This document shows, in pieces, positions 1 to 64,000 of a stretch of 64,000 bases of DNA. The position numbers and the translations under genes are program-made. Source of the DNA: Candidatus Zixiibacteriota bacterium (lineage in GTDB: Bacteria > Zixibacteria > MSB-5A5 > GN15 > FEB-12); contig JACZWU010000002.1 in NCBI GenBank assembly GCA_022571985.1, positions 248,001 through 312,000 on the forward strand, in the 5' to 3' direction. Numbering within the stretch: the first letter of the stretch is position 1; each line of letters begins with the position of its first letter. The notes under the pieces were generated by a model that saw only the letters and a list, made by a program, of their open reading frames with translations, had not been told where the DNA came from and ran no database searches.

Positions 1-153
1 TAAAATTATCATAATGGGCACATCGTTATCGACGAAAAACCGGAGCTGGTCGATTATATTTATAATGATAATAGTAAAGCCGACTGCCACCGCCGTTACC
101 AGCAGCGCCGCAAAGAATTTCTTGAGCAGGTAGATATCGATAATTTTTATCAA
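1..153 (-). CDS. lptG: LptG-like LPS export permease, N-terminal fragment
   Basis: The first 51 codons of a gene that runs off the left edge of the window. The peptide opens with a short basic amphipathic stretch (IKIIDIYLLKKFF) followed by a long hydrophobic helix, as in YjgQ/LptG inner-membrane permeases, which with LptF and LptB extract lipopolysaccharide for transport to the outer membrane. The start is a TTG whose last two bases share the upstream gene's TGA in a TTGA overlap, implying translational coupling to lptF. The family call rests on this fragment plus its position directly after lptF; only the first membrane segment is visible. Confidence 0.75.
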   Translation of the reverse strand, partial: MIKIIDIYLLKKFFAALLVTAVAVGFTIIIINIIDQLRFFVDNDVPIMIIL

Positions 154-1487
154 GGCTGTTCCTGTCTGGGCTTTCTAAAAAAAGACATAAAAGGTTTTTC
201 AGTTACAGCCATATAGAGCAGGTAAGAGCCGGCTGCAGCTATCAATATATTGGCGCTCCACATGGCTATGACAGGATGAATAATACCTCTGTCGGCCAGA
301 TCTTCGCCGCCTATCAAAAATGCCCAGTAGACAATAAACATAAAAAGTGAGATTGCAATAGCCAGTCCCATGCCGCCTTTTCTGGACAGCATAGCCATCG
401 GTGCCCCGAAGAGAATAAACGAAAGCGAAGCTATCGGAATGGCGTATTTTTTATGAATTTCAATAGAGAATTTATTGACCTGTCTTTTTTGCGACATAAC
501 CTGTTTACGGTTTTTTTCCACGTGGCGTTTCATAACATTGGCGTCGCTCTTTATATACGAAAGCGCAGTAGCGTATGAGACAGTGTCGACTCCTTTGTAC
601 TGGAAACTGTCTGAAAAAAGATAGCTGAATTTTCCGTTTAAGTATTTATTTATCTGTTCCCTGAAAGGCGTTATCGATTCCCCGGCCTGCCGGACTTTCT
701 CCTCCATTTCATCAATACCCATCTCGCGGTCGGTGCGGTATTTTGTGTCGGTGCGGACAAGTTCCGAGCCAACGTCGGCAATTGTTATTATCTGATTACT
801 AAATTCAACTTTGCGGTAGTTGGTCGGCTCCAGTAAATCGAGCGAATGTATCTCACCATTATAGAGATCAAATTTCAAATTGCGTCCGCCTGCGGTCATC
901 TCAAGATAGCCGGAGTCGGCCACTATTATGCGCGGTTGATTGGGGGTTTTAGTATCGGTGATACTGACACCTTTTACCTGTGAAGTGGTATGGTCGATTT
1001 TGTCAATCATGACCAGATAGCCGGGGATATCAGAGATAAAAATTCCCGATTTAAAAGTCAGGGTCGGGCGCATTGAAGAAATATCGCCTCTGAGATGACG
1101 GGCTTCCTTGTTTAAATCCGGAAGAATTTTATCATTGAACCAGATCATGCCGGCGGCCACTACCGCCCCGGCGCCAAGCACCGGCAGAATAATTCTGACC
1201 ACATTAATACCGGTTGATTTTATAGCGGTGATTTCAAAATCAGAGCTGAAGCGCCCGAAAGCCATCAGAGTCGCGACCAGAACAGACATCGGCACAGATA
1301 GCGCCAGCATCCAGGCCAGATTCAGAGCGATCAGCTCCAGAACCACCCAGATAGAAATATCTTTGTCAATGACCAGGTCAATTATTTTGGGCACAAAATC
1401 AATCAACAAGAGGAATGTGATAGTCCCCAGAGCAAAGATAAAGGGAACAATGTGTTCCTTAAGTATATAGCGGGAAAGAATATTCAT
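150..1487 (-). CDS. lptF: LptF/YjgP family LPS export permease
   Basis: A 445-residue protein of usual family length. It has an N-terminal basic start (MNILSRYILKEH), two to three membrane helices in the first ~115 residues, a ~230-residue periplasmic beta-rich domain, and three membrane helices near the C-terminus. This is the YjgP/YjgQ layout. It would act in the inner membrane with LptG and LptB to lift LPS onto the Lpt bridge. A GGAG sequence lies 8 nt before the ATG. It overlaps the downstream lptG start by four bases. It is divergent from the exonuclease gene at 1591, across a ~100 bp gap. Confidence 0.9.
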   Translation of the reverse strand: MNILSRYILKEHIVPFIFALGTITFLLLIDFVPKIIDLVIDKDISIWVVLELIALNLAWMLALSVPMSVLVATLMAFGRFSSDFEITAIKSTGINVVRIILPVLGAGAVVAAGMIWFNDKILPDLNKEARHLRGDISSMRPTLTFKSGIFISDIPGYLVMIDKIDHTTSQVKGVSITDTKTPNQPRIIVADSGYLEMTAGGRNLKFDLYNGEIHSLDLLEPTNYRKVEFSNQIITIADVGSELVRTDTKYRTDREMGIDEMEEKVRQAGESITPFREQINKYLNGKFSYLFSDSFQYKGVDTVSYATALSYIKSDANVMKRHVEKNRKQVMSQKRQVNKFSIEIHKKYAIPIASLSFILFGAPMAMLSRKGGMGLAIAISLFMFIVYWAFLIGGEDLADRGIIHPVIAMWSANILIAAAGSYLLYMAVTEKPFMSFFRKPRQEQP

Positions 1488-1553
1488 AAGTGCGCTCCAA
1501 TATATGACTTATACAACTCTCTGCCAGTTAAAACTCTCTCAATAACAGGTCTC

Positions 1554-1582
1554 TTGGCAGGGCCGGCTATTCCTGTTATATT
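1554..1582 (+). promoter_or_regulatory. Sigma70-type promoter giving a predicted leaderless mRNA
   Basis: TTGGCA at 1554-1559, a 17 bp spacer, then TATATT at 1577-1582. Exactly 8 nt separate the -10 hexamer from the ATG at 1591, so transcription would start about 2 nt before the start codon. No Shine-Dalgarno sequence is visible. Three other genes in the window share the 8-nt geometry. Confidence 0.6.
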
Positions 1583-1590
1583 TAAGAGCA

Positions 1591-2559
1591 ATGTCTGAGT
1601 ACGCCAAGAAAATTAAAGACTTTGAAGTAGAAGATATTATCACCGGTTTTTTTGCCGTGCGCCGTAAGGATGTCCGGGATTTTGCGCGCGGGCAGTTTGT
1701 TTCGATGGAGTTAGGCGACTCGACCGGGCGTATTGCGGCTGTCATGTGGGAGCCGGACCAGTTTGCCTTAGCAGAGCTTGAGACCGGACTGGTTGTCAAA
1801 GCCAAAGGAGTCATCACCGAATATAACAACAAGAAGCAATTCAAAGTTGACCGCCTCAGGTTGGCTCAAAAAGATGAATACACCATTGAAGATATTCTGG
1901 CGCATTCTTCTCAGCCTATTGAAGAGCGCCGGGCCAGAATTTTAGCACTGACAGAAAAAATTCAGAACAGCTATATCAAAAATTTAACAGAGTCGTTCTG
2001 GAATGATGAAAAATTCTTTAATGACTATCTGGTTGCCGCCGCCGGAAAACTCTGGCACCATGCATATGTAGGCGGGCTGTCGGAGCACTCAGCCAACGTA
2101 ACCGAACTGGCGCTTCGCGTGGCCTCGGGCTACAAACATTTGGACAATGACCTCTTGATATTTGGCGGGCTGTTTCACGACTCAGGCAAGATTGAGCAAT
2201 ACTCTATCGATACAGTTATTGATTACACCGACTCCGGCCGCCTGCTGGGGCATATCTGTGTGGCCGATGCCTGGATTACCGAAAGAGCCCACAAAATTGA
2301 AGCTTTCCCGGAATCTCTTTTGATAAAGCTGCGCCATATGATTCTCTCACACCATGGACAGCTTGAATATGCCACCCCGGTGGTGCCGCAAATGGCTGAG
2401 GCTTTTGTGCTCTTTTACTGCGATGAAATCGACAGCAAGATGGGCGCTATCGACAGAATCAGAGAAAGGCAGGGCGGCCAGGGCTGGTCAGAATATGTCA
2501 AACTTCTGGAACGTTATCTGTTTTTCGGCCGTGATTCAGATATGGAATCTGGCAAATAA
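1591..2559 (+). CDS. YhaM-like 3'-5' exoribonuclease: OB fold plus HD domain
   Basis: A 322-residue protein. Residues ~10-95 look like an OB-fold nucleic-acid-binding domain. Residues ~150-300 form an HD metal-dependent phosphohydrolase domain, with HH at 156-157, EHS at 165-167, the HD signature HDSGK at 196-200 and a further HH near 254. The order and length match the YhaM/CBF1 family of 3'-5' exoribonucleases that trim RNA and sometimes single-stranded DNA in the cytoplasm. The gene is monocistronic on this strand, divergent from lptF, and preceded by a promoter that predicts a leaderless transcript. Substrate preference cannot be read from the sequence. Confidence 0.85.
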   Translation: MSEYAKKIKDFEVEDIITGFFAVRRKDVRDFARGQFVSMELGDSTGRIAAVMWEPDQFALAELETGLVVKAKGVITEYNNKKQFKVDRLRLAQKDEYTIEDILAHSSQPIEERRARILALTEKIQNSYIKNLTESFWNDEKFFNDYLVAAAGKLWHHAYVGGLSEHSANVTELALRVASGYKHLDNDLLIFGGLFHDSGKIEQYSIDTVIDYTDSGRLLGHICVADAWITERAHKIEAFPESLLIKLRHMILSHHGQLEYATPVVPQMAEAFVLFYCDEIDSKMGAIDRIRERQGGQGWSEYVKLLERYLFFGRDSDMESGK

Positions 2560-2617
2560 AACTCTTGTCCTCAATTAAACAATTTTCAGTAACTATGCTG
2601 AGTTTGCTGGCTGTTAG

Positions 2618-2680
2618 TCATCCTGAGCACGGGTGCCCCACTGCTTGCGGTGGAATATGGCTGCGCTGTCCCCAAATAGT
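2618..2680 (+). repeat. Dispersed repeat, family A
   Basis: Contains CGGGTGCCCCACTGCTTGCGG, also present at 3519-3539, a diverged copy at ~11394, and an inverted relative at 24975-25021. It is noncoding and sits between the exonuclease gene and tRNA-Ser. Confidence 0.6.
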
Positions 2681-2757
2681 AGTTGTCCAGAGCTGAAAAA
2701 TGCCTAAATTATCAATCTGAATAATCTGACCGGCTTGAAAAAAAATTATATTTGTTC

Positions 2758-2843
2758 GGAGAGATGGCCGAGTGGTTGAAGGCGCACGCCTGGAAAGCGT
2801 GTATAGGTAACCCCTATCCAGGGTTCGAATCCCTGTCTCTCCG
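2758..2843 (+). tRNA. tRNA-Ser (anticodon GGA)
   Basis: An 86 nt type II tRNA. Acceptor GGAGAGA (2758-2764) pairs with TCTCTCC (2836-2842), with discriminator G at 2843. Anticodon stem CACGC/GCGTG encloses loop CTGGAAA, giving GGA. There is a long variable arm typical of serine tRNAs and a T-arm with GGTTCGAATCC. CCA is not encoded. A TATATT hexamer at 2747-2752 ends only 5 nt before the mature 5' end. Confidence 0.97.
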
Positions 2844-2953
2844 CATATGTAAACTGATTCATGTCGTGACTGGTGCAAGGTACAATAATAATGAAAGTAA
2901 ATAACGCAGGAACCCACCCCAAGGGATGGGCCACCCGCCGAGAAGAATAAGGA

Positions 2954-3421
2954 ATGATTGTTGTGGGTAAAGTTTTACAAGTAGGATATTCAATGTTTTC
3001 AAAAATACTAGTTGTAATTGGAGCAGTTTCGCTTTTTATGGGTCTAATAATTCTTGTCCCTGAATGGTACCTTCAAGCTAATTATAAACTATTATTGGTT
3101 ATTGGACTGCCAATTCTTGTATTGTTCGCCGCTTCAGTAATTTCTTTAATTAGATATCGATTAACAATTGACGATTTGATTGTCGAGCTAAGGGACATCA
3201 GAACCAGGAGGATTTATTTTTCGGACATTAAAAGCTTAAGAATAGATGAAGGTTCGGTAATACTTAAATCAGGGGACACTAGTATAGAAATAGGTGGCAG
3301 TATATCGAACCGAAAGCAAGTACTAGACGAGATTTTCTCTAGAGTTCGCAAATTGCCTAATATTCACATTCATGGCAATCAAAAAGAAATAGAAAAATAC
3401 TTTGGTAAAAAAAACGAATAG
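2954..3421 (+). CDS. Small membrane protein with a possible PH-like domain
   Basis: A 155-residue protein that I do not recognise as a named family. Residues ~15-37 and ~44-66 form two hydrophobic segments. They are followed by a ~75-residue soluble part (RYRLTIDDLIVELRDIRT...) with the alternating strands and closing helix of bacterial PH-like domains. ATG codons at 2954 and 2993 are both possible starts; the second would place the first helix at the very N-terminus. It is more AT-rich than its neighbours and lies between tRNA-Ser and a dispersed repeat, which fits an acquired gene. Function is unknown. Confidence 0.6.
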   Translation: MIVVGKVLQVGYSMFSKILVVIGAVSLFMGLIILVPEWYLQANYKLLLVIGLPILVLFAASVISLIRYRLTIDDLIVELRDIRTRRIYFSDIKSLRIDEGSVILKSGDTSIEIGGSISNRKQVLDEIFSRVRKLPNIHIHGNQKEIEKYFGKKNE

Positions 3422-3514
3422 GGGTTCTGATCGTGTGCTCCACCTTTCGAATAGCTCGCTGAACTCCGACCGGAGCACGTTGGAACAGTTTTTTTAGGTA
3501 GTTTTCGGACTGGT

Positions 3515-3570
3515 GCGCCGGGTGCCCCACTGCTTGCGGCCATGGTCCTGAGCCTGCCGAAGGGTGGGAT
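3515..3570 (+). repeat. Dispersed repeat, family A (longest direct copy)
   Basis: Contains GGTGCCCCACTGCTTGCGG followed by CCATGGTCCTGAGCC and a closing GGTGGG. The whole arrangement recurs in inverted orientation at 24975-25021. Confidence 0.65.
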
Positions 3571-3603
3571 CAGTGAGACTCCATTGATTAGACGGATAAC
3601 AAT

Positions 3604-3882
3604 ATGACTGAAACTAACCAAAACTGGCATCTCTATCTGGTGCGCTGTGCCGACGACACTATCTACACCGGTATCTCAATCGACGTCGAGGCCAGAGTAA
3701 CCAAACACAATAGCGGCCGGGGCGCCAAATATACTTCTACCCGCTTACCTGTCAGACTGATATACTCCGAGAGTAAGCCTGACCGTATTTCTGCCATGAA
3801 AAGAGAAGTGCAAGTCAAGCGATGGAGCAGAAAAATGAAGGAAGATCTTGTCAAAGGATTCAGCCTGAAAAAGGCAAAATAA
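3604..3882 (+). CDS. GIY-YIG domain protein, UPF0213/YhbQ-like
   Basis: A 92-residue single-domain protein. It has WHLYLVRCADDTIYTGIS at residues ~8-25, the GIY-YIG core in its common YLV...YTG form, then an R.. KHN.G.GA.YT segment and a KR...K.W.R helix. Members of this small family are putative structure-specific nucleases, but the cellular role of UPF0213 proteins is poorly defined. The TAA stop directly abuts the TTG of the next gene with no gap, so the two are probably co-translated. Confidence 0.85.
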   Translation: MTETNQNWHLYLVRCADDTIYTGISIDVEARVTKHNSGRGAKYTSTRLPVRLIYSESKPDRISAMKREVQVKRWSRKMKEDLVKGFSLKKAK

Positions 3883-4677
3883 TTGGACTTAACTTACGAT
3901 TCAATAGCCGAAGCTTATCAGCGACTGGCGGTGCCGCTGGTTTTTTTACGTCCGGCCAAAGACCTTCTGGACGCCTTGAAATCAGCGCCTGATGCTGATA
4001 TCCTTGATGTTGGCGCCGGAACAGGAGTAACTGCTCAGGCAATAGAGAGTATCAAAGGCTTCAAAGGCAAACTGGTCGAGCTCGATATTTCACTCCAAAT
4101 GCTCAAGGCATCACATTCAAGCAATTCTGTCAGCAAAGTAGTCGGTCAGGTTCCGGGGCTGCCCTTTTGTGATAAATCGTTTGATGCGGTTATGGCAAAT
4201 TTCGTACTGTCTCATGTTTTGAAATACAAAGAAGCCATAACCGACATGGTTCGTGTTCTTAAGCCGGTTGGAAGGATTGGCATATCAGCCTGGGGAAGTG
4301 AAAAGCATCAATACTCTGACTTGTGGGACAAAACTTCAGAGTCCTTTGTCAGCAAAGAATTAATAGAAAATATCGTTAGTGAATTCATGCCCTCGCGGGA
4401 AATATTTACGAATCCTGAAAACACCAGAGAATTACTCAGAGCAGCGGGAGCAAGAGAGATTGAAATTCACAAATCGGAAGCTGTCGTCTCAACTACCAAA
4501 GTCGACTATATCGCCATGAAATCCGTGATGCTGCAAGGAAGATTTATAAAATCAACAATTGGAGAAAAAGGCTGGTCTGAATTTCTTGCAAAACTTACAA
4601 AGAATTTTGATGCTAAATTCAGCGACCCGATAGAATATACGAGCCGTGCCCATCTTGTAGTTGGCTCCAAACCGTGA
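3883..4677 (+). CDS. SAM-dependent class I methyltransferase
   Basis: A 264-residue protein with a Rossmann SAM-binding motif I at residues 40-47 (ILDVGAGTG), an acidic end of beta-2 (LVELD), a PFCDKSFDAVMANFVLSH segment typical of the Methyltransf_11/UbiE group, and RVLKPVGRIGIS after it. The substrate is not indicated. The start is TTG, immediately after the GIY-YIG stop codon. The C-terminal ~80 residues are not recognisable as a separate domain. It may act on a small molecule or lipid; a quinone-biosynthesis role is possible but unsupported by context. Confidence 0.8.
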   Translation: MDLTYDSIAEAYQRLAVPLVFLRPAKDLLDALKSAPDADILDVGAGTGVTAQAIESIKGFKGKLVELDISLQMLKASHSSNSVSKVVGQVPGLPFCDKSFDAVMANFVLSHVLKYKEAITDMVRVLKPVGRIGISAWGSEKHQYSDLWDKTSESFVSKELIENIVSEFMPSREIFTNPENTRELLRAAGAREIEIHKSEAVVSTTKVDYIAMKSVMLQGRFIKSTIGEKGWSEFLAKLTKNFDAKFSDPIEYTSRAHLVVGSKP

Positions 4678-4697
4678 AAATAACGATATCCTCTTTC

Positions 4698-4715
4698 TTG
4701 ACAAACAACTGTCAA
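4698..4715. promoter_or_regulatory. Short perfect inverted repeat upstream of the glycosyltransferase genes
   Basis: TTGACA and TGTCAA arms separated by 6 nt. A perfect TATAAT follows at 4735-4740, but 31 bp from the TTGACA, too far for a normal -35/-10 pair. It could be an operator or chance. Confidence 0.25.
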
Positions 4716-4764
4716 TATTTGTTCTTTTCTCACTTATAATGGGACCAAAACAATTGTATAAAAT

Positions 4765-5226
4765 ATGATAAATGCCGAAAGCTATCCGGAATTTAAAGAT
4801 TTAAACCTTTTGATTCTGACTCATAATTACCCCACCGAGCAAAGCCCGAACTCTGGTATCTGGATAAAAAGGCTGTGGGGAGACAAACCGGTGATGCTGA
4901 TTGGCAGGCTCAAAGGTTTATTAACAGCACTGCGTAAACTTCGCCAGGGCCAAGGGACTATAATTGCCTATTGGATGTTTCCGGCGGGCATTTTGGCCTA
5001 TTTGTCCGGGCGTCCGTATATATTAAATTGTGTCGGGCTGGATGTTTTTATGATCTGCCCTTCGCGGATTATATCATTCTTGTTTCGTCCTGTTCTAAAT
5101 AAAGCAGACAGGCTGGTGTTTATCGGAGGCCACCCTAAGATTGTTTTTGAAAAACGTTACGGTGATCGTTACAAAGATAAGTCGCATCTTATCTATCTTC
5201 CGGTAGATGGTCGGGAGTTTAATTGA
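4765..5226 (+). CDS. GT4-type glycosyltransferase, N-terminal (acceptor) half
   Basis: 153 residues resembling the first Rossmann-like domain of a GT-B family 4 glycosyltransferase. It begins with LNLLILTHNYPTEQSPNSGIW, typical of the family's first strand and acceptor loop, and ends at the interdomain linker (LPVDGREFN). It lacks the donor-binding domain, which is encoded by the next ORF in the -1 frame. The stop TGA overlaps that ORF's TTG as TTGA. The two proteins together (~333 residues) make one full-length enzyme. Either this is a real two-subunit enzyme or a one-base loss in the AATT tract broke a single gene. Confidence 0.65.
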   Translation: MINAESYPEFKDLNLLILTHNYPTEQSPNSGIWIKRLWGDKPVMLIGRLKGLLTALRKLRQGQGTIIAYWMFPAGILAYLSGRPYILNCVGLDVFMICPSRIISFLFRPVLNKADRLVFIGGHPKIVFEKRYGDRYKDKSHLIYLPVDGREFN

Positions 5227-5765
5227 AAATTCTGACTATCGCTAATTTCGTAAGGCGTAAGCGCATCGACCTCTGTGCTAAAGCCTGCAAACGACTAAGC
5301 CATGATAATGACATTGCAGACTTAAACTGGACTGTTATTGGTCGCGGACCTTTAGAAAACGAAATAAAACGAATTGCGCCGGATTCGATGGAGTTTATTT
5401 CTAAAGTAGAAAGTCTGGCAGATTATTATCGCAAGTCTGATATCTTTGTGCTGCCATCGGTAGATGAAGGTTTCGGAATGGTATATGTTGAAGCTATCAT
5501 GTGCGGTTGTCCGGTCATCTGTCGCAAAAACGATGGCGGCGAAGAGATAGTTAATCGAACCGGAGGGGGAATCGCAATCAATATCCCTGATTCAGATGAA
5601 AAAGCCGTAGAAAATATTACATCGGCTATTTTAACAATTATTGATAATCGAGAAAAATACGTCTCTGATTCTACGAAGCGCGCGGCCCATGAAATGGTCG
5701 ACCCCAAGCTTATCAGGCAGGAGTGGCTGAGAATTTTCTTAGAGTCGCAGTCCCTGCACATTTAA
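5223..5765 (+). CDS. GT4-type glycosyltransferase, C-terminal (donor-binding) half
   Basis: 180 residues matching the second domain of GT4 enzymes: KILTIANFVRRKRIDL (first strand and Lys-rich loop), VIGRGPLENEIKRIAP, and the E-x7-E signature region DEGFGMVYVEAIMCGCPVI with nucleotide-sugar-binding glutamates. It starts at a TTG overlapping the previous stop; a TAA lies immediately upstream in this frame, so no earlier start is possible. It would transfer a sugar from a nucleotide donor, probably in cell-envelope glycan synthesis. Full activity would need the N-terminal half. Confidence 0.65.
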   Translation: MKILTIANFVRRKRIDLCAKACKRLSHDNDIADLNWTVIGRGPLENEIKRIAPDSMEFISKVESLADYYRKSDIFVLPSVDEGFGMVYVEAIMCGCPVICRKNDGGEEIVNRTGGGIAINIPDSDEKAVENITSAILTIIDNREKYVSDSTKRAAHEMVDPKLIRQEWLRIFLESQSLHI

Positions 5766-5793
5766 AAGACGCAGCAACGCAACGAAGTACAGA

Positions 5794-7782
5794 TCAGCTC
5801 GGCGAAGGAGCCGGTCCGCCTCTGAAAATGAAGTCGATGAAATAGGTCAAGTCAATGATATTGGCCTGGCCACCCGAACCGTTGACATCAGCCAGCTCCA
5901 TTACGGTTGGTGGCGGTCCGCCACGAAAGATGTAGTTAACCAGGTAAGTCAAATCTAATATATTAACGGAACCATCCAGGTTGACATCTCCGAGCCGGTG
6001 GCCAATAAGCGTTACCTGACCGGTTACAGTAAAGGGTGTCTCATCAGTAAACTGTCCCTCGACAGTGTAATCTTCTACGAGGGTCCCCCATATCGGTTGA
6101 TAACCTGCAAGAAAATCTGAAATCGGAACCTCCAGCTCTAGTGCATCACCTAAGAAGTTTTCATGCGTAGGCAGGTATGTAATATTAGATGGCGATACAG
6201 TTCCATTGATGGTAATTGTTGACTGATTGATATCGGCTGCCGTGTAGCCGTCCACAAAATCACCAAAGGTGATAATAAGGAATTGCGGAACGATGGCGAA
6301 TGCCTGAACTGCAAATAAGGTCTCCGGAACAATAAGTGATGTCACACGATTTGCATTATATAAAACTGATATTTTATTTCCAAAGAAATTAGCTATGGCA
6401 ATATCAAGAGAGCCATCGCCATTAAAATCAGCTGTCGTGATCGAAAGGGGACCATCCCCGACCGCTACCGTACCAAGAAAAGAGAAAGAGCCACCTCCGT
6501 TATTTTCTAAGACCGATATATTGTCACTCGATAAATTGGCCGAGACAATGTCAAGTGAGCCGTTTTGTAAAAAGTCGGAGGCATTAACTGCATACTGGGA
6601 ATAGCCGTTGACAATTTCTGAGGGAGTCGCAAATGTACCGTCTCCATTGTTAACGAATAAGGCGATATTGACGCTACCGCTTCGAGCAACAAGAATATCC
6701 ATAAAATTATCTGCATTGATATCTGCAGCGAAAACCAATCTTGGACTGCTGCCTACCAAATATACAGAGCTTACCGAAAAAACAGCGTTGCCGTCATTTT
6801 CAAGAATTGAAATTTCGTTTGAGTGTAAGTTTGCTGTAACAAGGTCCAGGTCTCCGTCGTTATCAAAGTCTGCAGCAAAAACAGAGCGAGGATGGCTGGC
6901 GGCAACATTGTAAGCCGAATCATGCACAAAAGTACCATCGCCATTATTAAGCAAAATTGATACAGTATGTCCAAATGCGTTGGCACAGGCTATGTCGATG
7001 GCACCATCACCGTTGAAGTCTGCACAAAAAATAGAATGCGGGCCGTCGCCGGTTGCATAAGTAACGTGAGTTCCGAATGTTCCGTCACCGTTATTGAGAA
7101 GCACAGAAACATTGTCAGTTCCGCCATTTCCAACAGCCAAATCCATATAGCCATCGTCGTCAAAATCAGCGCCAAAAATATAGCGGGTTCCGGTGCCTAC
7201 GGAATAATCGCTTCTATCTGAAAATTCACCTGAACCGTTATTCTTCATTACTGTTATGCTGTTCGCTCCGAAATTTACAGTTGCGATATCAAAATCTCCG
7301 TCGTTGTCGAAATCTCCGGTAAATATGGCATGAGGGGAATCACCTGAACCATAGGTGCTGTCCAAAGTAAAATTTCCTCCGCCTGCGCTAACCGATGTAG
7401 TAAATGTCCAGACGTAACTACCGCCCAACGGAATATTAGCTGAACTTTCAATACCTGTAGTAAGTATAGCTGTTACAACTTCGCCCTCCGCAAATCCGTT
7501 ATCACTTGTGAAAGTTACAGTCTTAGAGGGACTGTCATAACTGATCGTGCCGCTGTGTGACCCGGTAGTAAGCGCATGGACAACGAACGTAGAATCATTT
7601 ATTGTGGATGCGTCCATATTTATGTCAAACGTTACTGTGATATCAGAACTTGTCAAAATATTCAGTTCATTTTGTGAAGGAGCTGTAGAAACAACGACTG
7701 GAATCTGAGCTAATACAGCTGAACCAAAAAGTGATAAAGTAAAAATAACTGCAATCTGAAATAATGTTCTCGTGGAATTCAT
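5794..7782 (-). CDS. Secreted Big_5 / seven FG-GAP repeat protein with C-terminal dockerin-like module
   Basis: A 662-residue secreted protein. A signal peptide (residues 1-25, ending VLAQ) is followed by a bacterial Ig-like Big_5/SbsA domain (~27-130). Then come seven FG-GAP/VCBS repeats (~135-490) of the form ADFDNDGDxDxxxxN...ISVLxNNGDGTF, the number expected for one seven-bladed propeller with Ca2+-binding loops. A linker domain precedes a dockerin-like pair (GDVNLDGSVNILDLTYLVNYIFRGG and a second copy) at ~600-662. Its role is probably adhesion or binding at the cell surface. GGGAGA lies 6 nt before the ATG. The last ~60 residues match the tails of the four dockerin genes downstream. Confidence 0.85.
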   Translation of the reverse strand: MNSTRTLFQIAVIFTLSLFGSAVLAQIPVVVSTAPSQNELNILTSSDITVTFDINMDASTINDSTFVVHALTTGSHSGTISYDSPSKTVTFTSDNGFAEGEVVTAILTTGIESSANIPLGGSYVWTFTTSVSAGGGNFTLDSTYGSGDSPHAIFTGDFDNDGDFDIATVNFGANSITVMKNNGSGEFSDRSDYSVGTGTRYIFGADFDDDGYMDLAVGNGGTDNVSVLLNNGDGTFGTHVTYATGDGPHSIFCADFNGDGAIDIACANAFGHTVSILLNNGDGTFVHDSAYNVAASHPRSVFAADFDNDGDLDLVTANLHSNEISILENDGNAVFSVSSVYLVGSSPRLVFAADINADNFMDILVARSGSVNIALFVNNGDGTFATPSEIVNGYSQYAVNASDFLQNGSLDIVSANLSSDNISVLENNGGGSFSFLGTVAVGDGPLSITTADFNGDGSLDIAIANFFGNKISVLYNANRVTSLIVPETLFAVQAFAIVPQFLIITFGDFVDGYTAADINQSTITINGTVSPSNITYLPTHENFLGDALELEVPISDFLAGYQPIWGTLVEDYTVEGQFTDETPFTVTGQVTLIGHRLGDVNLDGSVNILDLTYLVNYIFRGGPPPTVMELADVNGSGGQANIIDLTYFIDFIFRGGPAPSPS

Positions 7783-7988
7783 AACTGTCTCCCGCTGAAA
7801 GGAAAAAAATGAATAAATTTAAGGCAAATTAATATTTGCTTCGTTTGAATCTGTTTTATTGATTCAACCCTAATCCGCAATCGCTAATAATATAGTGCAA
7901 GATGACGAATTTAGCAATGTCTGACAGATTCCGGTCTTATTCAGATTATACAGTTGTGGCACAATATCTTACGGTGACGTTTATGGCC

Positions 7989-9818
7989 TTAGTTCTGCGC
8001 TGCCACCCATTCTCTCATATGTTTGTCCAGTACGGCCAGTGGCAGGGGGCCGTTGCCCAGTATTTCATCATGGAAAGCCCGGATATCAAATTTCTCACCC
8101 AGTCTCTCGGCCGCATAGGTGCGAAGCTCTTTTAATTTCAGTTCGCCAATTTTATAAGCCAGAGCCTGAGCCGGGTTGGTGATATAGCGGTCTATCTCCA
8201 CCTCGATATCATGGAGCTGCTTACTGGAGTTACTGGCAAAAAACTTAATAGCTTTATCCCGGCTCCAGCCTTTGGTGTGAAGGCCGACATCGACCACCAA
8301 CCTGATAGCCCGCCAGATTTCATAAGTCAACTGCCCGAATTTCGAATACGGGTCTTTGTAAAATCCCATCTCTTCACCAAGACTTTCTGAATATAATCCC
8401 CAGCCTTCGCCATAAGCAGTATACCAGCCGCGCTTGCGAAATTCCGGCAGGCCAGTCAGTTCCTGTGCGATTGAGATTTGAAAGTGATGACCGGGCACGG
8501 CCTCATGCAAGGAGAGGGCTTCCATTTCCCATGTTGGTCGTGTATCCAACCCGTAAGTATTGGCGAAAAATATACCCGGCCGGCCGGCTTCGGCAGAGCC
8601 GCCCATATAGTAAGCGGTCGTCTGCGATTTTTCGGCATACGATGGTATCGCTTCTACTCCGTAGGGTAGACGGGGAAGATAGTTAAAAAGTTTTATAAGT
8701 TCCGGATCGGCGCGTTTGCAGATATCGCGATATTCCGTGAGCAGTTCTGCAGCTGTTGTAAAATAAAATTGCGGGTCAGTGCGTAAGAATTCGCAGAAAG
8801 CTGCGAAATCACCGTCGAACCCGACACTTTCAATTACTTTGTCCATTTCGGCCCGGATACGGGCGACTTCGGAAATCCCAATATTGTAAATCGAATCTGG
8901 GGATAAATCTGTGGTTGTGTAATACCGGCAAAGATATTCATACCATTCTTTGCCGTCCGGCAAATCTGACCAGCCGACTTCTTCGCGGCAGGACGGCAGG
9001 TATTGAAACTGTAGAAACTGGTGCAGCTTGTTGAAAGCAGGTACAATATCATCTCTGTAAATTTCATAGGCCTGGTTTCTGATTCGCACTTGCTCTTCAC
9101 TTGGGACCATATCGGATATTTGAAGCAGCGCTTTTAAGATCGGCGCCTCGGCCGGGTTCTCTGTTATCTGATTTAAGACCTGTTGAGGAACTTCTGACAT
9201 AGTAACCCGCGGCGGTGTCAGACCTTTTTTAAGACCCTCTTTCATCAGGCTGAGAGACTGTTCAACTTGTTCGGCAACGCCCCTTAGTCTGGCAAGAATA
9301 TCGTTTAAGTCGGAGACAGAATTTGTCGGCATCATGGCCAGCAGCTGGGCGGCGTCCTGTTGTATGCCACCGCGCTGGTTAATCGGCATAAGTTCACTTT
9401 TAAAACGGGAGCCGTCTTTGGAAGTAGCGATTCTTTCAGAAAACAGATCAAAATTTAATTTATCTTCATCGCTAAGACCTGCTCGGTCAATTTTATCTAA
9501 GACTCTATGAGGAAGTTCAATTTCACTATGGCGCAGTTCATATCCTTCAAGTGAATTATCTGTCCAGCGGTCGTTCTGACCAGGGTAACCAACATATGTC
9601 GCCCACTCCGGGAATGTTTGCATTTGATGGTCCCAGCTTAGCTCGAACAATTTATGCAGCAACTTAGTATCGCTAAGACCGTCACTGTTTTTGGCCAACT
9701 CACGTATTTGCTTTTCATAATCAATTTCTGCTGATACTGAAACAGATGTTGTCAGTAATAGAGCTAGGGTGATTATGAGTGTCAGATTGATTGAGGGCTT
9801 TGTCTTTGAAATTGTCAC
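7989..9818 (-). CDS. DUF885 family secreted hydrolase (putative metallopeptidase-like)
   Basis: I chose the GTG at 9818 (609 residues) because GGAGG lies 7 nt upstream and the first residues then form a clean signal peptide (VTISKTKPSINLTLIITLALLL, cleavage near VSA). A longer reading frame exists upstream but would bury the signal. The rest fits the DUF885 family, including the conserved HEAVPGHH motif near residue 438, an HExxH-like zinc site, and the YGEGWGLYSESL segment. The family is widespread in FCB-type bacteria and believed to be peptidase-like; no substrate can be inferred. It probably acts in the periplasm or outside the cell. Confidence 0.85.
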   Translation of the reverse strand: MTISKTKPSINLTLIITLALLLTTSVSVSAEIDYEKQIRELAKNSDGLSDTKLLHKLFELSWDHQMQTFPEWATYVGYPGQNDRWTDNSLEGYELRHSEIELPHRVLDKIDRAGLSDEDKLNFDLFSERIATSKDGSRFKSELMPINQRGGIQQDAAQLLAMMPTNSVSDLNDILARLRGVAEQVEQSLSLMKEGLKKGLTPPRVTMSEVPQQVLNQITENPAEAPILKALLQISDMVPSEEQVRIRNQAYEIYRDDIVPAFNKLHQFLQFQYLPSCREEVGWSDLPDGKEWYEYLCRYYTTTDLSPDSIYNIGISEVARIRAEMDKVIESVGFDGDFAAFCEFLRTDPQFYFTTAAELLTEYRDICKRADPELIKLFNYLPRLPYGVEAIPSYAEKSQTTAYYMGGSAEAGRPGIFFANTYGLDTRPTWEMEALSLHEAVPGHHFQISIAQELTGLPEFRKRGWYTAYGEGWGLYSESLGEEMGFYKDPYSKFGQLTYEIWRAIRLVVDVGLHTKGWSRDKAIKFFASNSSKQLHDIEVEIDRYITNPAQALAYKIGELKLKELRTYAAERLGEKFDIRAFHDEILGNGPLPLAVLDKHMREWVAAQN

Positions 9819-9908
9819 TAACGTGCCTCCTGGTTTTTTAAACAGTTCTATATAAAAAGGCTGCTGCAAGCTATTGAAATTGTTCGCCGGCAGCAACCCT
9901 TTCTTTAA

Positions 9909-11336
9909 CTAATCATGGCACTCAAAGGTATCACACGGTTCTTCTCCGCAGCTATAAGGCGGAGGGCCGCCGCGGTAAATGAAATCAACCAAATAAGTAA
10001 GGTCGATAATGTCAGTCGGTGAGCCGTCGGCATTGACATCACCTTCGCCGGCACAAGTAGGCAGGGGGCCGCCGCGGTAGATGCGATCGACAATAAACGT
10101 CAGGTCAATAATATCGGCGTCGTTGCCGTCAGTGTTCAAATCCCCACGGAGATTATGACAACAGCCAAAATAGCGGATAAAATTCTGGCCTTTGTCAGCC
10201 AGTTCTTTAATTCGCGACGAACCTGTTTGAAAACTTTCTTCGTCAGAGTTACGGACTGTAGCCATTATTGAATAAAAGACCAGAGTGTCACCCGGGTTCA
10301 TATCGATTTCAAAGGCGTAAGTCAGCACCGAATGGAGATTGACCTGCTGTGAGTCGGAATGGGCATGTGACCAGGCCCGCAGCCCCAAGGTGTCAGACAT
10401 GTTCTGGTATAGCTGATTATCGTCCCAGCCCGAATCAACATAGCGAGCATTTGCCTGGTGATAGCCGCCGTAGGCAACAGAGTCTAAGACAAACCATGCC
10501 AGAGAGTCGATATCGGCGGCATAATGTTTGTAGTAACCATACGACATGCCGCCATAGCGCAAATCATTATCCTGGCACTCTACTAAACTGTCCTGATTAA
10601 ATTCTGCGCCAAGGCAGTAAAGTAAATTGCGGCTGCTGTCTGTTTCGCCGGAATTTCGGACACCGGAGTCCGAAGGAATGTCCCAGTCTATTACTTCGCC
10701 GATGACAAGACCGGTTAACGCCAGACTATCAAGCGACCAAACTTTCAGTTCCCTGGTTATAAACTGCTGGTCGGCCTGCCAGACTTTGCCCGGACCAAAA
10801 TCCCAGGTCCTGGTCATTTGCGGAGCATAGTAGGTACACACAAAACCAATGCTGGAATCATAGTTGGTCATGATGCCGCTCTGCCAGACTTGAAATACTT
10901 CGTCGGTTATCACGGCTGACTCGGGGGTAAGCTGATAGATGATACTTGATGAGTCAGCCTGAGAGTGATAAATGGAATTTGACAGAATAGTATCGCCTGA
11001 AAAAATTCCACCTACTATAATAGACCCGTCATACAAATACTTGCGGGTGTCACCCGGGATAGAATCGACCGTATCGCACTCTATTATGTAGTTAAAATAG
11101 TCCAGCCGGACACCTGCTACACCGGCGCTGTCACCCCCGCCAAACTTTCCGTTTACAGCAACGGCCAGTGATATTACACCGGTGGTTATCGTATCATAGT
11201 TTATAGCTGCGCTTGCAATCAAGGCAGCCTTTGAGATTGTTTGCTGCTTATTATCTGACGAACCAGATATTGTAATCGAAACTGTCAAAAGACAGACCCC
11301 GAGAACAAGCAGCAACAGCCGAAGTTTGCACTTCAT
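9909..11336 (-). CDS. Secreted protein homologous to the C-terminal half of the dockerin paralogs
   Basis: A 475-residue protein. Signal peptide residues 1-24, then a domain that aligns along its length with residues ~735-1,090 of the three large proteins at 11.6-22.3 kb (shared ITTGVISLAVA, GVRLDYF, VWQADQQFIT, GEVIDWDIP, CQDNDLRYGGM.(F/Y)GY). It ends with FGCCH and two dockerin-like repeats. It lacks the propeller half, so it represents the conserved unit as a free-standing protein. AAGGAG is placed 7 nt before the ATG. It is divergent from the paralog array, separated by 323 bp. Function is unknown. Confidence 0.8.
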   Translation of the reverse strand: MKCKLRLLLLVLGVCLLTVSITISGSSDNKQQTISKAALIASAAINYDTITTGVISLAVAVNGKFGGGDSAGVAGVRLDYFNYIIECDTVDSIPGDTRKYLYDGSIIVGGIFSGDTILSNSIYHSQADSSSIIYQLTPESAVITDEVFQVWQSGIMTNYDSSIGFVCTYYAPQMTRTWDFGPGKVWQADQQFITRELKVWSLDSLALTGLVIGEVIDWDIPSDSGVRNSGETDSSRNLLYCLGAEFNQDSLVECQDNDLRYGGMSYGYYKHYAADIDSLAWFVLDSVAYGGYHQANARYVDSGWDDNQLYQNMSDTLGLRAWSHAHSDSQQVNLHSVLTYAFEIDMNPGDTLVFYSIMATVRNSDEESFQTGSSRIKELADKGQNFIRYFGCCHNLRGDLNTDGNDADIIDLTFIVDRIYRGGPLPTCAGEGDVNADGSPTDIIDLTYLVDFIYRGGPPPYSCGEEPCDTFECHD

Positions 11337-11659
11337 GGCATACTCCTTTCGGTTTGGAAATGTTTTAAGTTCTCTGCGTTACTCGGATGGGAGTCCGGGT
11401 GCCCCCACCCGCTCGCGGTGGAAATTTGGGTACCCTGCTTCAACTCCCCCAAGTTCTTGTACGAACTTGTCCAAGATGAAGCCCTAAAACAACTTAAAAC
11501 TTAAAGCGCAAAAATAGCGACAAGTGATTATTGACAACATATTCCTTGTGTAGATATATTTGAGCTATTATTTTATTGTTAACTGGTCAGAGATCCAGCT
11601 CTTGCAGCCTTGCAAATCGATTAATCTGACCATTTTGAGTCTTGGGGAAGGAGACACCT
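11337..11659. other. Divergent intergenic region with repeat fragment and palindrome
   Basis: 323 bp between the short dockerin gene and the paralog array, so it should hold both promoters. It contains a diverged family A repeat (~11394-11430) and a perfect inverted repeat CAAGTTC/GAACTTG at 11450-11469 with a 6-nt spacer. I see no gene in it. Confidence 0.5.
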
Positions 11660-14600
11660 ATGAATAAGCGATATATTTTCGCAATCTTCCTCGCCATTAA
11701 TTTCGCAGCATCGCATTCGATAATTTTGACTGCCGCCGAAAAACCGTCAGAAAAAAGAGATATTAACCCGATTATCCGGCAAATTGTGGACTACGCCCTG
11801 CCGGAACTGGGTCATTACCTTCAAAAGAGGCCTGCTAAGACTAATGGACAGGGTACAGCGTCGCTGAGCGCCACTTCATATTCGGCTTCTCCGGGAGTAA
11901 CAATCGGCTATACTTATTATGACATTCAGCATATTAACACCACTGGCCGGATGGTGGGAATAGGCCACAACATTTCAGGCTCGGATACATCTACCTACAT
12001 ACACTTTACCTGGATGGACCTGGCGGGTCCCGATCTATCTCTTGGCAGAACTGCAGCTTACCTTTATGCCTCAGTTGGTACAGGAGTGTTCGGCGGTGGC
12101 TCTGTTCTCACCTCTCCTCCGGAATACGCCGGATATTTCAATCTCGATGTTTCACCGGACAATAGAGCGATTATTTCCGGACACTATACTCCAGACGGCA
12201 ATTCGGCTAAATTTACGCCTACAGTCTGGTATGACAGCGCAGCCTTGGCAGCCAATTTTGATTTCGCGTCAGTAGATTTTACGCCTGGCTATGCTTGTTG
12301 GGGACTTGCTATATGTGACACACCCAAAGTCTGGCCGCATTTGGCTTTTCAAACCAAACCAGACGGCAGCCACATAACACATGTTACAGGATTGACCTAT
12401 TCAGGCTATTCAAGTCTTTATACTTTTTATTATTACCGCAGAGAAGGACACGCTGATAGCTCACTGGTGGATGGTTCGCTATCCAGTTGTTTTATTCCCG
12501 GTGTTATTGACCCACAAATTGAAGGCTGGGACTGCCCCCTGTTTATTGATTCCATTTGGGCAACTGTAGGGCTTGTAACGGCTTCAAAAAAATCCGGCAA
12601 AGTCGCATTGGGCTGGACGGCTAATCTCCCGGAACCGGGCTGCGATACCTGCTCTATCAATGCTGATTTGGGGACATTGCGAAACATAAATTTCAATGAC
12701 CTCTATTATCAATCCTCAGATGACTATGGCATCAGCTGGAATCCACAAGTCAACGTGACTCATTTTGATACTCTTAGCGAACGTTGGGGACCATACAACG
12801 ATATCACTATGCTCTGGACCGGTGATTCCCCCGACGAGGAGCTGCATATCGCTTGGGTGGCGACAGATATAGAGCGCTATTTGTCAGAAGGATTTTTAGG
12901 ATTCGGTTCGCGAATTTATCATTGGGCGGAATCTTTTCCGAATGAGGGCTTCGGACCTCGTGTGGCTGCTCAGTTAAGACAAGATCCCATTTTGTGCCAG
13001 CCTCTCCCTTTCAATTTGCTTCTGGCCAAACCGCAGTTATCCCAGTGCAACGATAACCTCTACCTCTTGTTCGCCGACCTCTGGGACGGCCACAACGGTG
13101 ACCCGGCCAATCCTGACTGTTCACAGAGAGGGTATGACGGGCACTATATCGGTTCGGTCAATGGCGAGCTGATGGTATCAATCTCGGACAACAATGGCAT
13201 AAGCTGGGACCTCCCTCATAATCTGACAAATTCTTTCACACCCGCCTGCGATTCTGCTACAGGAGCGGTCGGGGCTTGCGAATCTGACCATTTTGCATCG
13301 ATGGCTCCCAATGGATTTGAGTCGACTGCCTCAGACGGAGCAGTTGCCGGTGCCACGGTTTTACCTCGACCCGTCTCGTATCCCAACACGGCCGGAGCGT
13401 CATGGCTGCCGGTTATGTATATTAACGACAGAGACCCCGGTACTGTCATATTTGACAATTCCACCTGGCAGAACAACCCGGTCAAGTTTTTCTATATGGC
13501 CTGTGTCGGTCCGGATCACTTGTCACCAGGTCCCGGCTCCGGCTGGTCAATTGACCAGATCAGCTGGCCGTCATTTACTGGCCCTGGAATTCAATTAGAT
13601 ACTTCTGTCATAATAGAAAATACCGGTTCTGTCCCAATGTCCTATTCCGTGGTTGTTGAAGAAATTAACGGTCCCCCAGGATGGCTGGGTATTTCCGGCA
13701 TAGACTCTCCTATTCCAGTCGGTCAGTTTGATATTGTAACTATTCACCTGAATGTTGCTGGTATTATAGAGAATTTCGGAATTTATAATGGCAGACTTAT
13801 CATGGCTGCTCAAGAACCTCTCTTTGATGATACTCTTGAAGTATCATTAACTGTGAATTCCATTGTAATCTATTCCTCTGTCGACACCATTTCAACAGGT
13901 GTTGTTTCTTTGGCAGCTGCTCATGACGCACGGTTTGGTTTGGGTGGATATCCTGTTTTTACAGGTGTAAGTATGGACTATTTCTATCACCCTGATGAAT
14001 GCGACAAAGTTGATTCAATTCCGGGAAATACAGAGGTCTATATTTACGACGGCAGCATGATATTCGGCAATATTGTAAACGGCGATACAATTCTTTCAAA
14101 CAGCATCTATGGCCTGGGGCCCAGACATCCGAATTCAATTTACTCCCTTGAAAATGCACAGGTAGATACGACCGGGGAGGTCTTCAATTATTTGAGATTC
14201 CCCTCACTGAGCAATGCCGATACCACTATCGGGGCAAGTCTTACATACTTTGCGCCAAAGCTCACCCAGACCTGGGATTTTGGAATCGGCAAGGTCTGGC
14301 AGGCCGACCAGCAGTTCATTACCAAAGAATTCAAAATATGGGCGATAGATAGCTTAGTGCACGAAGGCATGGTGGTCGGTGAAGTCATCGACTGGGATAT
14401 ACCGGCAGACTTAAAAGATGTTGGAGGTACCAGCTCTGATAATGCTGGTTATATGAATGCCAGCTTGAGCCTGCTTTATTGTGTTGGCGCTGAGTATGAC
14501 AACGATGATTCGGTAGAATGTCAGGACAACGACCTGCGTTATGGCGGGATGGCCTTTGGCTATACCAAGCAATATTTCGCCGATTCGCACAAGTGGTCTA

Positions 14601-15175
14601 TTACAGATACTGTTCCATACGGAGGCTATCACGAAGCTAACGCCCGCTATGTCTATACCGGCTGGGATGACAATGAGTTGTATGTTAATATGGAAGTATC
14701 CGTTGGAATGATTGAATGGGCGCACTCTAATCCGGATTCTCAGTACACAGACCTGCACAGCGTCTTGACCTACGTCTTTGGCCATGACCTTTTGCCCGGT
14801 GATACTTTAGCTTTCTATTCGGTTATTGCAACTGTTCTTAACAATGAAGTAGAGGCGCCCGCGGGACTACGTATTGAAGAACTGGCAGTAAGAGGACGGA
14901 ATTTCATGACCTACTTCGGCTGCTGCCACGGAAGGAGAGGGGATTTTAATTCTGACGGGAAAGACGCCGATATTCTTGATTTAACATTTATAATCGACCG
15001 CATAATGAGAGGCGGCAGAGCACCTACTTGTTTGGGTGAGTCCGATATCAATGCCGATGGCTCACCAATGAACATTCTTGACTTGACGTTTATTGTAGAT
15101 GTTATTTTCCGGGGAGGAATAGCACCATATAATTGCAGTGACGCTCCCTGTAATACGCCCGGCTGTCATGATTGA
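11660..15175 (+). CDS. Large secreted Asp-box/dockerin paralog 1
   Basis: 1,171 residues from the ATG at 11660, chosen over an upstream TTG because AAGGAG ends 6 nt before it and a signal peptide starts there. Order: signal peptide (~1-27); a conserved DINPIIRQIVDYALPELG segment; a large domain with Asp-box-like motifs SSDDYGISW (~351-358) and SDNNGISW (~507-515), suggesting a sialidase-type beta-propeller fold; an Ig/NEW3-like domain (~655-740); a conserved ~350-residue domain shared with the gene at 9909; then FGCCH and two dockerin-like repeats. No catalytic sialidase residues are evident, so an enzymatic role is not claimed. First of three tandem copies. Confidence 0.8.
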   Translation: MNKRYIFAIFLAINFAASHSIILTAAEKPSEKRDINPIIRQIVDYALPELGHYLQKRPAKTNGQGTASLSATSYSASPGVTIGYTYYDIQHINTTGRMVGIGHNISGSDTSTYIHFTWMDLAGPDLSLGRTAAYLYASVGTGVFGGGSVLTSPPEYAGYFNLDVSPDNRAIISGHYTPDGNSAKFTPTVWYDSAALAANFDFASVDFTPGYACWGLAICDTPKVWPHLAFQTKPDGSHITHVTGLTYSGYSSLYTFYYYRREGHADSSLVDGSLSSCFIPGVIDPQIEGWDCPLFIDSIWATVGLVTASKKSGKVALGWTANLPEPGCDTCSINADLGTLRNINFNDLYYQSSDDYGISWNPQVNVTHFDTLSERWGPYNDITMLWTGDSPDEELHIAWVATDIERYLSEGFLGFGSRIYHWAESFPNEGFGPRVAAQLRQDPILCQPLPFNLLLAKPQLSQCNDNLYLLFADLWDGHNGDPANPDCSQRGYDGHYIGSVNGELMVSISDNNGISWDLPHNLTNSFTPACDSATGAVGACESDHFASMAPNGFESTASDGAVAGATVLPRPVSYPNTAGASWLPVMYINDRDPGTVIFDNSTWQNNPVKFFYMACVGPDHLSPGPGSGWSIDQISWPSFTGPGIQLDTSVIIENTGSVPMSYSVVVEEINGPPGWLGISGIDSPIPVGQFDIVTIHLNVAGIIENFGIYNGRLIMAAQEPLFDDTLEVSLTVNSIVIYSSVDTISTGVVSLAAAHDARFGLGGYPVFTGVSMDYFYHPDECDKVDSIPGNTEVYIYDGSMIFGNIVNGDTILSNSIYGLGPRHPNSIYSLENAQVDTTGEVFNYLRFPSLSNADTTIGASLTYFAPKLTQTWDFGIGKVWQADQQFITKEFKIWAIDSLVHEGMVVGEVIDWDIPADLKDVGGTSSDNAGYMNASLSLLYCVGAEYDNDDSVECQDNDLRYGGMAFGYTKQYFADSHKWSITDTVPYGGYHEANARYVYTGWDDNELYVNMEVSVGMIEWAHSNPDSQYTDLHSVLTYVFGHDLLPGDTLAFYSVIATVLNNEVEAPAGLRIEELAVRGRNFMTYFGCCHGRRGDFNSDGKDADILDLTFIIDRIMRGGRAPTCLGESDINADGSPMNILDLTFIVDVIFRGGIAPYNCSDAPCNTPGCHD

Positions 15176-15185
15176 AGGAGCTTTT

Positions 15186-18100
15186 ATGAATAAGCGCTAT
15201 TTTTTGGTAATCTTCCTCACCATAATCTTCGCAGTATCGCATTCGATAATCTTGACTGCCGCCGAAAAGCCGTCAGAAAAAAGAGATATTAACCCGATAA
15301 TCCGGCAGATTGTGGATTATGCCCTGCCTGAACTTGGCAATTACCCTGAAAAGAGGCCTGTTAAGACGACCGGAAAAGGCACGGCTTCGCTGGGCGCCAC
15401 TTCATTTTCGGCTTCACCGGGTGTCACAATCGGCAATACCTATTTTGATATTCAGCATATTAACACTACCGGCCGGATGGTGGGAACTGGAGATTTTTTC
15501 TTAGGCTCGGATACCAGCACTCTTGTCCATTTTACCTGGATGGACCTGCCCGGACCTGACCTGGCGAATTCAAGGAATTTTGCATATGCAGCAGCCCTGG
15601 TTTTAAATGGGGAAATACTAACCGAAATTGGCGCTGATGTGTGGGTGGAAGTAGGAGGCTATTTCAATCTTGATGTTACACCGGACAACCGGGCCATAAT
15701 TTCCGGCCATTGGACTCCTGATGGTGATCCATATAAATACGCCCCAACAGTCTGGTATGATGAAGTAGCCCCTGGCGACGCTGGCTTTGGTGTCAAAGCA
15801 AGAGTCGACACTGCATTGTGGCAATACGAAAATCCGTTTACCGGCAAGGACCGCAATACACTCTGGCCGCACATGGCCTTTCAAGTAAAACCCGATGGCA
15901 GCCAGATTACACACCTTACTGGAGCGACCTATGCCGGGGGAATAGGCCCGCATATACTGTATTATTACCGAAGAGAGGGTCATGCCGACAGTTCGCTTGG
16001 CGATGGATCCTTGTCAAGTTGCTTTATTTCCGGTCTGATTGACCCTCAGGTAAACGGCTGGGACTGCCCCTGGGTCTATGACACCGCCTGGGCTACGGTG
16101 GCGCTTGTTACGGCTTCAAAAAAATCAGGCAAAGTTGCACTGGGCTGGACGGCCAATCTCCCGGAACCGGGCTGTGATACCTGCTCAATCAATAACGACA
16201 TGGGGACATTGCGAAACAGGAATTTTAATGACCTCTATTACCAAACTTCAGACGACTACGGCATCAGCTGGAATCCACGAGTTAACGTGACGCATTTTGA
16301 TACTCTTACCGAACGCTGGGGACCATACAACGATATTACTATGCTCTGGACAGGTGATTCCCCCAACGAGGAGCTGCATATAGCCTGGGTAGCGACAGAT
16401 ATAGAGCGCTATTTGACACAAGGTTTTTTAGGATTCGGTTCGCGTATTTATCATTGGGCAGAAACATTTTCGGATTTAGGCTTTGGGAAGCGCGTTGCAG
16501 TTCATCTGCCCTGGGATCCCATAATGTGCCAGCCTCTCCCATTCAATTTGCTTCTGGCCAAACCGCAGTTATCGCAGTGCAACGATAACCTCTATATCTT
16601 GTTTGCCGACCTCTGGGACGGCCATAACGGCGACCCGGCCAATCCCGACTGCTCACAGAGAGGGTATGACGGTGACTATTTTGGTTCAGTCAATGGCGAG
16701 CTGATGGTGTCAATATCTGACAACAATGGCGTAAGCTGGGACTTGCCTCATAATTTGACCAATTCTTTCACACCCGCGTGCGATTCTGCCACTGGAGCAG
16801 TCGGCCAGTGTGAATCCGACCATTTCGCTTCGATGGCGCCCTACGGATTTGTGACAACGGCCTCAGATGGGGCAGTGTCGGGCGCCACGGTTATACCTCG
16901 ACCCGTTTCTTACCCTAACACTGTCGGAACGTCATGGCTGCCGGTTATGTATATTAACGACAGAGACCCCGGCGCAGTCATATTTGACAATTCCACCTGG
17001 CAGAACAACCCGGTCAAATTTTTCTATATGGCCTGTGTGGCACCTGATCAGATAATTATTGGACCCGGCTCTGGCTGGCCCATTACTGAAATTGGCTGGC
17101 CAACATTTACCCCTCCCGGTGTGCAGCTGGATATAGCGATATTATTGGAAAATACTACCAATGAACCGATGACTTATAGCATTGAGATCGAAGAATTATC
17201 CGGTTCGGCTGGCTGGCTGGGAGTGTCTGGTTTCAGCTTTTATATCCCCAATGGAGCCGGCAATACTGATCTCGGTTACATAAATCTCAATGTCGGTGGT
17301 ATAATCGATGATCCTATTTCTTCTCCTCAAATTGTTGAAGGGCGACTAATTCTTAATATGAGCAACATCTTCCTCGTAGATACTCTTTCAATTACCCTCA
17401 TTGTAACAGACACCATTATCACTCGCATTACTGATACGATTACAACAGGTGTCGTTTCGTTAGCAGTTGCCCACAATACCCAGTTTGGAATGGGCGGTAC
17501 CGCGGGGTACGCAGGCGTTAGAATGGACTATTTCTATCACCCTGACGAATGCGACATAGTCGATTCAATTCCGGGTAATACAGAAGTTTATATATATGAC
17601 GGCAGCATGATATTCGGCAATATTGTAGACGGCGACACAATTTTGTCAAACAGTATTTTCAGCCAGGGGCCATTACAGGAGAGTTCAATTTACACCCATG
17701 AAATTGCGGAAGTAGATACAACCGGTGAAGTCTTTAACTATTTGCGATTCCCCTCACTGAGCAATGCCGATACCACTATCGGGGCCAGCCTTACATACTT
17801 TGCGCCAAAGATGACCCAGACCTGGGATTTTGGAAACGGCAATGTCTGGCAGGCCGACCAGCAGTTTGTTACCAAAGAATTCAAAATCTGGGCGATAGAC
17901 AGCATGGTACACGAAGGCATGGTGGTCGGTGAAGTCATCGACTGGGACATACCGGCAGATATTAAAGATGTCGGCGGAACAAGCTCAGATAATGTAGGCG
18001 AGGTTAATAGTGCGCTTAACTTGCTTTATATTTATGGCGCAGAGTACAACAATGATGACTCAGTAGAATGTCAGGATAATGACCTGCGCTTTGGTGGAAT

Positions 18101-18728
18101 GGCCTTTGGCTACACCAAGCAGTATTTCGCCGATTCGCACAAGTGGTCTATTACAGATACTGTTCCATACGGGGGCTATCACGAAGCTAATGCCCGTTAT
18201 GTCTATACTGGCTGGGATGACAACGAGTTGTACTTTAATATGGAAACTGCTGCGGGGTTTATAACGTGGGGCCCGTGGTTACCGGCTGAATCTACAGCGA
18301 CCGATTTGCACAGCGTTTTGACTTACACTTTTGGACACGACCTTCAGCCGGGCGATACTTTAGCTTTCTATTCGGTTATTGCAACTGTTCTTAACAATGA
18401 AGTAGAGGCGCCCGCGGGACTACGTATTGAAGAACTGGCAGTAAGAGGACGGAATTTTATGACCTACTTCGGCTGCTGTCACGGAAGGAGAGGTGATCTT
18501 AATTCTGACGGAAAAGACGCCAATATTCTTGATTTAACATTTGCAGTCGACCGTATAATGAGAGGCGGCAGAGCACCTACTTGTTTGGGCGAGTCCGATA
18601 TCAATGCCGATGGTTCACCAATGAACATTCTTGACTTGACGTTTATTGTAGATGTTATATTCCGGGGCGGGATAGCGCCATATAATTGCAGCGATGCTCC
18701 CTGCAACACACCCGGCTGTCATGATTGA
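15186..18728 (+). CDS. Large secreted Asp-box/dockerin paralog 2
   Basis: 1,180 residues from the ATG at 15186. GAAGGAG overlaps the preceding stop codon and sits 5 nt before this ATG, so I prefer it to an upstream in-frame start. The domain order is the same as paralog 1: signal peptide, propeller-like half with SDDYGISW and SDNNGVSW, Ig-like domain, conserved C-terminal domain, FGCCH and two dockerin-like repeats. Its last ~370 bases are nearly identical to paralog 1 at the DNA level while the Ig-like part is clearly diverged, which suggests recent recombination. Ten bases separate it from paralog 1, so the array is probably one operon. Confidence 0.8.
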   Translation: MNKRYFLVIFLTIIFAVSHSIILTAAEKPSEKRDINPIIRQIVDYALPELGNYPEKRPVKTTGKGTASLGATSFSASPGVTIGNTYFDIQHINTTGRMVGTGDFFLGSDTSTLVHFTWMDLPGPDLANSRNFAYAAALVLNGEILTEIGADVWVEVGGYFNLDVTPDNRAIISGHWTPDGDPYKYAPTVWYDEVAPGDAGFGVKARVDTALWQYENPFTGKDRNTLWPHMAFQVKPDGSQITHLTGATYAGGIGPHILYYYRREGHADSSLGDGSLSSCFISGLIDPQVNGWDCPWVYDTAWATVALVTASKKSGKVALGWTANLPEPGCDTCSINNDMGTLRNRNFNDLYYQTSDDYGISWNPRVNVTHFDTLTERWGPYNDITMLWTGDSPNEELHIAWVATDIERYLTQGFLGFGSRIYHWAETFSDLGFGKRVAVHLPWDPIMCQPLPFNLLLAKPQLSQCNDNLYILFADLWDGHNGDPANPDCSQRGYDGDYFGSVNGELMVSISDNNGVSWDLPHNLTNSFTPACDSATGAVGQCESDHFASMAPYGFVTTASDGAVSGATVIPRPVSYPNTVGTSWLPVMYINDRDPGAVIFDNSTWQNNPVKFFYMACVAPDQIIIGPGSGWPITEIGWPTFTPPGVQLDIAILLENTTNEPMTYSIEIEELSGSAGWLGVSGFSFYIPNGAGNTDLGYINLNVGGIIDDPISSPQIVEGRLILNMSNIFLVDTLSITLIVTDTIITRITDTITTGVVSLAVAHNTQFGMGGTAGYAGVRMDYFYHPDECDIVDSIPGNTEVYIYDGSMIFGNIVDGDTILSNSIFSQGPLQESSIYTHEIAEVDTTGEVFNYLRFPSLSNADTTIGASLTYFAPKMTQTWDFGNGNVWQADQQFVTKEFKIWAIDSMVHEGMVVGEVIDWDIPADIKDVGGTSSDNVGEVNSALNLLYIYGAEYNNDDSVECQDNDLRFGGMAFGYTKQYFADSHKWSITDTVPYGGYHEANARYVYTGWDDNELYFNMETAAGFITWGPWLPAESTATDLHSVLTYTFGHDLQPGDTLAFYSVIATVLNNEVEAPAGLRIEELAVRGRNFMTYFGCCHGRRGDLNSDGKDANILDLTFAVDRIMRGGRAPTCLGESDINADGSPMNILDLTFIVDVIFRGGIAPYNCSDAPCNTPGCHD

Positions 18729-18739
18729 AGGAGCTGCGT

Positions 18740-21700
18740 ATGAATAAGCGATATTTTTTCGCAATCTTCCTCGCCATAATCTTCGCAGCATCGCATTCGA
18801 TAGTCTTAACTGCCGCCGAAAAGCCGTCAAAAAAAAGAGATATTAACCCGATAATCCGGCAAATTGTGGATTACGCCCTGCCGGAGCTTGGCAATTACCC
18901 AGTAAAAAGGCCGATTAAGACGACCGGAAAAGGCGCAGCGTCTCTGGGCGCCACTTCATTTTCAGCTTCTCCCGGAGTGATTATTGGCAATACCTATTAT
19001 GATTATCAGCATAATAACACGACTGGTCGGATGGTGGGAATCGGCGACAGTATTTCAGGTGCGGATACATCTACCTATATTCATTTCACCTGGATGGACC
19101 TGCCGGGGCCTGACCTGGCGAATCCAAGGGGAGCGGCATATAACTATGCCTCGGTCGCCTCAGGAGTAAGCACTTCGGAAATTACATTGAGTTCTTGGGT
19201 TGATTACGCCGGGTATTTCAATCTCGACGTCACCCCTGACAATCAGGCGATTATAGCCGGGCATCACACACCTGATGGTAATCCAGCTAATTATATACCG
19301 ACAGTTTGGTATGACGAAATTGCCATAGATGGTGGTTTTGGGCTGCGGGTAAAAGTCGATGACGCTATTTGGCAATACGGAAATCCCTATGGACATACGA
19401 GCCGAAATACTATTTGGCCCCACATGGCCTTTCAGGTCCGTCCCGACGGCAGTCACATTACACACCTTACTGGAGTGACTTTTGGCGGCGCGCAAATTCT
19501 ATACTACTTTAGAAGAGAAGGGCACGCTGATAGTTCTTTAGATGATGGCTCACTTTCAAATTGCGGCCCACCCTTAAATTTGGGTGTATCCGGCTGGGAC
19601 TGCCCCTGGGTCTATGACACCGCCTGGGCTACTGTGGCGCTTGTTACGGCTTCAAAAAAATCCGGCAAAGTTGCGCTGGGCTGGACAGCCAATCTCCCTA
19701 AACCGGGCTGCGATACCTGCTCCATTAATGCTGATTTAGGGACATTGCGAAACAGGAATTTCAATGACATCTATTATCAAACTTCAGACGACTATGGCAT
19801 TAACTGGAATCCCAGAGTTAACGTGACGCACTTTGATACTCTTACCGAGCGCTGGGGACCTTACAACGATATCACTATGCTCTGGACCGGTGATTCCCCC
19901 AACGAGGAGCTGCATATCGCCTGGGTGGCGACAGATATACAGCGCTATTTGTCAGAAGGATTATTGGGGTTCGGTTCGAGAATTTATCACTGGGCGGAAA
20001 CTTTTCCTAATCTGAGCTTTGGCCCGCGGGTTGCAGCACACTTGGATGAAGATCCCATAATGTGCAGTCCTATCCCATTCAATTTGCTTTTGGCCAAACC
20101 GCAATTATCGCAGTGTAACGACAACCTCTATATCTTGTTTGCCGACCTCTGGGACGGCCACAACGGCGACCCGGCCAATCCCGACTGTTCACAAAGAGGA
20201 TATGACGGTGACTATTATGGTTCGGTTAACGGCGAACTGATGGTGTCAATTTCAGACAACAACGGCATTAGCTGGGATTTGCCTCATAATTTGACCAATT
20301 CCTTTTCTCCCCATTGTGATTCGGCAACAGGGGCAGGAGGTCCTTGCCAATCAGATCATTATGCTTCAATGGCTCCCTATGGATTTAAGACGACGGCCTC
20401 AGACGGAGCAGTGTCGGGTGCCACGGTTATACCTCGACCCGTAGCTTATCCCAATACTGTAGGAACTCCCTGGCTGCCGGTTATGTATATAAACGATTTA
20501 GACCCCGGCACAGTCTTATTTGACAATTCGACCTGGCAGAATAACCCGGTCAAATTTTTCTATATGGGCTGTGTTGACCCAGACCAGATACCTATTGGAC
20601 CCGGCTCCGGCTGGTCGATTAACGAAATTAATTCGATTAACTGGCCATCTCTCGCTCCAGCGGGCGTACAAGTAGATATAACCGTATACATCGAAAATAC
20701 GGGCAACACGTCAATGGAATATTCAGTCATAGTTGAAGAAGACTCAGGTCCAGCCGGCTGGCTCGGCTATTCGGGAGGGTTCGCCCCGCCAAGTATTCCG
20801 GCCGGTCAAAGAGATACTGTAAATATACATCTAAACGTCGGCGGAATAATATCAGGAGCAGTTGGCCTTGTAACAGTTGTCGAAGGCAGGCTAATTCTTG
20901 AAGCGGGCGATGGCTTTCTCAGTGATACTCTTTCAGTCACTCTGATTGTTGGCCCAATCGATATTAGATACTTTGTCGATACTGTTTCGACCGGAGTTGT
21001 TTCGTTAGCGGTTGGTCAAAATACCCGGTTCGGTTTGGGTGGTGAAGCCGGTGTAGCAGGTGTTAGAATGGACTATTTCAATGACCCTAACGAATGCGAC
21101 ACTGTCGATTCAATTCCGGGAAATACAAAGGTCTATCTATATGACGGCAGTATGATATTCGGCAATATAGTTGACGGTGATACGATTCTTTCCAACAGTA
21201 TTTTCGGCCAAGGGCCATTACAGAAAACTTCAATCTACGCTCTGGCAGATCCGGAGATCGACACAAGCGGGGAAGTGTTTAATTATTACAGACTTCCCTC
21301 GCTGAGCAATGCAGACACCACGATAGGCGCAAGCCTTACATATTATGCGCCAAAGGTAACGACGACTTATGGTACTCTGGCCAATAAGACCTGGTATGCC
21401 GACCAGCAATTTATTACCAAAGAATTCAAAATCTGGGCGATAGACGGCCAAGTGCACGAAGGCATGGTAGTCGGCGAAGTAATCGACTGGGACATACCGG
21501 CAGACAGAAAAGATTCGGGCGGAACATCATCAGATAACTTTCGTGCGTTTAATAGTTCGCTAAACCTGCTTTATTGCTATGGCGCGGAGTATAACAACGA
21601 TGATTCGGTAGAATGTCAGGATAACGACCTGCGCTATGGAGGAATGGCTTTTGGCTATACCAAGCAGTACTTTGCTGATTCGAACAGATGGCTATTAACC

Positions 21701-22252
21701 AATTCTGAACCGTATGGTGGTTATATTGAAGCCAATGCACGATACGTCTACAGCGGCTGGGATGACAATGAACTATACGCAAATATGGAAGCTGCTGTGG
21801 GAATTGGTTGGAGCGGGCCAACACATCCGGAATCTCTTGGAACCGATTTGCACAGCGTTTTAACTTACACTTTCGGACATGACCTTCAGCCGGGCGATAC
21901 CCTGGCTTTCTATTCGGTTATCGCAACTGTACTGAATAATGATACAGAATTGCGGGGCTCAGTACTGCGCATTGAACAACTGGCCGAAAAAGGTCGGAAT
22001 TTCATGACCTACTTTGGCTGCTGCCACGGCTTGCGCGGTGACTTAAATTCCGATGGAAACGATGCCAACATATTGGATTTGACCTACTGCGTTGACCGAA
22101 TCTTTCGTGGTGGTAGTCCAGCAACATGTCTGGGAGAGAGTGATATTAATGCCGACGGTTCACCCTTGGATGTTCTCGATTTAACTTTTTTGGTAGACTA
22201 CATTTTCCGCGGCGGCCTGGCTCCGTATAAATGCAGCGATGCGCCCGGGTAA
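18740..22252 (+). CDS. Large secreted Asp-box/dockerin paralog 3
   Basis: 1,170 residues from the ATG at 18740, preceded by GAAGGAG. Same architecture as paralogs 1 and 2. Differences are a Gly/Ala-rich Ig-like region (~655-745), altered dockerin spacing (DANILDLTYCVDRIFRGG and DVLDLTFLVDYIFRGG) and a shorter C-terminus that lacks the CNTPGCHD ending. It is the most diverged of the three at its 3' end. It probably faces the exterior; the dockerin-like module may bind a cohesin or self-associate, but no cohesin is recognisable in the window. Confidence 0.8.
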   Translation: MNKRYFFAIFLAIIFAASHSIVLTAAEKPSKKRDINPIIRQIVDYALPELGNYPVKRPIKTTGKGAASLGATSFSASPGVIIGNTYYDYQHNNTTGRMVGIGDSISGADTSTYIHFTWMDLPGPDLANPRGAAYNYASVASGVSTSEITLSSWVDYAGYFNLDVTPDNQAIIAGHHTPDGNPANYIPTVWYDEIAIDGGFGLRVKVDDAIWQYGNPYGHTSRNTIWPHMAFQVRPDGSHITHLTGVTFGGAQILYYFRREGHADSSLDDGSLSNCGPPLNLGVSGWDCPWVYDTAWATVALVTASKKSGKVALGWTANLPKPGCDTCSINADLGTLRNRNFNDIYYQTSDDYGINWNPRVNVTHFDTLTERWGPYNDITMLWTGDSPNEELHIAWVATDIQRYLSEGLLGFGSRIYHWAETFPNLSFGPRVAAHLDEDPIMCSPIPFNLLLAKPQLSQCNDNLYILFADLWDGHNGDPANPDCSQRGYDGDYYGSVNGELMVSISDNNGISWDLPHNLTNSFSPHCDSATGAGGPCQSDHYASMAPYGFKTTASDGAVSGATVIPRPVAYPNTVGTPWLPVMYINDLDPGTVLFDNSTWQNNPVKFFYMGCVDPDQIPIGPGSGWSINEINSINWPSLAPAGVQVDITVYIENTGNTSMEYSVIVEEDSGPAGWLGYSGGFAPPSIPAGQRDTVNIHLNVGGIISGAVGLVTVVEGRLILEAGDGFLSDTLSVTLIVGPIDIRYFVDTVSTGVVSLAVGQNTRFGLGGEAGVAGVRMDYFNDPNECDTVDSIPGNTKVYLYDGSMIFGNIVDGDTILSNSIFGQGPLQKTSIYALADPEIDTSGEVFNYYRLPSLSNADTTIGASLTYYAPKVTTTYGTLANKTWYADQQFITKEFKIWAIDGQVHEGMVVGEVIDWDIPADRKDSGGTSSDNFRAFNSSLNLLYCYGAEYNNDDSVECQDNDLRYGGMAFGYTKQYFADSNRWLLTNSEPYGGYIEANARYVYSGWDDNELYANMEAAVGIGWSGPTHPESLGTDLHSVLTYTFGHDLQPGDTLAFYSVIATVLNNDTELRGSVLRIEQLAEKGRNFMTYFGCCHGLRGDLNSDGNDANILDLTYCVDRIFRGGSPATCLGESDINADGSPLDVLDLTFLVDYIFRGGLAPYKCSDAPG

Positions 22253-22279
22253 TACGCCCGACGGCCATACTTAGAGTTA

Positions 22280-23338
22280 CTACATAAACCATTTGAAAAG
22301 TTTCAAAATTCCCTGGTCCCAGCCTACTCTATGCGTCACGCCTGCTTTTTGGGTTTCGAGTTTATCTTTATGTTCAAGGTACCATTTGTGCGAAGTGATC
22401 AGGGCGTCCTGATTGGAATATTTGGATTTCCAGCCGAGCTTATCTTCAATTTTTTGAGTCGACACATAGGAATCTTTGTCGGCGGTGCCGTAGACCCATT
22501 TATAAAGCGGTGATAGTTTCAAAAACTCGAATAGTGCCAGGGCAGGTTTGACAATCAACGCCGGTGTCGGCATCACTCTGGCGCCATTGCCGGCAAAATC
22601 ACACAAGGCGCCGACATCGAGCTTCACTTTTTCAAAATGCTGTGCGCCGACATTAAAAAAGTCATTGGCAATATCTGCCGGGGCAGTGGCTGCTAAGTTT
22701 ATAGCTTCGATCAAATCGGTAACTTCCAGAAGCTGATACAAATTATCACCTTTGCCGATTATAGGAATGCGCTTGCCGCAGTCAACCCAGTCGTACAAAA
22801 TCTGAAAAACTCCCAACCTGGCTGTGCCGATAAAAGTTTTAGGACGAATAACCGGCACACACATACCGCCATCGCGAAACTCGGAGCAGACTTTTTCACC
22901 GGCTATCTTGCTCTCGCCATAGGCGCCGACTCCGACCAGCGGGTCATCTTCTGTTAGCGGATGTTTATCCGGCACGCCGTAGACAGCAGTCGAACTGATA
23001 AATATAAACCGCTCAACATTGCATTTGCGCGCCTGCTCTAAAGTATTCTTGAGACCGCCTATATTGGTCGTCATAATTTCTTCGCGCGGCCAGAGTGGCA
23101 GAGCCGCCGCGCAGTGAATTACGATATCAATTTTATTGTCATGAATAAGCTGGTACATGGCGTCTTCGTCACGCACGTCGATTTGTACCAAAAGATAATC
23201 ATCCGGATATTCGTCTGCAAAAAACGGGGCGATATCGTTCATGGCTACAAACGAAGCTCCCAGCCGGGGAAGGTTCTGTGCTAAGTGATACCCCAAAAAC
23301 CCGGCCCCACCGGTAACTAATACTCTTTTATTTTTCAT
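22280..23338 (-). CDS. Extended SDR NAD-dependent epimerase/dehydratase
   Basis: 352 residues. The NAD(P)-binding TGGAGFLG motif is at 9-16, DVRD at 54-57, SSTAVYG at 115-121, and the catalytic Y140-x3-K144 pair lies in YGESK. This is the extended short-chain dehydrogenase family that includes UDP-sugar 4-epimerases and 3-beta-hydroxysteroid dehydrogenase-like enzymes. The C-terminal substrate half is not specific enough to name the sugar or sterol. It runs convergently with the dockerin array. It has its own promoter with an 8-nt gap to the ATG and no Shine-Dalgarno. Confidence 0.85.
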   Translation of the reverse strand: MKNKRVLVTGGAGFLGYHLAQNLPRLGASFVAMNDIAPFFADEYPDDYLLVQIDVRDEDAMYQLIHDNKIDIVIHCAAALPLWPREEIMTTNIGGLKNTLEQARKCNVERFIFISSTAVYGVPDKHPLTEDDPLVGVGAYGESKIAGEKVCSEFRDGGMCVPVIRPKTFIGTARLGVFQILYDWVDCGKRIPIIGKGDNLYQLLEVTDLIEAINLAATAPADIANDFFNVGAQHFEKVKLDVGALCDFAGNGARVMPTPALIVKPALALFEFLKLSPLYKWVYGTADKDSYVSTQKIEDKLGWKSKYSNQDALITSHKWYLEHKDKLETQKAGVTHRVGWDQGILKLFKWFM

Positions 23339-23346
23339 AGAAAGTG

Positions 23347-23374
23347 AATATAAGGGCTTATTTCAAATTGACAA
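23347..23374 (-). promoter_or_regulatory. Promoter of the epimerase gene, predicted leaderless
   Basis: On the minus strand, TTGTCA (23369-23374), a 16 bp spacer, and TATATT (23347-23352), followed by exactly 8 nt before the ATG at 23338. Confidence 0.6.
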
Positions 23375-23435
23375 GAACTGTCTGAATAGGCACAATCTTA
23401 GCTGTTATTCCATTATTGTTAAATGGCTAGTACTT

Positions 23436-23878
23436 GTCATTCCCGAGTGTCGTTGTCGGGAATCCATCTTTCCGTCATTCCAAACTTCTCACGTCATTCC
23501 GCGCTTGACGTGGAAACCAGCCGGTCATATGAGCAGTTTTCGCGACGTTAATGCTAAAGGGGCAGACGAGACGTCTGCCGCCCACGGAAAATCTTTTTTT
23601 GGTTTCCTTTCAGAAAATCGACAGCACCCTTCGACCCCTCGGCTACTCTCGGGACCAAAGCAGGCTCAGGATGACTGTCGAAATGGCTTCGTTTTGTCAT
23701 ATTCTACTTTCTGCATAACAGGCTTTGTTGTGATTTTGCTTTTGATGTTCAAATACGTTTGTAAAGAGCGCGTTCAGGTATTTTGAAGGGAATTGGTAGT
23801 GAAATTGCAGAAAGGTAGATTTTACTCTTCGAGTCAAGCGGCAGATGAAGGCGCTTTCAGCGCGCCGCCCACTAATTC
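23436..23878. repeat. Noncoding repeat block, family B palindromic elements
   Basis: Fills most of the 632 bp gap between the epimerase and CDP-alcohol genes. It contains GTCATTCC boxes; a CACGTCATTCC...GACGTGGAA unit also present twice at 24.7-24.95 kb; a perfect hairpin GGCAGACG-AGA-CGTCTGCC at 23561-23579; a CTCGGGACCAAAG box; and at ~23835-23878 a GGCAGATGAAGGCGC segment whose inverted copy is at 32586-32622. A short reading frame inside it is repeat-derived and not a gene. Confidence 0.75.
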
Positions 23879-23970
23879 AGACAAGAGTTGTCTGAAACAG
23901 CACGAACTTAGATTGTTCTTCCCGCGTTTTAATCCCTAGCGAAGCCGGAGGGTTTGCGCCCCTGATAATA

Positions 23971-24570
23971 TCAATGCCTTGAACTGCCTGACAGCACCAA
24001 TTTTATCCGGTGTAAGACCGACAAATTCGAAAGTACGGCTAACATAGCAATTATATATACCAAATAGTTAAGACTAAACGTTGTAAGCAGCATCCCCAAA
24101 ATCAAAAAAATCATCCGCTCGGCTCTTCCCAGAAAACCTCCCACTAACTCTTTTTCTATTAGGTCTTTTTCCTTGGCACATGCCTTGACATAGGTTGTCA
24201 TAAAGGAGCCGAAAAAGTACGCAAACAGCCACAGTTTTGATTCAATTAGAAAATTTGGCAGTTCCACAAACAGCAAAGCAAAGATTATTACTGCTTCAAT
24301 ATACCTGTCAACTATTGTGTCAAAATAGCCGCCGCTCGCGCTCACTTTACCGGTTTGTCTGGCAACGGCGCCATCGACAACATCCAGAAATACCGAGAGA
24401 CCGATAAGTATCGCCGCAGTTATAAAGTTCAGATTTACAATAAACCAGGCCGCAGCGATAACTACAATCAGCGAAAAAAAAGTCCACTGGTTGGGAGTCA
24501 GACCAAATATAGAAAAAATCCGACCAACGATTTCTACGAATCGAGAAATTGATTTGCTTTTCTTATTCAA
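23971..24570 (-). CDS. CDP-alcohol phosphatidyltransferase family protein
   Basis: 199 residues and five to six membrane helices. The family signature D-G-x2-A-R-x8-G-x3-D-x3-D is intact in DGAVARQTGKVSASGGYFD followed by TIVD. These enzymes exchange the CMP of a CDP-activated lipid for an alcohol such as glycerol-3-phosphate, serine or inositol phosphate. The specific product cannot be decided. The likely start is a TTG at 24570 with no good Shine-Dalgarno, so the N-terminus is uncertain. It is flanked on both sides by family B repeats. Confidence 0.8.
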   Translation of the reverse strand: MNKKSKSISRFVEIVGRIFSIFGLTPNQWTFFSLIVVIAAAWFIVNLNFITAAILIGLSVFLDVVDGAVARQTGKVSASGGYFDTIVDRYIEAVIIFALLFVELPNFLIESKLWLFAYFFGSFMTTYVKACAKEKDLIEKELVGGFLGRAERMIFLILGMLLTTFSLNYLVYIIAMLAVLSNLSVLHRIKLVLSGSSRH

Positions 24571-24627
24571 ATGCGCCCAATTTTCTTCTGGAAGCAGGCC
24601 AGCCTCCCTGGCATGGTCCAGAAATTA

Positions 24628-24955
24628 TCATTCCCGCTTTAGTCCCGTGCGAAGACACGGGGCGCAGGCGGGAATCCATCTTTTCGTCATTCCAAACACC
24701 TTACGTCATTCCAAACTTCTCACGTCATTCCACGCTTGACGTGGAATCCAGCCGGTCATATGAGCAGTTTTCGCGACGTTAATGCTAAAGGGGCGGACGA
24801 GACGTCTGCCGCCCACTAACTTCGACGCGTCAGGATTGAGTCTTTCCAGCGCAGGCTGGAATCCATCTTTTCGTCATTCCAAACACCTTACGTCATTCCA
24901 AACTTCTCACGTCATTCCACGCTTGACGTGGAATCCAGCCGGTCATACGAGCAGT
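24628..24955. repeat. Tandem family B repeats
   Basis: Two near-identical ~100 bp units, beginning at about 24663 and 24850 (period ~187 bp), each carry GGAATCCATCTTTTCG, two GTCATTCCAAAC boxes and CACGCTTGACGTGGAATCC. The left end (24628-24660) is an inverted copy of 32506-32540. A GGCGGACG...CGTCTGCC hairpin lies at 24792-24810. Confidence 0.8.
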
Positions 24956-24974
24956 TGGTTTCGTATGCTTAGAT

Positions 24975-25021
24975 CCCACCCCGAGGCTAAGCTCGGGACC
25001 ATGGCTGCAAGCAGTGGGCGA
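24975..25021 (-). repeat. Dispersed repeat, family A (inverted copy)
   Basis: Read on the minus strand this gives GCCCACTGCTTGCAGCCATG then GTCCCGAGC..., matching the element at 3515-3570. It lies downstream of the M14 peptidase gene. Confidence 0.65.
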
Positions 25022-25121
25022 CCAAGAGCCTCTTCGAATCTACAAGGTCGCAATCCTCAGCGACGCAGGCAGGCCCACCCCACGGGACTTTGCCATTTAT
25101 GGTAGGTTTCAATGTTTACTT

Positions 25122-27974
25122 CTACTCCCCATACGGCGTATCAAACGATGTCCCGAAACCCGGGCCGTACAGAACTGCGTTCATGAACATCGCCCGGGTG
25201 CCGTAAAAATAAGCACGCATGTTTGGTTCGTGGGCAAACAAAATAATCTGACCCTTGCCGCTGGATTCACGGGTGGCATAGGCCGTCTCGGCCCAGCGGG
25301 CTCTGGCTTCGGGCCAGAGCAGACCGGCAATGCGCAGGTCGTTGCTTTTCTCAAAGCGGGCTACTGTCTTAACCGGCGGAGAGGCCAAAAAGGCGTAACT
25401 GGTGTACATCATAGCCGGCACATTTTTACCTAAGCCTATCGCCAGCCAGAATTCTCTGTCAATGGCGGCATTCATTATCACACCGCGCGGGTAAAACTTG
25501 CGCTGCCATTTGTCTGTCTCTTCGGCTTTCTCTTTTTCGGGTGCTTTGGCTTCTTCTTTGTCATCATCATCGCTTTCTGTTGCTGCTACTTTTTCAGGAT
25601 GCCAGATGGCCATGGTGTCAATCTCCGGCTGTTCGGCCTGACGCTCAAGCGATACGGCAGTGGCATATTTTTCAAGTTTATCAAGTGTCTGACGTTTCAG
25701 CCGCACTTGCGAAAGACCGGTCGATGAATCAGCTGCCCAGACTGAAGACTGCCCCATACAAATTAAAGTACCGCCGTTTTTGACCCAGCTTTTGATTTTA
25801 CTCGTTCCGGATTTACCAAATCGCTCACCCAGTGCCGATCCCCAGCTGGTCGGCACGATCAGGACGTTATACTTGGCCAGATCCGTCCGCTGTAAATTTT
25901 CCAGATACAGAAGCGAATGCGGTATTTCTATCTGCTTATCAAGCGAAAACCAGAGCGTTGCAAAAGATGTCCAGCTCAACGGACTTCCCGCCAAAAGAGC
26001 CACCCGCGGCTGGCGAAGAACTTCAAATGTCGGCGCACCCAGGTATGAGCCCTTTGATGAACCGCCGGAGTTTACACCATAAATGTTTATGCCAATCTCT
26101 TTGGCAATTTCGCTTAAGATTTCAACTAAGTTGTCACGATTGCCGCGGCTGCGAATGACTAATGCGCCAGGTTGATAGTCTCTGTTTTGGAGCGTGAAAG
26201 GTTTCTGAGAACCAAATACAATAATCTCTCTCTGGAAAAGCAGGTTGAGCGCCCGATAGGTTTTCTCACCTTCCATATCTATGACAAAGGCATACTTGGC
26301 CTCGGGCTGATAAAGTTCACCGGTTCCTTTCGAAAGTTCTGTGACACTTTCGGCAGCGACAGAAACAGCAGAGAGGGTACTGAAAGCGTCGAGATTATAG
26401 GCCACCGGAGCCGACCAGGCGGTGACTTCATAGACACGGGTATCGCCGTGCTTTTCAAGTTCCCGGCGTTCTTCTTTTAAAAACTCAGGACTAAAGTGCG
26501 GATCAAACTCAAAAATCGTTTTAGCCAGAGCACCATGGGCCTGAGCTGTGCTGATAATGAAAGTTCCGGCAGCAAAAGATTTTGAGCGGTAATCTTTGCC
26601 ATAGATATCTGTCGCCTTGCTGACAGTAAACGATTTCGTCGCCCGGCTGACTTGAATATTCTGGTCAAGCAATGATTGTATAAACCTGTTCATTTTTAGC
26701 TTATCTCTGCCTGGCTCTATCAGATATTTTAGTCCGCTGTTTTGCCCCTGTTTTAAGATGGCCAGGCGCGTGTCGCGATAATCAGATAAAAGTTCACGGC
26801 GGTTGTTGGCCACGGTATAAAGATTGGTTAGTGACGAGGTAAACTGATGGTTGACAGATTCGTGATAGGATAAAATGTAATCATCGCTCTGTTTGACGAA
26901 AGCTCCGTCAACACCAGCCTGTTCGTACAAAATCCCAATCGAACCAAAAAACGTCGACCAAGCCGAGCCATAGCCGGGATACCACTGCTCGTGCCACTCA
27001 CCGACATAGTACGGCCAGCGGTGCGAATCAAATGCCGCGGACTGCTCTTTTGAAAAAACATCCCACCATTTACGGACATTTTGCGGGGTGTTGGCATTTA
27101 TCGGTTCACGCGGAGGAGTGAACAGATAGGTGGCATTTGCTCCCATCTCATGAGCGTCAACTGTCATAACCGGGTTGTAATCCAAAATTGTCCGCAGTTT
27201 GCCTCTGGTTTCCGGCTGGTTGACTAAAATCCAATCGCGGTTTAAATCAAACAGATAATGGTTACCGCGTCCGGCCGGCCAGACGCCGCCGTGCTGCAGT
27301 GAATGACGGTCATAGTTGGGAGTGTAGCTGCGATAAGTCTGAAGCATCGACAAATACCGCTCGCGGCCATCGGGATTTTCAATCGGGTCAATTATAACTA
27401 TGACATTTTTTAGCAGATGAAGCGTGACCGAATCTCTGGCGGCGGCCAGATGATACAATAGCTGCATGCCGGCATCGACTCCCGAAATCTCATCACCATG
27501 GATACTGTAACCTATCCAGGCAAAAGCAGGCAGGTCATCTAAAAGAGACTTTCGATCGGCTGTGGACAAATTAATAGTCGGGTCAGCCAGACGGGACATG
27601 TTACCTCTATGTTCTTTGAGTTTTGCCAGATTGTCTTTGGTGGAAATAAAAATGTTAAAAAGCTCACGTCCTTCGTGGGTAGTGCCGTGAGTTTCCAGTC
27701 TGACGCGGTCACTTGTTTCTGCTATGAGATTAATATAATCGACCAGCTTATTGTACCTGACCGGCCAGTCGCCTATGGGGTGTCCGAAAATTTCTTTTGG
27801 TTCCGGGACAGACACATCGTAATCGCCGCCGCTATAAAAAGGGAGAGTGTCAATATCGGCCAGTTTATTGGGTGAAAAAGATGGATGGGTCGAACCAAAA
27901 GCCGAGACTGCCAGAAGTAACAGAAAAATTAATCCAGATGTGAGGCAGTTAGTGGTCTGGTATAGTTTAGACAT
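25122..27974 (-). CDS. Secreted M14 family zinc carboxypeptidase-like protein
   Basis: 950 residues. Signal peptide 1-28. The M14 domain spans ~70-380 with zinc ligands H159 and E162 (IHGDE) and H275 (VDAHEMG), an NPDGRERY substrate-binding segment at 200-207 and DLNRDW at 243-248. A candidate catalytic glutamate lies in LYEQAG near 355. The ~570-residue C-terminal part, with a glutamine amidotransferase-like layout and an acidic/lysine-rich insertion near 820-840, is typical of large FCB-group M14 proteins. It probably degrades peptides in the periplasm or outside. AGGAG sits 7 nt before the ATG. Confidence 0.88.
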   Translation of the reverse strand: MSKLYQTTNCLTSGLIFLLLLAVSAFGSTHPSFSPNKLADIDTLPFYSGGDYDVSVPEPKEIFGHPIGDWPVRYNKLVDYINLIAETSDRVRLETHGTTHEGRELFNIFISTKDNLAKLKEHRGNMSRLADPTINLSTADRKSLLDDLPAFAWIGYSIHGDEISGVDAGMQLLYHLAAARDSVTLHLLKNVIVIIDPIENPDGRERYLSMLQTYRSYTPNYDRHSLQHGGVWPAGRGNHYLFDLNRDWILVNQPETRGKLRTILDYNPVMTVDAHEMGANATYLFTPPREPINANTPQNVRKWWDVFSKEQSAAFDSHRWPYYVGEWHEQWYPGYGSAWSTFFGSIGILYEQAGVDGAFVKQSDDYILSYHESVNHQFTSSLTNLYTVANNRRELLSDYRDTRLAILKQGQNSGLKYLIEPGRDKLKMNRFIQSLLDQNIQVSRATKSFTVSKATDIYGKDYRSKSFAAGTFIISTAQAHGALAKTIFEFDPHFSPEFLKEERRELEKHGDTRVYEVTAWSAPVAYNLDAFSTLSAVSVAAESVTELSKGTGELYQPEAKYAFVIDMEGEKTYRALNLLFQREIIVFGSQKPFTLQNRDYQPGALVIRSRGNRDNLVEILSEIAKEIGINIYGVNSGGSSKGSYLGAPTFEVLRQPRVALLAGSPLSWTSFATLWFSLDKQIEIPHSLLYLENLQRTDLAKYNVLIVPTSWGSALGERFGKSGTSKIKSWVKNGGTLICMGQSSVWAADSSTGLSQVRLKRQTLDKLEKYATAVSLERQAEQPEIDTMAIWHPEKVAATESDDDDKEEAKAPEKEKAEETDKWQRKFYPRGVIMNAAIDREFWLAIGLGKNVPAMMYTSYAFLASPPVKTVARFEKSNDLRIAGLLWPEARARWAETAYATRESSGKGQIILFAHEPNMRAYFYGTRAMFMNAVLYGPGFGTSFDTPYGE

Positions 27975-28105
27975 GCAAAGCTCCTGTTATTGATTTTGAT
28001 TTCTGAGTAATTAAGTGGTAGGCATAAGCTCTGTAAAGTGAAATTAGAGCAAATGATGAGTTGGCCGGCTCTTGTTCACGATTTTGGATGACTTAGAGGA
28101 ATTTT

Positions 28106-29611
28106 CTATAGTCCCTTTTCACTATGTTTTGAAATCTTGAAATTATATGCTTTTGATTGTTCAGGTTTTGAATTTTTCACTATTTTTGGAGGTGAAAGTT
28201 TATTCATTTGATTGGCCATTTCCTCGAGTGCAGAATTGAAGTCTTCTACAAAAAGAAATGCTTCTCGAGGCTGAATGTCACTTACAACAAGTCCGTCCCA
28301 GTACATTTTTAATTGATAAAGATGTATTGGTTGTCCAGACCCCACCTTGATTTCGTATATTATTATTTTATTATCAGTAGTTTCTCTGTATACGTCAACT
28401 CGCGTGCCAGTGGGCCATACCGAATATTCATCAGTAATATTTTCGTCTGGATTGGTAGCCTTGAGCATTTCCATCCATTTTTTCTTGAGTTCTTTTTCGC
28501 TTTTTTCTCTAATGCCTTTTGGTGGCCTAATTTCATTCAATTTATCAAAGATGCTGTTCCAGTCACTATCTTTCCAATTGAAGTCGGTTTTATTGTTAGT
28601 AGTTGACAAAACGCTCCTGGGAAGTTCAGGTATCGTAAGCTCACCAGTGAAATCATTATAGTTGTTATGACGTGATAACCGACTCTCGCCTCCTTCAGTT
28701 TTCCAAATAAATTCAAATTGTCGAGTAGCTATAGTTCTCTTACCCAGCCGAATGTCAATCCCTTGCGTTGGTATATTCCCTTGATAGTAATACCTTGCTG
28801 GATTCCCACTGACAGACTTATCCCTTTTAACTGTGTCAAGTGTACCATAAGTGTACGTCAGTTCGTAAACTACTCCGGCAAGTTCAATTTTGAAGTACTC
28901 GGTTGTGCTGTTGGCCAATGGCACGTGAATCGGAGGAACTTGCTTTGAATCGTTCTTTATTGAGACGACAATTGTTCCTTGTTGTTCTAGTTTCTTTTCA
29001 TCTAAATCAAGATATCCTCTATATAATACACCTAAGTGCTCTATTAGCCATTCTCTAAGGCTTGAAAGGTCGCTTGCTGGTGCACCTCTACCTTGAGCTG
29101 TTTGAACAAACTTCAAATCTACTTTTACATTAACTAGAGTCGAAAAATCAGTAGGTAGGAATTCATTGTCAGGTGCGTTAACATTATCTTTAATGACCAT
29201 TTCCGGCTTAAAGGGACCTTCGACATAGTAAAAGCCGTTAGTGTTTTTACTCGGCCTTGTCCACAGCTTCCAAGGTCCGTTTTCTCCAGATAACGTGGCA
29301 AGCGCATTCTTTAGTCCGAATCCATGTTCATTTAATCTGTCTTCAGTGGTAGCTGATTCACCCAATTGCAGAGCCTTCTCCAGTATATCCAAGGGCATCC
29401 CTTTGCAATTATCAGCGATGAACATGTTAACCATTTCCTCTGAATCTTCTTTTATAAAAATTATGTCGATTCGAAATTTATCTTCAGGTCTTCTTGCTGC
29501 AATTGCATTATCAATCAGTTCACTTACGCATTGATGAAACAGCAAATTCTGTTTCGACAATCCTCTGAATAATCCTTCAGTTGCTAGGAGCTTTACTTTC
29601 TTTTCAGCCAT
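28106..29611 (-). CDS. MORC/MutL-like GHKL ATPase with putative PD-(D/E)XK nuclease-like C-terminus
   Basis: 501 residues. The N-terminal GHKL ATPase has motif I ELIDNA (31-36), motif II DNCKGM (67-72, with Cys replacing the usual Gly of DNGxGM) and motif III HGFGLKNA (96-103). The closest general pattern is the MORC/MutL-like ATPases found in prokaryotic restriction and defence contexts. Near the C-terminus, D406, E420-x-K422 (YEIK) and Q433-x3-Y437 (QLKMY) fit a PD-(D/E)XK nuclease core with a QxxxY element. It is AT-rich relative to its neighbours and alone on its strand, with no methylase or helicase nearby. A defence or DNA-processing role is inference. GAAGGA lies 8 nt before the ATG. 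Confidence 0.7.
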   Translation of the reverse strand: MAEKKVKLLATEGLFRGLSKQNLLFHQCVSELIDNAIAARRPEDKFRIDIIFIKEDSEEMVNMFIADNCKGMPLDILEKALQLGESATTEDRLNEHGFGLKNALATLSGENGPWKLWTRPSKNTNGFYYVEGPFKPEMVIKDNVNAPDNEFLPTDFSTLVNVKVDLKFVQTAQGRGAPASDLSSLREWLIEHLGVLYRGYLDLDEKKLEQQGTIVVSIKNDSKQVPPIHVPLANSTTEYFKIELAGVVYELTYTYGTLDTVKRDKSVSGNPARYYYQGNIPTQGIDIRLGKRTIATRQFEFIWKTEGGESRLSRHNNYNDFTGELTIPELPRSVLSTTNNKTDFNWKDSDWNSIFDKLNEIRPPKGIREKSEKELKKKWMEMLKATNPDENITDEYSVWPTGTRVDVYRETTDNKIIIYEIKVGSGQPIHLYQLKMYWDGLVVSDIQPREAFLFVEDFNSALEEMANQMNKLSPPKIVKNSKPEQSKAYNFKISKHSEKGL

Positions 29612-29691
29612 ATCGTTTTTCCTTCGTTAGTTGAAGACTATGAATTAAAAAATCACACAACATTAATACGTTTGGCATAGTGAACGACCAT

Positions 29692-30783
29692 TTACTTAGA
29701 TTCTCGTCTGTTCTCCTGCTCACTCTCCACATCAACCGGGTGCAGTTTGTATTCTAAAATCTGCAGCAGTGTCATAAATACCGCAGCAATTAAAGGTCCT
29801 AAAATAAGCCCCAAAAGTCCGAACAAAGAAATACCGCCCAAAATAGAGAAAAACAAAAGCAGCGGATGTATCGAGGTTCGTCCGGATATCATGATCGGTC
29901 TGAGGACATTATCGACCTGACTGATAATTAGCATGCCTATACCGATTATCAAAAAGCCCTGTAAAAAAGAGCCGCCAATTATCAGAATCAAGCCGGCCGG
30001 AATATAGACCACAAATGCGCCTACAATGGGGATAATAGACAAGAGCGCCATCACCGCTCCCCAGAAGACAGGTGAAGTGAAATCAAATATCCAGAACATT
30101 ATTCCTCCCAGGACACCCTGCAGCAGCGCAATGACCACACCGCCGTACATAGTGGCATAAATGACTTCACGCAGGCGCTTGAAAGTTATATCGACTTGTT
30201 CGACTGTCAGGGGAATTAGTCTTTTTATCTGATGTATTATCTCGTCGCCGTCTTTGAAGAAATAATACATACTGAAGATCATCAGACCGAAGTAAAAGAT
30301 AAACTTGGTGCCGTTGGTTATAAGCCAGCTGGTCTGGGCAAATAGAAACCCGCCAAGATTATCGGCGGCCTGTTTAATGAGGCCGTCTAAATTGATCTCA
30401 GACAAATCGTAGTACTGCGACAATTTTGTCTTGATTGCTTCCAGCCAGGGAAGATCAACTGCCAGGGTTTTGTCAAGCTGTCCGCTTTGATACATCGCAT
30501 TTACTTTGGCCACGGCAATCGTGGCTTCGTTTATCAGTACACCAAACAGGTAGGCAAACGGACCGATTATCAATATGATTATTCCGGCTGTTAAAATCAG
30601 CGAAGGAATTACTTCAGATTTCAGCTTCAGAGAAAGTTTTTCATAAAGTGGATAGAAGATTATTACAAAGACAGCCGCCCAGCTTATGGGAGCAAAAAAA
30701 TCAATCATCAGACTGTAAAATAAATAGAAAAAGATTGAGACAAACGACAGAAATAAAAATATCAGAACATGTTCACGCTTCAT
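29692..30783 (-). CDS. AI-2E family (PerM/YdiK-type) membrane permease
   Basis: 363 residues with seven to eight hydrophobic segments: a pair near the N-terminus, a ~90-residue soluble region (~80-160), then a dense membrane block. This is the usual AI-2E/UPF0118 arrangement, with the typical late motif PxIxGRTSIHPLLLFFSILGG. Some family members export autoinducer-2 or act as Na+/H+ antiporters; no substrate can be assigned here. The C-terminus is charged (ESEQENRRESK). Confidence 0.88.
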   Translation of the reverse strand: MKREHVLIFLFLSFVSIFFYLFYSLMIDFFAPISWAAVFVIIFYPLYEKLSLKLKSEVIPSLILTAGIIILIIGPFAYLFGVLINEATIAVAKVNAMYQSGQLDKTLAVDLPWLEAIKTKLSQYYDLSEINLDGLIKQAADNLGGFLFAQTSWLITNGTKFIFYFGLMIFSMYYFFKDGDEIIHQIKRLIPLTVEQVDITFKRLREVIYATMYGGVVIALLQGVLGGIMFWIFDFTSPVFWGAVMALLSIIPIVGAFVVYIPAGLILIIGGSFLQGFLIIGIGMLIISQVDNVLRPIMISGRTSIHPLLLFFSILGGISLFGLLGLILGPLIAAVFMTLLQILEYKLHPVDVESEQENRRESK

Positions 30784-31368
30784 TGATTTATCGATTTTTT
30801 CTCATGCGATTACCACAATTTAGCCCCGGCCGAACTCGATGGCAACCATAAAGCGAAGCCGCCAATTCTCTCAGATTCATTCTATGAATATCAGATAGTC
30901 AAAAAAGCAGGATATTATTGCGCAATATTGGAGCAATACTGCTCAATCTCTGTAGTCCATTTTTGATACAGCGCTGTAGTATATAATGAGATAAGATGCC
31001 GATGGATTTCTGCCGGTATTTCAAGATATGAGATTTCAGGGAATTTTCATCAAGGCCGGCTCGCCCTTAGGCTCCAGTAACTATTGATATAGCAACAGGT
31101 TGCCATAGGCAGGCAAGCTCTTGAAACTGTTTGATTGCAAATTGCGACTGTGACCACAGTTAAGAGCCTCCAGAAAACAGCAACTCACAAAACTGCCGAT
31201 CTTTAGAATCCGGTTAACGTAGAGAAGCCGGGACAAAATTGTTAAGCGATTGTGGTCAAGTATTTTAAGAAAAAGACGATTATTAGATGGAAACTAATTA
31301 AACGGGTGCAGGAGCCTCGCACGGTTTTTCTGTTCCTATGTATTAACGACTCAAACAAGGAGTTGAGC
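30784..31368 (+). ncRNA. Gene-free region with a candidate structured RNA
   Basis: 585 bp with no credible protein gene. A perfect TATAAT at 30982-30987 has no well-placed -35. Downstream, GCTCTTGAAACTGT (31117-31130) can pair with ACAGTTAAGAGC (31156-31167), a 12 bp stem with a 2-nt bulge, and other shorter pairings surround it. It could be a small RNA or the 5' leader of the basic protein gene at 31369. It does not match tmRNA, RNase P or SRP RNA signatures I can recall. Confidence 0.3.
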
Positions 31369-31743
31369 ATGCCAATTCGCAAAAAACGCCCAACAGCCAA
31401 ACGCAGCACACGTCGTAAAGCTATACGTCCGTGGTCACGCGGTGAATGCGCCTTCATGCGCAAGTACTATCGCAATCACGAGACCACATGGGTAGCCCGT
31501 CAGATGGGCCGTACTGTTTATGCAGTGCGTTACAAAGCTGTCGACCTGAGTATCAAGAAATCCAAACCTTCTGTCTGGAAAGGCAACAAGGGTCCCAAAA
31601 CGGCTTTCAAGAGATTCGGTGGAAGCTCAAAAACCGGCCGTAAACCTGCCGCCAGACGTCGTCCGACAACTCGTCGTACATTTCGCACGTCTTCACGTCG
31701 TCGCACAACTCGCAAGAGTTCTGCACGTCGTAAAAAACGCTAG
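31369..31743 (+). CDS. Small basic nucleoid-type protein: SANT/Myb-like N-terminus plus histone H1-like tail
   Basis: 124 residues from the ATG at 31369, chosen because AAGGAG ends 6 nt upstream. Residues ~18-65 (RPWSRGECAFMRKYY...MGRTVYAVRYKA) have the spaced aromatic and helical pattern of a SANT/Myb-like helix-turn-helix. Residues ~80-124 are an Arg/Lys/Ser/Thr-rich tail (SSRRRTTRKSSARRKKR) like H1/AlgP-type DNA-binding tails. It probably binds DNA non-specifically and helps compact or regulate the chromosome. It is a single gene with a long upstream region and a terminator downstream. The domain call is from pattern only. Confidence 0.65.
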   Translation: MPIRKKRPTAKRSTRRKAIRPWSRGECAFMRKYYRNHETTWVARQMGRTVYAVRYKAVDLSIKKSKPSVWKGNKGPKTAFKRFGGSSKTGRKPAARRRPTTRRTFRTSSRRRTTRKSSARRKKR

Positions 31744-31754
31744 ATCGATTACAA

Positions 31755-31775
31755 ATCCCGCCCAAGCAGCGGGAT
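31755..31775 (+). terminator. Short hairpin after the basic protein gene
   Basis: ATCCCGC (31755-31761) and GCGGGAT (31769-31775), 7 bp, followed by ATTCTTTT. It is weaker than the hairpin that follows it. Confidence 0.4.
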
Positions 31776-31790
31776 ATTCTTTTGGAATTT

Positions 31791-31827
31791 GACCCGTTTC
31801 AACCATTTTGAAGCGGGTCTTTTCTTA
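31791..31827 (+). terminator. Rho-independent terminator
   Basis: GACCCGTTTCAA (31791-31802) pairs with TTGAAGCGGGTC (31808-31819) over 12 positions with one wobble and a 5-nt loop, followed by TTTTCTT. It ends the transcript of the basic protein gene before tRNA-Lys. Confidence 0.8.
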
Positions 31828-31942
31828 TTAATCAAAGACTCAATATCAATATCTGAGCAGTTGCCAAAGGCAACTAAGTTGCTTATTTTCCAGGTAGCGC
31901 TTTCCCATACGCATATGCGAAGCAAAAAAGTAACTACGTTAC

Positions 31943-32015
<73 letters not shown>

Positions 32016-32069
32016 TTTTAAAATGTTATATGCTATAAAACTTAATTTTTACTTTGGGGAAATGAAATT

Positions 32070-32354
32070 TTGTGGGAATTTTTATTCGTCATAGGGGTTG
32101 GTTTAGTTGCTGTATTGCTAGCGGTCATTGCGGAAAAATCAGGGCGAAAAATCCTTGTAGCATCGATCACAATTATCCTATGTCTGGTGCTTGGGTTAAT
32201 TGGTATATTTTACGATCTAAAGTGGTTCTTAGCTTTTGCGATTGTAGTTTTCGTAGGGGTAGTGATTTACGTTGGTGGGACATTGGAAGAGCTAGTAAAG
32301 AAGAAAAAAGAAGAAAAAGAAAAAGAAAAGGAAGCCGACAAAGATAGTAATTAA
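32070..32354 (+). CDS. Small membrane protein with Lys/Glu-rich tail
   Basis: 94 residues. Three hydrophobic segments (~3-20, ~28-47 and ~52-69) are followed by a charged tail (KKKKEEKEKEKEADKDSN). I do not recognise the family. The likely start is TTG at 32070 (a GTG overlaps it at 32072), with GGGGA about 10 nt upstream. It lies between tRNA-Lys and a repeat block and is AT-rich. It could be a small inner-membrane protein; coding status is likely but not certain. Confidence 0.5.
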   Translation: MWEFLFVIGVGLVAVLLAVIAEKSGRKILVASITIILCLVLGLIGIFYDLKWFLAFAIVVFVGVVIYVGGTLEELVKKKKEEKEKEKEADKDSN

Positions 32355-32360
32355 CTAAAT

Positions 32361-32670
32361 TGGTGGGCGGCAGATGTCCTCATCTGCCCCTTGTTCTCAA
32401 ACGCCTCAACCAACTACTCGTATCACCGGCTGGATTCCCGCATACCCCGAGACTATGCTCGGGACTAAAGCGCGGGAAAGACGGCAAGATGGATTCCCGA
32501 CTACTCCCCGTGTCTTCGCACGGGACTAAAGCGGGAATGACAAGACAATAGCCAAATTGAAATGACGACAAGATAGATTGGTGCACGGCACGCTGAAGGC
32601 GCCTTCATCTGCCGCTTGACTTGAAGAGTCAAATCGTTAAGTGGGCGGCAGACGTCCCGTCTGCCCCTTG
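32361..32670. repeat. Family B repeat block
   Basis: Hairpins GGCAGAT-N6-ATCTGCC (32369-32388) and GGCAGACG-TCC-CGTCTGCC (32647-32665); a CCCCGAG...CTCGGGACTAAAG box (~32440-32466); and segments at 32506-32540 and 32586-32622 that are inverted copies of 24628-24660 and 23835-23878. It fills the 321 bp between the small membrane protein and the O-antigen ligase gene. Confidence 0.8.
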
Positions 32671-32675
32671 GGTGT

Positions 32676-34088
32676 TTACTTAAGCTGCTTAATCTTTCTT
32701 GTTTCTCCTGAGGCAGCTAAGAGCCCGAAAAGAAGCGCCATGACATAACCGCCCTGTCCCCAGGTCCAGGCCCGCATAAATAAAATAGTTACGCAAAAAA
32801 CCACCATGGCTATAAGTAAGGCAGCGGCAGCCTGATTGTCAGGATATGACAGTTTCTGCATAAAGCCTTTATAACTGTGCCTGAGTCCTTTCCACGAGAG
32901 CGTGACCAGAGCCAAAAAACCAACAATCCCGGTTTCGGCCAGATAATGAAGCAGAACATTGTGTGCTGACATACCGAAAATCCACCAGTGTAGTGGCATC
33001 AGCTTCAAGTCGGGATAGATATGATGGACCAGCCGGAAATTCCCGATACCAATGCCGGTAATCGGGTTATCGAGGAAAGTGCGAATGGCGGTCTCCCAAA
33101 GAATTAGACGAAGTGCTATTGTTCCTTTGGGGTTGGTCAGCGAGACCAGCATCTCTTCATATCGACTAAAGAGACCAACAAAGAGGGAGTCTTTCAATAG
33201 GAAAACCAGGGCTATCAAGGCAACTGCTGGTATAAAGATCAGTTTAAGCAGATGGCTTCTGCTTCTGTTTGATTCTCTTTTGGATTTACGGGCCGCAAAA
33301 AATATCAGCAAGGGGACAGCAATCGCTACCGCCAGCAATGGTCCGCGCGCTTGAGTAGCCACAATACCAAGACCGATCATGATTGCCAGGCTGCCGTATA
33401 AAATTCGCTGTCTGGTCGATTGCGCCCATAACATAAAGGCGGCAGCCATCGGCAGCGCCGTCATCGAAAATGTTTCATAGCCTAAATAAGCAGGACCAAA
33501 AACCCGTTCTTGTCCGCCCTGCCAGATAAAGAGAGTGATGTTATAGGCCCCGTTTAAGGCCACCAGCCAGAGGTAGACATTTATTATTTTTCTGACACCA
33601 ATTATTTGTCCATATGTAAAGACTGCTCTGAAAGCCAGGTAGATTACGAATATTCTGATACAGGGGACAATGGCATAGGAAATGTTATAAGCGAAGACCA
33701 TAGAAATGACAGTAGCCAGAAGCAAAATTATGAAAGGGGCATCAAATGGGCTGAATTTCAGGCCCTGTTTGAATTTAAGTAAATACTCCAGCACGATACC
33801 GGCATATAACAAGCCCATAATTAAATCAAAGGGATGGACGGCAAATGTCGCACCAATTCGTTGCGGCGCATATACAAATAAAGAAATTAACAGCAGCCAG
33901 AAAGTTATACGAGGATTAAGCAGCAAGAATGCGACCATAACTGCCAGCGGTATGGCTAAGGCGAACATCGGCTTACCAATCAAAGCCAGCAGAATCATCG
34001 GTAAAAGCCCCACTACCGCAACTATGACATAAGTCGCGTCTATTTGGACGGATGAAAATAATGAAACAGGGCTGCTCTTAGAGGTCAT
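32676..34088 (-). CDS. O-antigen ligase / Wzy-like membrane protein
   Basis: 470 residues with ten or more membrane segments and a central periplasmic loop region. The O-antigen ligase family segment is visible around residues 330-390, including NPITGIGIGNF and HNVLLHYLAETGIVG. These enzymes join or polymerise O-antigen or exopolysaccharide units at the periplasmic face of the inner membrane. The exact role (WaaL or Wzy) is undecided. An 8-nt gap separates a TATAAT from the ATG with no Shine-Dalgarno. No glycan-biosynthesis cluster surrounds it. Confidence 0.8.
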   Translation of the reverse strand: MTSKSSPVSLFSSVQIDATYVIVAVVGLLPMILLALIGKPMFALAIPLAVMVAFLLLNPRITFWLLLISLFVYAPQRIGATFAVHPFDLIMGLLYAGIVLEYLLKFKQGLKFSPFDAPFIILLLATVISMVFAYNISYAIVPCIRIFVIYLAFRAVFTYGQIIGVRKIINVYLWLVALNGAYNITLFIWQGGQERVFGPAYLGYETFSMTALPMAAAFMLWAQSTRQRILYGSLAIMIGLGIVATQARGPLLAVAIAVPLLIFFAARKSKRESNRSRSHLLKLIFIPAVALIALVFLLKDSLFVGLFSRYEEMLVSLTNPKGTIALRLILWETAIRTFLDNPITGIGIGNFRLVHHIYPDLKLMPLHWWIFGMSAHNVLLHYLAETGIVGFLALVTLSWKGLRHSYKGFMQKLSYPDNQAAAALLIAMVVFCVTILFMRAWTWGQGGYVMALLFGLLAASGETRKIKQLK

Positions 34089-34096
34089 CTGCTAAA

Positions 34097-34102
34097 ATTA
34101 TA
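34097..34102 (-). promoter_or_regulatory. -10 element of the O-antigen ligase gene, predicted leaderless
   Basis: Perfect TATAAT on the minus strand, exactly 8 nt upstream of the ATG at 34088. The -35 is unclear: TTGCCA is present but only 14 bp away. Confidence 0.45.
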
Positions 34103-34120
34103 TGAACTGAAGTAAATGGC

Positions 34121-34188
34121 AAGAGTAATTGCTCGAAAACAGTGTCACCAGTTCAAGGCTGTTCATTCATATAAGCTGAATTACTCTT
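34121..34188. repeat. Inverted repeat in the ligase/ctaB intergenic region
   Basis: AAGAGTAATT (34121-34130) and AATTACTCTT (34179-34188) are perfect 10 bp arms 48 nt apart, between divergent genes. They could be an operator or a transcript stem. Confidence 0.35.
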
Positions 34189-34349
34189 TAAATTTGAAAA
34201 ACATCGCATTGTGAGCCAATTAAGGCTTGAATATTATTTTCAATTTGGCTATATATGGCCGAGAACTTGTGAATTATGGAACAAGCTCGATACAAAGATG
34301 TTAATATCTTTATTGATGGTAAACTGATAATATAATAGGGTGGCCATTT

Positions 34350-35210
34350 TTGCTGGCGTCGATTAACAACTATATTCAGCTCACCAAGCCGACAATAATG
34401 CTGTTGGTAGTTTTTACCGGTTCGGCAGCGCTGGTAGTCGAAGGCTCTTTTTTGGCAGAACCTCTAAAATTCCTTTTGGTCATAGTCGGGCTTTATTTGA
34501 CTGGCGGCTGTGCCAACGCCCTTAATCAGTATTTGGAGCGGGATCTTGACGCCAAAATGGAGCGGACAAAAAACCGACGGCCGCTGCCATCGGGACGCTT
34601 AAGCCCGGCCAGAGCATTGGTATTCTCAGTTTCGATTGGTATTATCGGAGTTATTCTTTTTGCTTATTTCTTTAACTGGCTGACAGCGCTGTTATCTTTG
34701 GGCACGATTCTTTTTTACAGCCTTTATTACACCTTATGGCTTAAGCCAAACACTACCCAAAATATTGTAATCGGCGGCATAGCCGGGGCGATGGCACCGA
34801 TTGGCGCCTGGACCGCAGCCACTAACTCCTTGAGCGTTATTCCCTGGCTGTTGTTTTTGATAATTTTTCTGTGGACACCGCCGCATTTTTGGGCTTTGGC
34901 GCTCTTTAGTAAAAAAGATTACAAAATTGTCGGGCTGCCGATGATGCCGGTTGTAAAGGGGGGAGACTCCACCCGTCTGCAGATTCTTGTTTATACAATA
35001 ATATTGGTTATTTCCAGTTTGGGGCTGCTGTTTTTTGGAGCCGGCTGGATATATGGGGCAACTGCTTTAATATTGGGAGCTCTTTTCACGAGAAGAGCGT
35101 TTCAATTATATATCGGCAAGACAGATAAGCTGGCCCGCCAGATGTTTGGGCAATCTTTGCTGTATTTGTTTGGCATGTTCAGCGCAATTATGGTTGATGC
35201 ATTAATATGA
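34350..35210 (+). CDS. ctaB: Protoheme IX farnesyltransferase (heme O synthase)
   Basis: 286 residues and about nine membrane helices. The UbiA-type prenyl-diphosphate-binding motif N-x3-D-x-D region is at residues ~59-67 (NQYLERDLD) followed by MERTKNRRPLPSGR. The second conserved region (FLWTPPHFWALAL) is typical of CtaB/CyoE. It converts heme B to heme O by adding a farnesyl group, needed for the caa3 oxidase encoded downstream. The start is TTG at 34350, with AGGGTGG just upstream and TATAAT at 34331-34336, so the leader is very short. Confidence 0.95.
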   Translation: MLASINNYIQLTKPTIMLLVVFTGSAALVVEGSFLAEPLKFLLVIVGLYLTGGCANALNQYLERDLDAKMERTKNRRPLPSGRLSPARALVFSVSIGIIGVILFAYFFNWLTALLSLGTILFYSLYYTLWLKPNTTQNIVIGGIAGAMAPIGAWTAATNSLSVIPWLLFLIIFLWTPPHFWALALFSKKDYKIVGLPMMPVVKGGDSTRLQILVYTIILVISSLGLLFFGAGWIYGATALILGALFTRRAFQLYIGKTDKLARQMFGQSLLYLFGMFSAIMVDALI

Positions 35211-35265
35211 ATTGTGGAATTTTTGTCAGTGAAAAAGCTCTCGGAAATCTTTATGCCATTTAATC

Positions 35266-35294
35266 TTGACATGAATATCCGGAGGTGCTTTATT
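35266..35294 (+). promoter_or_regulatory. Possible promoter of the act-cox operon
   Basis: TTGACA (35266-35271), 17 bp spacer, TTTATT (35289-35294). It lies ~110 nt upstream of the first act gene. The -10 is poor. Confidence 0.35.
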
Positions 35295-35403
35295 CGCCAA
35301 TTCAAAGCGAAAGCAGCTTACAGGTAGGATAGCTGACTTGCGCTTTTTTTGAAAGTGTGCTTGTGAATGTTTGAACAATCTTTTTTTGAGTAGAAAGTAA
35401 CGT

Positions 35404-36051
35404 TTGGCCCAAATATTTCCTAAATGGACTAATTACCTTGGTCCTGGTACTGCATTAGTGGCCGTACTATTAATATCAGGGGGTACCTGGTTTTTTTGGT
35501 TTTATGCTTCGCCCTCTTTTACCGATGTTGGCTACCGTCCGGTTCAGCCAGTTGCCTACAGTCATAAACTTCATGCCGGAGACTTGGGCATCGACTGCCG
35601 CTATTGCCACACTACTGTTGAATTTGCTGCAGCTGCCAACGTTCCTCCGACAGCAACCTGCATGAACTGTCATACTTTAGTTAAGCAAGATTCTGAAAAG
35701 CTTCAACTGGTGCGTGACAGCTGGAAAGACAAAAAATCTATGCGATGGACCCGGGTTCACGACCTTCCGGATTTTGCTTATTTTAATCACAGCGTTCATA
35801 TAAATGCCGGAGTCGGCTGCATCTCCTGTCACGGTAATGTTGCCCAGATGGAAGTAGTTGAGCAAAAAGAAAAACTTAGTATGGGCTGGTGTCTGGAGTG
35901 CCACCGCAATCCGGAACCGAATCTCAGGCCGGTCTCCGAAGTTACCAATATGGACTGGGTAGCGCCTGCTAATCAGGCCGAAGTTGGCAAGCTACTTAGA
36001 GCAAACAAGAATATTAATCCTCCAAAAGATTGTTCGGGATGCCATAGATGA
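35404..36051 (+). CDS. actA: Alternative complex III subunit A, pentaheme cytochrome c
   Basis: 215 residues. One N-terminal membrane anchor (~15-35) is followed by a periplasmic domain with five CxxCH heme motifs: CRYCH, CMNCH, CISCH, CLECH and CSGCH. This matches ActA of alternative complex III, which takes electrons from the quinol-oxidising core and passes them to cytochrome c or directly to the oxidase. The start is a TTG at 35404 with a weak ribosome site. Its TGA overlaps the next ATG by four bases. It heads the respiratory operon. Confidence 0.92.
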   Translation: MAQIFPKWTNYLGPGTALVAVLLISGGTWFFWFYASPSFTDVGYRPVQPVAYSHKLHAGDLGIDCRYCHTTVEFAAAANVPPTATCMNCHTLVKQDSEKLQLVRDSWKDKKSMRWTRVHDLPDFAYFNHSVHINAGVGCISCHGNVAQMEVVEQKEKLSMGWCLECHRNPEPNLRPVSEVTNMDWVAPANQAEVGKLLRANKNINPPKDCSGCHR

Positions 36052-39023
36052 GCAAGAAGAACGGCGAAATGAAAATAACAGGGAAAGATTACTGGCGCAG
36101 CCTTGACCAGCTGGCCGATACACCCGAATTCAACACTTTCCTAAAGCGGGAATTTCCTCTGGGCGCTTCGGAATTCGACAACGGCTGGTCGCGCAGAAAG
36201 TTTTTGACCCTGATGGGCGCCTCATTAGCCATGGCCGGTCTGGCCAGCTGCCGCCGTCCCGAAGAAAAAATCGTGCCTTATGTAGAACGCCCCGAAGAAG
36301 TTGTCCCCGGTGTGCCGCTTTATTACGCTACTTCGATGCCGTTTTCCGACCATGCCTTTGGCCTGGTAATTGAAAGCCACGAGGGCCGGCCGACAAAAAT
36401 CGAAGGCAACAAACTTCATTCTTCTACTCTTGGTGCTTCAAGCGCCATAATTCAGGCACAGACGCTTAGCCTGTTTGACCCCGACCGTTCCAAAAAAGTT
36501 ATTAAAGGCCAGCAGGAAAAAAGCTGGAACGATTTTGTACTTAACTGGATTAGCGCTTTTGAGAAATACAAAGAGAACAAGGGCGCCGGTTTAGCCGTCT
36601 TAAGCGGCATGTTTTCATCGCCGACATTATCACGCTTGAAAAAAACTTTTGATAAAAATTTCCCGAAGGCCAGCTGGGTGACTTACGAAGCTGTCTCTGA
36701 TGAAAATATTTACAGCGGTACCAAAGCTGCCTTTGGTAAAAGCTATCGTCCGAATTATTCATTCGACAAAGCCAGAGTTGTCCTGTCGCTCGACTCTGAT
36801 TTTCTTCTGACCGAGAGTGACAGTATCAATAATGCCAGAGGCTTTGCAGCGGCCCGAAATGTCGAAACGGAAAAAGATGAAATGAACCGCCTCTATATGG
36901 TAGAAAGCGGGTATTCTACAACCGGCGCCAACGCCGACCATCGTCAGGCCATTGGCTCAGGCGATATCGGTGCCTTTACGCTTAATCTGGCCAACGCCCT
37001 GAATAATCTGGGCATAAACGTAACCGGGACTTCTGCTCAATTAGTCTCGGACAAAAAATTTAAGTGGGTCGATGAATTAGCGCGCGATCTGGCAGGAGCC
37101 AAAGGCGCCAGTCTGGTTGTCGCCGGCAGAAGACAGCCGGCAGCGGTTCATGCGCTGGTTGCTGCTATCAATGATGCCTTAGGTAATATCGGGAAAACCG
37201 TTAAGTATTCGGAAGTTTCCGACACCAGCTCTTCCGACAGAGCCGGCCTGCAAAGCCTGGTGGCCGATATGAACGGCGGTTCCGTTTCAACTTTGATAAT
37301 GTTTGGTTCCAACCCTGTTTACGATGCTCCGGCAGATTTAGATTTTACGGCTGCCATGGCCAAAGTCAAAACCACCATTCATTTTAATGATTACGCCGAT
37401 GAAACAGGACAGCTAACTACCTGGCATGTGCCTAAGTCGCACTTCTTAGAGAGCTGGGGAGACACCCGCTCTTATGACGGTACTACCGGAGTGACACAGC
37501 CTTTGATTCTTCCGCTCTTTGGGTCGGTAAGTGAATCAGAAATGATGGGACTCTTAGCCGAAGGCAAATTCAGCAAGGGCTATGATCTGGTCCGTCAAAC
37601 CTGGAAGAACAATAATAAAGGCGGGAACTTTGAGTCTCGCTGGCGAAAAATACTCCACGACGGCTTACAGGAAAAAAGCACTTACAAATTACAAAGTCCC
37701 TCGGTTAGAAGTTCCGTCATCTCGAAGTTTTTAAATAATAATCCGCTGACGAATTCTTTGGGCACAAGCGGCATGGAGATAATTTTCCAGTCTTCGCCGA
37801 GCCTGTACGATGGCCGCTATGCCACCAACGGCTGGCTTCAGGAACTGGCCCATCCGATTTCCAAATTGACCTGGGATAACGTGGCTTATATGAGCAATGC
37901 CGACGCTAAAACTCTGGGTGTTAAAAACAGCGATGTGGTAATGCTTGAGCTTAACGGCCGTTCGTTAGAGCTGCCGGTCTGGATTCAGCCCGGACAGGCC
38001 GAAAATTCTGTGGTGGTCGAACTCGGTTATGGCCGCAAGGGAGCCTTCAAAGTAGGCGATGGTGTCGGCGGCAATGTTAATTTGCTCAGGAGTTCGAGTG
38101 CTGTCGGTTTTGCAACAGGTCTGAAAGTTACTAAAACGAATCGAACCCATGCTCTGGCCTGCACTCAGGACCACTGGAGCATGGAAGGCCGCGCTATTGT
38201 GCGCGAGGCAACATTAGAAGAATACCGTAAGCATCCTAAGTTTGCCGAAGAGGCTGTACAGCACAAACCGCTGGTGTCGGTTTTTGACGAGCACTCCTAC
38301 ACCGAAGGCTACCAATGGGGCATGACGGTTGACTTAAATTCCTGTGTCGGCTGTAACGCTTGTATGATAGCCTGCCAGAGCGAAAATAATATTCCGATAG
38401 TTGGTAAAGAGCAGGTCGCTAATGGCCGCGAGATGAACTGGATTCGTCTTGACCGCTATTATACCGGCGATGTTGAAGATCCTGAAACGGTCCATCAGCC
38501 GGTATTGTGTCAGCATTGCGAAAACGCTCCCTGCGAAACAGTCTGTCCGGTGGCAGCCACCGTGCATGACGCTGAGGGACTCAACGTCATGGTTTACAAT
38601 CGCTGCATCGGAACGCGCTACTGCTCCAACAACTGCCCCTACAAAGTGCGACGCTTCAACTTCTTTAATTACACCAAAGATTACAGCGAAGTTGAAAAAA
38701 TGACTCAGAATCCGGATGTAACGGTGCGGTTCCGCGGTGTCATGGAAAAATGTACTTACTGCACGCAGCGTATTAGTGCGGCAAAAATTGAAGCTAAAAT
38801 TAACGGCAGAAAAGTGGTCGATGGTGATATCACCACAGCCTGTCAGCAGGCTTGCCCGGTTGATGCGCTTACTTTCGGAAATATTAACGATGCCGAGAGC
38901 AGAGTCTCCAAAAAGAAAAAATTCAACCGCAATTATGCGTTATTATCAGAGCTTAATGTGAAACCGCGAACAACTTATCTGGCAAAAGTCAGAAACCCGA
39001 ATTCGCGGATAAAGAAAGCCTGA
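36048..39023 (+). CDS. actB: Alternative complex III subunit B, fused molybdopterin-oxidoreductase-like and FeS subunit
   Basis: 991 residues. A Tat-type twin-arginine region ([14 protein letters not shown]) lies near residues 48-62. A ~650-residue molybdopterin-oxidoreductase-like half, which in ActB proteins lacks the cofactor, is followed by a C-terminal ferredoxin-like half. The latter has [35 protein letters not shown] and CTYC...CQQAC clusters for four FeS centres. This fused B1/B2 form is common in alternative complex III. The subunit faces the periplasm next to ActA and ActC. Confidence 0.94.
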
Positions 39024-39045
39024 ACTAATTTTTAAGGAAAAAGAA

Positions 39046-40464
39046 TTGGCGGAATTGGCACAGACAGAAACTAAAGCCTTACAAGAACCGGCGCATCACG
39101 AACTGCTTATTACCGGTGATCCGAGTTTTGAGCAGGTCACTGATTCCGTCAGCAGAATTGTAGAAGGTAAAACACCAAAAGCCTGGTGGGTGCTTTTTGG
39201 AATTTCATCGTCGGCGACTCTTCTTTTGCTGGTGGCCATTGCCTATCTGTTCTGGGAAGGAATCGGCATCTGGGGTCTGAACGTTCCTGTCGCCTGGGGA
39301 CTTGCCATTGTAAATTTAGTTTTCTGGATAGGTATCGGTCATGCCGGCACGCTTATTTCGGCGGTTTTGTTTTTGCTGCGTCAAAGATGGCGCACCTCGA
39401 TAAACCGTTTCGCCGAGGCGATGACTATTTTTGCGGTAATTTGCGCGCTTATTTTCCCGGCTATCCATGTCGGTCGAATTTGGGTTGTCTACTATATCTT
39501 TCCAATTCCCAATCAGATGAGTATCTGGCCCAATTTCCGATCTCCGCTTTTGTGGGATGTCTTCGCGTTCGGCACCTACTTTACGGTTTCTCTTTTGTTC
39601 TGGTATGTCGGACTAATACCGGATCTGGCAACTCTGCGCGAACGGACTACCAACAGGATAAAAAAGATTGTTTTTGGCGTTCTCTCGCTCGGCTGGCACG
39701 GCGGCAATAAGCAGTGGAAACATTATGAGATGGCTTATTTGATATTAGCGGCTATTGCTACACCGCTGGTGCTATCTGTGCACAGTATAGTCAGTATGGA
39801 TTTCGCGGTGTCGCTTCTCCCGGGCTGGCATACCACTATCTTTCCGCCATATTTTGTAGCCGGCGCTATTTTCTCAGGATTCGCCATGGTAATGACTCTG
39901 GCTATTTTGACACGTGCCACCTTGGGCCTTAAAGATATTTTCAATATGCGTGTATTGGAGAGAATGAATTTGATAATGCTGGTGACCGGTTCGATGGTCG
40001 GCTATGCCTACGCCATGGAGTTTTTCATCGCCTGGTACAGCGGCAACGAGTATGAGATGTTTGCTTTTGTTAACAGGGCTTTTGGTCCCTACGCCTGGGC
40101 TTACTGGATTATGATTTCCTGTAACGTGATTGTCCCGCAGTTTTTCTGGTCAAAAAGATTGCGAACCAATATAGCTTTTATGTTTATTGCATCGATACTG
40201 ATTAACATAGGTATGTGGTTTGAAAGATTTGTGATTGTGGTAACGCTTTCACGCGACTATCTGCCGTCTGCCTGGGGCTACTATACACCGACTTTCTGGG
40301 ACATTGCCATATTGATCGGCTCGTTCGGTCTTTTCTTCAGTCTCTTCCTGTTGTTTTTGAGGTTCCTGCCGATGGCGGCGATGTCTGAAGTCAAAGGCGT
40401 TTTGCCGCAGGCTGACCCGCACTATGCCGGAAACATACAGGCCCATAGCCAGGCGGTGAGTTAA
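39046..40464 (+). CDS. actC: Alternative complex III subunit C, NrfD/PsrC family quinol-site membrane subunit
   Basis: 472 residues with about ten membrane helices. It contains the family's [14 protein letters not shown] and HWW-less helical core, with [12 protein letters not shown] in the second half, as in ActC/NrfD-type subunits that bind menaquinol or ubiquinol. The start is TTG at 39046 after AAGGA. It is the first of two NrfD-like subunits in the locus (the other is ActF). It lies 22 nt after actB and abuts actD. Confidence 0.93.
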
Positions 40465-41013
40465 ATGATGAAACTGGTCAAGAAAATAGACAGAGTGATT
40501 CTGGCCGAGTTTGGCTCACCCAAAGAACTGTTAAAAGCCGCTGAAAAAATGCGCCAGGAAGGCTATAAAGAATTTGACTGCCACTCTCCTTTTCATATAC
40601 ACGGTATGGATGCTGCTATGGGATTGAAACGTTCGCCTCTTGGTTATATAGTATTTGCATTCGCAACAATGGGACTATTGGGGGCGCTTGGTCTGCAGTA
40701 TTGGACAAGTGCGGTTGATTATCCTCTGGTGATTTCCGGCAAGCCGTTTTTCAGCGGTCCGGCATTCGTACCGGTTGTATTCGCCCTGACAATTTTAACT
40801 GCAGCTATTACGGCAGTTGTAGGGATGATTGTCATAAACCGGCTGCCGCGCCTGAGACATCCGTTGTTTAGCTCAGACAGGTTCGGCAAGTTTTCCGATG
40901 GCAGCTTTTTCATAAGTGTCGAATCAAGTGACAAAAAATATAACGATGCTCATACTGCCGGTTTCTTAAAAACTATCGGTGGACAGAATATAGAAATATT
41001 AAAAGACGAATGA
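40465..41013 (+). CDS. actD: Alternative complex III subunit D (DUF3341)
   Basis: 182 residues. The DUF3341 N-terminal part (FGSPKELLKAAEKMRQEGYKEFDCHSPFHIHGMD) is followed by two membrane helices (~62-80 and ~98-125) and a short soluble tail. ActD is a structural membrane subunit of the complex without a redox cofactor. The ATG immediately follows the actC TAA, with a second ATG next to it. Its stop overlaps the actE ATG. Confidence 0.9.
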   Translation: MMKLVKKIDRVILAEFGSPKELLKAAEKMRQEGYKEFDCHSPFHIHGMDAAMGLKRSPLGYIVFAFATMGLLGALGLQYWTSAVDYPLVISGKPFFSGPAFVPVVFALTILTAAITAVVGMIVINRLPRLRHPLFSSDRFGKFSDGSFFISVESSDKKYNDAHTAGFLKTIGGQNIEILKDE

Positions 41014-41645
41014 AAATTTTTGGCAGCACAAATTCTGCATTCAAGCAGAGCCTAATCTTTCTGGCGGGCGCCTTGATACTTGTTTCAAGCGGTTGTTACC
41101 GGGGTAAACCTTCCAAAGAACCGCCGATTCATATAAACCCTAATATGGACGATCAGCCCAGATTTAACGCCCAGAAAGCGAGCGATTTTTTCGAGGACGG
41201 ACGGGCCATGCGTGATCTGATAGAAGGCACCTTACCGCGCGGGTTCCTGCGTGAAGATGTTATCTACTATACCGGCAAAGACGCCGGCGGCAAACTGGTC
41301 AAAAAATCTCCGGTGGCGCCGACAATGGCAGTTCTAAAAAGGGGCCAGGAGCGCTTTAATATTTACTGCTCGCCCTGCCACAGCCGCTTGGGCGATGGTA
41401 AGGGCATGGTAGTGCAAAGGGGCATGTTCCCGCCACCGACCTACCATCAGGCCAGAATCCGGGATATCGAAGACGGCCATATTTTTGACGTTATTACCAA
41501 TGGCATTCGTAATATGCCTTCATACAAAAGTCAGATTCCGGTATCGGACCGCTGGGCGATTATCAATTATTTGAGAGTCCTGCAGCGCAGCCAGAATGCA
41601 GAGCTTAAAGATATTCCTGAAAGCGAAAGAGCCGGGATTAAGTGA
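41010..41645 (+). CDS. actE: Alternative complex III subunit E, monoheme cytochrome c lipoprotein
   Basis: 211 residues. A lipoprotein signal with lipobox LVSSGC near residues 22-27 precedes a periplasmic domain with one CSPCH heme site (~125) and a later Met ligand candidate in IRNMPSY. This is the usual ActE pattern: a lipid-anchored monoheme cytochrome that hands electrons onward. It overlaps actD by four bases (ATGA). Confidence 0.92.
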   Translation: MKIFGSTNSAFKQSLIFLAGALILVSSGCYRGKPSKEPPIHINPNMDDQPRFNAQKASDFFEDGRAMRDLIEGTLPRGFLREDVIYYTGKDAGGKLVKKSPVAPTMAVLKRGQERFNIYCSPCHSRLGDGKGMVVQRGMFPPPTYHQARIRDIEDGHIFDVITNGIRNMPSYKSQIPVSDRWAIINYLRVLQRSQNAELKDIPESERAGIK

Positions 41646-41652
41646 AGAGAAT

Positions 41653-42834
41653 ATGAAATTAGACAGCAATACCTATAAGTTTACAGATAAAGGCAACCTG
41701 GGCAATATCGCTCTTGTGGTCGGTATCGTCGGGCTGGCTGCTTCTGCGGTCGGCTATTTTCAGGACAGCCATCAGTTTTATTTCTCATATCTTGTAGCGT
41801 TTTTCTTCTGGATGACGGTCGCACTGGGAGCGCTCTTTTTTAATCTGCTGCATCATTTAACCAGAGCCAGCTGGAGTACGGTGCTTCGTAAGCTGACTGA
41901 AAGTATGATGTCTACTATTCCGTTTATGTTTGTAATGATGATTCCGGTTCTACTGGGAATGCATGAATTATATCACTGGACTCACGAAGATGTACTTGCT
42001 ACGGACATAATTTTACAGAATAAAGCGGCTTATTTGAATATTCCTTTTTTCATAATCAGGGTAGTTTTCTATTTCGCAGTCTGGTCAATTATGACATTGA
42101 TTCTTACTAAAAATTCTGCCAAACAGGATATTAAACACGAAGATTCCATACTGGCCAGGATGCGCAAGTACAGCGCCCCGGGGATGATGCTCTTTGCATT
42201 CACAATTACATTTGCAGCCTTTGACTGGCTGATGTCGCTGGAGCCGCACTGGTTTTCAACTATCTTTGGGGTCTATATTTTCTGCGGAACGTTTATTTCC
42301 ATGCTGGCCTTTACAATTATTATGGTCAGGTATCAAAATATTAAGGGCGCTTTTGACGGTATTGTTACGGTCGAGCACAGACATACTCTGGGTAAGCTTT
42401 TATTCGCGTTTACAATAATGTGGGCCTATATGGGTTTCAGCCAGTACTTGCTGATCTGGTATGCCAACATGCCCGAAGAAACGTTCTGGTATTTGCAGCG
42501 CTGGGAAGGTTCCTGGAGAACTTTGAGCATTATTCTGCCGATTGCTCATTTTGGTCTGCCTTTTGTAGCGCTTATTCCCCAGGCTGCCAAACGAAGCGGG
42601 AACTGGCTTTTGATGATGGCTTTTTATATGCTGCTTATGCGATACATGGACCTTTACTGGATTGCCATGCCGACCCATAGCCCGGACGGCATCCATTATT
42701 CGTGGATGGATATTTCAACAATGGCCGGAATCGGCGGCATTTTCATCTGGCTTTTCTGGCGGAAATATACAGCGGGCGCTGCTGTGCCGGTAAACGACCC
42801 GGGACTTAAAGTTTCCATGGAACACGTTAACTAA
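41653..42834 (+). CDS. actF: Alternative complex III subunit F, second NrfD-like membrane subunit
   Basis: 393 residues from the ATG at 41653. I prefer this to an upstream start inside actE because it follows the actE stop by 7 nt and begins the conserved YKFTDKGN region. It has about ten membrane helices, with HHLTRASWSTVLRKLTE and FDWLMSLEPHWFSTIFG conserved in ActF. It pairs with ActC in the membrane and is proposed to contribute to proton movement. The locus lacks an actG. Confidence 0.92.
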   Translation: MKLDSNTYKFTDKGNLGNIALVVGIVGLAASAVGYFQDSHQFYFSYLVAFFFWMTVALGALFFNLLHHLTRASWSTVLRKLTESMMSTIPFMFVMMIPVLLGMHELYHWTHEDVLATDIILQNKAAYLNIPFFIIRVVFYFAVWSIMTLILTKNSAKQDIKHEDSILARMRKYSAPGMMLFAFTITFAAFDWLMSLEPHWFSTIFGVYIFCGTFISMLAFTIIMVRYQNIKGAFDGIVTVEHRHTLGKLLFAFTIMWAYMGFSQYLLIWYANMPEETFWYLQRWEGSWRTLSIILPIAHFGLPFVALIPQAAKRSGNWLLMMAFYMLLMRYMDLYWIAMPTHSPDGIHYSWMDISTMAGIGGIFIWLFWRKYTAGAAVPVNDPGLKVSMEHVN

Positions 42835-42849
42835 AAAGGAAATGAGAAC

Positions 42850-43170
42850 TTGTCACACGACTTAGGACATGCCGGAGGTTACGAAAAAACTGATATAGAT
42901 ATCAAAAAAATTGTTATCTCTGCAGTTGTGCTAATCGTTTTTCTGGTAGTTTCTGTAATTCTTGTTGAAGATTATTTCATATATAAGAAAGAACAGATGT
43001 ACCATGAAATGGTATTGGAGCCTGAGAACCCGCAGTTAATTGAGTTAAGAGCCAAAGAAAGCAGGATTCTTGGTTCGTACGGTCTGGCAGATTCAGCAGC
43101 CGGTGAATATCACATACCGATAGACAGCGCCATGAAACAAGCTGCAGCAGAAGCGGGTGGAAAAAATTAA
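42850..43170 (+). CDS. Small single-pass membrane protein between actF and sco
   Basis: 106 residues. A short N-terminal cytoplasmic part, one membrane helix (~23-43), and a periplasmic tail with E..LR..E...L..YG and a conserved-looking IPIDSAM near residue 93. No cofactor motif is present. The start is TTG at 42850. I have no named family for it. Its position in the middle of the respiratory operon, with the next gene starting at the base after its stop, suggests a role in complex III/oxidase assembly or as an accessory subunit. Confidence 0.7.
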   Translation: MSHDLGHAGGYEKTDIDIKKIVISAVVLIVFLVVSVILVEDYFIYKKEQMYHEMVLEPENPQLIELRAKESRILGSYGLADSAAGEYHIPIDSAMKQAAAEAGGKN

Positions 43171-44046
43171 ATGAATCAAGCTGCCATGACATGCAAGAAA
43201 ATATTACTGGCTGCTTTGGTTGGCCTGTTTGTCTGTTCTGCCGCTGGAGCTCAGGTTGTGCGGGACTCTGTTTCAGAACTGATGGGGATTGACATAATTG
43301 AACATCTGGGTGACTCTCTGCCGCTGAATCTTTCATTTGTAGATGACGACGGCAACGAAGTTACTTTATCCGATTACTTCAAGGGTGACAAGCCGGTATT
43401 ACTAACTCTCGGTTATTATGAATGCCCCATGCTTTGCAATCTTGTCTTCAATGGCGTCAGCGAGGGCATCAAAGAACTGGGCTGGGTTCCGGGAGAAAAG
43501 TACGAAGTTGTCAGTGTTAGTATTGATCCTCTGGAAACATTCGAACTGGCGGCTAACAAGAAGGCAAATTATATCAAATTTCTGGAGATGCCTGAAGCCG
43601 CAGCTGGCTGGCATTTTCTGGTGACAGAAAGCGAAAACGCTAAAACTCTGGCAGATGCCATAGGTTTCAAATACTACTATGTAGAAGACCGCGATGAATA
43701 TGCGCACGCGGCAGCTGCCTATCTGATATCACCCGACGGTGTTATCAGCCGTTACTTATATGGCATTCAGTATACGGGAATTAATTTGAAACTTGGTCTC
43801 TTGGAAGCCTCTGAAGGTAAGATTGGCAGCACTATGGATAAAATCCTGTTGTACTGCTTTCGCTACGACCCGGATGCCAAGGGGTATGTGCTCTTTGCTC
43901 AGAACGCTATGAAAGTTGGCGGAGTAGCCACAGTGATTCTTATCGCACTATTGGTAGGTTCACTCTACTTAAAAGAGCGGCTGAAAGCGCGAAGTGAAAC
44001 TGCAGCGGTTTTAGAAAAAAACAAAAGTTCGGAAAGTTACAGTTAG
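43171..44046 (+). CDS. SCO1/SenC family copper chaperone, with C-terminal membrane helix
   Basis: 291 residues. Signal or anchor helix ~10-28, a thioredoxin-fold domain with the copper-binding C85-x3-C89 (CPMLC) and a conserved His in YAHAAAAYL near 181, then a second membrane helix (~243-262). SCO proteins deliver copper to the CuA site of cytochrome oxidase subunit II, whose gene is next. A second SCO gene is at 47805. The extra C-terminal helix is shared by some FCB-group SCO proteins. Confidence 0.88.
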   Translation: MNQAAMTCKKILLAALVGLFVCSAAGAQVVRDSVSELMGIDIIEHLGDSLPLNLSFVDDDGNEVTLSDYFKGDKPVLLTLGYYECPMLCNLVFNGVSEGIKELGWVPGEKYEVVSVSIDPLETFELAANKKANYIKFLEMPEAAAGWHFLVTESENAKTLADAIGFKYYYVEDRDEYAHAAAAYLISPDGVISRYLYGIQYTGINLKLGLLEASEGKIGSTMDKILLYCFRYDPDAKGYVLFAQNAMKVGGVATVILIALLVGSLYLKERLKARSETAAVLEKNKSSESYS

Positions 44047-44053
44047 AAGCAAT

Positions 44054-44998
44054 ATGGATACAACTCGTTCATTGTTTTTACCGCCGCAAGGCTCGACAGT
44101 CGCCAGTGATGTTGACGCCCTCTTTGGATTCATTTTCTGGATCTCTCTTTTTTTCTTCGTGGGAGTCACAGCCTTAACAGTCTATTTTTGCATTAAGTAT
44201 AAGCGGAAAGACGGCAAGAGCGAGACCACGCCGTATATTGAGAGCATGGCGCTCGAGATTACCTGGATAGTCATTCCGACAATTTTGCTTATGGTTATAT
44301 TTGTCTGGGGGTTTCAGGATTTCGTAAGGCTGCATATCGTGCCCGCGAATTCAATGGAAATTAAAGTTACCGGACAAAAATGGTTCTGGAGTTACAATTA
44401 CGAAGAAGGAGCCACCGGAGTTGGTGAACTGGTAGTTCCGGTTGGTAAGCCTGTTAAACTTCTTATGTCATCCAAAGATGTCATTCACAGTTTCTTTGTA
44501 CCGGCATTCAGGATAAAAATGGATGTATTACCTAACCGCTACACTATTACCTGGTTTGAAGCGACCATGACGGGCGAGTTTGAAATTTATTGCACCGAGT
44601 TTTGCGGCAAGGGGCATTCTGAAATGTGGGGTACGGTAAAAGTTCTGCCACAGGATGAATTTGACAAGTGGCTCGAAGCCGGTAGCGGACCGGGTGAAGG
44701 TGAGTCGATGAAAGATTACGGGGCCAGAATGTTTGTCAAAAATGCCTGCAACACCTGCCATTCCCTTGATGGCTCTAAAAACGTCGGCCCGACTTTCCAG
44801 GGACTCTTTGGCAGGCGTGAAGTTATGTCCGATGGCACGGCGATTACGGTAGATGAAAATTATATCAGAGAGTCAGTCTTGAACCCGATGGCCAAACAGG
44901 TAGCCGGATTTGATCCGGTAATGCCAACTTATCAAGGTATTCTAAAAGACGTTGATATTGATGGGCTGATAGCATATATAAAATCTTTGGAGAATTAA
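44054..44998 (+). CDS. coxB: Cytochrome c oxidase subunit II with fused cytochrome c (caa3 type)
   Basis: 314 residues. Two N-terminal membrane helices (~22-45 and ~70-92), a CuA cupredoxin domain with H in VIHSFFVPAF and the CTEFCGKGHSEM CuA-binding segment, and a C-terminal cytochrome c domain with CNTCH near residue 233. The fused cytochrome marks a caa3 oxidase that can accept electrons from alternative complex III directly. It lies 7 nt after sco. Confidence 0.95.
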   Translation: MDTTRSLFLPPQGSTVASDVDALFGFIFWISLFFFVGVTALTVYFCIKYKRKDGKSETTPYIESMALEITWIVIPTILLMVIFVWGFQDFVRLHIVPANSMEIKVTGQKWFWSYNYEEGATGVGELVVPVGKPVKLLMSSKDVIHSFFVPAFRIKMDVLPNRYTITWFEATMTGEFEIYCTEFCGKGHSEMWGTVKVLPQDEFDKWLEAGSGPGEGESMKDYGARMFVKNACNTCHSLDGSKNVGPTFQGLFGRREVMSDGTAITVDENYIRESVLNPMAKQVAGFDPVMPTYQGILKDVDIDGLIAYIKSLEN

Positions 44999-45016
44999 AA
45001 TAAGCTGATAAGTAAT

Positions 45017-46645
45017 ATGGAACATACAATACCAGAAAAACATTATTTGAACGAAGCCACAGGTTGGAAATCCTGGCTGATGACACTCGACCATAAACGT
45101 ATCGGCATTCTCTATATGATTATGGTTATGTTTTCGTTCTTTTTGGGGGGAGTATTCGCGCTGCTAATTCGCTGGGAACTGCTCAGCCCCGATAAAATTC
45201 TGATGGGTCCAGAGATGTACAATCAGGCGTTTTCTCTGCACGGCATCATAATGATATTTCTCTTTATCATTCCTTCCATACCGGCTATTCTCGGAAATTT
45301 TGTAATGCCGCTGATGATTGGCGCCAAGGATGTGGCTTTCCCCAGGCTAAACCTGGCCAGCTGGTATATTTATGTGATAGGTTTTTGCTTTGCAGTTTAT
45401 GCTCTTTTTACCGGAGGTATTGATACCGGCTGGACTTTCTACACTCCTTACAGCAGCGAGTCAACAACGGCCGTAATCCCAATCCTGACAGCAGCCTTTG
45501 TATTGGGCTTTTCGTCAATATTCACCGGCTTAAACTTCATTGTCACCATTCATAGACTTCGCGCACCCGGCATGACCTGGTTTCAACTGCCGCTTTTTGT
45601 CTGGGCAATCTATGCTACAGCCTTGATTCAGGTTCTGGCTACGCCGGTGCTGGGCATTACCCTGGCGCTGCTCATGCTCGAAAGGGTTGTCGGCATTGGT
45701 ATTTTTGATCCGGCTATGGGTGGTGATCCGGTTTTGTTCCAGCACTTCTTCTGGTTCTATTCTCACCCGGCCGTTTATATAATGATTTTGCCAGGAATGG
45801 GAATTATAAGTGAACTGATAGCAACATTCTCACACCGTCGTATTTTCGGCTACAAGTTCATTGCTTTTTCAAGCTTGGGGATTGCCTTTACCGGCTTCTT
45901 AGTCTGGGGACATCATATGTTTGTTTCCGGGCAGTCAGATTTGGCTGCTGTTATTTTCTCTTTCCTGACATTCTTCGTGGGAATTCCATCGGGTATTAAA
46001 ATACTCAATTGGATTGCCACCATGTACAAAGGCTCAATAAGTCTCGATACACCAATGTTGTGGGCCTTGTCATTCTTGATTCTCTTTTCCATAGGAGGCT
46101 TTACAGGTATTGTCTTGGGAACTTTATCTATCGATGTCCACCTGCATGATACATACTTCGTGGTATCGCATTTCCATTATGTAATGGTAGGCGGTACTGT
46201 CATGGCAATATTTGGCGGACTTCACTACTGGTGGCCAAAAATCTGGGGCCGAATGTATAACGAAACACTGGCGCGTATCGCCGTAGTTATGATATTTGTC
46301 GGATTTAATATTACATTTTTTGTTCAGTTCATTATGGGCACGCAAGGGATGCCGCGCAGGTATGCCACCTATCTGCCGCAGTTTCAGGGAATGCACGGCT
46401 TTTCATCTATTGGCGCTCTTATAATGGGGGTCGGTTTTTTGCTGATCGCGATTTATCTGATTTATGCCATTTTCAAAGGCAAGCCGGCCGGACCCAATCC
46501 CTGGAGAGCGCTGACAATGGAATGGGAGACGCCTTCACCGCCGACTGCTGGCAATTTTGAAGGTCAGCCTATATTAGAACACGGGCCGTACGACTATGAC
46601 AAAGTAATTCCGGAAAACGCTCTTAAGCCGTACAAAACTATATGA
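45017..46645 (+). CDS. coxA: Cytochrome c oxidase subunit I, A2-type heme-copper oxidase
   Basis: 542 residues with twelve membrane helices. The CuB histidine region is WFYSHPAVY and [10 protein letters not shown]; the heme a/a3 ligands are in [14 protein letters not shown]. In the first motif YS-HPAVY replaces the A1-type HPEVY glutamate, which is the YS signature of A2-type caa3 oxidases. It reduces O2 to water and pumps protons. Its stop overlaps coxC (ATGA). Confidence 0.96.
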
Positions 46646-47289
46646 GTCAAATTACAGAACATCCGGCACACCTGCAGCATCACTTTACTGACGTCCATCA
46701 GCAGGCCGAGTCTGCCAAACTTGGCATGTGGATTTTTCTGTTAACTGAAGTTTTACTCTTTGGCGGGCTTTTCTGTTTCTATGCCATATACCGCTCTTGG
46801 AATCCGGATATGTTCCACAATGCTCACGCTTTTCTCAATGTCTGGATGGGTGCTACCAACACCGTGGTCTTGATTGTAAGCTCTCTTACTATGGCGCTGG
46901 CTATTCGTTCCATGCAGCTTGGTAAACGTAAGCTTACCATGTGGTTTCTGGCGGGAACTGTTCTCCTGGCCTGTGTCTTTATGGTAATTAAATATTTTGA
47001 ATATAGTCACAAAATTCATCTCGGTCAGCTGCCGGGCAAGTGGTATTTCTTTGAGGGTATCGCAGGCACCAATCCGCATATATTTTTCTCGGCTTATTTT
47101 CTGATGACCGGACTGCACGGCTTTCACGTCCTGGGCGGTATCGGAGTAATCACCTGGCTGTTTATCAAGACTGCACGCGGGTCCTTTTCTCCGGAGTATT
47201 ACACTCCCATCGAAATGACCGGACTCTACTGGCATTTGGTTGACTTAATCTGGATTTTCCTGTTCCCGTTATTTTATTTAATAGGATGA
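46642..47289 (+). CDS. coxC: Cytochrome c oxidase subunit III
   Basis: 215 residues with five membrane helices, and the family's [17 protein letters not shown] start and FHVLGGIG and [15 protein letters not shown] end. It stabilises subunit I. It overlaps coxA by four bases and is followed 4 nt later by the subunit IV gene. Confidence 0.94.
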
Positions 47290-47293
47290 TGAC

Positions 47294-47722
47294 ATGAAAG
47301 ACGATGCAGCACAGCGACACATTTTACCACTCAATCTCTATCTGGCAGTAGGTTCGGGACTTCTGGTTTTGACGGTAATCACCGTTGTCGTTGCACAAAT
47401 GGATTTTGGACCGATGAATCTGCTGATTGCCATGGGTATTGCTGTTATCAAAGCTACTCTGGTGGCCATGTTCTTTATGCACTTGAAATATGACAATAAA
47501 ATTTACATGCTGGTGTTTAGCGGCTCGCTCTTGTTTTTAGGAGTTTTCATAATCTTTACAATGTTTGATACTTTGCGCCGTGGCGACATCTACGAAGAAA
47601 TAGCTGAACCTTATCTAAAAGAAGCGGTGATTTACAGAAAAGCAGAAACCACAACAGCTTTAAGCCATCCGGCAGCTGATACGTCTAATACTGCTTCTGA
47701 TACAGTAACATCTGACCATTAG
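47294..47722 (+). CDS. coxD: Cytochrome c oxidase subunit IV-like (prokaryotic COX4 family)
   Basis: 142 residues with three membrane helices (~16-36, ~46-68 and ~76-96). The second carries the common IKATLVAMFFMHLKY motif of the COX4_pro family. The C-terminal ~45 residues are polar and Thr/Ser-rich. It is the last gene of the coxBACD set. A small GGAGA/TCTCC hairpin lies at 47745-47759, too weak to call a terminator. Confidence 0.88.
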   Translation: MKDDAAQRHILPLNLYLAVGSGLLVLTVITVVVAQMDFGPMNLLIAMGIAVIKATLVAMFFMHLKYDNKIYMLVFSGSLLFLGVFIIFTMFDTLRRGDIYEEIAEPYLKEAVIYRKAETTTALSHPAADTSNTASDTVTSDH

Positions 47723-47804
47723 CGTGATACTATGTACTCTTTCGGGAGATATACTCTCCTTATAACAGTTTCTCATTTAAACTCAATCTTGTTGGAGATA
47801 TCGC

Positions 47805-48410
47805 ATGCCTAAAAGAATTAACCCGATATCAATCGTCATAACTATAGCGATACTGGCTATAGCATTTGTGGGGATGGTGACTATTGTGATTTTCAAGGCG
47901 GACAGCTCGCAGGAAAGACTGCCTGTTCTCGGAAACATCACTGGTTTTGAACTCACTGAAAGAGATGGCAGCAGCTTTGCAAAAAGCAACATGCTGGGGA
48001 AAATAAATGTAGTCAATTTCTTTTTTACAAGTTGTCAGGGACCATGTCCGATAATGGCAGGTAATATGTCTGTACTGTATAAAGCCTTTGAAACAGATGA
48101 AAGAGTGCAGCTGGTGTCGATATCGGTAGACCCGGCTATAGACAGTCTGCCGCTTTTAAGAGAGTATGCCCAAAGGCAGGGCGTCACGGACAACCGCTGG
48201 CTGTTTGTCAGAGGAGAGCAGGAAGACATTATACAAATCTCCGAAAAGCAGTTTATGCTGGCCGCCGATGCCTTACCAATGATGCACTCTATCAAGTTTG
48301 TCTTAGTAGATGAACTTGGTCAGATTCGCGGTTATTACACCGGCACCGATCCAATCTCTGTCGACAGTTTAAGAGCTGATATTATAGAACTGGTGAATAA
48401 AATTTTATGA
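47805..48410 (+). CDS. Second SCO1/SenC family protein
   Basis: 201 residues. An N-terminal membrane anchor (~8-30) and a thioredoxin fold with C77-x3-C81 (CQGPC) and a His near 164 (MMHSIKFVLVD). TTGGAGA precedes the ATG. With the SCO at 43171 it makes a pair that may divide copper delivery and CuA cysteine reduction. It overlaps the DUF420 gene by four bases (ATGA). Confidence 0.88.
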   Translation: MPKRINPISIVITIAILAIAFVGMVTIVIFKADSSQERLPVLGNITGFELTERDGSSFAKSNMLGKINVVNFFFTSCQGPCPIMAGNMSVLYKAFETDERVQLVSISVDPAIDSLPLLREYAQRQGVTDNRWLFVRGEQEDIIQISEKQFMLAADALPMMHSIKFVLVDELGQIRGYYTGTDPISVDSLRADIIELVNKIL

Positions 48411-48826
48411 ACGTGCATGATCTTCCCACACTCAACGCTACCCTAAATTCGATAACGGCTGTTTTACTGATGTATGGTTTTGTGCTGATAAAGTCCGGGC
48501 AAAAAGAAAAGCACAAAAAAATAATGATAAGCGCCTTAGTAAGTTCAGCTCTGTTTTTGACCAGTTATCTGTTTTACCATTACAGCGTCGGCTCGGTAGC
48601 CTATCAAAGATATGACTGGACCCGGACTCTTTATTTTGCAATTTTGATTCCACACACTATTTTGGCAGTGGGAATGCTGCCATTTATATTTGTGGCGGTC
48701 TGGAGGGCTCTGCATGACCAGTTTGATAAGCACAAAAGAATAGTCCGCTGGCTCTGGCCGGTCTGGATGTATGTTTCGGTCACCGGCGTGGCAGTCTATT
48801 TTATGCTATATCATATTTCTGGTTGA
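48407..48826 (+). CDS. DUF420 family membrane protein
   Basis: 139 residues and four membrane helices, with HDLPTLNA near the start, KEKHKKIMISAL and a late HKRIVRWLWPVWMYVSVTGV, typical of DUF420 proteins found beside cytochrome oxidase genes. Its role is probably in oxidase assembly, possibly heme handling, but is not established. It is the last gene of the respiratory block. Confidence 0.85.
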   Translation: MNVHDLPTLNATLNSITAVLLMYGFVLIKSGQKEKHKKIMISALVSSALFLTSYLFYHYSVGSVAYQRYDWTRTLYFAILIPHTILAVGMLPFIFVAVWRALHDQFDKHKRIVRWLWPVWMYVSVTGVAVYFMLYHISG

Positions 48827-48912
48827 AAAGTTAAAATGTTGTGTATCAATAGATTATAGTTTCTTAGATGGATTCGATTGTGACAAATGGAACAAAGTTT
48901 AAAAAATAATCG

Positions 48913-48940
48913 TTGACTTATTTGATGATTTGGCTATATT
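48913..48940 (+). promoter_or_regulatory. Promoter of the atp operon
   Basis: TTGACT (48913-48918), 16 bp spacer, TATATT (48935-48940). A start near 48948 would leave a short leader before atpZ. Confidence 0.55.
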
Positions 48941-48975
48941 AGCGACTTTAATAATTGGCAGGTTTTGATAGAAAT

Positions 48976-49239
48976 ATGAGCCCAGAAAGACCCCATTCCC
49001 ATAATAGAAGGGAAAAGGGCAAAGGTATGAGGCAACTGGCCTTGCTGTCGGTTGTACCTGCCATGATGGTCGTCGCTCCGTTGGTAGGCTTTTTTATTGG
49101 CGACTGGGCCGACGGGAAGTTTGGTACTGAACCTTTTTTAACGATTTTGGGATTAATTTTAGGATTTGCGTCTGCTGGCAAAGAAATTTATAAAGTGATT
49201 AAAAGAGTTTCGCATAGCAAAGATGAAAACAAAAGTTAG
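48976..49239 (+). CDS. atpZ: AtpZ/AtpI-like ATP synthase assembly protein
   Basis: 87 residues from the ATG at 48976; an in-frame TTG at 48955 would add 7 residues. Basic N-terminus, then two membrane helices, with GFFIGDWADGKFGTEPFL between them as in AtpZ. It helps c-ring assembly or Mg2+/Ca2+ handling in F1Fo synthases. First gene of the atp operon, overlapping the next gene by 17 bases. Confidence 0.8.
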   Translation: MSPERPHSHNRREKGKGMRQLALLSVVPAMMVVAPLVGFFIGDWADGKFGTEPFLTILGLILGFASAGKEIYKVIKRVSHSKDENKS

Positions 49240-49651
49240 CACCGGCTTCGAATTAATTGACAGAACTTTGCGTACGACAGCTATAGTGCTGTCTGTCTTT
49301 TTCCCGTTTGGAGTTTACTATCTGGGGTTATATCCGTCGCTAGCTGTTTTATCAGGAGGCGTCTGGGGTATATTCAATTTTATTTTTATCACTTTTTTGG
49401 TCAAAGTTATGCTGGCCTCAGAAGGTACAAATTTGGCTCGAGCCGCAATCATTGCTTTTATAAAATTTCCGCTTTTGTATTTAACCGGCTACTTTCTGCT
49501 TAAAGTTCCATTTTTCGAACCGCTCTATCTTTTGGCGGGATTCTCCGGGCTGCTTTTAATTATAATTTTGAAAGTACTGGGAAGAGCTTTGCTGGGCATG
49601 GACAAACCCACACTAAGTGACAAGAACAACGAAGGAATGTCGGCCGTATGA
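49223..49651 (+). CDS. atpI: ATP synthase subunit I-like membrane protein
   Basis: 142 residues with four membrane helices, in the standard slot between atpZ and atpB. The sequence is poorly conserved, as usual for the ATP_synt_I family, so the name rests on helices plus position. It is thought to help c-ring assembly. It overlaps both neighbours. Confidence 0.7.
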   Translation: MKTKVSTGFELIDRTLRTTAIVLSVFFPFGVYYLGLYPSLAVLSGGVWGIFNFIFITFLVKVMLASEGTNLARAAIIAFIKFPLLYLTGYFLLKVPFFEPLYLLAGFSGLLLIIILKVLGRALLGMDKPTLSDKNNEGMSAV

Positions 49652-50466
49652 AATTATTGAAGCTGGTTGTTGCCACACTTATGATGCTGCTCTTGGCTGA
49701 GACAGGTTATTCTTCGGGCGAGAGCGGCGGCTTTCAACCTCTGCCGAGTGTCTGGTCTTTGATTTTCGGGCATGAGGGTCCGGTTTACTTTTTTGTAGAT
49801 ATAGTTTATTCGCTGGCCACCTCGATCCTGTTTACAATTACGGTAGTGATCGTTTATCGCAAGAGACAGATGATTCCCGGAAAATTGCAGAATTTTCTCG
49901 AGCTCTTAGTGGAAAGCGCCTACAACTTTATTGAATCAATACTTGGCAATAACGCCAAAAAGTACACTCCTTTTTTAGGCACGTTATTCTTTTACATTTT
50001 GATTAACAATATGTGGGGACTGATTCCGGGCGGACATTCACCTTCGACTAATATTAATATTACCGCTTCAATGGCAATAATGGTTTTTATTTATTCTCAA
50101 TATATCGGTTTTACCAGGCTCGGAATTGCCAAGTATTTTGACCATCTGATGGGCGAGCCCCGGGACTTTATGGGCTGGATGATGGTACCTTTACTTCTGC
50201 CAATTCATATAATCACCGAAATCGCCAAGCCGTTTACCCTGGCGGTGCGACTTTTTGGCAATATCACCGGTGAAGACGTACTGGTAGCGGCCTTTGCGGG
50301 GCTTGGCATCGGGATGCTGGCATTTATGCATTCTCCGGTAGGGGTGCCTCTGAATGTACCTTTTATATTCCTGGGAATTTTGCTTTCTACTATCCAGGCG
50401 CTGGTATTTGCAATGCTGTCAACGATATATTTTTTACTGATGCTGCCGCATGAAGAGGCGCACTAA
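49648..50466 (+). CDS. atpB: ATP synthase F0 subunit a
   Basis: 272 residues: a short signal-like N-terminal helix, then five to six membrane helices. The essential stator arginine lies in FTLAVRLFGNITGED near residue 205, with NMWGLIPGGHSPSTNINIT upstream. It forms the proton half-channels with the c-ring. It overlaps the preceding gene by four bases. Confidence 0.96.
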   Translation: MKLLKLVVATLMMLLLAETGYSSGESGGFQPLPSVWSLIFGHEGPVYFFVDIVYSLATSILFTITVVIVYRKRQMIPGKLQNFLELLVESAYNFIESILGNNAKKYTPFLGTLFFYILINNMWGLIPGGHSPSTNINITASMAIMVFIYSQYIGFTRLGIAKYFDHLMGEPRDFMGWMMVPLLLPIHIITEIAKPFTLAVRLFGNITGEDVLVAAFAGLGIGMLAFMHSPVGVPLNVPFIFLGILLSTIQALVFAMLSTIYFLLMLPHEEAH

Positions 50467-50529
50467 ATATGAAACTGTATGTAGCGAACGAAAAACATGA
50501 ACTTTTCAAAACATTAGAGGAGAAATAAA

Positions 50530-50766
50530 ATGGATTATCAAGCAATGTTGTCCCTGGGACTTCCTATCGGTGTCGGCCTGGCTGCTATCGGTTCGGGTAT
50601 CGGACTCGGCGGCGCTGTGGGCTCTGCCTGTGAAGCAATCGGCCGTCAGCCGGAAGCGTCGGGTAAAATAATGCAGGCTATGATTATTGGTGCCGGACTT
50701 ATCGAGGCGCTGACCATTTATGCGCTGGTCGTATTCTTTATGTTGTACGGTAAAATCGGATCCTGA
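50530..50766 (+). CDS. atpE: ATP synthase F0 subunit c
   Basis: 78 residues forming a two-helix hairpin. Helix 1 is Gly-rich ([20 protein letters not shown]); the loop has RQPEA; helix 2 carries the ion-binding Glu in [11 protein letters not shown] near 60. The Gln and the Glu-Ser pair of sodium-type c subunits are missing, so proton coupling is likely. AGGAG lies 6 nt before the ATG. Confidence 0.96.
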
Positions 50767-50825
50767 TTAGCAGAACCGGAAAAGAATTAAAATGTTACTT
50801 AAGATAATAAGTTGCAGGAGCGCGT

Positions 50826-51308
50826 ATGAATTTTGAATGGCAACTGCTTATAACTCATTCTTTCAGCTTTCTGATAACGTTGTGGATTCTCAAGCGTTTT
50901 GCCTGGGGACCTCTGCTCGGCCTGATAGATGAGCGGCGAGAAAAAATTGTCGGCGAGTTTGAAAATATTGAGCGTGAAAAAGAAAAGGCCGAGGCCTTAA
51001 ACGCTGAGTACGCTGCCAAACTTCGCGAAATCGACAGCGAACGCCGGACCAAAATCGTGGAAGCGGTCAACGAAGGCAAAAAAATAGCTGAAGAAATTCA
51101 GGCCAGTGCCCGGAGTGAAGCTCACGAAATCAGGCGAAAGTCCAAATCAGAGCTTGAGCGCGAACTGGCCAAGGCCAAAGTACAGCTCAAAAATGATATG
51201 GTTTCTCTGGCGCTGGCGGCGACAGAAAAACTTTTGAGCGAAAAACTCGAAGAAGCCCAGCACCGCAAATTGATCGGTGATTATATCGATGAACTGGAGA
51301 AGGCTTAG
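50826..51308 (+). CDS. atpF: ATP synthase F0 subunit b
   Basis: 160 residues: one N-terminal membrane helix (~5-22), then a long charged coiled coil (EREKEKAEALNAEYAAKLRE...) forming the peripheral stalk. GCAGGAG precedes the ATG. Single-copy b subunit; no b' gene. Confidence 0.93.
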   Translation: MNFEWQLLITHSFSFLITLWILKRFAWGPLLGLIDERREKIVGEFENIEREKEKAEALNAEYAAKLREIDSERRTKIVEAVNEGKKIAEEIQASARSEAHEIRRKSKSELERELAKAKVQLKNDMVSLALAATEKLLSEKLEEAQHRKLIGDYIDELEKA

Positions 51309-51315
51309 TTAGCTG

Positions 51316-51864
51316 ATGAAAACTCGCGAAGTTGCCAGAAGATATGCGACTGCCTTGTATCTCTCTACCAAAGACAAAGATATTGTCTCGGAGATATTCG
51401 AGCAGCTCTCAGTAATTCAAAAACTTGCTCTAAGCGACGACAAATTTTTGGATTTTCTGAAATCTCCGCAGGTGACCGAAACTGACAAAAAAGAATTTGT
51501 CGCTAAAGTATTCGGCAGCCGGGTTCATCCTATGATAACACAGCTGTTTGTGGTGCTGATTGAGAAAAACCGCTTTGAGCATTTCCTTGAAATCATTGAT
51601 GAGTTTGACCGCAAAGTCGAAGCCGACAGGGGCATCGGACGCGCCACGGTTATCAGCGCTAAAGAGCTGACTGCAGCTGAAAAACAAAAACTGACTGAAA
51701 CATTGTCAAAAAAATTAAATTTGAAAATTCAGATAGAAACGGAAGTCGACCCCAATATGATAGGCGGAGTTATTGTCTTAACTCACAACCAGATTATTGA
51801 TGGTTCAATCCGGCATGGTCTGGATATGATTGAGCAAAGTTTGCAGAAAGTAAAAGTGGCATAG
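51316..51864 (+). CDS. atpH: ATP synthase F1 subunit delta
   Basis: 182 residues, all-helical OSCP/delta family, with RRYATALYLSTKD at the start and the C-terminal VDPNMIGGVIVLTHNQIIDGSIRHGLDMI signature. It joins the b-stalk to the top of the alpha3-beta3 head. Unlike most neighbours, it is followed by a 130 bp gap holding a repeat hairpin. Confidence 0.93.
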   Translation: MKTREVARRYATALYLSTKDKDIVSEIFEQLSVIQKLALSDDKFLDFLKSPQVTETDKKEFVAKVFGSRVHPMITQLFVVLIEKNRFEHFLEIIDEFDRKVEADRGIGRATVISAKELTAAEKQKLTETLSKKLNLKIQIETEVDPNMIGGVIVLTHNQIIDGSIRHGLDMIEQSLQKVKVA

Positions 51865-51878
51865 CAGGTAGGTTATTA

Positions 51879-51930
51879 TCACTCTTCGACCCCCGAGTCT
51901 GTGCTCGGGACTTTGTCCGCTTTAGAGTGA
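51879..51930. repeat. Repeat-derived hairpin between atpH and atpA
   Basis: Outer arms TCACTCT (51879-51885) and AGAGTGA (51924-51930); inner stem CCCGAG (51892-51897) and CTCGGG (51904-51909) with a 6-nt loop. The CCCGAG...CTCGGGAC core also occurs at ~32440, ~24980 and ~23630. It may affect mRNA processing or stability in the atp operon. Confidence 0.6.
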
Positions 51931-51994
51931 CTAAATTTAGCTGTATGATAAGAACGAAAAAAAGATATAAGATAGTTTTCTGGAGAAATAAAAA

Positions 51995-53518
51995 ATGGGA
52001 TTAAATCCTGAAGAAGTATCATCGGTAATAAAACAGCAGTTGGAGCAATACGAATCCAAGCTTGAGATGAAATCAGTTGGTCGCGTGCTGCAGGTCGGCG
52101 ACGGTATCGCCCGTATCTGGGGTCTTGAAGATGTGCAGATGTCCGAGCTGATTGAGTTCCCCAACGACGTTGTCGGCATGGTCCTGAACCTCGAAATTGA
52201 TAACGTGGGCGCCGCCATATTTGGCGACGACACCAAAATTAAAGAAGGTGACACAGTTCGCCGCACAGGTAAAGTGGCCGAGGTTCCTGTTGGTGAAGCC
52301 CTGATAGGACGAGTGGTCAACCCGGTCGGTCAGCCGCTGGACGGCAAGGGACCGATTGTGACTGACAAAAGACGCATCATTGAAGGCATGGCCCCCGGCG
52401 TGGTACAGCGTCAGCCGGTCAAAGAGCCGCTTCAAACCGGACTTAAAGCAATTGACTCGATGATTCCCATCGGACGCGGTCAGCGTGAGCTGGTCATCGG
52501 TGACAGACAGACCGGTAAAACGGCGTTGGTGATAGACGCTATTATCAATCAGAAAAACACGGACGTTATCTGTATCTATGTTGCCATCGGGCAGAAAGCT
52601 TCGACAGTTGCACAGGTAGTGGATGTCTTAGAGAAAAACGGCGCTATGGAATATACTATCGTCGTCAGCGCCACTGCCGCCGACCCGGCGCCTCTGCAAT
52701 ATATCGCGCCCTACGCCGGCTGCGCCATGGGTGAAGAGTTTATGTACAACGGCAAGCACGTGCTTTGCGTCTATGATGATTTGAGTAAACAGGCTCAAGC
52801 TTACCGGCAGCTGTCACTCTTGCTGCGCCGTCCGCCGGGACGTGAAGCCTATCCGGGTGACATTTTCTACTGCCACTCGCGTCTACTTGAGCGGGCGGCC
52901 AAACTCTCCGATGATCTCGGCGGCGGCTCTATGACGGCTCTGCCGATAATCGAAACTCAGGCCGGCGATGTCTCGGCTTATATTCCGACCAATGTTATTT
53001 CTATCACCGACGGACAGATATTTTTAGAAGGTGAATTGTTTTTCGCCGGTGTCCGACCGGCTATTAATGTCGGCATCTCTGTCTCGCGCGTAGGCGGCAA
53101 CGCCCAGACCAAAATGATGAAACAGGTGGCCGGTTCTCTCAAGCTTGACCTGGCTCAGTTCAGGGAACTGGAAGCATTCACTCAGTTTGGCTCAGACCTC
53201 GATGAAGCAACTCAAAAACAGCTCAACCGCGGAAAGAGCATGGTGGCGCTCCTAAAACAAGGTCAGTACGTGCCCATGAAAGTTTCCAGACAGGTTATGA
53301 TTGTCTGGGCCGGCACCAAGGGTTATCTGGATGACATTCCCAGCTTAGATATCGGACGTTTTGAAGAAGAATTTCTGGCATTCTGCGAAAAGGAATATCC
53401 GGATATAGAGCACACTCTGAGCAAAGAGATGAAAATCTCAGATGAGATAGAAAAGAAACTGGAAAGCGCGATAGTGAAATTCAAAAGTCAATTTAAGACA
53501 GAAGAAGAAAACGCCTAG
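51995..53518 (+). CDS. atpA: ATP synthase F1 subunit alpha
   Basis: 507 residues. Walker [14 protein letters not shown] near 170-182, the regulatory-site ATP-binding pattern and the C-terminal helical domain are all as expected. It forms the alpha3-beta3 head. TGGAGA precedes the ATG. In most bacteria atpG follows directly; here 3.36 kb of outer-membrane barrel genes intervene. Confidence 0.97.
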
Positions 53519-53531
53519 CGCTTTTAGAAAT

Positions 53532-54128
53532 ATGACAACGAGATTTCTGAAACTCATTACGATTGCTGGATTACTGTTGGTTAGTTTCTCTCTGACTGCA
53601 CGAGTTTATGCAGAAGGTTCTGAAAATAAGACAGTTGCTATATACGGAAGCATCGGCTTTAGCGACCCCAACGGATATTTGGCAGCTGGTGCAGATCTAG
53701 GTTATTACGGGCTGACGCGCCTGAGTCTTGCGATGTCACAAAGAGTAGAAGCAAGTTTTGGCCTTGACTACCATTCTATTCCGCTCGATCCCGCAGAAAA
53801 CATTAATTTTGAAGGCAAGAAATTCACAGCAATATTATTTAATGCCGGACTGAAGGTAAATCCTGGAGAACTTGATGCCGAAGTGTTGCCGTTTCTAATC
53901 CTTGCGGGCGGAATTGCCCTGGTGGATTTTAGTGACACTCTTTTCGGTTTCTCAGGACCAGCAGGAAATATTTTTGCAGATTCAGACATCCGACCATATA
54001 TGGAGATTGGCGGCGGATTCGAGTTTGGTATGTTGCAAGTCTGGGTAAAATTTTCAAATATCTTTCTTCAAGTATCAGATGCCAGTTTCATCTCCTTCGG
54101 AATCGGGGGAAAGCTTTATTTAATATGA
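53532..54128 (+). CDS. Outer-membrane beta-barrel protein inserted after atpA
   Basis: 198 residues. Signal peptide (~1-28, ending VYAEG), then alternating amphipathic strands with aromatic girdle residues, ending in the strand GIGGKLYLI; a typical small OMP barrel. The family is not recognised precisely. It starts 13 nt after atpA and has no strong ribosome site, so it may rely on coupling. It does not carry the atpG-derived start seen in three of the genes that follow. Confidence 0.7.
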   Translation: MTTRFLKLITIAGLLLVSFSLTARVYAEGSENKTVAIYGSIGFSDPNGYLAAGADLGYYGLTRLSLAMSQRVEASFGLDYHSIPLDPAENINFEGKKFTAILFNAGLKVNPGELDAEVLPFLILAGGIALVDFSDTLFGFSGPAGNIFADSDIRPYMEIGGGFEFGMLQVWVKFSNIFLQVSDASFISFGIGGKLYLI

Positions 54129-54195
54129 TTATGAAAGGGCTTAAAATGGAGTCACTAATTGCTCAAGAGAGGGAACAATCTCAAAGGAGGAACAA

Positions 54196-54828
54196 ATGAA
54201 AAGGTTGTTGTCAACACTATTGATGTTTGTCGTGTTTTTCGCAATATGTGGAACAACACTGCAGGCGCAGACAAAAAGAACATCCGGGTTTAAGGGAGGA
54301 CTATCATTCGCAAATTGGTATGGCAGCGATGTTTCGGGGACGGATTCGAAAATTGGATTAGCGGCAGGAACTTTCTATAATGTTCAACCCAGCGACAAGA
54401 TTAGCATTCAGACTGAACTCCTTTACGTTGTAAAAGGGTTTAAAGCCGAAGATTTGGGAATCGAAGTTAAAACAAAATTGGAATACATTGAATTTCCGTT
54501 CCTAATCAAATGGATGTTTCCTACAGATGGAAATGTTAAACCAAACCTGTTCTTAGGAGCAGCTCCAGCTATCAATATTAGTGCAAAAGCGGAAGCCGTA
54601 TCTGGAAACGTAAAAGCGGAACTAGACATTAAAGATTTTATTAAGGGCTTTGATTTCGGATTAGTTTTTGGAGGCGGGCTTGATATTGATGCAGGCAGCA
54701 GTATTATCACTATCGATGCTAGGTACACTCTGGGTCTGACTTCGATTGATAATTCTGGCTTTGATGAAGACGTCAAAAATAGAGTGTTTACAGTAATGAT
54801 AGGCTATGTTCTAAAATTTGGTACTTAA
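54196..54828 (+). CDS. PorT-like outer-membrane beta-barrel protein with its own signal peptide
   Basis: 210 residues. A normal signal peptide (MKRLLSTLLMFVVFFAIC, cleavage near LQA|Q), then strands such as GFKGGLSFANWYG, SIQTELLYVVKGF and FDFGLVFGGGLDI that match the OMP_b-brl_2/PorT-type barrel of FCB bacteria. A strong AAAGGAGG precedes the ATG. The next two genes are homologous in the mature part but have a different N-terminus, so this one shows the ancestral signal peptide. Confidence 0.75.
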   Translation: MKRLLSTLLMFVVFFAICGTTLQAQTKRTSGFKGGLSFANWYGSDVSGTDSKIGLAAGTFYNVQPSDKISIQTELLYVVKGFKAEDLGIEVKTKLEYIEFPFLIKWMFPTDGNVKPNLFLGAAPAINISAKAEAVSGNVKAELDIKDFIKGFDFGLVFGGGLDIDAGSSIITIDARYTLGLTSIDNSGFDEDVKNRVFTVMIGYVLKFGT

Positions 54829-54834
54829 GTAACT

Positions 54835-54881
54835 ATGGCAACACTAAGAGAAGTAAAAAAGAGAATCAGGACGGTTGTTTC
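54835..54881 (+). repeat. atpG 5' end duplicate, copy 1
   Basis: The first 34 bases are identical to the start of atpG at 56880; similarity ends near codon 16. Fused in frame to a barrel gene. Confidence 0.9.
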
Positions 54882-55548
54882 CGCCACTTGTTCAATATTT
54901 TTGATTGCAACGACAATATTGGTCTTGCCGGAATCATTTGTGGCTGCTCAGGAAGCTGTAAAAGCGGAAAAGGGGATAGTGGTCGGAATTTCGTTTACAA
55001 ACCTTAGCGGGCATGATGCCGACAGTATAGGGACAGACTCAAGGACAAGCGCAATAGCGGGAGGATTTTACAGGTACAAAATCAATCCAAAGGTTGCAAT
55101 AGAGCCTCAACTTTTGATTTCAATGAAAGGGGCTAAAGCGTCAGCGCTTGGATTCGATGTAGATTTGAAACTCACCTATCTGGAACTTCCGGTTCTGTTT
55201 AGATTCACAATTCCTTTTCAGGGAAATATTTCTCCGTCAATTTTCGCGGGGCCATCGGTAGGCATTAAGCTCAGTTCAAGGGGAACAGCAGCTTCTTCCG
55301 GGTTTTCAGTAGAGGCTGACCTGGAAAATACCAAAGGCATTGAATTTGGATTAGTAATTGGCGGTGGAATAACGGTAGGAAGTAATGATACCAAGATTTT
55401 TCTTGATGGACGGTACAACTTGGGATTAACAAATGTATTTGAGGATGTTATCACACCGGGCCCATACGACATAGTAAAAGATGCGGCAGGGACCGCGCCG
55501 GATTTTAAGAATAACGGTTTTACAATAAGTTTGGGTATTAGGCTTTAG
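54835..55548 (+). CDS. Outer-membrane barrel protein with atpG-derived N-terminus (fusion 1)
   Basis: 237 residues. It opens with MATLREVKKRIRTVVS, the start of ATP synthase gamma with K/R and S/T changes, followed by a hydrophobic run (SIFLIATTILVLP) and an AxA-like site (FVAAQ). Together these make a plausible Sec signal with a long basic n-region. The mature part (e.g. EPQLLISMKGAKA, GIEFGLVIGGGITVG) is homologous to the PorT-like gene before it. No Shine-Dalgarno; 6 nt after the previous stop. The atpG-like part would be cleaved off on export. Confidence 0.75.
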   Translation: MATLREVKKRIRTVVSATCSIFLIATTILVLPESFVAAQEAVKAEKGIVVGISFTNLSGHDADSIGTDSRTSAIAGGFYRYKINPKVAIEPQLLISMKGAKASALGFDVDLKLTYLELPVLFRFTIPFQGNISPSIFAGPSVGIKLSSRGTAASSGFSVEADLENTKGIEFGLVIGGGITVGSNDTKIFLDGRYNLGLTNVFEDVITPGPYDIVKDAAGTAPDFKNNGFTISLGIRL

Positions 55549-55573
55549 TTTAGTTAGCGAGACTTGAACAGAT

Positions 55574-55620
55574 ATGGCAACACTACGCGAAGTTAAAAAG
55601 AGAATCAGGACGGTCGTTTC
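55574..55620 (+). repeat. atpG 5' end duplicate, copy 2
   Basis: Same 16-codon start, but with synonymous changes at codons 5, 7 and others (CGC, GTT, GTC), so the peptide is kept. Confidence 0.9.
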
Positions 55621-56200
55621 GACCCTGTTAGTGATGGTATTTGTGATAGGCATTTGCGATACAAGTGTCCGGGCACAAACAGAGTTCGGCTATGGCTTCA
55701 AAACAGGTATTACCATGGCTAAATTTTGGGGAGACGATGTTGCTGATGCTAAGTTCAGAAATGGTTTTTCCGGTGGTGGATTCTTTTTTGCAGATGTTAG
55801 TGAACAAGTGAGAATCCAGTCCGAGATTCTATACGTGACGAAGGGCTCCAATTTGGAAGTCGGTTTGGATTCACATTATAGTTATCTCGCGTTCCCACTA
55901 TTGTTCAAATTTCTAATACCGACAGGAGGGAGTGTCACTCCCAACTTGTTCATCGGAGGCGAAATTGACTACAACCTATCAGCCAAACTGGTGAATGGGG
56001 TTACATTCGATATTAAAGAAGCTATTACTGACTTTGACCTGGGAATAGTCATCGGGGGAGAATTGGGTTTTGACACAAGTACTGGAAATTTTACTATTGA
56101 ATTAAGGTATACTCGTGGCTTGAGAGGATTGGACGACTCGGGAGGTGGATTGGATTTTAAGCATAATGTAATTTCTATGATGATCGGTTTCCTTAATTGA
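55574..56200 (+). CDS. Outer-membrane barrel protein with atpG-derived N-terminus (fusion 2)
   Basis: 208 residues. The N-terminus MATLREVKKRIRTVVSTLLV joins the signal-peptide core LLVMVFVIGICDTSVRAQ, which aligns with STLLMFVVFFAICGTTLQAQ of the gene at 54196. The join therefore replaced only the basic n-region. Mature barrel strands include YGFKTGITMAKFWGDD and DFDLGIVIGGELGFD. It is a PorT-like barrel. This copy gives the cleanest view of the fusion point. Confidence 0.78.
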   Translation: MATLREVKKRIRTVVSTLLVMVFVIGICDTSVRAQTEFGYGFKTGITMAKFWGDDVADAKFRNGFSGGGFFFADVSEQVRIQSEILYVTKGSNLEVGLDSHYSYLAFPLLFKFLIPTGGSVTPNLFIGGEIDYNLSAKLVNGVTFDIKEAITDFDLGIVIGGELGFDTSTGNFTIELRYTRGLRGLDDSGGGLDFKHNVISMMIGFLN

Positions 56201-56219
56201 GGCTTTTTAGAATTAAATT

Positions 56220-56266
56220 ATGGCAACACTAAGAGAAGTAAAAAAGAGAATCAAAACGGTTGTTTC
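56220..56266 (+). repeat. atpG 5' end duplicate, copy 3
   Basis: Nearest to atpG itself: the first 35 bases are identical to 56880, and the bases ATT before the ATG are also shared. Confidence 0.9.
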
Positions 56267-56867
56267 AAGACTGGTATTTATGGTAATAGTCTTGACCTTA
56301 CTGGCAGCGTCATCGTCATCCGGTTTTGATGGCAATCGCAAGGGCTTTGTTTTGGGCGGGGGTCTGGGATTCGCGCCTACTTCAGGATGGTCGGGAAATT
56401 TAGCTGATGTGAACACATCGCAGGTCATCGACACTAATGAATATAAAACCGGTGCAGGGTTCAACTTTTTGATAGGTCATGGCTGGGATGAAAAGAATTT
56501 AATTGTATTTGAAATAAATATGTCGCGCAGGATTTCAGACTTGTTTGTAATTCGAAATTCGACAGGTCAAATTGAACGTCAGCCGATCGTTTTGCAGGGA
56601 TATATTGGAGCCGTTTGGTACCATTACTTCGGTGCACCCGGGCGCACCCTGTTTACAACGTTGGGTTTAGGTCAGTATCGTTTTGCTAGAGTTTATTCTT
56701 CAGTCTTTCTTCAAAGTGCTGGCACGGGATTAATGATTGGCGGTGGTTACGAATTTGCACGCCATTGGCAGTTTGGCGGATACTTAAGTACCGGATTTAC
56801 GACTGAGAAACTTGGATACTGGAATTATACTGATCTCAAGGTATTGGTGAGTATGGTGGCGTTTTAG
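56220..56867 (+). CDS. Outer-membrane barrel protein with atpG-derived N-terminus (fusion 3)
   Basis: 215 residues. MATLREVKKRIKTVVSRL is joined to a hydrophobic stretch (VFMVIVLTLLAAS) and a mature barrel that is unlike fusions 1 and 2 (GFVLGGGLGFAPTSG, GYIGAVWYHYF, GLMIGGGYEFARHW). The same leader has therefore been attached to at least two barrel families. It lies 12 nt before atpG. Confidence 0.75.
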   Translation: MATLREVKKRIKTVVSRLVFMVIVLTLLAASSSSGFDGNRKGFVLGGGLGFAPTSGWSGNLADVNTSQVIDTNEYKTGAGFNFLIGHGWDEKNLIVFEINMSRRISDLFVIRNSTGQIERQPIVLQGYIGAVWYHYFGAPGRTLFTTLGLGQYRFARVYSSVFLQSAGTGLMIGGGYEFARHWQFGGYLSTGFTTEKLGYWNYTDLKVLVSMVAF

Positions 56868-56879
56868 CAAGAGAGAATT

Positions 56880-56926
56880 ATGGCAACACTAAGAGAAGTA
56901 AAAAAGAGAATCAAGTCTGTCGTTTC
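56880..56926 (+). repeat. atpG 5' end, source copy
   Basis: The intact copy inside atpG; similarity to the three leaders stops after about 47 bases. Confidence 0.9.
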
Positions 56927-57743
56927 TACCAGGCGCATAACCAGCGCTATGGAAATGGTAGCGGCCTCTAAGCTAAGGCGGGCACAGCAAAAGATAGAAC
57001 AGACCCGGCCCTATTCTCAAAAGATGGATGAAATGTTACAGCACCTGGCTGCCGGTTCGTCCGGCGATATCAGCCATCCCTATTTTGAGCAAAGAGATAT
57101 AAAGAAAAAGACACTAGTACTGGTAACTTCCGACCGCGGTCTGTGTGGTTCGTTTAACTCAAATGTTATCCGCAGAGCTGTTAACTGGCTGAGAGAAGAA
57201 GGCCTGCCGGAAGTGGAAATCGTAACAGTCGGCAAAAAAGGCAATGACCTGCTAAAAAGTCGCCAGTGGGAAATAATAAATGATTACAGCGACTGGGGAG
57301 GACAGTTAGTTTACGGCAAAGTGCGGGACCTGGTAGATTTTTTAACTCAGCGCTTTGTATCGGGTGAGACTGACTCCATACATATGATTTATACCCAGTT
57401 TATTTCTACTGTAAAATATAAGATTGTGGTTGAGCCATATTTGCCGCTCACCAGACCGGAATCAGGCGAAGCTGCCGGTATACGTTCACAATATATTTTT
57501 GAACCGACTCCGGAAAGTATTTATGAATCACTCATGCCAGGTTACGCCCTGACCAAAATGGTCACAGTCCTGGTAGATTCATTTGCGGCCGAGCATGGCA
57601 GTCGCATGATTGCCATGGGCAACGCCACCAGCAACGCCGGTGAAATGGTTGACGATTTGACGCTTCTTTATAACAAGACCCGTCAGGCACAGATTACCAA
57701 AGAATTGCTCGAAGTTATTTCGGGTGCGGATGCCTTAAAATGA
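56880..57743 (+). CDS. atpG: ATP synthase F1 subunit gamma
   Basis: 287 residues: N-terminal helix MATLREVKKRIKSVVSTRRITSAM, then MVAASKLRRAQ and a C-terminal helix ending TKELLEVISGADALK, as in typical gamma subunits that form the rotor shaft. AGAGAG precedes the ATG. Its first 16 codons are the source of three duplicated leaders upstream. The gene itself is intact. Confidence 0.96.
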   Translation: MATLREVKKRIKSVVSTRRITSAMEMVAASKLRRAQQKIEQTRPYSQKMDEMLQHLAAGSSGDISHPYFEQRDIKKKTLVLVTSDRGLCGSFNSNVIRRAVNWLREEGLPEVEIVTVGKKGNDLLKSRQWEIINDYSDWGGQLVYGKVRDLVDFLTQRFVSGETDSIHMIYTQFISTVKYKIVVEPYLPLTRPESGEAAGIRSQYIFEPTPESIYESLMPGYALTKMVTVLVDSFAAEHGSRMIAMGNATSNAGEMVDDLTLLYNKTRQAQITKELLEVISGADALK

Positions 57744-57781
57744 TAAATAATATTTCAAATATATCAATGGAGTCAAATTAG

Positions 57782-59194
<1,413 letters not shown>

Positions 59195-59199
59195 ACGCT

Positions 59200-59607
59200 A
59201 TGTTTCAACTTTCAATAGTCACGCCTGAGAAAGTAGTATTTGAGGGCCAGGTCGTCTCGCTTTTGGTACCCGGCATGGAAGGTTATCTGGGTGTTTTGTC
59301 AAATCATGCCCCACTCATTACCGCTCTGCAGCCGGGCAGAATAGAATTCCAGGATGATCAGGATAAAATTCAAATATTTTCTGTCTCAGGCGGGTTTGTC
59401 GAGGTCTCCGGCAACAAAGCCACACTGCTTGCAGATACGGCTGAGCATTGTGAAGAAATAGATATAGACAGAGCCCAGACAGCCCTGGAGCGAGCTCTCA
59501 AGTCCTTGCAGGACAAAGAGAAAGCCGGTGAGGTCAGCACTCCCGAAGCCAAAGAAGCCGCCAGAAGGGCCGCCAACAGAGTCAGGATTTATAAAGAGAC
59601 CCATTAG
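59200..59607 (+). CDS. atpC: ATP synthase F1 subunit epsilon
   Basis: 135 residues: the N-terminal beta-sandwich (ending about residue 85) with VPGMEGYLGVLSNHAPLITAL, then two C-terminal helices with an ERALKSLQDKEKAGEVS-type hairpin. It regulates and couples rotation. It starts 5 nt after atpD and ends the operon. Confidence 0.95.
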   Translation: MFQLSIVTPEKVVFEGQVVSLLVPGMEGYLGVLSNHAPLITALQPGRIEFQDDQDKIQIFSVSGGFVEVSGNKATLLADTAEHCEEIDIDRAQTALERALKSLQDKEKAGEVSTPEAKEAARRAANRVRIYKETH

Positions 59608-59665
59608 CCAAAGAGTTTTGAGCCTGGAATCCCTGCCCGTTTTAGAGCCTTAAGCCTATGTCCCC

Positions 59666-59687
59666 AAACGGCTTGAATGCCCGTTTT
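59666..59687 (+). terminator. Possible atp operon terminator
   Basis: AAACGG (59666-59671) and CCGTTT (59681-59686), 9-nt loop, then TTA. It is weak, but lies just before the next promoter. A second CCCGTTTTA copy at ~59637 could pair with the same arm. Confidence 0.4.
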
Positions 59688-59691
59688 ATCC

Positions 59692-59720
59692 TTGACATTC
59701 AGCCCCTGACAAGTTAGTCT
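59692..59720 (+). promoter_or_regulatory. Promoter of the yceD-rpmF-fab operon, predicted leaderless
   Basis: Perfect TTGACA (59692-59697), 17 bp spacer, TAGTCT (59715-59720), then exactly 8 nt to the ATG at 59729. Confidence 0.65.
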
Positions 59721-59728
59721 TACAAGCT

Positions 59729-60238
59729 ATGATATTGGACCTTAAGCATTGTGAAGCCTTTCCTTATCAGACAGAAATAACTGATGAGACAGCCAGAACT
59801 GTAACAGGCACAGCTAACATTCGGGTTATTAAGAACCTGAAACTAAAGCTGAATGTGCAGCAAGCTGATGACGAGTATTTTTGCCAGGGCAGGATTGAAG
59901 CAACAGCAGAGCTGGAATGCGCCCGTTGTACAAAGTTATTCGAACAGCAGCTTGCTACTGATATCGATTTTATAATCGCGCCCGAAGGTCGCAACAGAGC
60001 CAAAGAAGAAAATATAATTGATGATGAAGATTATGTGTATTACGATAACGATTTACGTGCCGATTTGTGGGAGATCCTCAGACAGGCTGTAATACTTGCA
60101 GTTAGCATGAAACCACTTTGCGTAGAAAACTGCCGCGGATTTTGTCCGGTTTGCGGCGGAGACAGAAATAAAAAGCAGTGTAACTGCCACAATGATAATT
60201 CTAAAAGTCAGTTTGCAGAGTTAAGAAATCTGCTTTAG
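59729..60238 (+). CDS. yceD: YceD/DUF177 family protein
   Basis: 169 residues. Contains CARCTKLF near 70 and the C-terminal zinc-like CRGFCPVCGGDRN...CNC, typical of DUF177. The family is nearly always beside rpmF and is implicated in rRNA or ribosome-related regulation. First gene of the downstream operon, with a strong leaderless promoter. Confidence 0.9.
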   Translation: MILDLKHCEAFPYQTEITDETARTVTGTANIRVIKNLKLKLNVQQADDEYFCQGRIEATAELECARCTKLFEQQLATDIDFIIAPEGRNRAKEENIIDDEDYVYYDNDLRADLWEILRQAVILAVSMKPLCVENCRGFCPVCGGDRNKKQCNCHNDNSKSQFAELRNLL

Positions 60239-60271
60239 AGATTGTAAACTTTTAACAGAAACTTGTAAGAT

Positions 60272-60454
60272 ATGCCACTTCCCAAACGAAGACATTCAAG
60301 AGCCCGCGGCAAAAGACGCCGTACCCACTGGAAAATTACATTGCCGGTACCGATTGACTGCCCGCAGTGTCATCACGCCCGGCTGCCGCATCATATCTGC
60401 CCCAACTGCGGCTTTTATAACGGTCGCCAGGTAATCGCCGGAAGCGAGACTTAG
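60272..60454 (+). CDS. rpmF: 50S ribosomal protein L32
   Basis: 60 residues: MPLPKRRHSRARGKRRR start and a zinc ribbon with CPQC and CPNC. The usual partner of yceD and plsX. Confidence 0.95.
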   Translation: MPLPKRRHSRARGKRRRTHWKITLPVPIDCPQCHHARLPHHICPNCGFYNGRQVIAGSET

Positions 60455-60497
60455 AATCAGCCATAGAGTCACTCTATAGCATGGAGAATACCGCTTC

Positions 60498-61604
60498 ATG
60501 ACAGATACTAAGAAGCAGTCGGTTGTTCTTGATGTTATGGGAGCAGATGCTGGCGCTGAGCTAATTATTTTAGGCGGGCTGGATGCAGCAGCTCAAATCG
60601 GAGACAAGCTGCATCTGATACTGGTCGGCCATCGCGATATAATCGAAAAAACTCTGGCACAGCAAACAGACGTCCCTGATAATATTGAGATAAAGCACGC
60701 CGAAGCCGAGGTTCCGATGGATCTGTCGGCCACCGAAGGAGCTCGCCTCAAAGACAGCTCTATCAAAGTCGGCATAAACCTGGTAAAAGAAGGCCAGGCT
60801 CGTGCTTTTGTTTCTCCCGGTAATACCGGCGCGGTCATGGCTACTGCGCTTTTAACTCTGGGACGAATGAGTCAGGTCAGCCGTCCGGCTATTGCCAGCT
60901 TGTTTCCTACCGCGGTCGGCCGGCCTACGGTCGTTCTTGATGTTGGCGCCAATGCCGAAAACAAGCCGCAGCATCTGGCCCAGTTTGCTGTTATGGGTTC
61001 GGTCTACGCTTCTATAATGCTGAATTTGGAGTCCCCCAGAGTAGGACTGGTTTCAATAGGCGAAGAGCGCAGCAAAGGAAATGAACTGATATTTAATGCG
61101 CAGGAACTGCTAAAGCATTCGACCATAAATTTTGTGGGCAACATAGAGGGACGGGACATTTTATCAGGAACTATTGATGTGGCGGTAACGGACGGATTTA
61201 CCGGAAATGTCATATTGAAACTTACAGAATCTATCAAGCCGATGCTGACTAAACATGTACAAAGACAGATTCAGACAAATCTTTTTTCACGGCTGGGTGT
61301 TTTTCTGCTGTGGCCTTTCTTAAGACGAATGCGCAGAACGCTTGATTATGCCGAAGTCGGCGGTGCTCCGCTTTTGGGAGTAAACGGCAATGTGCTGATT
61401 TGCCACGGTTCATCGGGCAGACGGGCAATTTGCAGTGCTGTAAAGACTGCTTATGAAATGGCTTCAAAAAGGATTGTTGAAAATATACACGAGAAATTAT
61501 TGACGGATCATTTTGGGATTAGTGATGGAAAAAAAGATAAGAGCCAGAATAACCGGAACAGGGTCGTTTGCACCACCGCAGGTGATGACCAATGCCGACC
61601 TTGA
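60498..61604 (+). CDS. plsX: Phosphate acyltransferase PlsX
   Basis: 368 residues. VVLDVMGADAG at the start and the conserved GNTGAVMATALLTLGRM and VTDGFTGNVILK segments fit PlsX, which makes acyl-phosphate from acyl-ACP for phospholipid synthesis. GGAGA precedes the ATG. Homology should end near HEKLL; the last ~25 residues come from reading through the start of fabH in another frame, an 80-base overlap. Confidence 0.93.
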   Translation: MTDTKKQSVVLDVMGADAGAELIILGGLDAAAQIGDKLHLILVGHRDIIEKTLAQQTDVPDNIEIKHAEAEVPMDLSATEGARLKDSSIKVGINLVKEGQARAFVSPGNTGAVMATALLTLGRMSQVSRPAIASLFPTAVGRPTVVLDVGANAENKPQHLAQFAVMGSVYASIMLNLESPRVGLVSIGEERSKGNELIFNAQELLKHSTINFVGNIEGRDILSGTIDVAVTDGFTGNVILKLTESIKPMLTKHVQRQIQTNLFSRLGVFLLWPFLRRMRRTLDYAEVGGAPLLGVNGNVLICHGSSGRRAICSAVKTAYEMASKRIVENIHEKLLTDHFGISDGKKDKSQNNRNRVVCTTAGDDQCRP

Positions 61605-62511
61605 GAAAATAGTCGACACCTCAGACGAGTGGATTGCTTCCCGGACCGGCATCAGAGAACGACGCATTGCCAACGGTATGGTGACCTCGGATTTGGCCGT
61701 AATAGCCGCCACCAACGCGCTGGAGATGTCCGGTACCGCCAAGGATGAGATTGAAATGATCATTCTGGGTACGGTTACGCCGGACTATCGTCTGCCATCG
61801 GCTGCCTGTGTCGTACAGCAAAAAATGGGGCTAAATAATGCCGCAGCTTTTGACGTAGTTGCGGCTTGCACTGGTTTTATTAACGCGCTGTCCATTGCCA
61901 GTTCATATATAGAAAATGGAAATATCAAGAAAGCTCTGGTTATCGGAGTTGAAAAACTATCCACTTTTACCAATTTCAAGGACCGTAATACCTGTGTTAT
62001 TTTTGGCGACGGAGCCGGGGCGGTTGTTGTTTCCGCCGAAGAAGGTGACCGGGGCATTATTAATTCATTTATAAAGTCCGACGGCCGCTACTTAAAACTG
62101 TTATGGTCCGAAGTAGGCGGGGCAGCCAATCCTTATTCCGAAAGTTTCGATTTTAACGGCACTGACAAAATAATGATGAATGGCTCCGACATTTTCAAAA
62201 TCGCTGTCAAAGAAATGAGCAACGCGACTCTTAAAGTGATCAATGACGCCGGACTGACAGTTGACGATATTTCTATAGTGGTGCCGCATCAGGCTAATAT
62301 CAGAATTATAGAATCGTTAGCTAAGAGAATAAAAATCAGTATGGATAAAGTCTTTTTGAATATTGCCAAATACGGCAATACCTCAGCCGCATCGGTACCG
62401 CTGGCATTAGATGAAGCCAACCGTGAAGGCCGCATAAAAGATGGTGATTATGTGGTTATGGTGGCTTTCGGCGGCGGCTTAATCTGGGGCGCGACATTGG
62501 TAAAGTGGTAA
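61525..62511 (+). CDS. fabH: Beta-ketoacyl-ACP synthase III
   Basis: 328 residues from the ATG at 61525, preferred over an in-frame TTG 12 bases earlier. Catalytic Cys in VVAACTGFINAL near 111, His in VPHQANIRI near 253 and Asn in KYGNTSAASVPLA complete the FabH triad. It condenses acetyl-CoA with malonyl-ACP to start fatty acids. It begins inside the end of plsX. Confidence 0.95.
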   Translation: MEKKIRARITGTGSFAPPQVMTNADLEKIVDTSDEWIASRTGIRERRIANGMVTSDLAVIAATNALEMSGTAKDEIEMIILGTVTPDYRLPSAACVVQQKMGLNNAAAFDVVAACTGFINALSIASSYIENGNIKKALVIGVEKLSTFTNFKDRNTCVIFGDGAGAVVVSAEEGDRGIINSFIKSDGRYLKLLWSEVGGAANPYSESFDFNGTDKIMMNGSDIFKIAVKEMSNATLKVINDAGLTVDDISIVVPHQANIRIIESLAKRIKISMDKVFLNIAKYGNTSAASVPLALDEANREGRIKDGDYVVMVAFGGGLIWGATLVKW

Positions 62512-62512
62512 T

Positions 62513-63445
62513 ATGAGCAAAACTGTTTTAATGTTTCCCGGTCAGGCATCGCAGTATGTCGGTATGGCCCAGGACCTGCACAATAACTTTGAAGAAGTCA
62601 GAAATTTGTACAAGCTGGCCTCAGATGAGTTAGGTGAAGATATTGCCAGGTTTTCGTTTGAAGGGCCTGCTGAAAAACTTAAACGAACCCGCTTTACCCA
62701 GCCGGCCATACTGCTTCATTCATTGGCTGTCTTGACCGCCTTAAAAGAAAGCCTGCCGCCTTTTGATTACGCCTGCGGGCATTCTCTGGGAGAGTATTCG
62801 GCGCTGGCAGCTACCGGAGCGATGAGTTTTGAGCTGGCCATCAAGGCAGTCGTCAAACGTGCCAGCCTTATGGAAGAAGCCTGTCAGGTAAGCCCCGGCG
62901 GTATGGCAGCAATAATCGGGCTGACGGAAGAACAAGTTTTGGAAGTATGCCGGAAAGCATCAAAGAACGGAGTAGTGGTACCGGCCAATTTTAATTCTAA
63001 ATCACAGATAGTAATTTCCGGAAGCGTCGAGGCTGTAAAAGTCGCTGCAGAAATTGCCAAATCTGATGGCGCTAAGCGGGCCATTATTCTCGAAGTCGGC
63101 GGAGCTTTTCATTCGCCTCTGATGGAGCCGGCCAAAGCAGGTATGCAGCAATTTTTAAAAGATGCGGATATTAAATGTTCGGCAGTTCCGGTAATCGCCA
63201 ATGTCTCAGCCAAACCGGTTGAGTCCTCTGCTGAAATCAAACAGCTGCTGGTTGCCCAGATTACTTCTCCGGTGAAGTGGTCACAGACTATGTCATATCT
63301 TGTCTCAAACGACTGCACTCGCGTTATAGAGATTGGACCGGGAAAAGTGCTGGCAGGTATGGCCAAAAGAGATATGTCGGCTGAAAAAATAACGAATCTT
63401 GATACAATAGAAGATATAGAATCACTTGCAACTGTGTCGGTTTAA
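62513..63445 (+). CDS. fabD: Malonyl-CoA:ACP transacylase
   Basis: 310 residues. FPGQASQYVGMAQDL at the start, nucleophile Ser in GHSLGEYSA near 91-93, and His in GAFHSPLMEPA near 202. One base separates it from the fabH stop. Confidence 0.96.
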   Translation: MSKTVLMFPGQASQYVGMAQDLHNNFEEVRNLYKLASDELGEDIARFSFEGPAEKLKRTRFTQPAILLHSLAVLTALKESLPPFDYACGHSLGEYSALAATGAMSFELAIKAVVKRASLMEEACQVSPGGMAAIIGLTEEQVLEVCRKASKNGVVVPANFNSKSQIVISGSVEAVKVAAEIAKSDGAKRAIILEVGGAFHSPLMEPAKAGMQQFLKDADIKCSAVPVIANVSAKPVESSAEIKQLLVAQITSPVKWSQTMSYLVSNDCTRVIEIGPGKVLAGMAKRDMSAEKITNLDTIEDIESLATVSV

Positions 63446-63472
63446 AGCAGGTATAGATTAACTCAATAAACT

Positions 63473-64000
63473 ATGAACTTTGAAAACAAGACAGTAATTG
63501 TGACCGGCTCTGCCAGAGGTATTGGCCGGACCATAGCGGAATACTTCGCCAAGCACAATGCTAACGTTGTCATCTCAGATATTGATAAAGAAGAGGTTGA
63601 CAAAGTAGTCGCAAAAATCGGGAGCAAGGCGCTTGGCATAAAGGCCGATGTCCTAAATCTGGAGGAAGTAGAAAATCTATTCGCAAAAACGGTCGAAAAA
63701 TTCGGCTCTGTCGATATTGTCGTAAATAATGCCGGAGTAACCAGGGATAATCTGCTGGTGCGCTTAAACGAAAAAGACTGGGATATGGTTCTTGACATCA
63801 ACCTCAAAGGTGCTTTTTTTGTCACAAAAACTGCTGCAAAAATTATGATGAAACAACGTTCAGGAAAGATTGTTAATATAAGCTCGGTAGTGGGCCTAAC
63901 CGGTAATGCCGGACAGGCTAACTACGCTGCTTCCAAAGCCGGTCTGATTGGGCTGACCAAAAGTGCAGCCAAAGAGTTAGCCGGCAGAGGCATTACTGTT
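63473..64000 (+). CDS. fabG: 3-oxoacyl-ACP reductase, 5' part (runs off the window)
   Basis: 176 codons to the window end. SDR motifs are TGSARGIG at 11-18, NNAG near 86, and the catalytic Ser (ISS) and Y-x3-K in NYAASK. It reduces 3-oxoacyl-ACP. It follows fabD by 27 nt. Confidence 0.94.
   Translation, partial: MNFENKTVIVTGSARGIGRTIAEYFAKHNANVVISDIDKEEVDKVVAKIGSKALGIKADVLNLEEVENLFAKTVEKFGSVDIVVNNAGVTRDNLLVRLNEKDWDMVLDINLKGAFFVTKTAAKIMMKQRSGKIVNISSVVGLTGNAGQANYAASKAGLIGLTKSAAKELAGRGITV

Follow-up and report, generated by a model that had tools for sequence, protein, structure and literature searches.

The window, a stretch of 64,000 nucleotides from a Candidatus Zixiibacteriota contig, encodes a 501-residue protein in which an N-terminal GHKL-S5 ATPase is followed by a PD-(D/E)XK nuclease domain, and we regard it as probable (about 0.7) that this protein is a horizontally mobile, single-gene defence nuclease performing ATP-gated restriction of foreign DNA. 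The domains are recognisable, both active sites are conserved, the family is mobile, and in a sister species a FokI restriction-modification (R-M) system takes the place of the gene.

Gene and insertion site

The gene lies on the minus strand between an ATG at 29611 and a stop at 28106, within a segment that varies between sister species:

28046..29728, no strand: inserted segment, absent in species G032, with a FokI R-M cassette instead in species G033 (comparison of sister species)
28106..29611, minus strand: GHKL-S5-PD-(D/E)XK protein, whole gene including stop, 501 aa (ORF; HATPase_c 1e-8; 44 relatives; model mean pLDDT 91)
29620..29624, minus strand: ribosome-binding site AAGGA, 8 nt ahead of the start codon (upstream sequence)

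The composition of the gene departs from its surroundings, with a GC content of 38.4% against 45.8% for the window and a GC3 of 33% against 49–53% for the neighbouring genes, in agreement with the AT-richness remarked on in the initial annotation. A single copy was found in the 2.93 Mb genome, and no nucleotide relative was found in plasmids. According to Pfam, the immediate neighbours are an M14 peptidase and an AI-2E transporter; the earlier description of the gene as isolated among envelope genes fits these neighbours but overlooks the variability of the site.

The flanks (M14-type peptidase and AI-2E transporter) share 87–90% DNA identity with two congeneric species. In G032 they are joined by about 60 bp (L103), leaving an empty site. 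In G033 they are separated by 3.8 kb containing two genes (L102, 7425–11043): one codes for a protein of 575 aa that has all four FokI domains (cleavage domain E 2e-59), the other for a fused double N6-adenine methyltransferase of 629 aa, and the pair makes up a complete FokI-type R-M system. The intergenic site therefore occurs in three states within a single genus: empty, occupied by a FokI R-M system, or occupied by the GHKL-nuclease gene. Among the observations on context, this three-way occupancy argues most strongly for an R-M-like job of the gene, and because the FokI system lies at the identical chromosomal spot, the gene probably represents a one-protein defence against phages or other foreign DNA. 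An ordinary housekeeping gene is ruled out by the empty site, the patchy distribution described below and the foreign composition. Elsewhere in G033 (contig 19, L108) an SduA_C (Shedu-type) gene is present.

The GHKL-S5 ATPase module

Pfam detects HATPase_c in the window protein at E=1e-8, exceeding the Pfam cut-off, and gives no match above cut-off in the C-terminal third. The AlphaFold model of the whole chain has a mean pLDDT of 91; its structural matches span residues 9–366 only, and the tail was folded and searched separately. The module comprises the following features:

29102..29587, minus strand: GHKL (Bergerat-fold) ATPase domain, about residues 9–170 (Pfam, model, structural matches)
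29504..29521, minus strand: N-box ELIDNA, residues 31–36, E31 and D34 invariant (alignment of relatives)
29396..29413, minus strand: G1 box DNCKGM, residues 67–72, D67 and G71 invariant, C69 for the usual Gly (alignment)
29303..29326, minus strand: G2/lid HGFGLKNA, residues 96–103 (alignment)
28514..29101, minus strand: S5/transducer domain, about residues 171–366 (model secondary structure; residues 9–366 aligned with MORC3/MORC2/Hsp90/Topo VI-B)
28589..28591, minus strand: K341, invariant transducer lysine (44/44 relatives)

The three motifs ELIDNA, DNCKGM and HGFGLKNA had been read from the letters in the initial annotation; the HATPase_c score and the residues invariant in all 44 relatives (E31, D34, D67, G71, E95-G97, G99 and K341) show that they are no chance resemblance. 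N-box, G1, G2 and transducer lysine place the protein in the GHKL superfamily with an S5/transducer domain, the first glycine of G1 being replaced by cysteine. This cysteine, rightly called atypical at the outset, is a glycine in 37 and a cysteine in 3 of the 44 relatives and represents tolerated variation. By analogy with other GHKL-S5 families, K341 is predicted to contact the ATP γ-phosphate.

The best structural matches of residues 9–366 are MORC3, MORC4 and SMCHD1 (Z 23–24), together with MORC2; MORC3 superposes at Z 24 (rmsd 2.8 over 283 residues). When viral models were searched with Foldseek, most of the matches were GHKL proteins of the RIIA, topoisomerase and HSP90-like types, and nothing sharper emerged. 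The MORC-specific S5 motif GhXhhpXXRhl (PMC2292703) corresponds to GIDIRLGKRTI (residues 284–294) in the window protein, where the glycine and the arginine fit and positions 5, 6 and 10 mismatch. The original label MORC-like is therefore appropriate for the fold, which is closest to MORC3/MORC4/SMCHD1, but not for strict membership of the MORC family.

The C-terminal nuclease domain

The tail carries the elements of a NucS/EndoMS-like nuclease:

28109..28513, minus strand: NucS/EndoMS-like PD-(D/E)XK nuclease domain, residues 367–501 (NucS profile E 2.2e-6; pLDDT 93; NucS Z 12.1; EndoMS Z 11.9)
28496..28498, minus strand: E372, predicted active-site Glu of helix A, NucS E127 (structural match; 43/44 relatives)
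28394..28396, minus strand: D406, predicted catalytic Asp, NucS D160 (profile alignment, relatives)
28346..28354, minus strand: E420-x-K422, predicted catalytic ExK, NucS E174/K176 (profile alignment, relatives)
28301..28315, minus strand: Q433-x3-Y437 motif, NucS Q187/Y191 (profile alignment, relatives)

Modelled alone, the tail reaches a pLDDT of 93, and residues 372–457 form a complete PD-(D/E)XK core with a helix-strands-helix-strand arrangement; the nuclease tail proposed initially is thus borne out by structure prediction, and a non-nuclease fold was not seen. The suspected D...ExK...QxxxY set is found as D406...E420-x-K422...Q433-x3-Y437 and, together with the alpha-beta core of the model, assigns the domain to the PD-(D/E)XK superfamily. 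The best structural match is NucS from P. abyssi (Z 12.1, 106 residues, rmsd 3.1), followed by EndoMS (Z 11.9), Can2 (10.0), FokI (9.7) and Shedu SduA (8.0). A sequence search of the PDB with the single window protein as query gave no match, and a sequence-level match needed a profile query, the family profile retrieving NucS at E 2.2e-6 and EndoMS at E 0.002.

The active-site positions of NucS are E127, D160, E174, K176, Q187 and Y191 (PMC7343888). All six are matched (E372/E127, D406/D160, E420/E174, K422/K176, Q433/Q187 and Y437/Y191), the first pairing being read where the structural alignment begins and the other five from the profile alignment. D406, E420, K422 and Q433 are present in 44 of 44 relatives, E372 and Y437 in 43. 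Because both active sites of the protein are kept in 43–44 of the 44 relatives, down to about 21–25% identity, ATPase and nuclease activities both appear to be under selection.

Relatives and lateral transfer

A genome scan with a six-sequence profile yielded 61 loci, many of them full length. The nearest relatives, with 61–64% identity over the whole protein, come from a groundwater Chloroflexi MAG, a WOR-3 MAG and a UBP15 MAG, the next (about 55% identity) from Flavobacteriales and Lentibacillus, and the 44 aligned relatives are drawn from many phyla. The tree places the window protein among these five lineages and not with its own phylum, where the only other full-length member found (L002) sits on a distant branch. 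Because of this grouping, and because just 2 of 132 genomes of the phylum contain the full-length family, the gene is taken to have been acquired by lateral transfer. Weak matches from the same phylum (e.g. L003, L005, L010 and L004) are other GHKL proteins without the nuclease tail and were discarded as non-orthologous.

Genomic contexts of the relatives

Most relatives are lone genes. Plasmid-borne copies were found in L. plantarum (twice) and L. acidipiscis, one of the L. plantarum plasmids harboring a Sau3AI-family endonuclease in the same region, and further relatives are located on three viral contigs. Several distant relatives adjoin known defence genes, namely a Sau3AI-like restriction endonuclease (REase) at the Bacteroidetes locus L047, type IV REases at L067 and L074, and a Pbe cluster (PbeC) at L054 in Halorubrum. 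With plasmids, viral contigs, integrase-linked units and some restriction genes, the neighbourhoods of the homologs extend beyond housekeeping, and purely housekeeping contexts, which the initial annotation had held to be incompatible with its defence proposal, were not seen. A PADLOC tally of near (130 proteins) versus far (69 proteins) neighbours of the same loci gave no clear excess of defence genes, the far set including genes of the same Pbe cluster.

In haloarchaea the same GHKL-S5 module is located within or next to PbeABCD-related clusters (L017 5959–8883, L054 7956–9425, L150 8001–10898). Its tail is a nuclease in Halorubrum or an N6/N4 DNA-methyltransferase in Halobaculum (and, by annotation, Halococcus), an apparent effector swap. 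On a Rhizobium gallicum plasmid (L019 3637–11363) a related GHKL ATPase is accompanied by a DEAD helicase, an EcoRII-N protein, an HNH protein, a type II REase, Vsr and Dcm, a cluster resembling the R-M operons of Iyer 2008.

The gene could also be cargo or machinery of mobile elements, its nuclease aiding integration, competition or spread of the carrier element and not the protection of the cell. In Gemmiger/Fournierella the gene is multi-copy, in 2.2-kb and 3.2-kb units at several loci of one genome, and several copies follow a tyrosine integrase at a distance of 22 bp; on the viral contig L082 the relative lies between two large serine recombinases. A site-specific recombinase is found within 3 kb at 20 of 64 loci, but at 44 of 64 none was detected nearby, the inserted segment of the window contains none, and a defence gene carried as cargo would be just as likely to keep its ATPase and nuclease sites, so that we consider this explanation improbable.

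The Gemmiger/Fournierella units (L030, L031, L033–L036, L039, L040, L042 and L043) consist of the single gene (2.2 kb) or of integrase plus gene (3.2 kb). They share a conserved leader ORF (DNIPDHRSRRFG) and differ in the dyad sequences over the promoter, an arrangement which suggests a regulated mobile unit.

Comparison with known systems

VcSduA from V. cholerae WASA, a Shedu type I-D protein annotated as paraMORC3-like, is a single GHKL-PD-(D/E)XK protein that stops phages while the host apparently survives, and the exchanges E27A and K557A each abolish defence (PMC12137116). As in VcSduA, one chain of the window protein carries an N-terminal GHKL ATPase, a middle transducer/clamp and a C-terminal PD-(D/E)XK domain, with E31 and K422 as apparent counterparts of E27 and K557. 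The window protein differs in its shorter chain (501 aa; K422 vs K557), the missing SduA_C match, the MORC/SMCHD1-like ATPase (LNEHGFGLK) and the NucS-like nuclease (QLxMYWDG signature).

That the protein is nevertheless a true Shedu (type I-D) member, with an SduA_C domain diverged beyond the Pfam model, seems to us as doubtful as a role in mobile elements. The domain order is identical, and SduA is among the structural matches of the tail (Z 8.0) and gives a weak profile match (E 0.54); however, SduA_C (PF14082), by which Shedu is defined, has no match in the window protein at E<=1 and is absent from the families listed for the 44 members, and NucS/EndoMS match the tail better (Z 12). For comparison with a VcSduA-like protein, a search for SduA_C in Gammaproteobacteria yielded a single suitable sequence (L146 1192–3171, 659 aa, GHKL plus SduA_C), which is unalignable with the window protein by BLASTP and weakly alignable by profile. 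A genome-wide PF14082 scan found none in the window's genome, while nine related genomes gave an SduA_C match with this model. The PADLOC and NCBIfam models gave no convincing match to the window protein, and neither SduA_C nor any other curated defence model matched it above cut-off.

Iyer, Abhiman and Aravind (2008) defined paraMORC3 as standalone, laterally mobile proteins with GHKL, S5 and a C-terminal RE-fold domain with E-D-ExK, reported mainly from proteobacteria and Bacteroidetes (PMC2292703). The architecture of the window protein agrees with this definition at the level of domain description. With NucS/EndoMS it shares the nuclease fold and all six active-site positions, whereas the N-terminal dimerisation/DNA-binding domain of these enzymes is replaced by the GHKL-S5 ATPase (residues 9–366). 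The eukaryotic MORC3/MORC4/SMCHD1 modules, the closest in structure to that ATPase, are followed by CW/SMC-hinge domains in place of a nuclease tail. Pairing of MutL with MutH/Sau3AI-type enzymes likewise combines a GHKL-S5 ATPase with an RE-fold nuclease, and Sau3AI-family genes adjoin two relatives, but in the window protein the nuclease is of NucS type and part of the same chain, and the gene is accessory and mobile. Among the papers searched, none mentioned both NucS and GHKL. Since the protein falls outside Shedu, MORC and NucS alike, we class it as paraMORC3-like, in a variant of GHKL-S5-NucS type, and the best reading of these comparisons is that it would work like VcSduA/paraMORC3.

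Proposed mechanism

In GHKL-S5 proteins such as MutL, topoisomerase VI and MORC, binding of ATP dimerises the N-terminal domains and closes a clamp. For the window protein we infer ATP gating, DNA as the target, and restriction of phages or plasmids. By analogy with MORC, MutL and Topo VI, ATP binding to the GHKL domain would dimerise the N-terminal gate and shut the clamp on DNA, with K341 sensing the γ-phosphate. Via K341 the S5/transducer domain may use ATP turnover to move the DNA or to reposition the NucS-type domains, which would cut foreign DNA at a metal-dependent site formed by E372, D406, E420 and K422. ATP hydrolysis would then reset the clamp and control the C-terminal nuclease pair. 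Plausible cues marking the target as foreign are branched or replicating DNA, ends, or the modification state.

The defence reading is supported by VcSduA, which also combines GHKL and PD-(D/E)XK domains and whose protection against phages depends on both active sites (PMC12137116). Against it speak the nature of NucS/EndoMS as DNA-repair enzymes, the neighbour tally and the many lone genes, the lack of a curated defence model matching above cut-off, and the proposal of Iyer et al. of a possible role other than R-M for lone genes of paraMORC3 type (PMC2292703). Least probable is an accessory role in DNA repair, in which a MutL-like ATPase and an EndoMS-like nuclease, joined in one chain, would nick chromosomal DNA at mismatches or branches. 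GHKL-S5 modules drive MutL and the topoisomerases, and the tail is closest to NucS/EndoMS, an endonuclease for mismatched and branched DNA (PMC7343888), but the mismatch-reading N-terminal domain of EndoMS is missing, and the idea is weak because MutL and two MutS homologues are already encoded in the genome and because the gene is accessory, being absent from both sister species, patchy across phyla and plasmid- and integrase-linked, unlike a repair gene.

Defence by a single restricting nuclease may have a wider form, which we put forward tentatively and at somewhat less than even odds: a widespread one-protein immune family apart from Shedu, whose MORC/SMCHD1-like ATP clamp would place the EndoMS-type nuclease on foreign DNA and recognise the structure of that DNA (branches, mismatches, replication intermediates) instead of its sequence, the haloarchaeal Pbe-like clusters using the same ATPase module with a nuclease or methyltransferase tail.

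Significance

The three-state site (empty, FokI R-M, GHKL-nuclease) within one genus offers a clean natural comparison. If the defence reading is true, a broad cross-phylum family of single-gene defence systems has escaped the PADLOC-DB and NCBIfam models used in this search, and the eukaryotic MORC/SMCHD1 silencing ATPases would be linked with a bacterial nuclease acting on foreign DNA.
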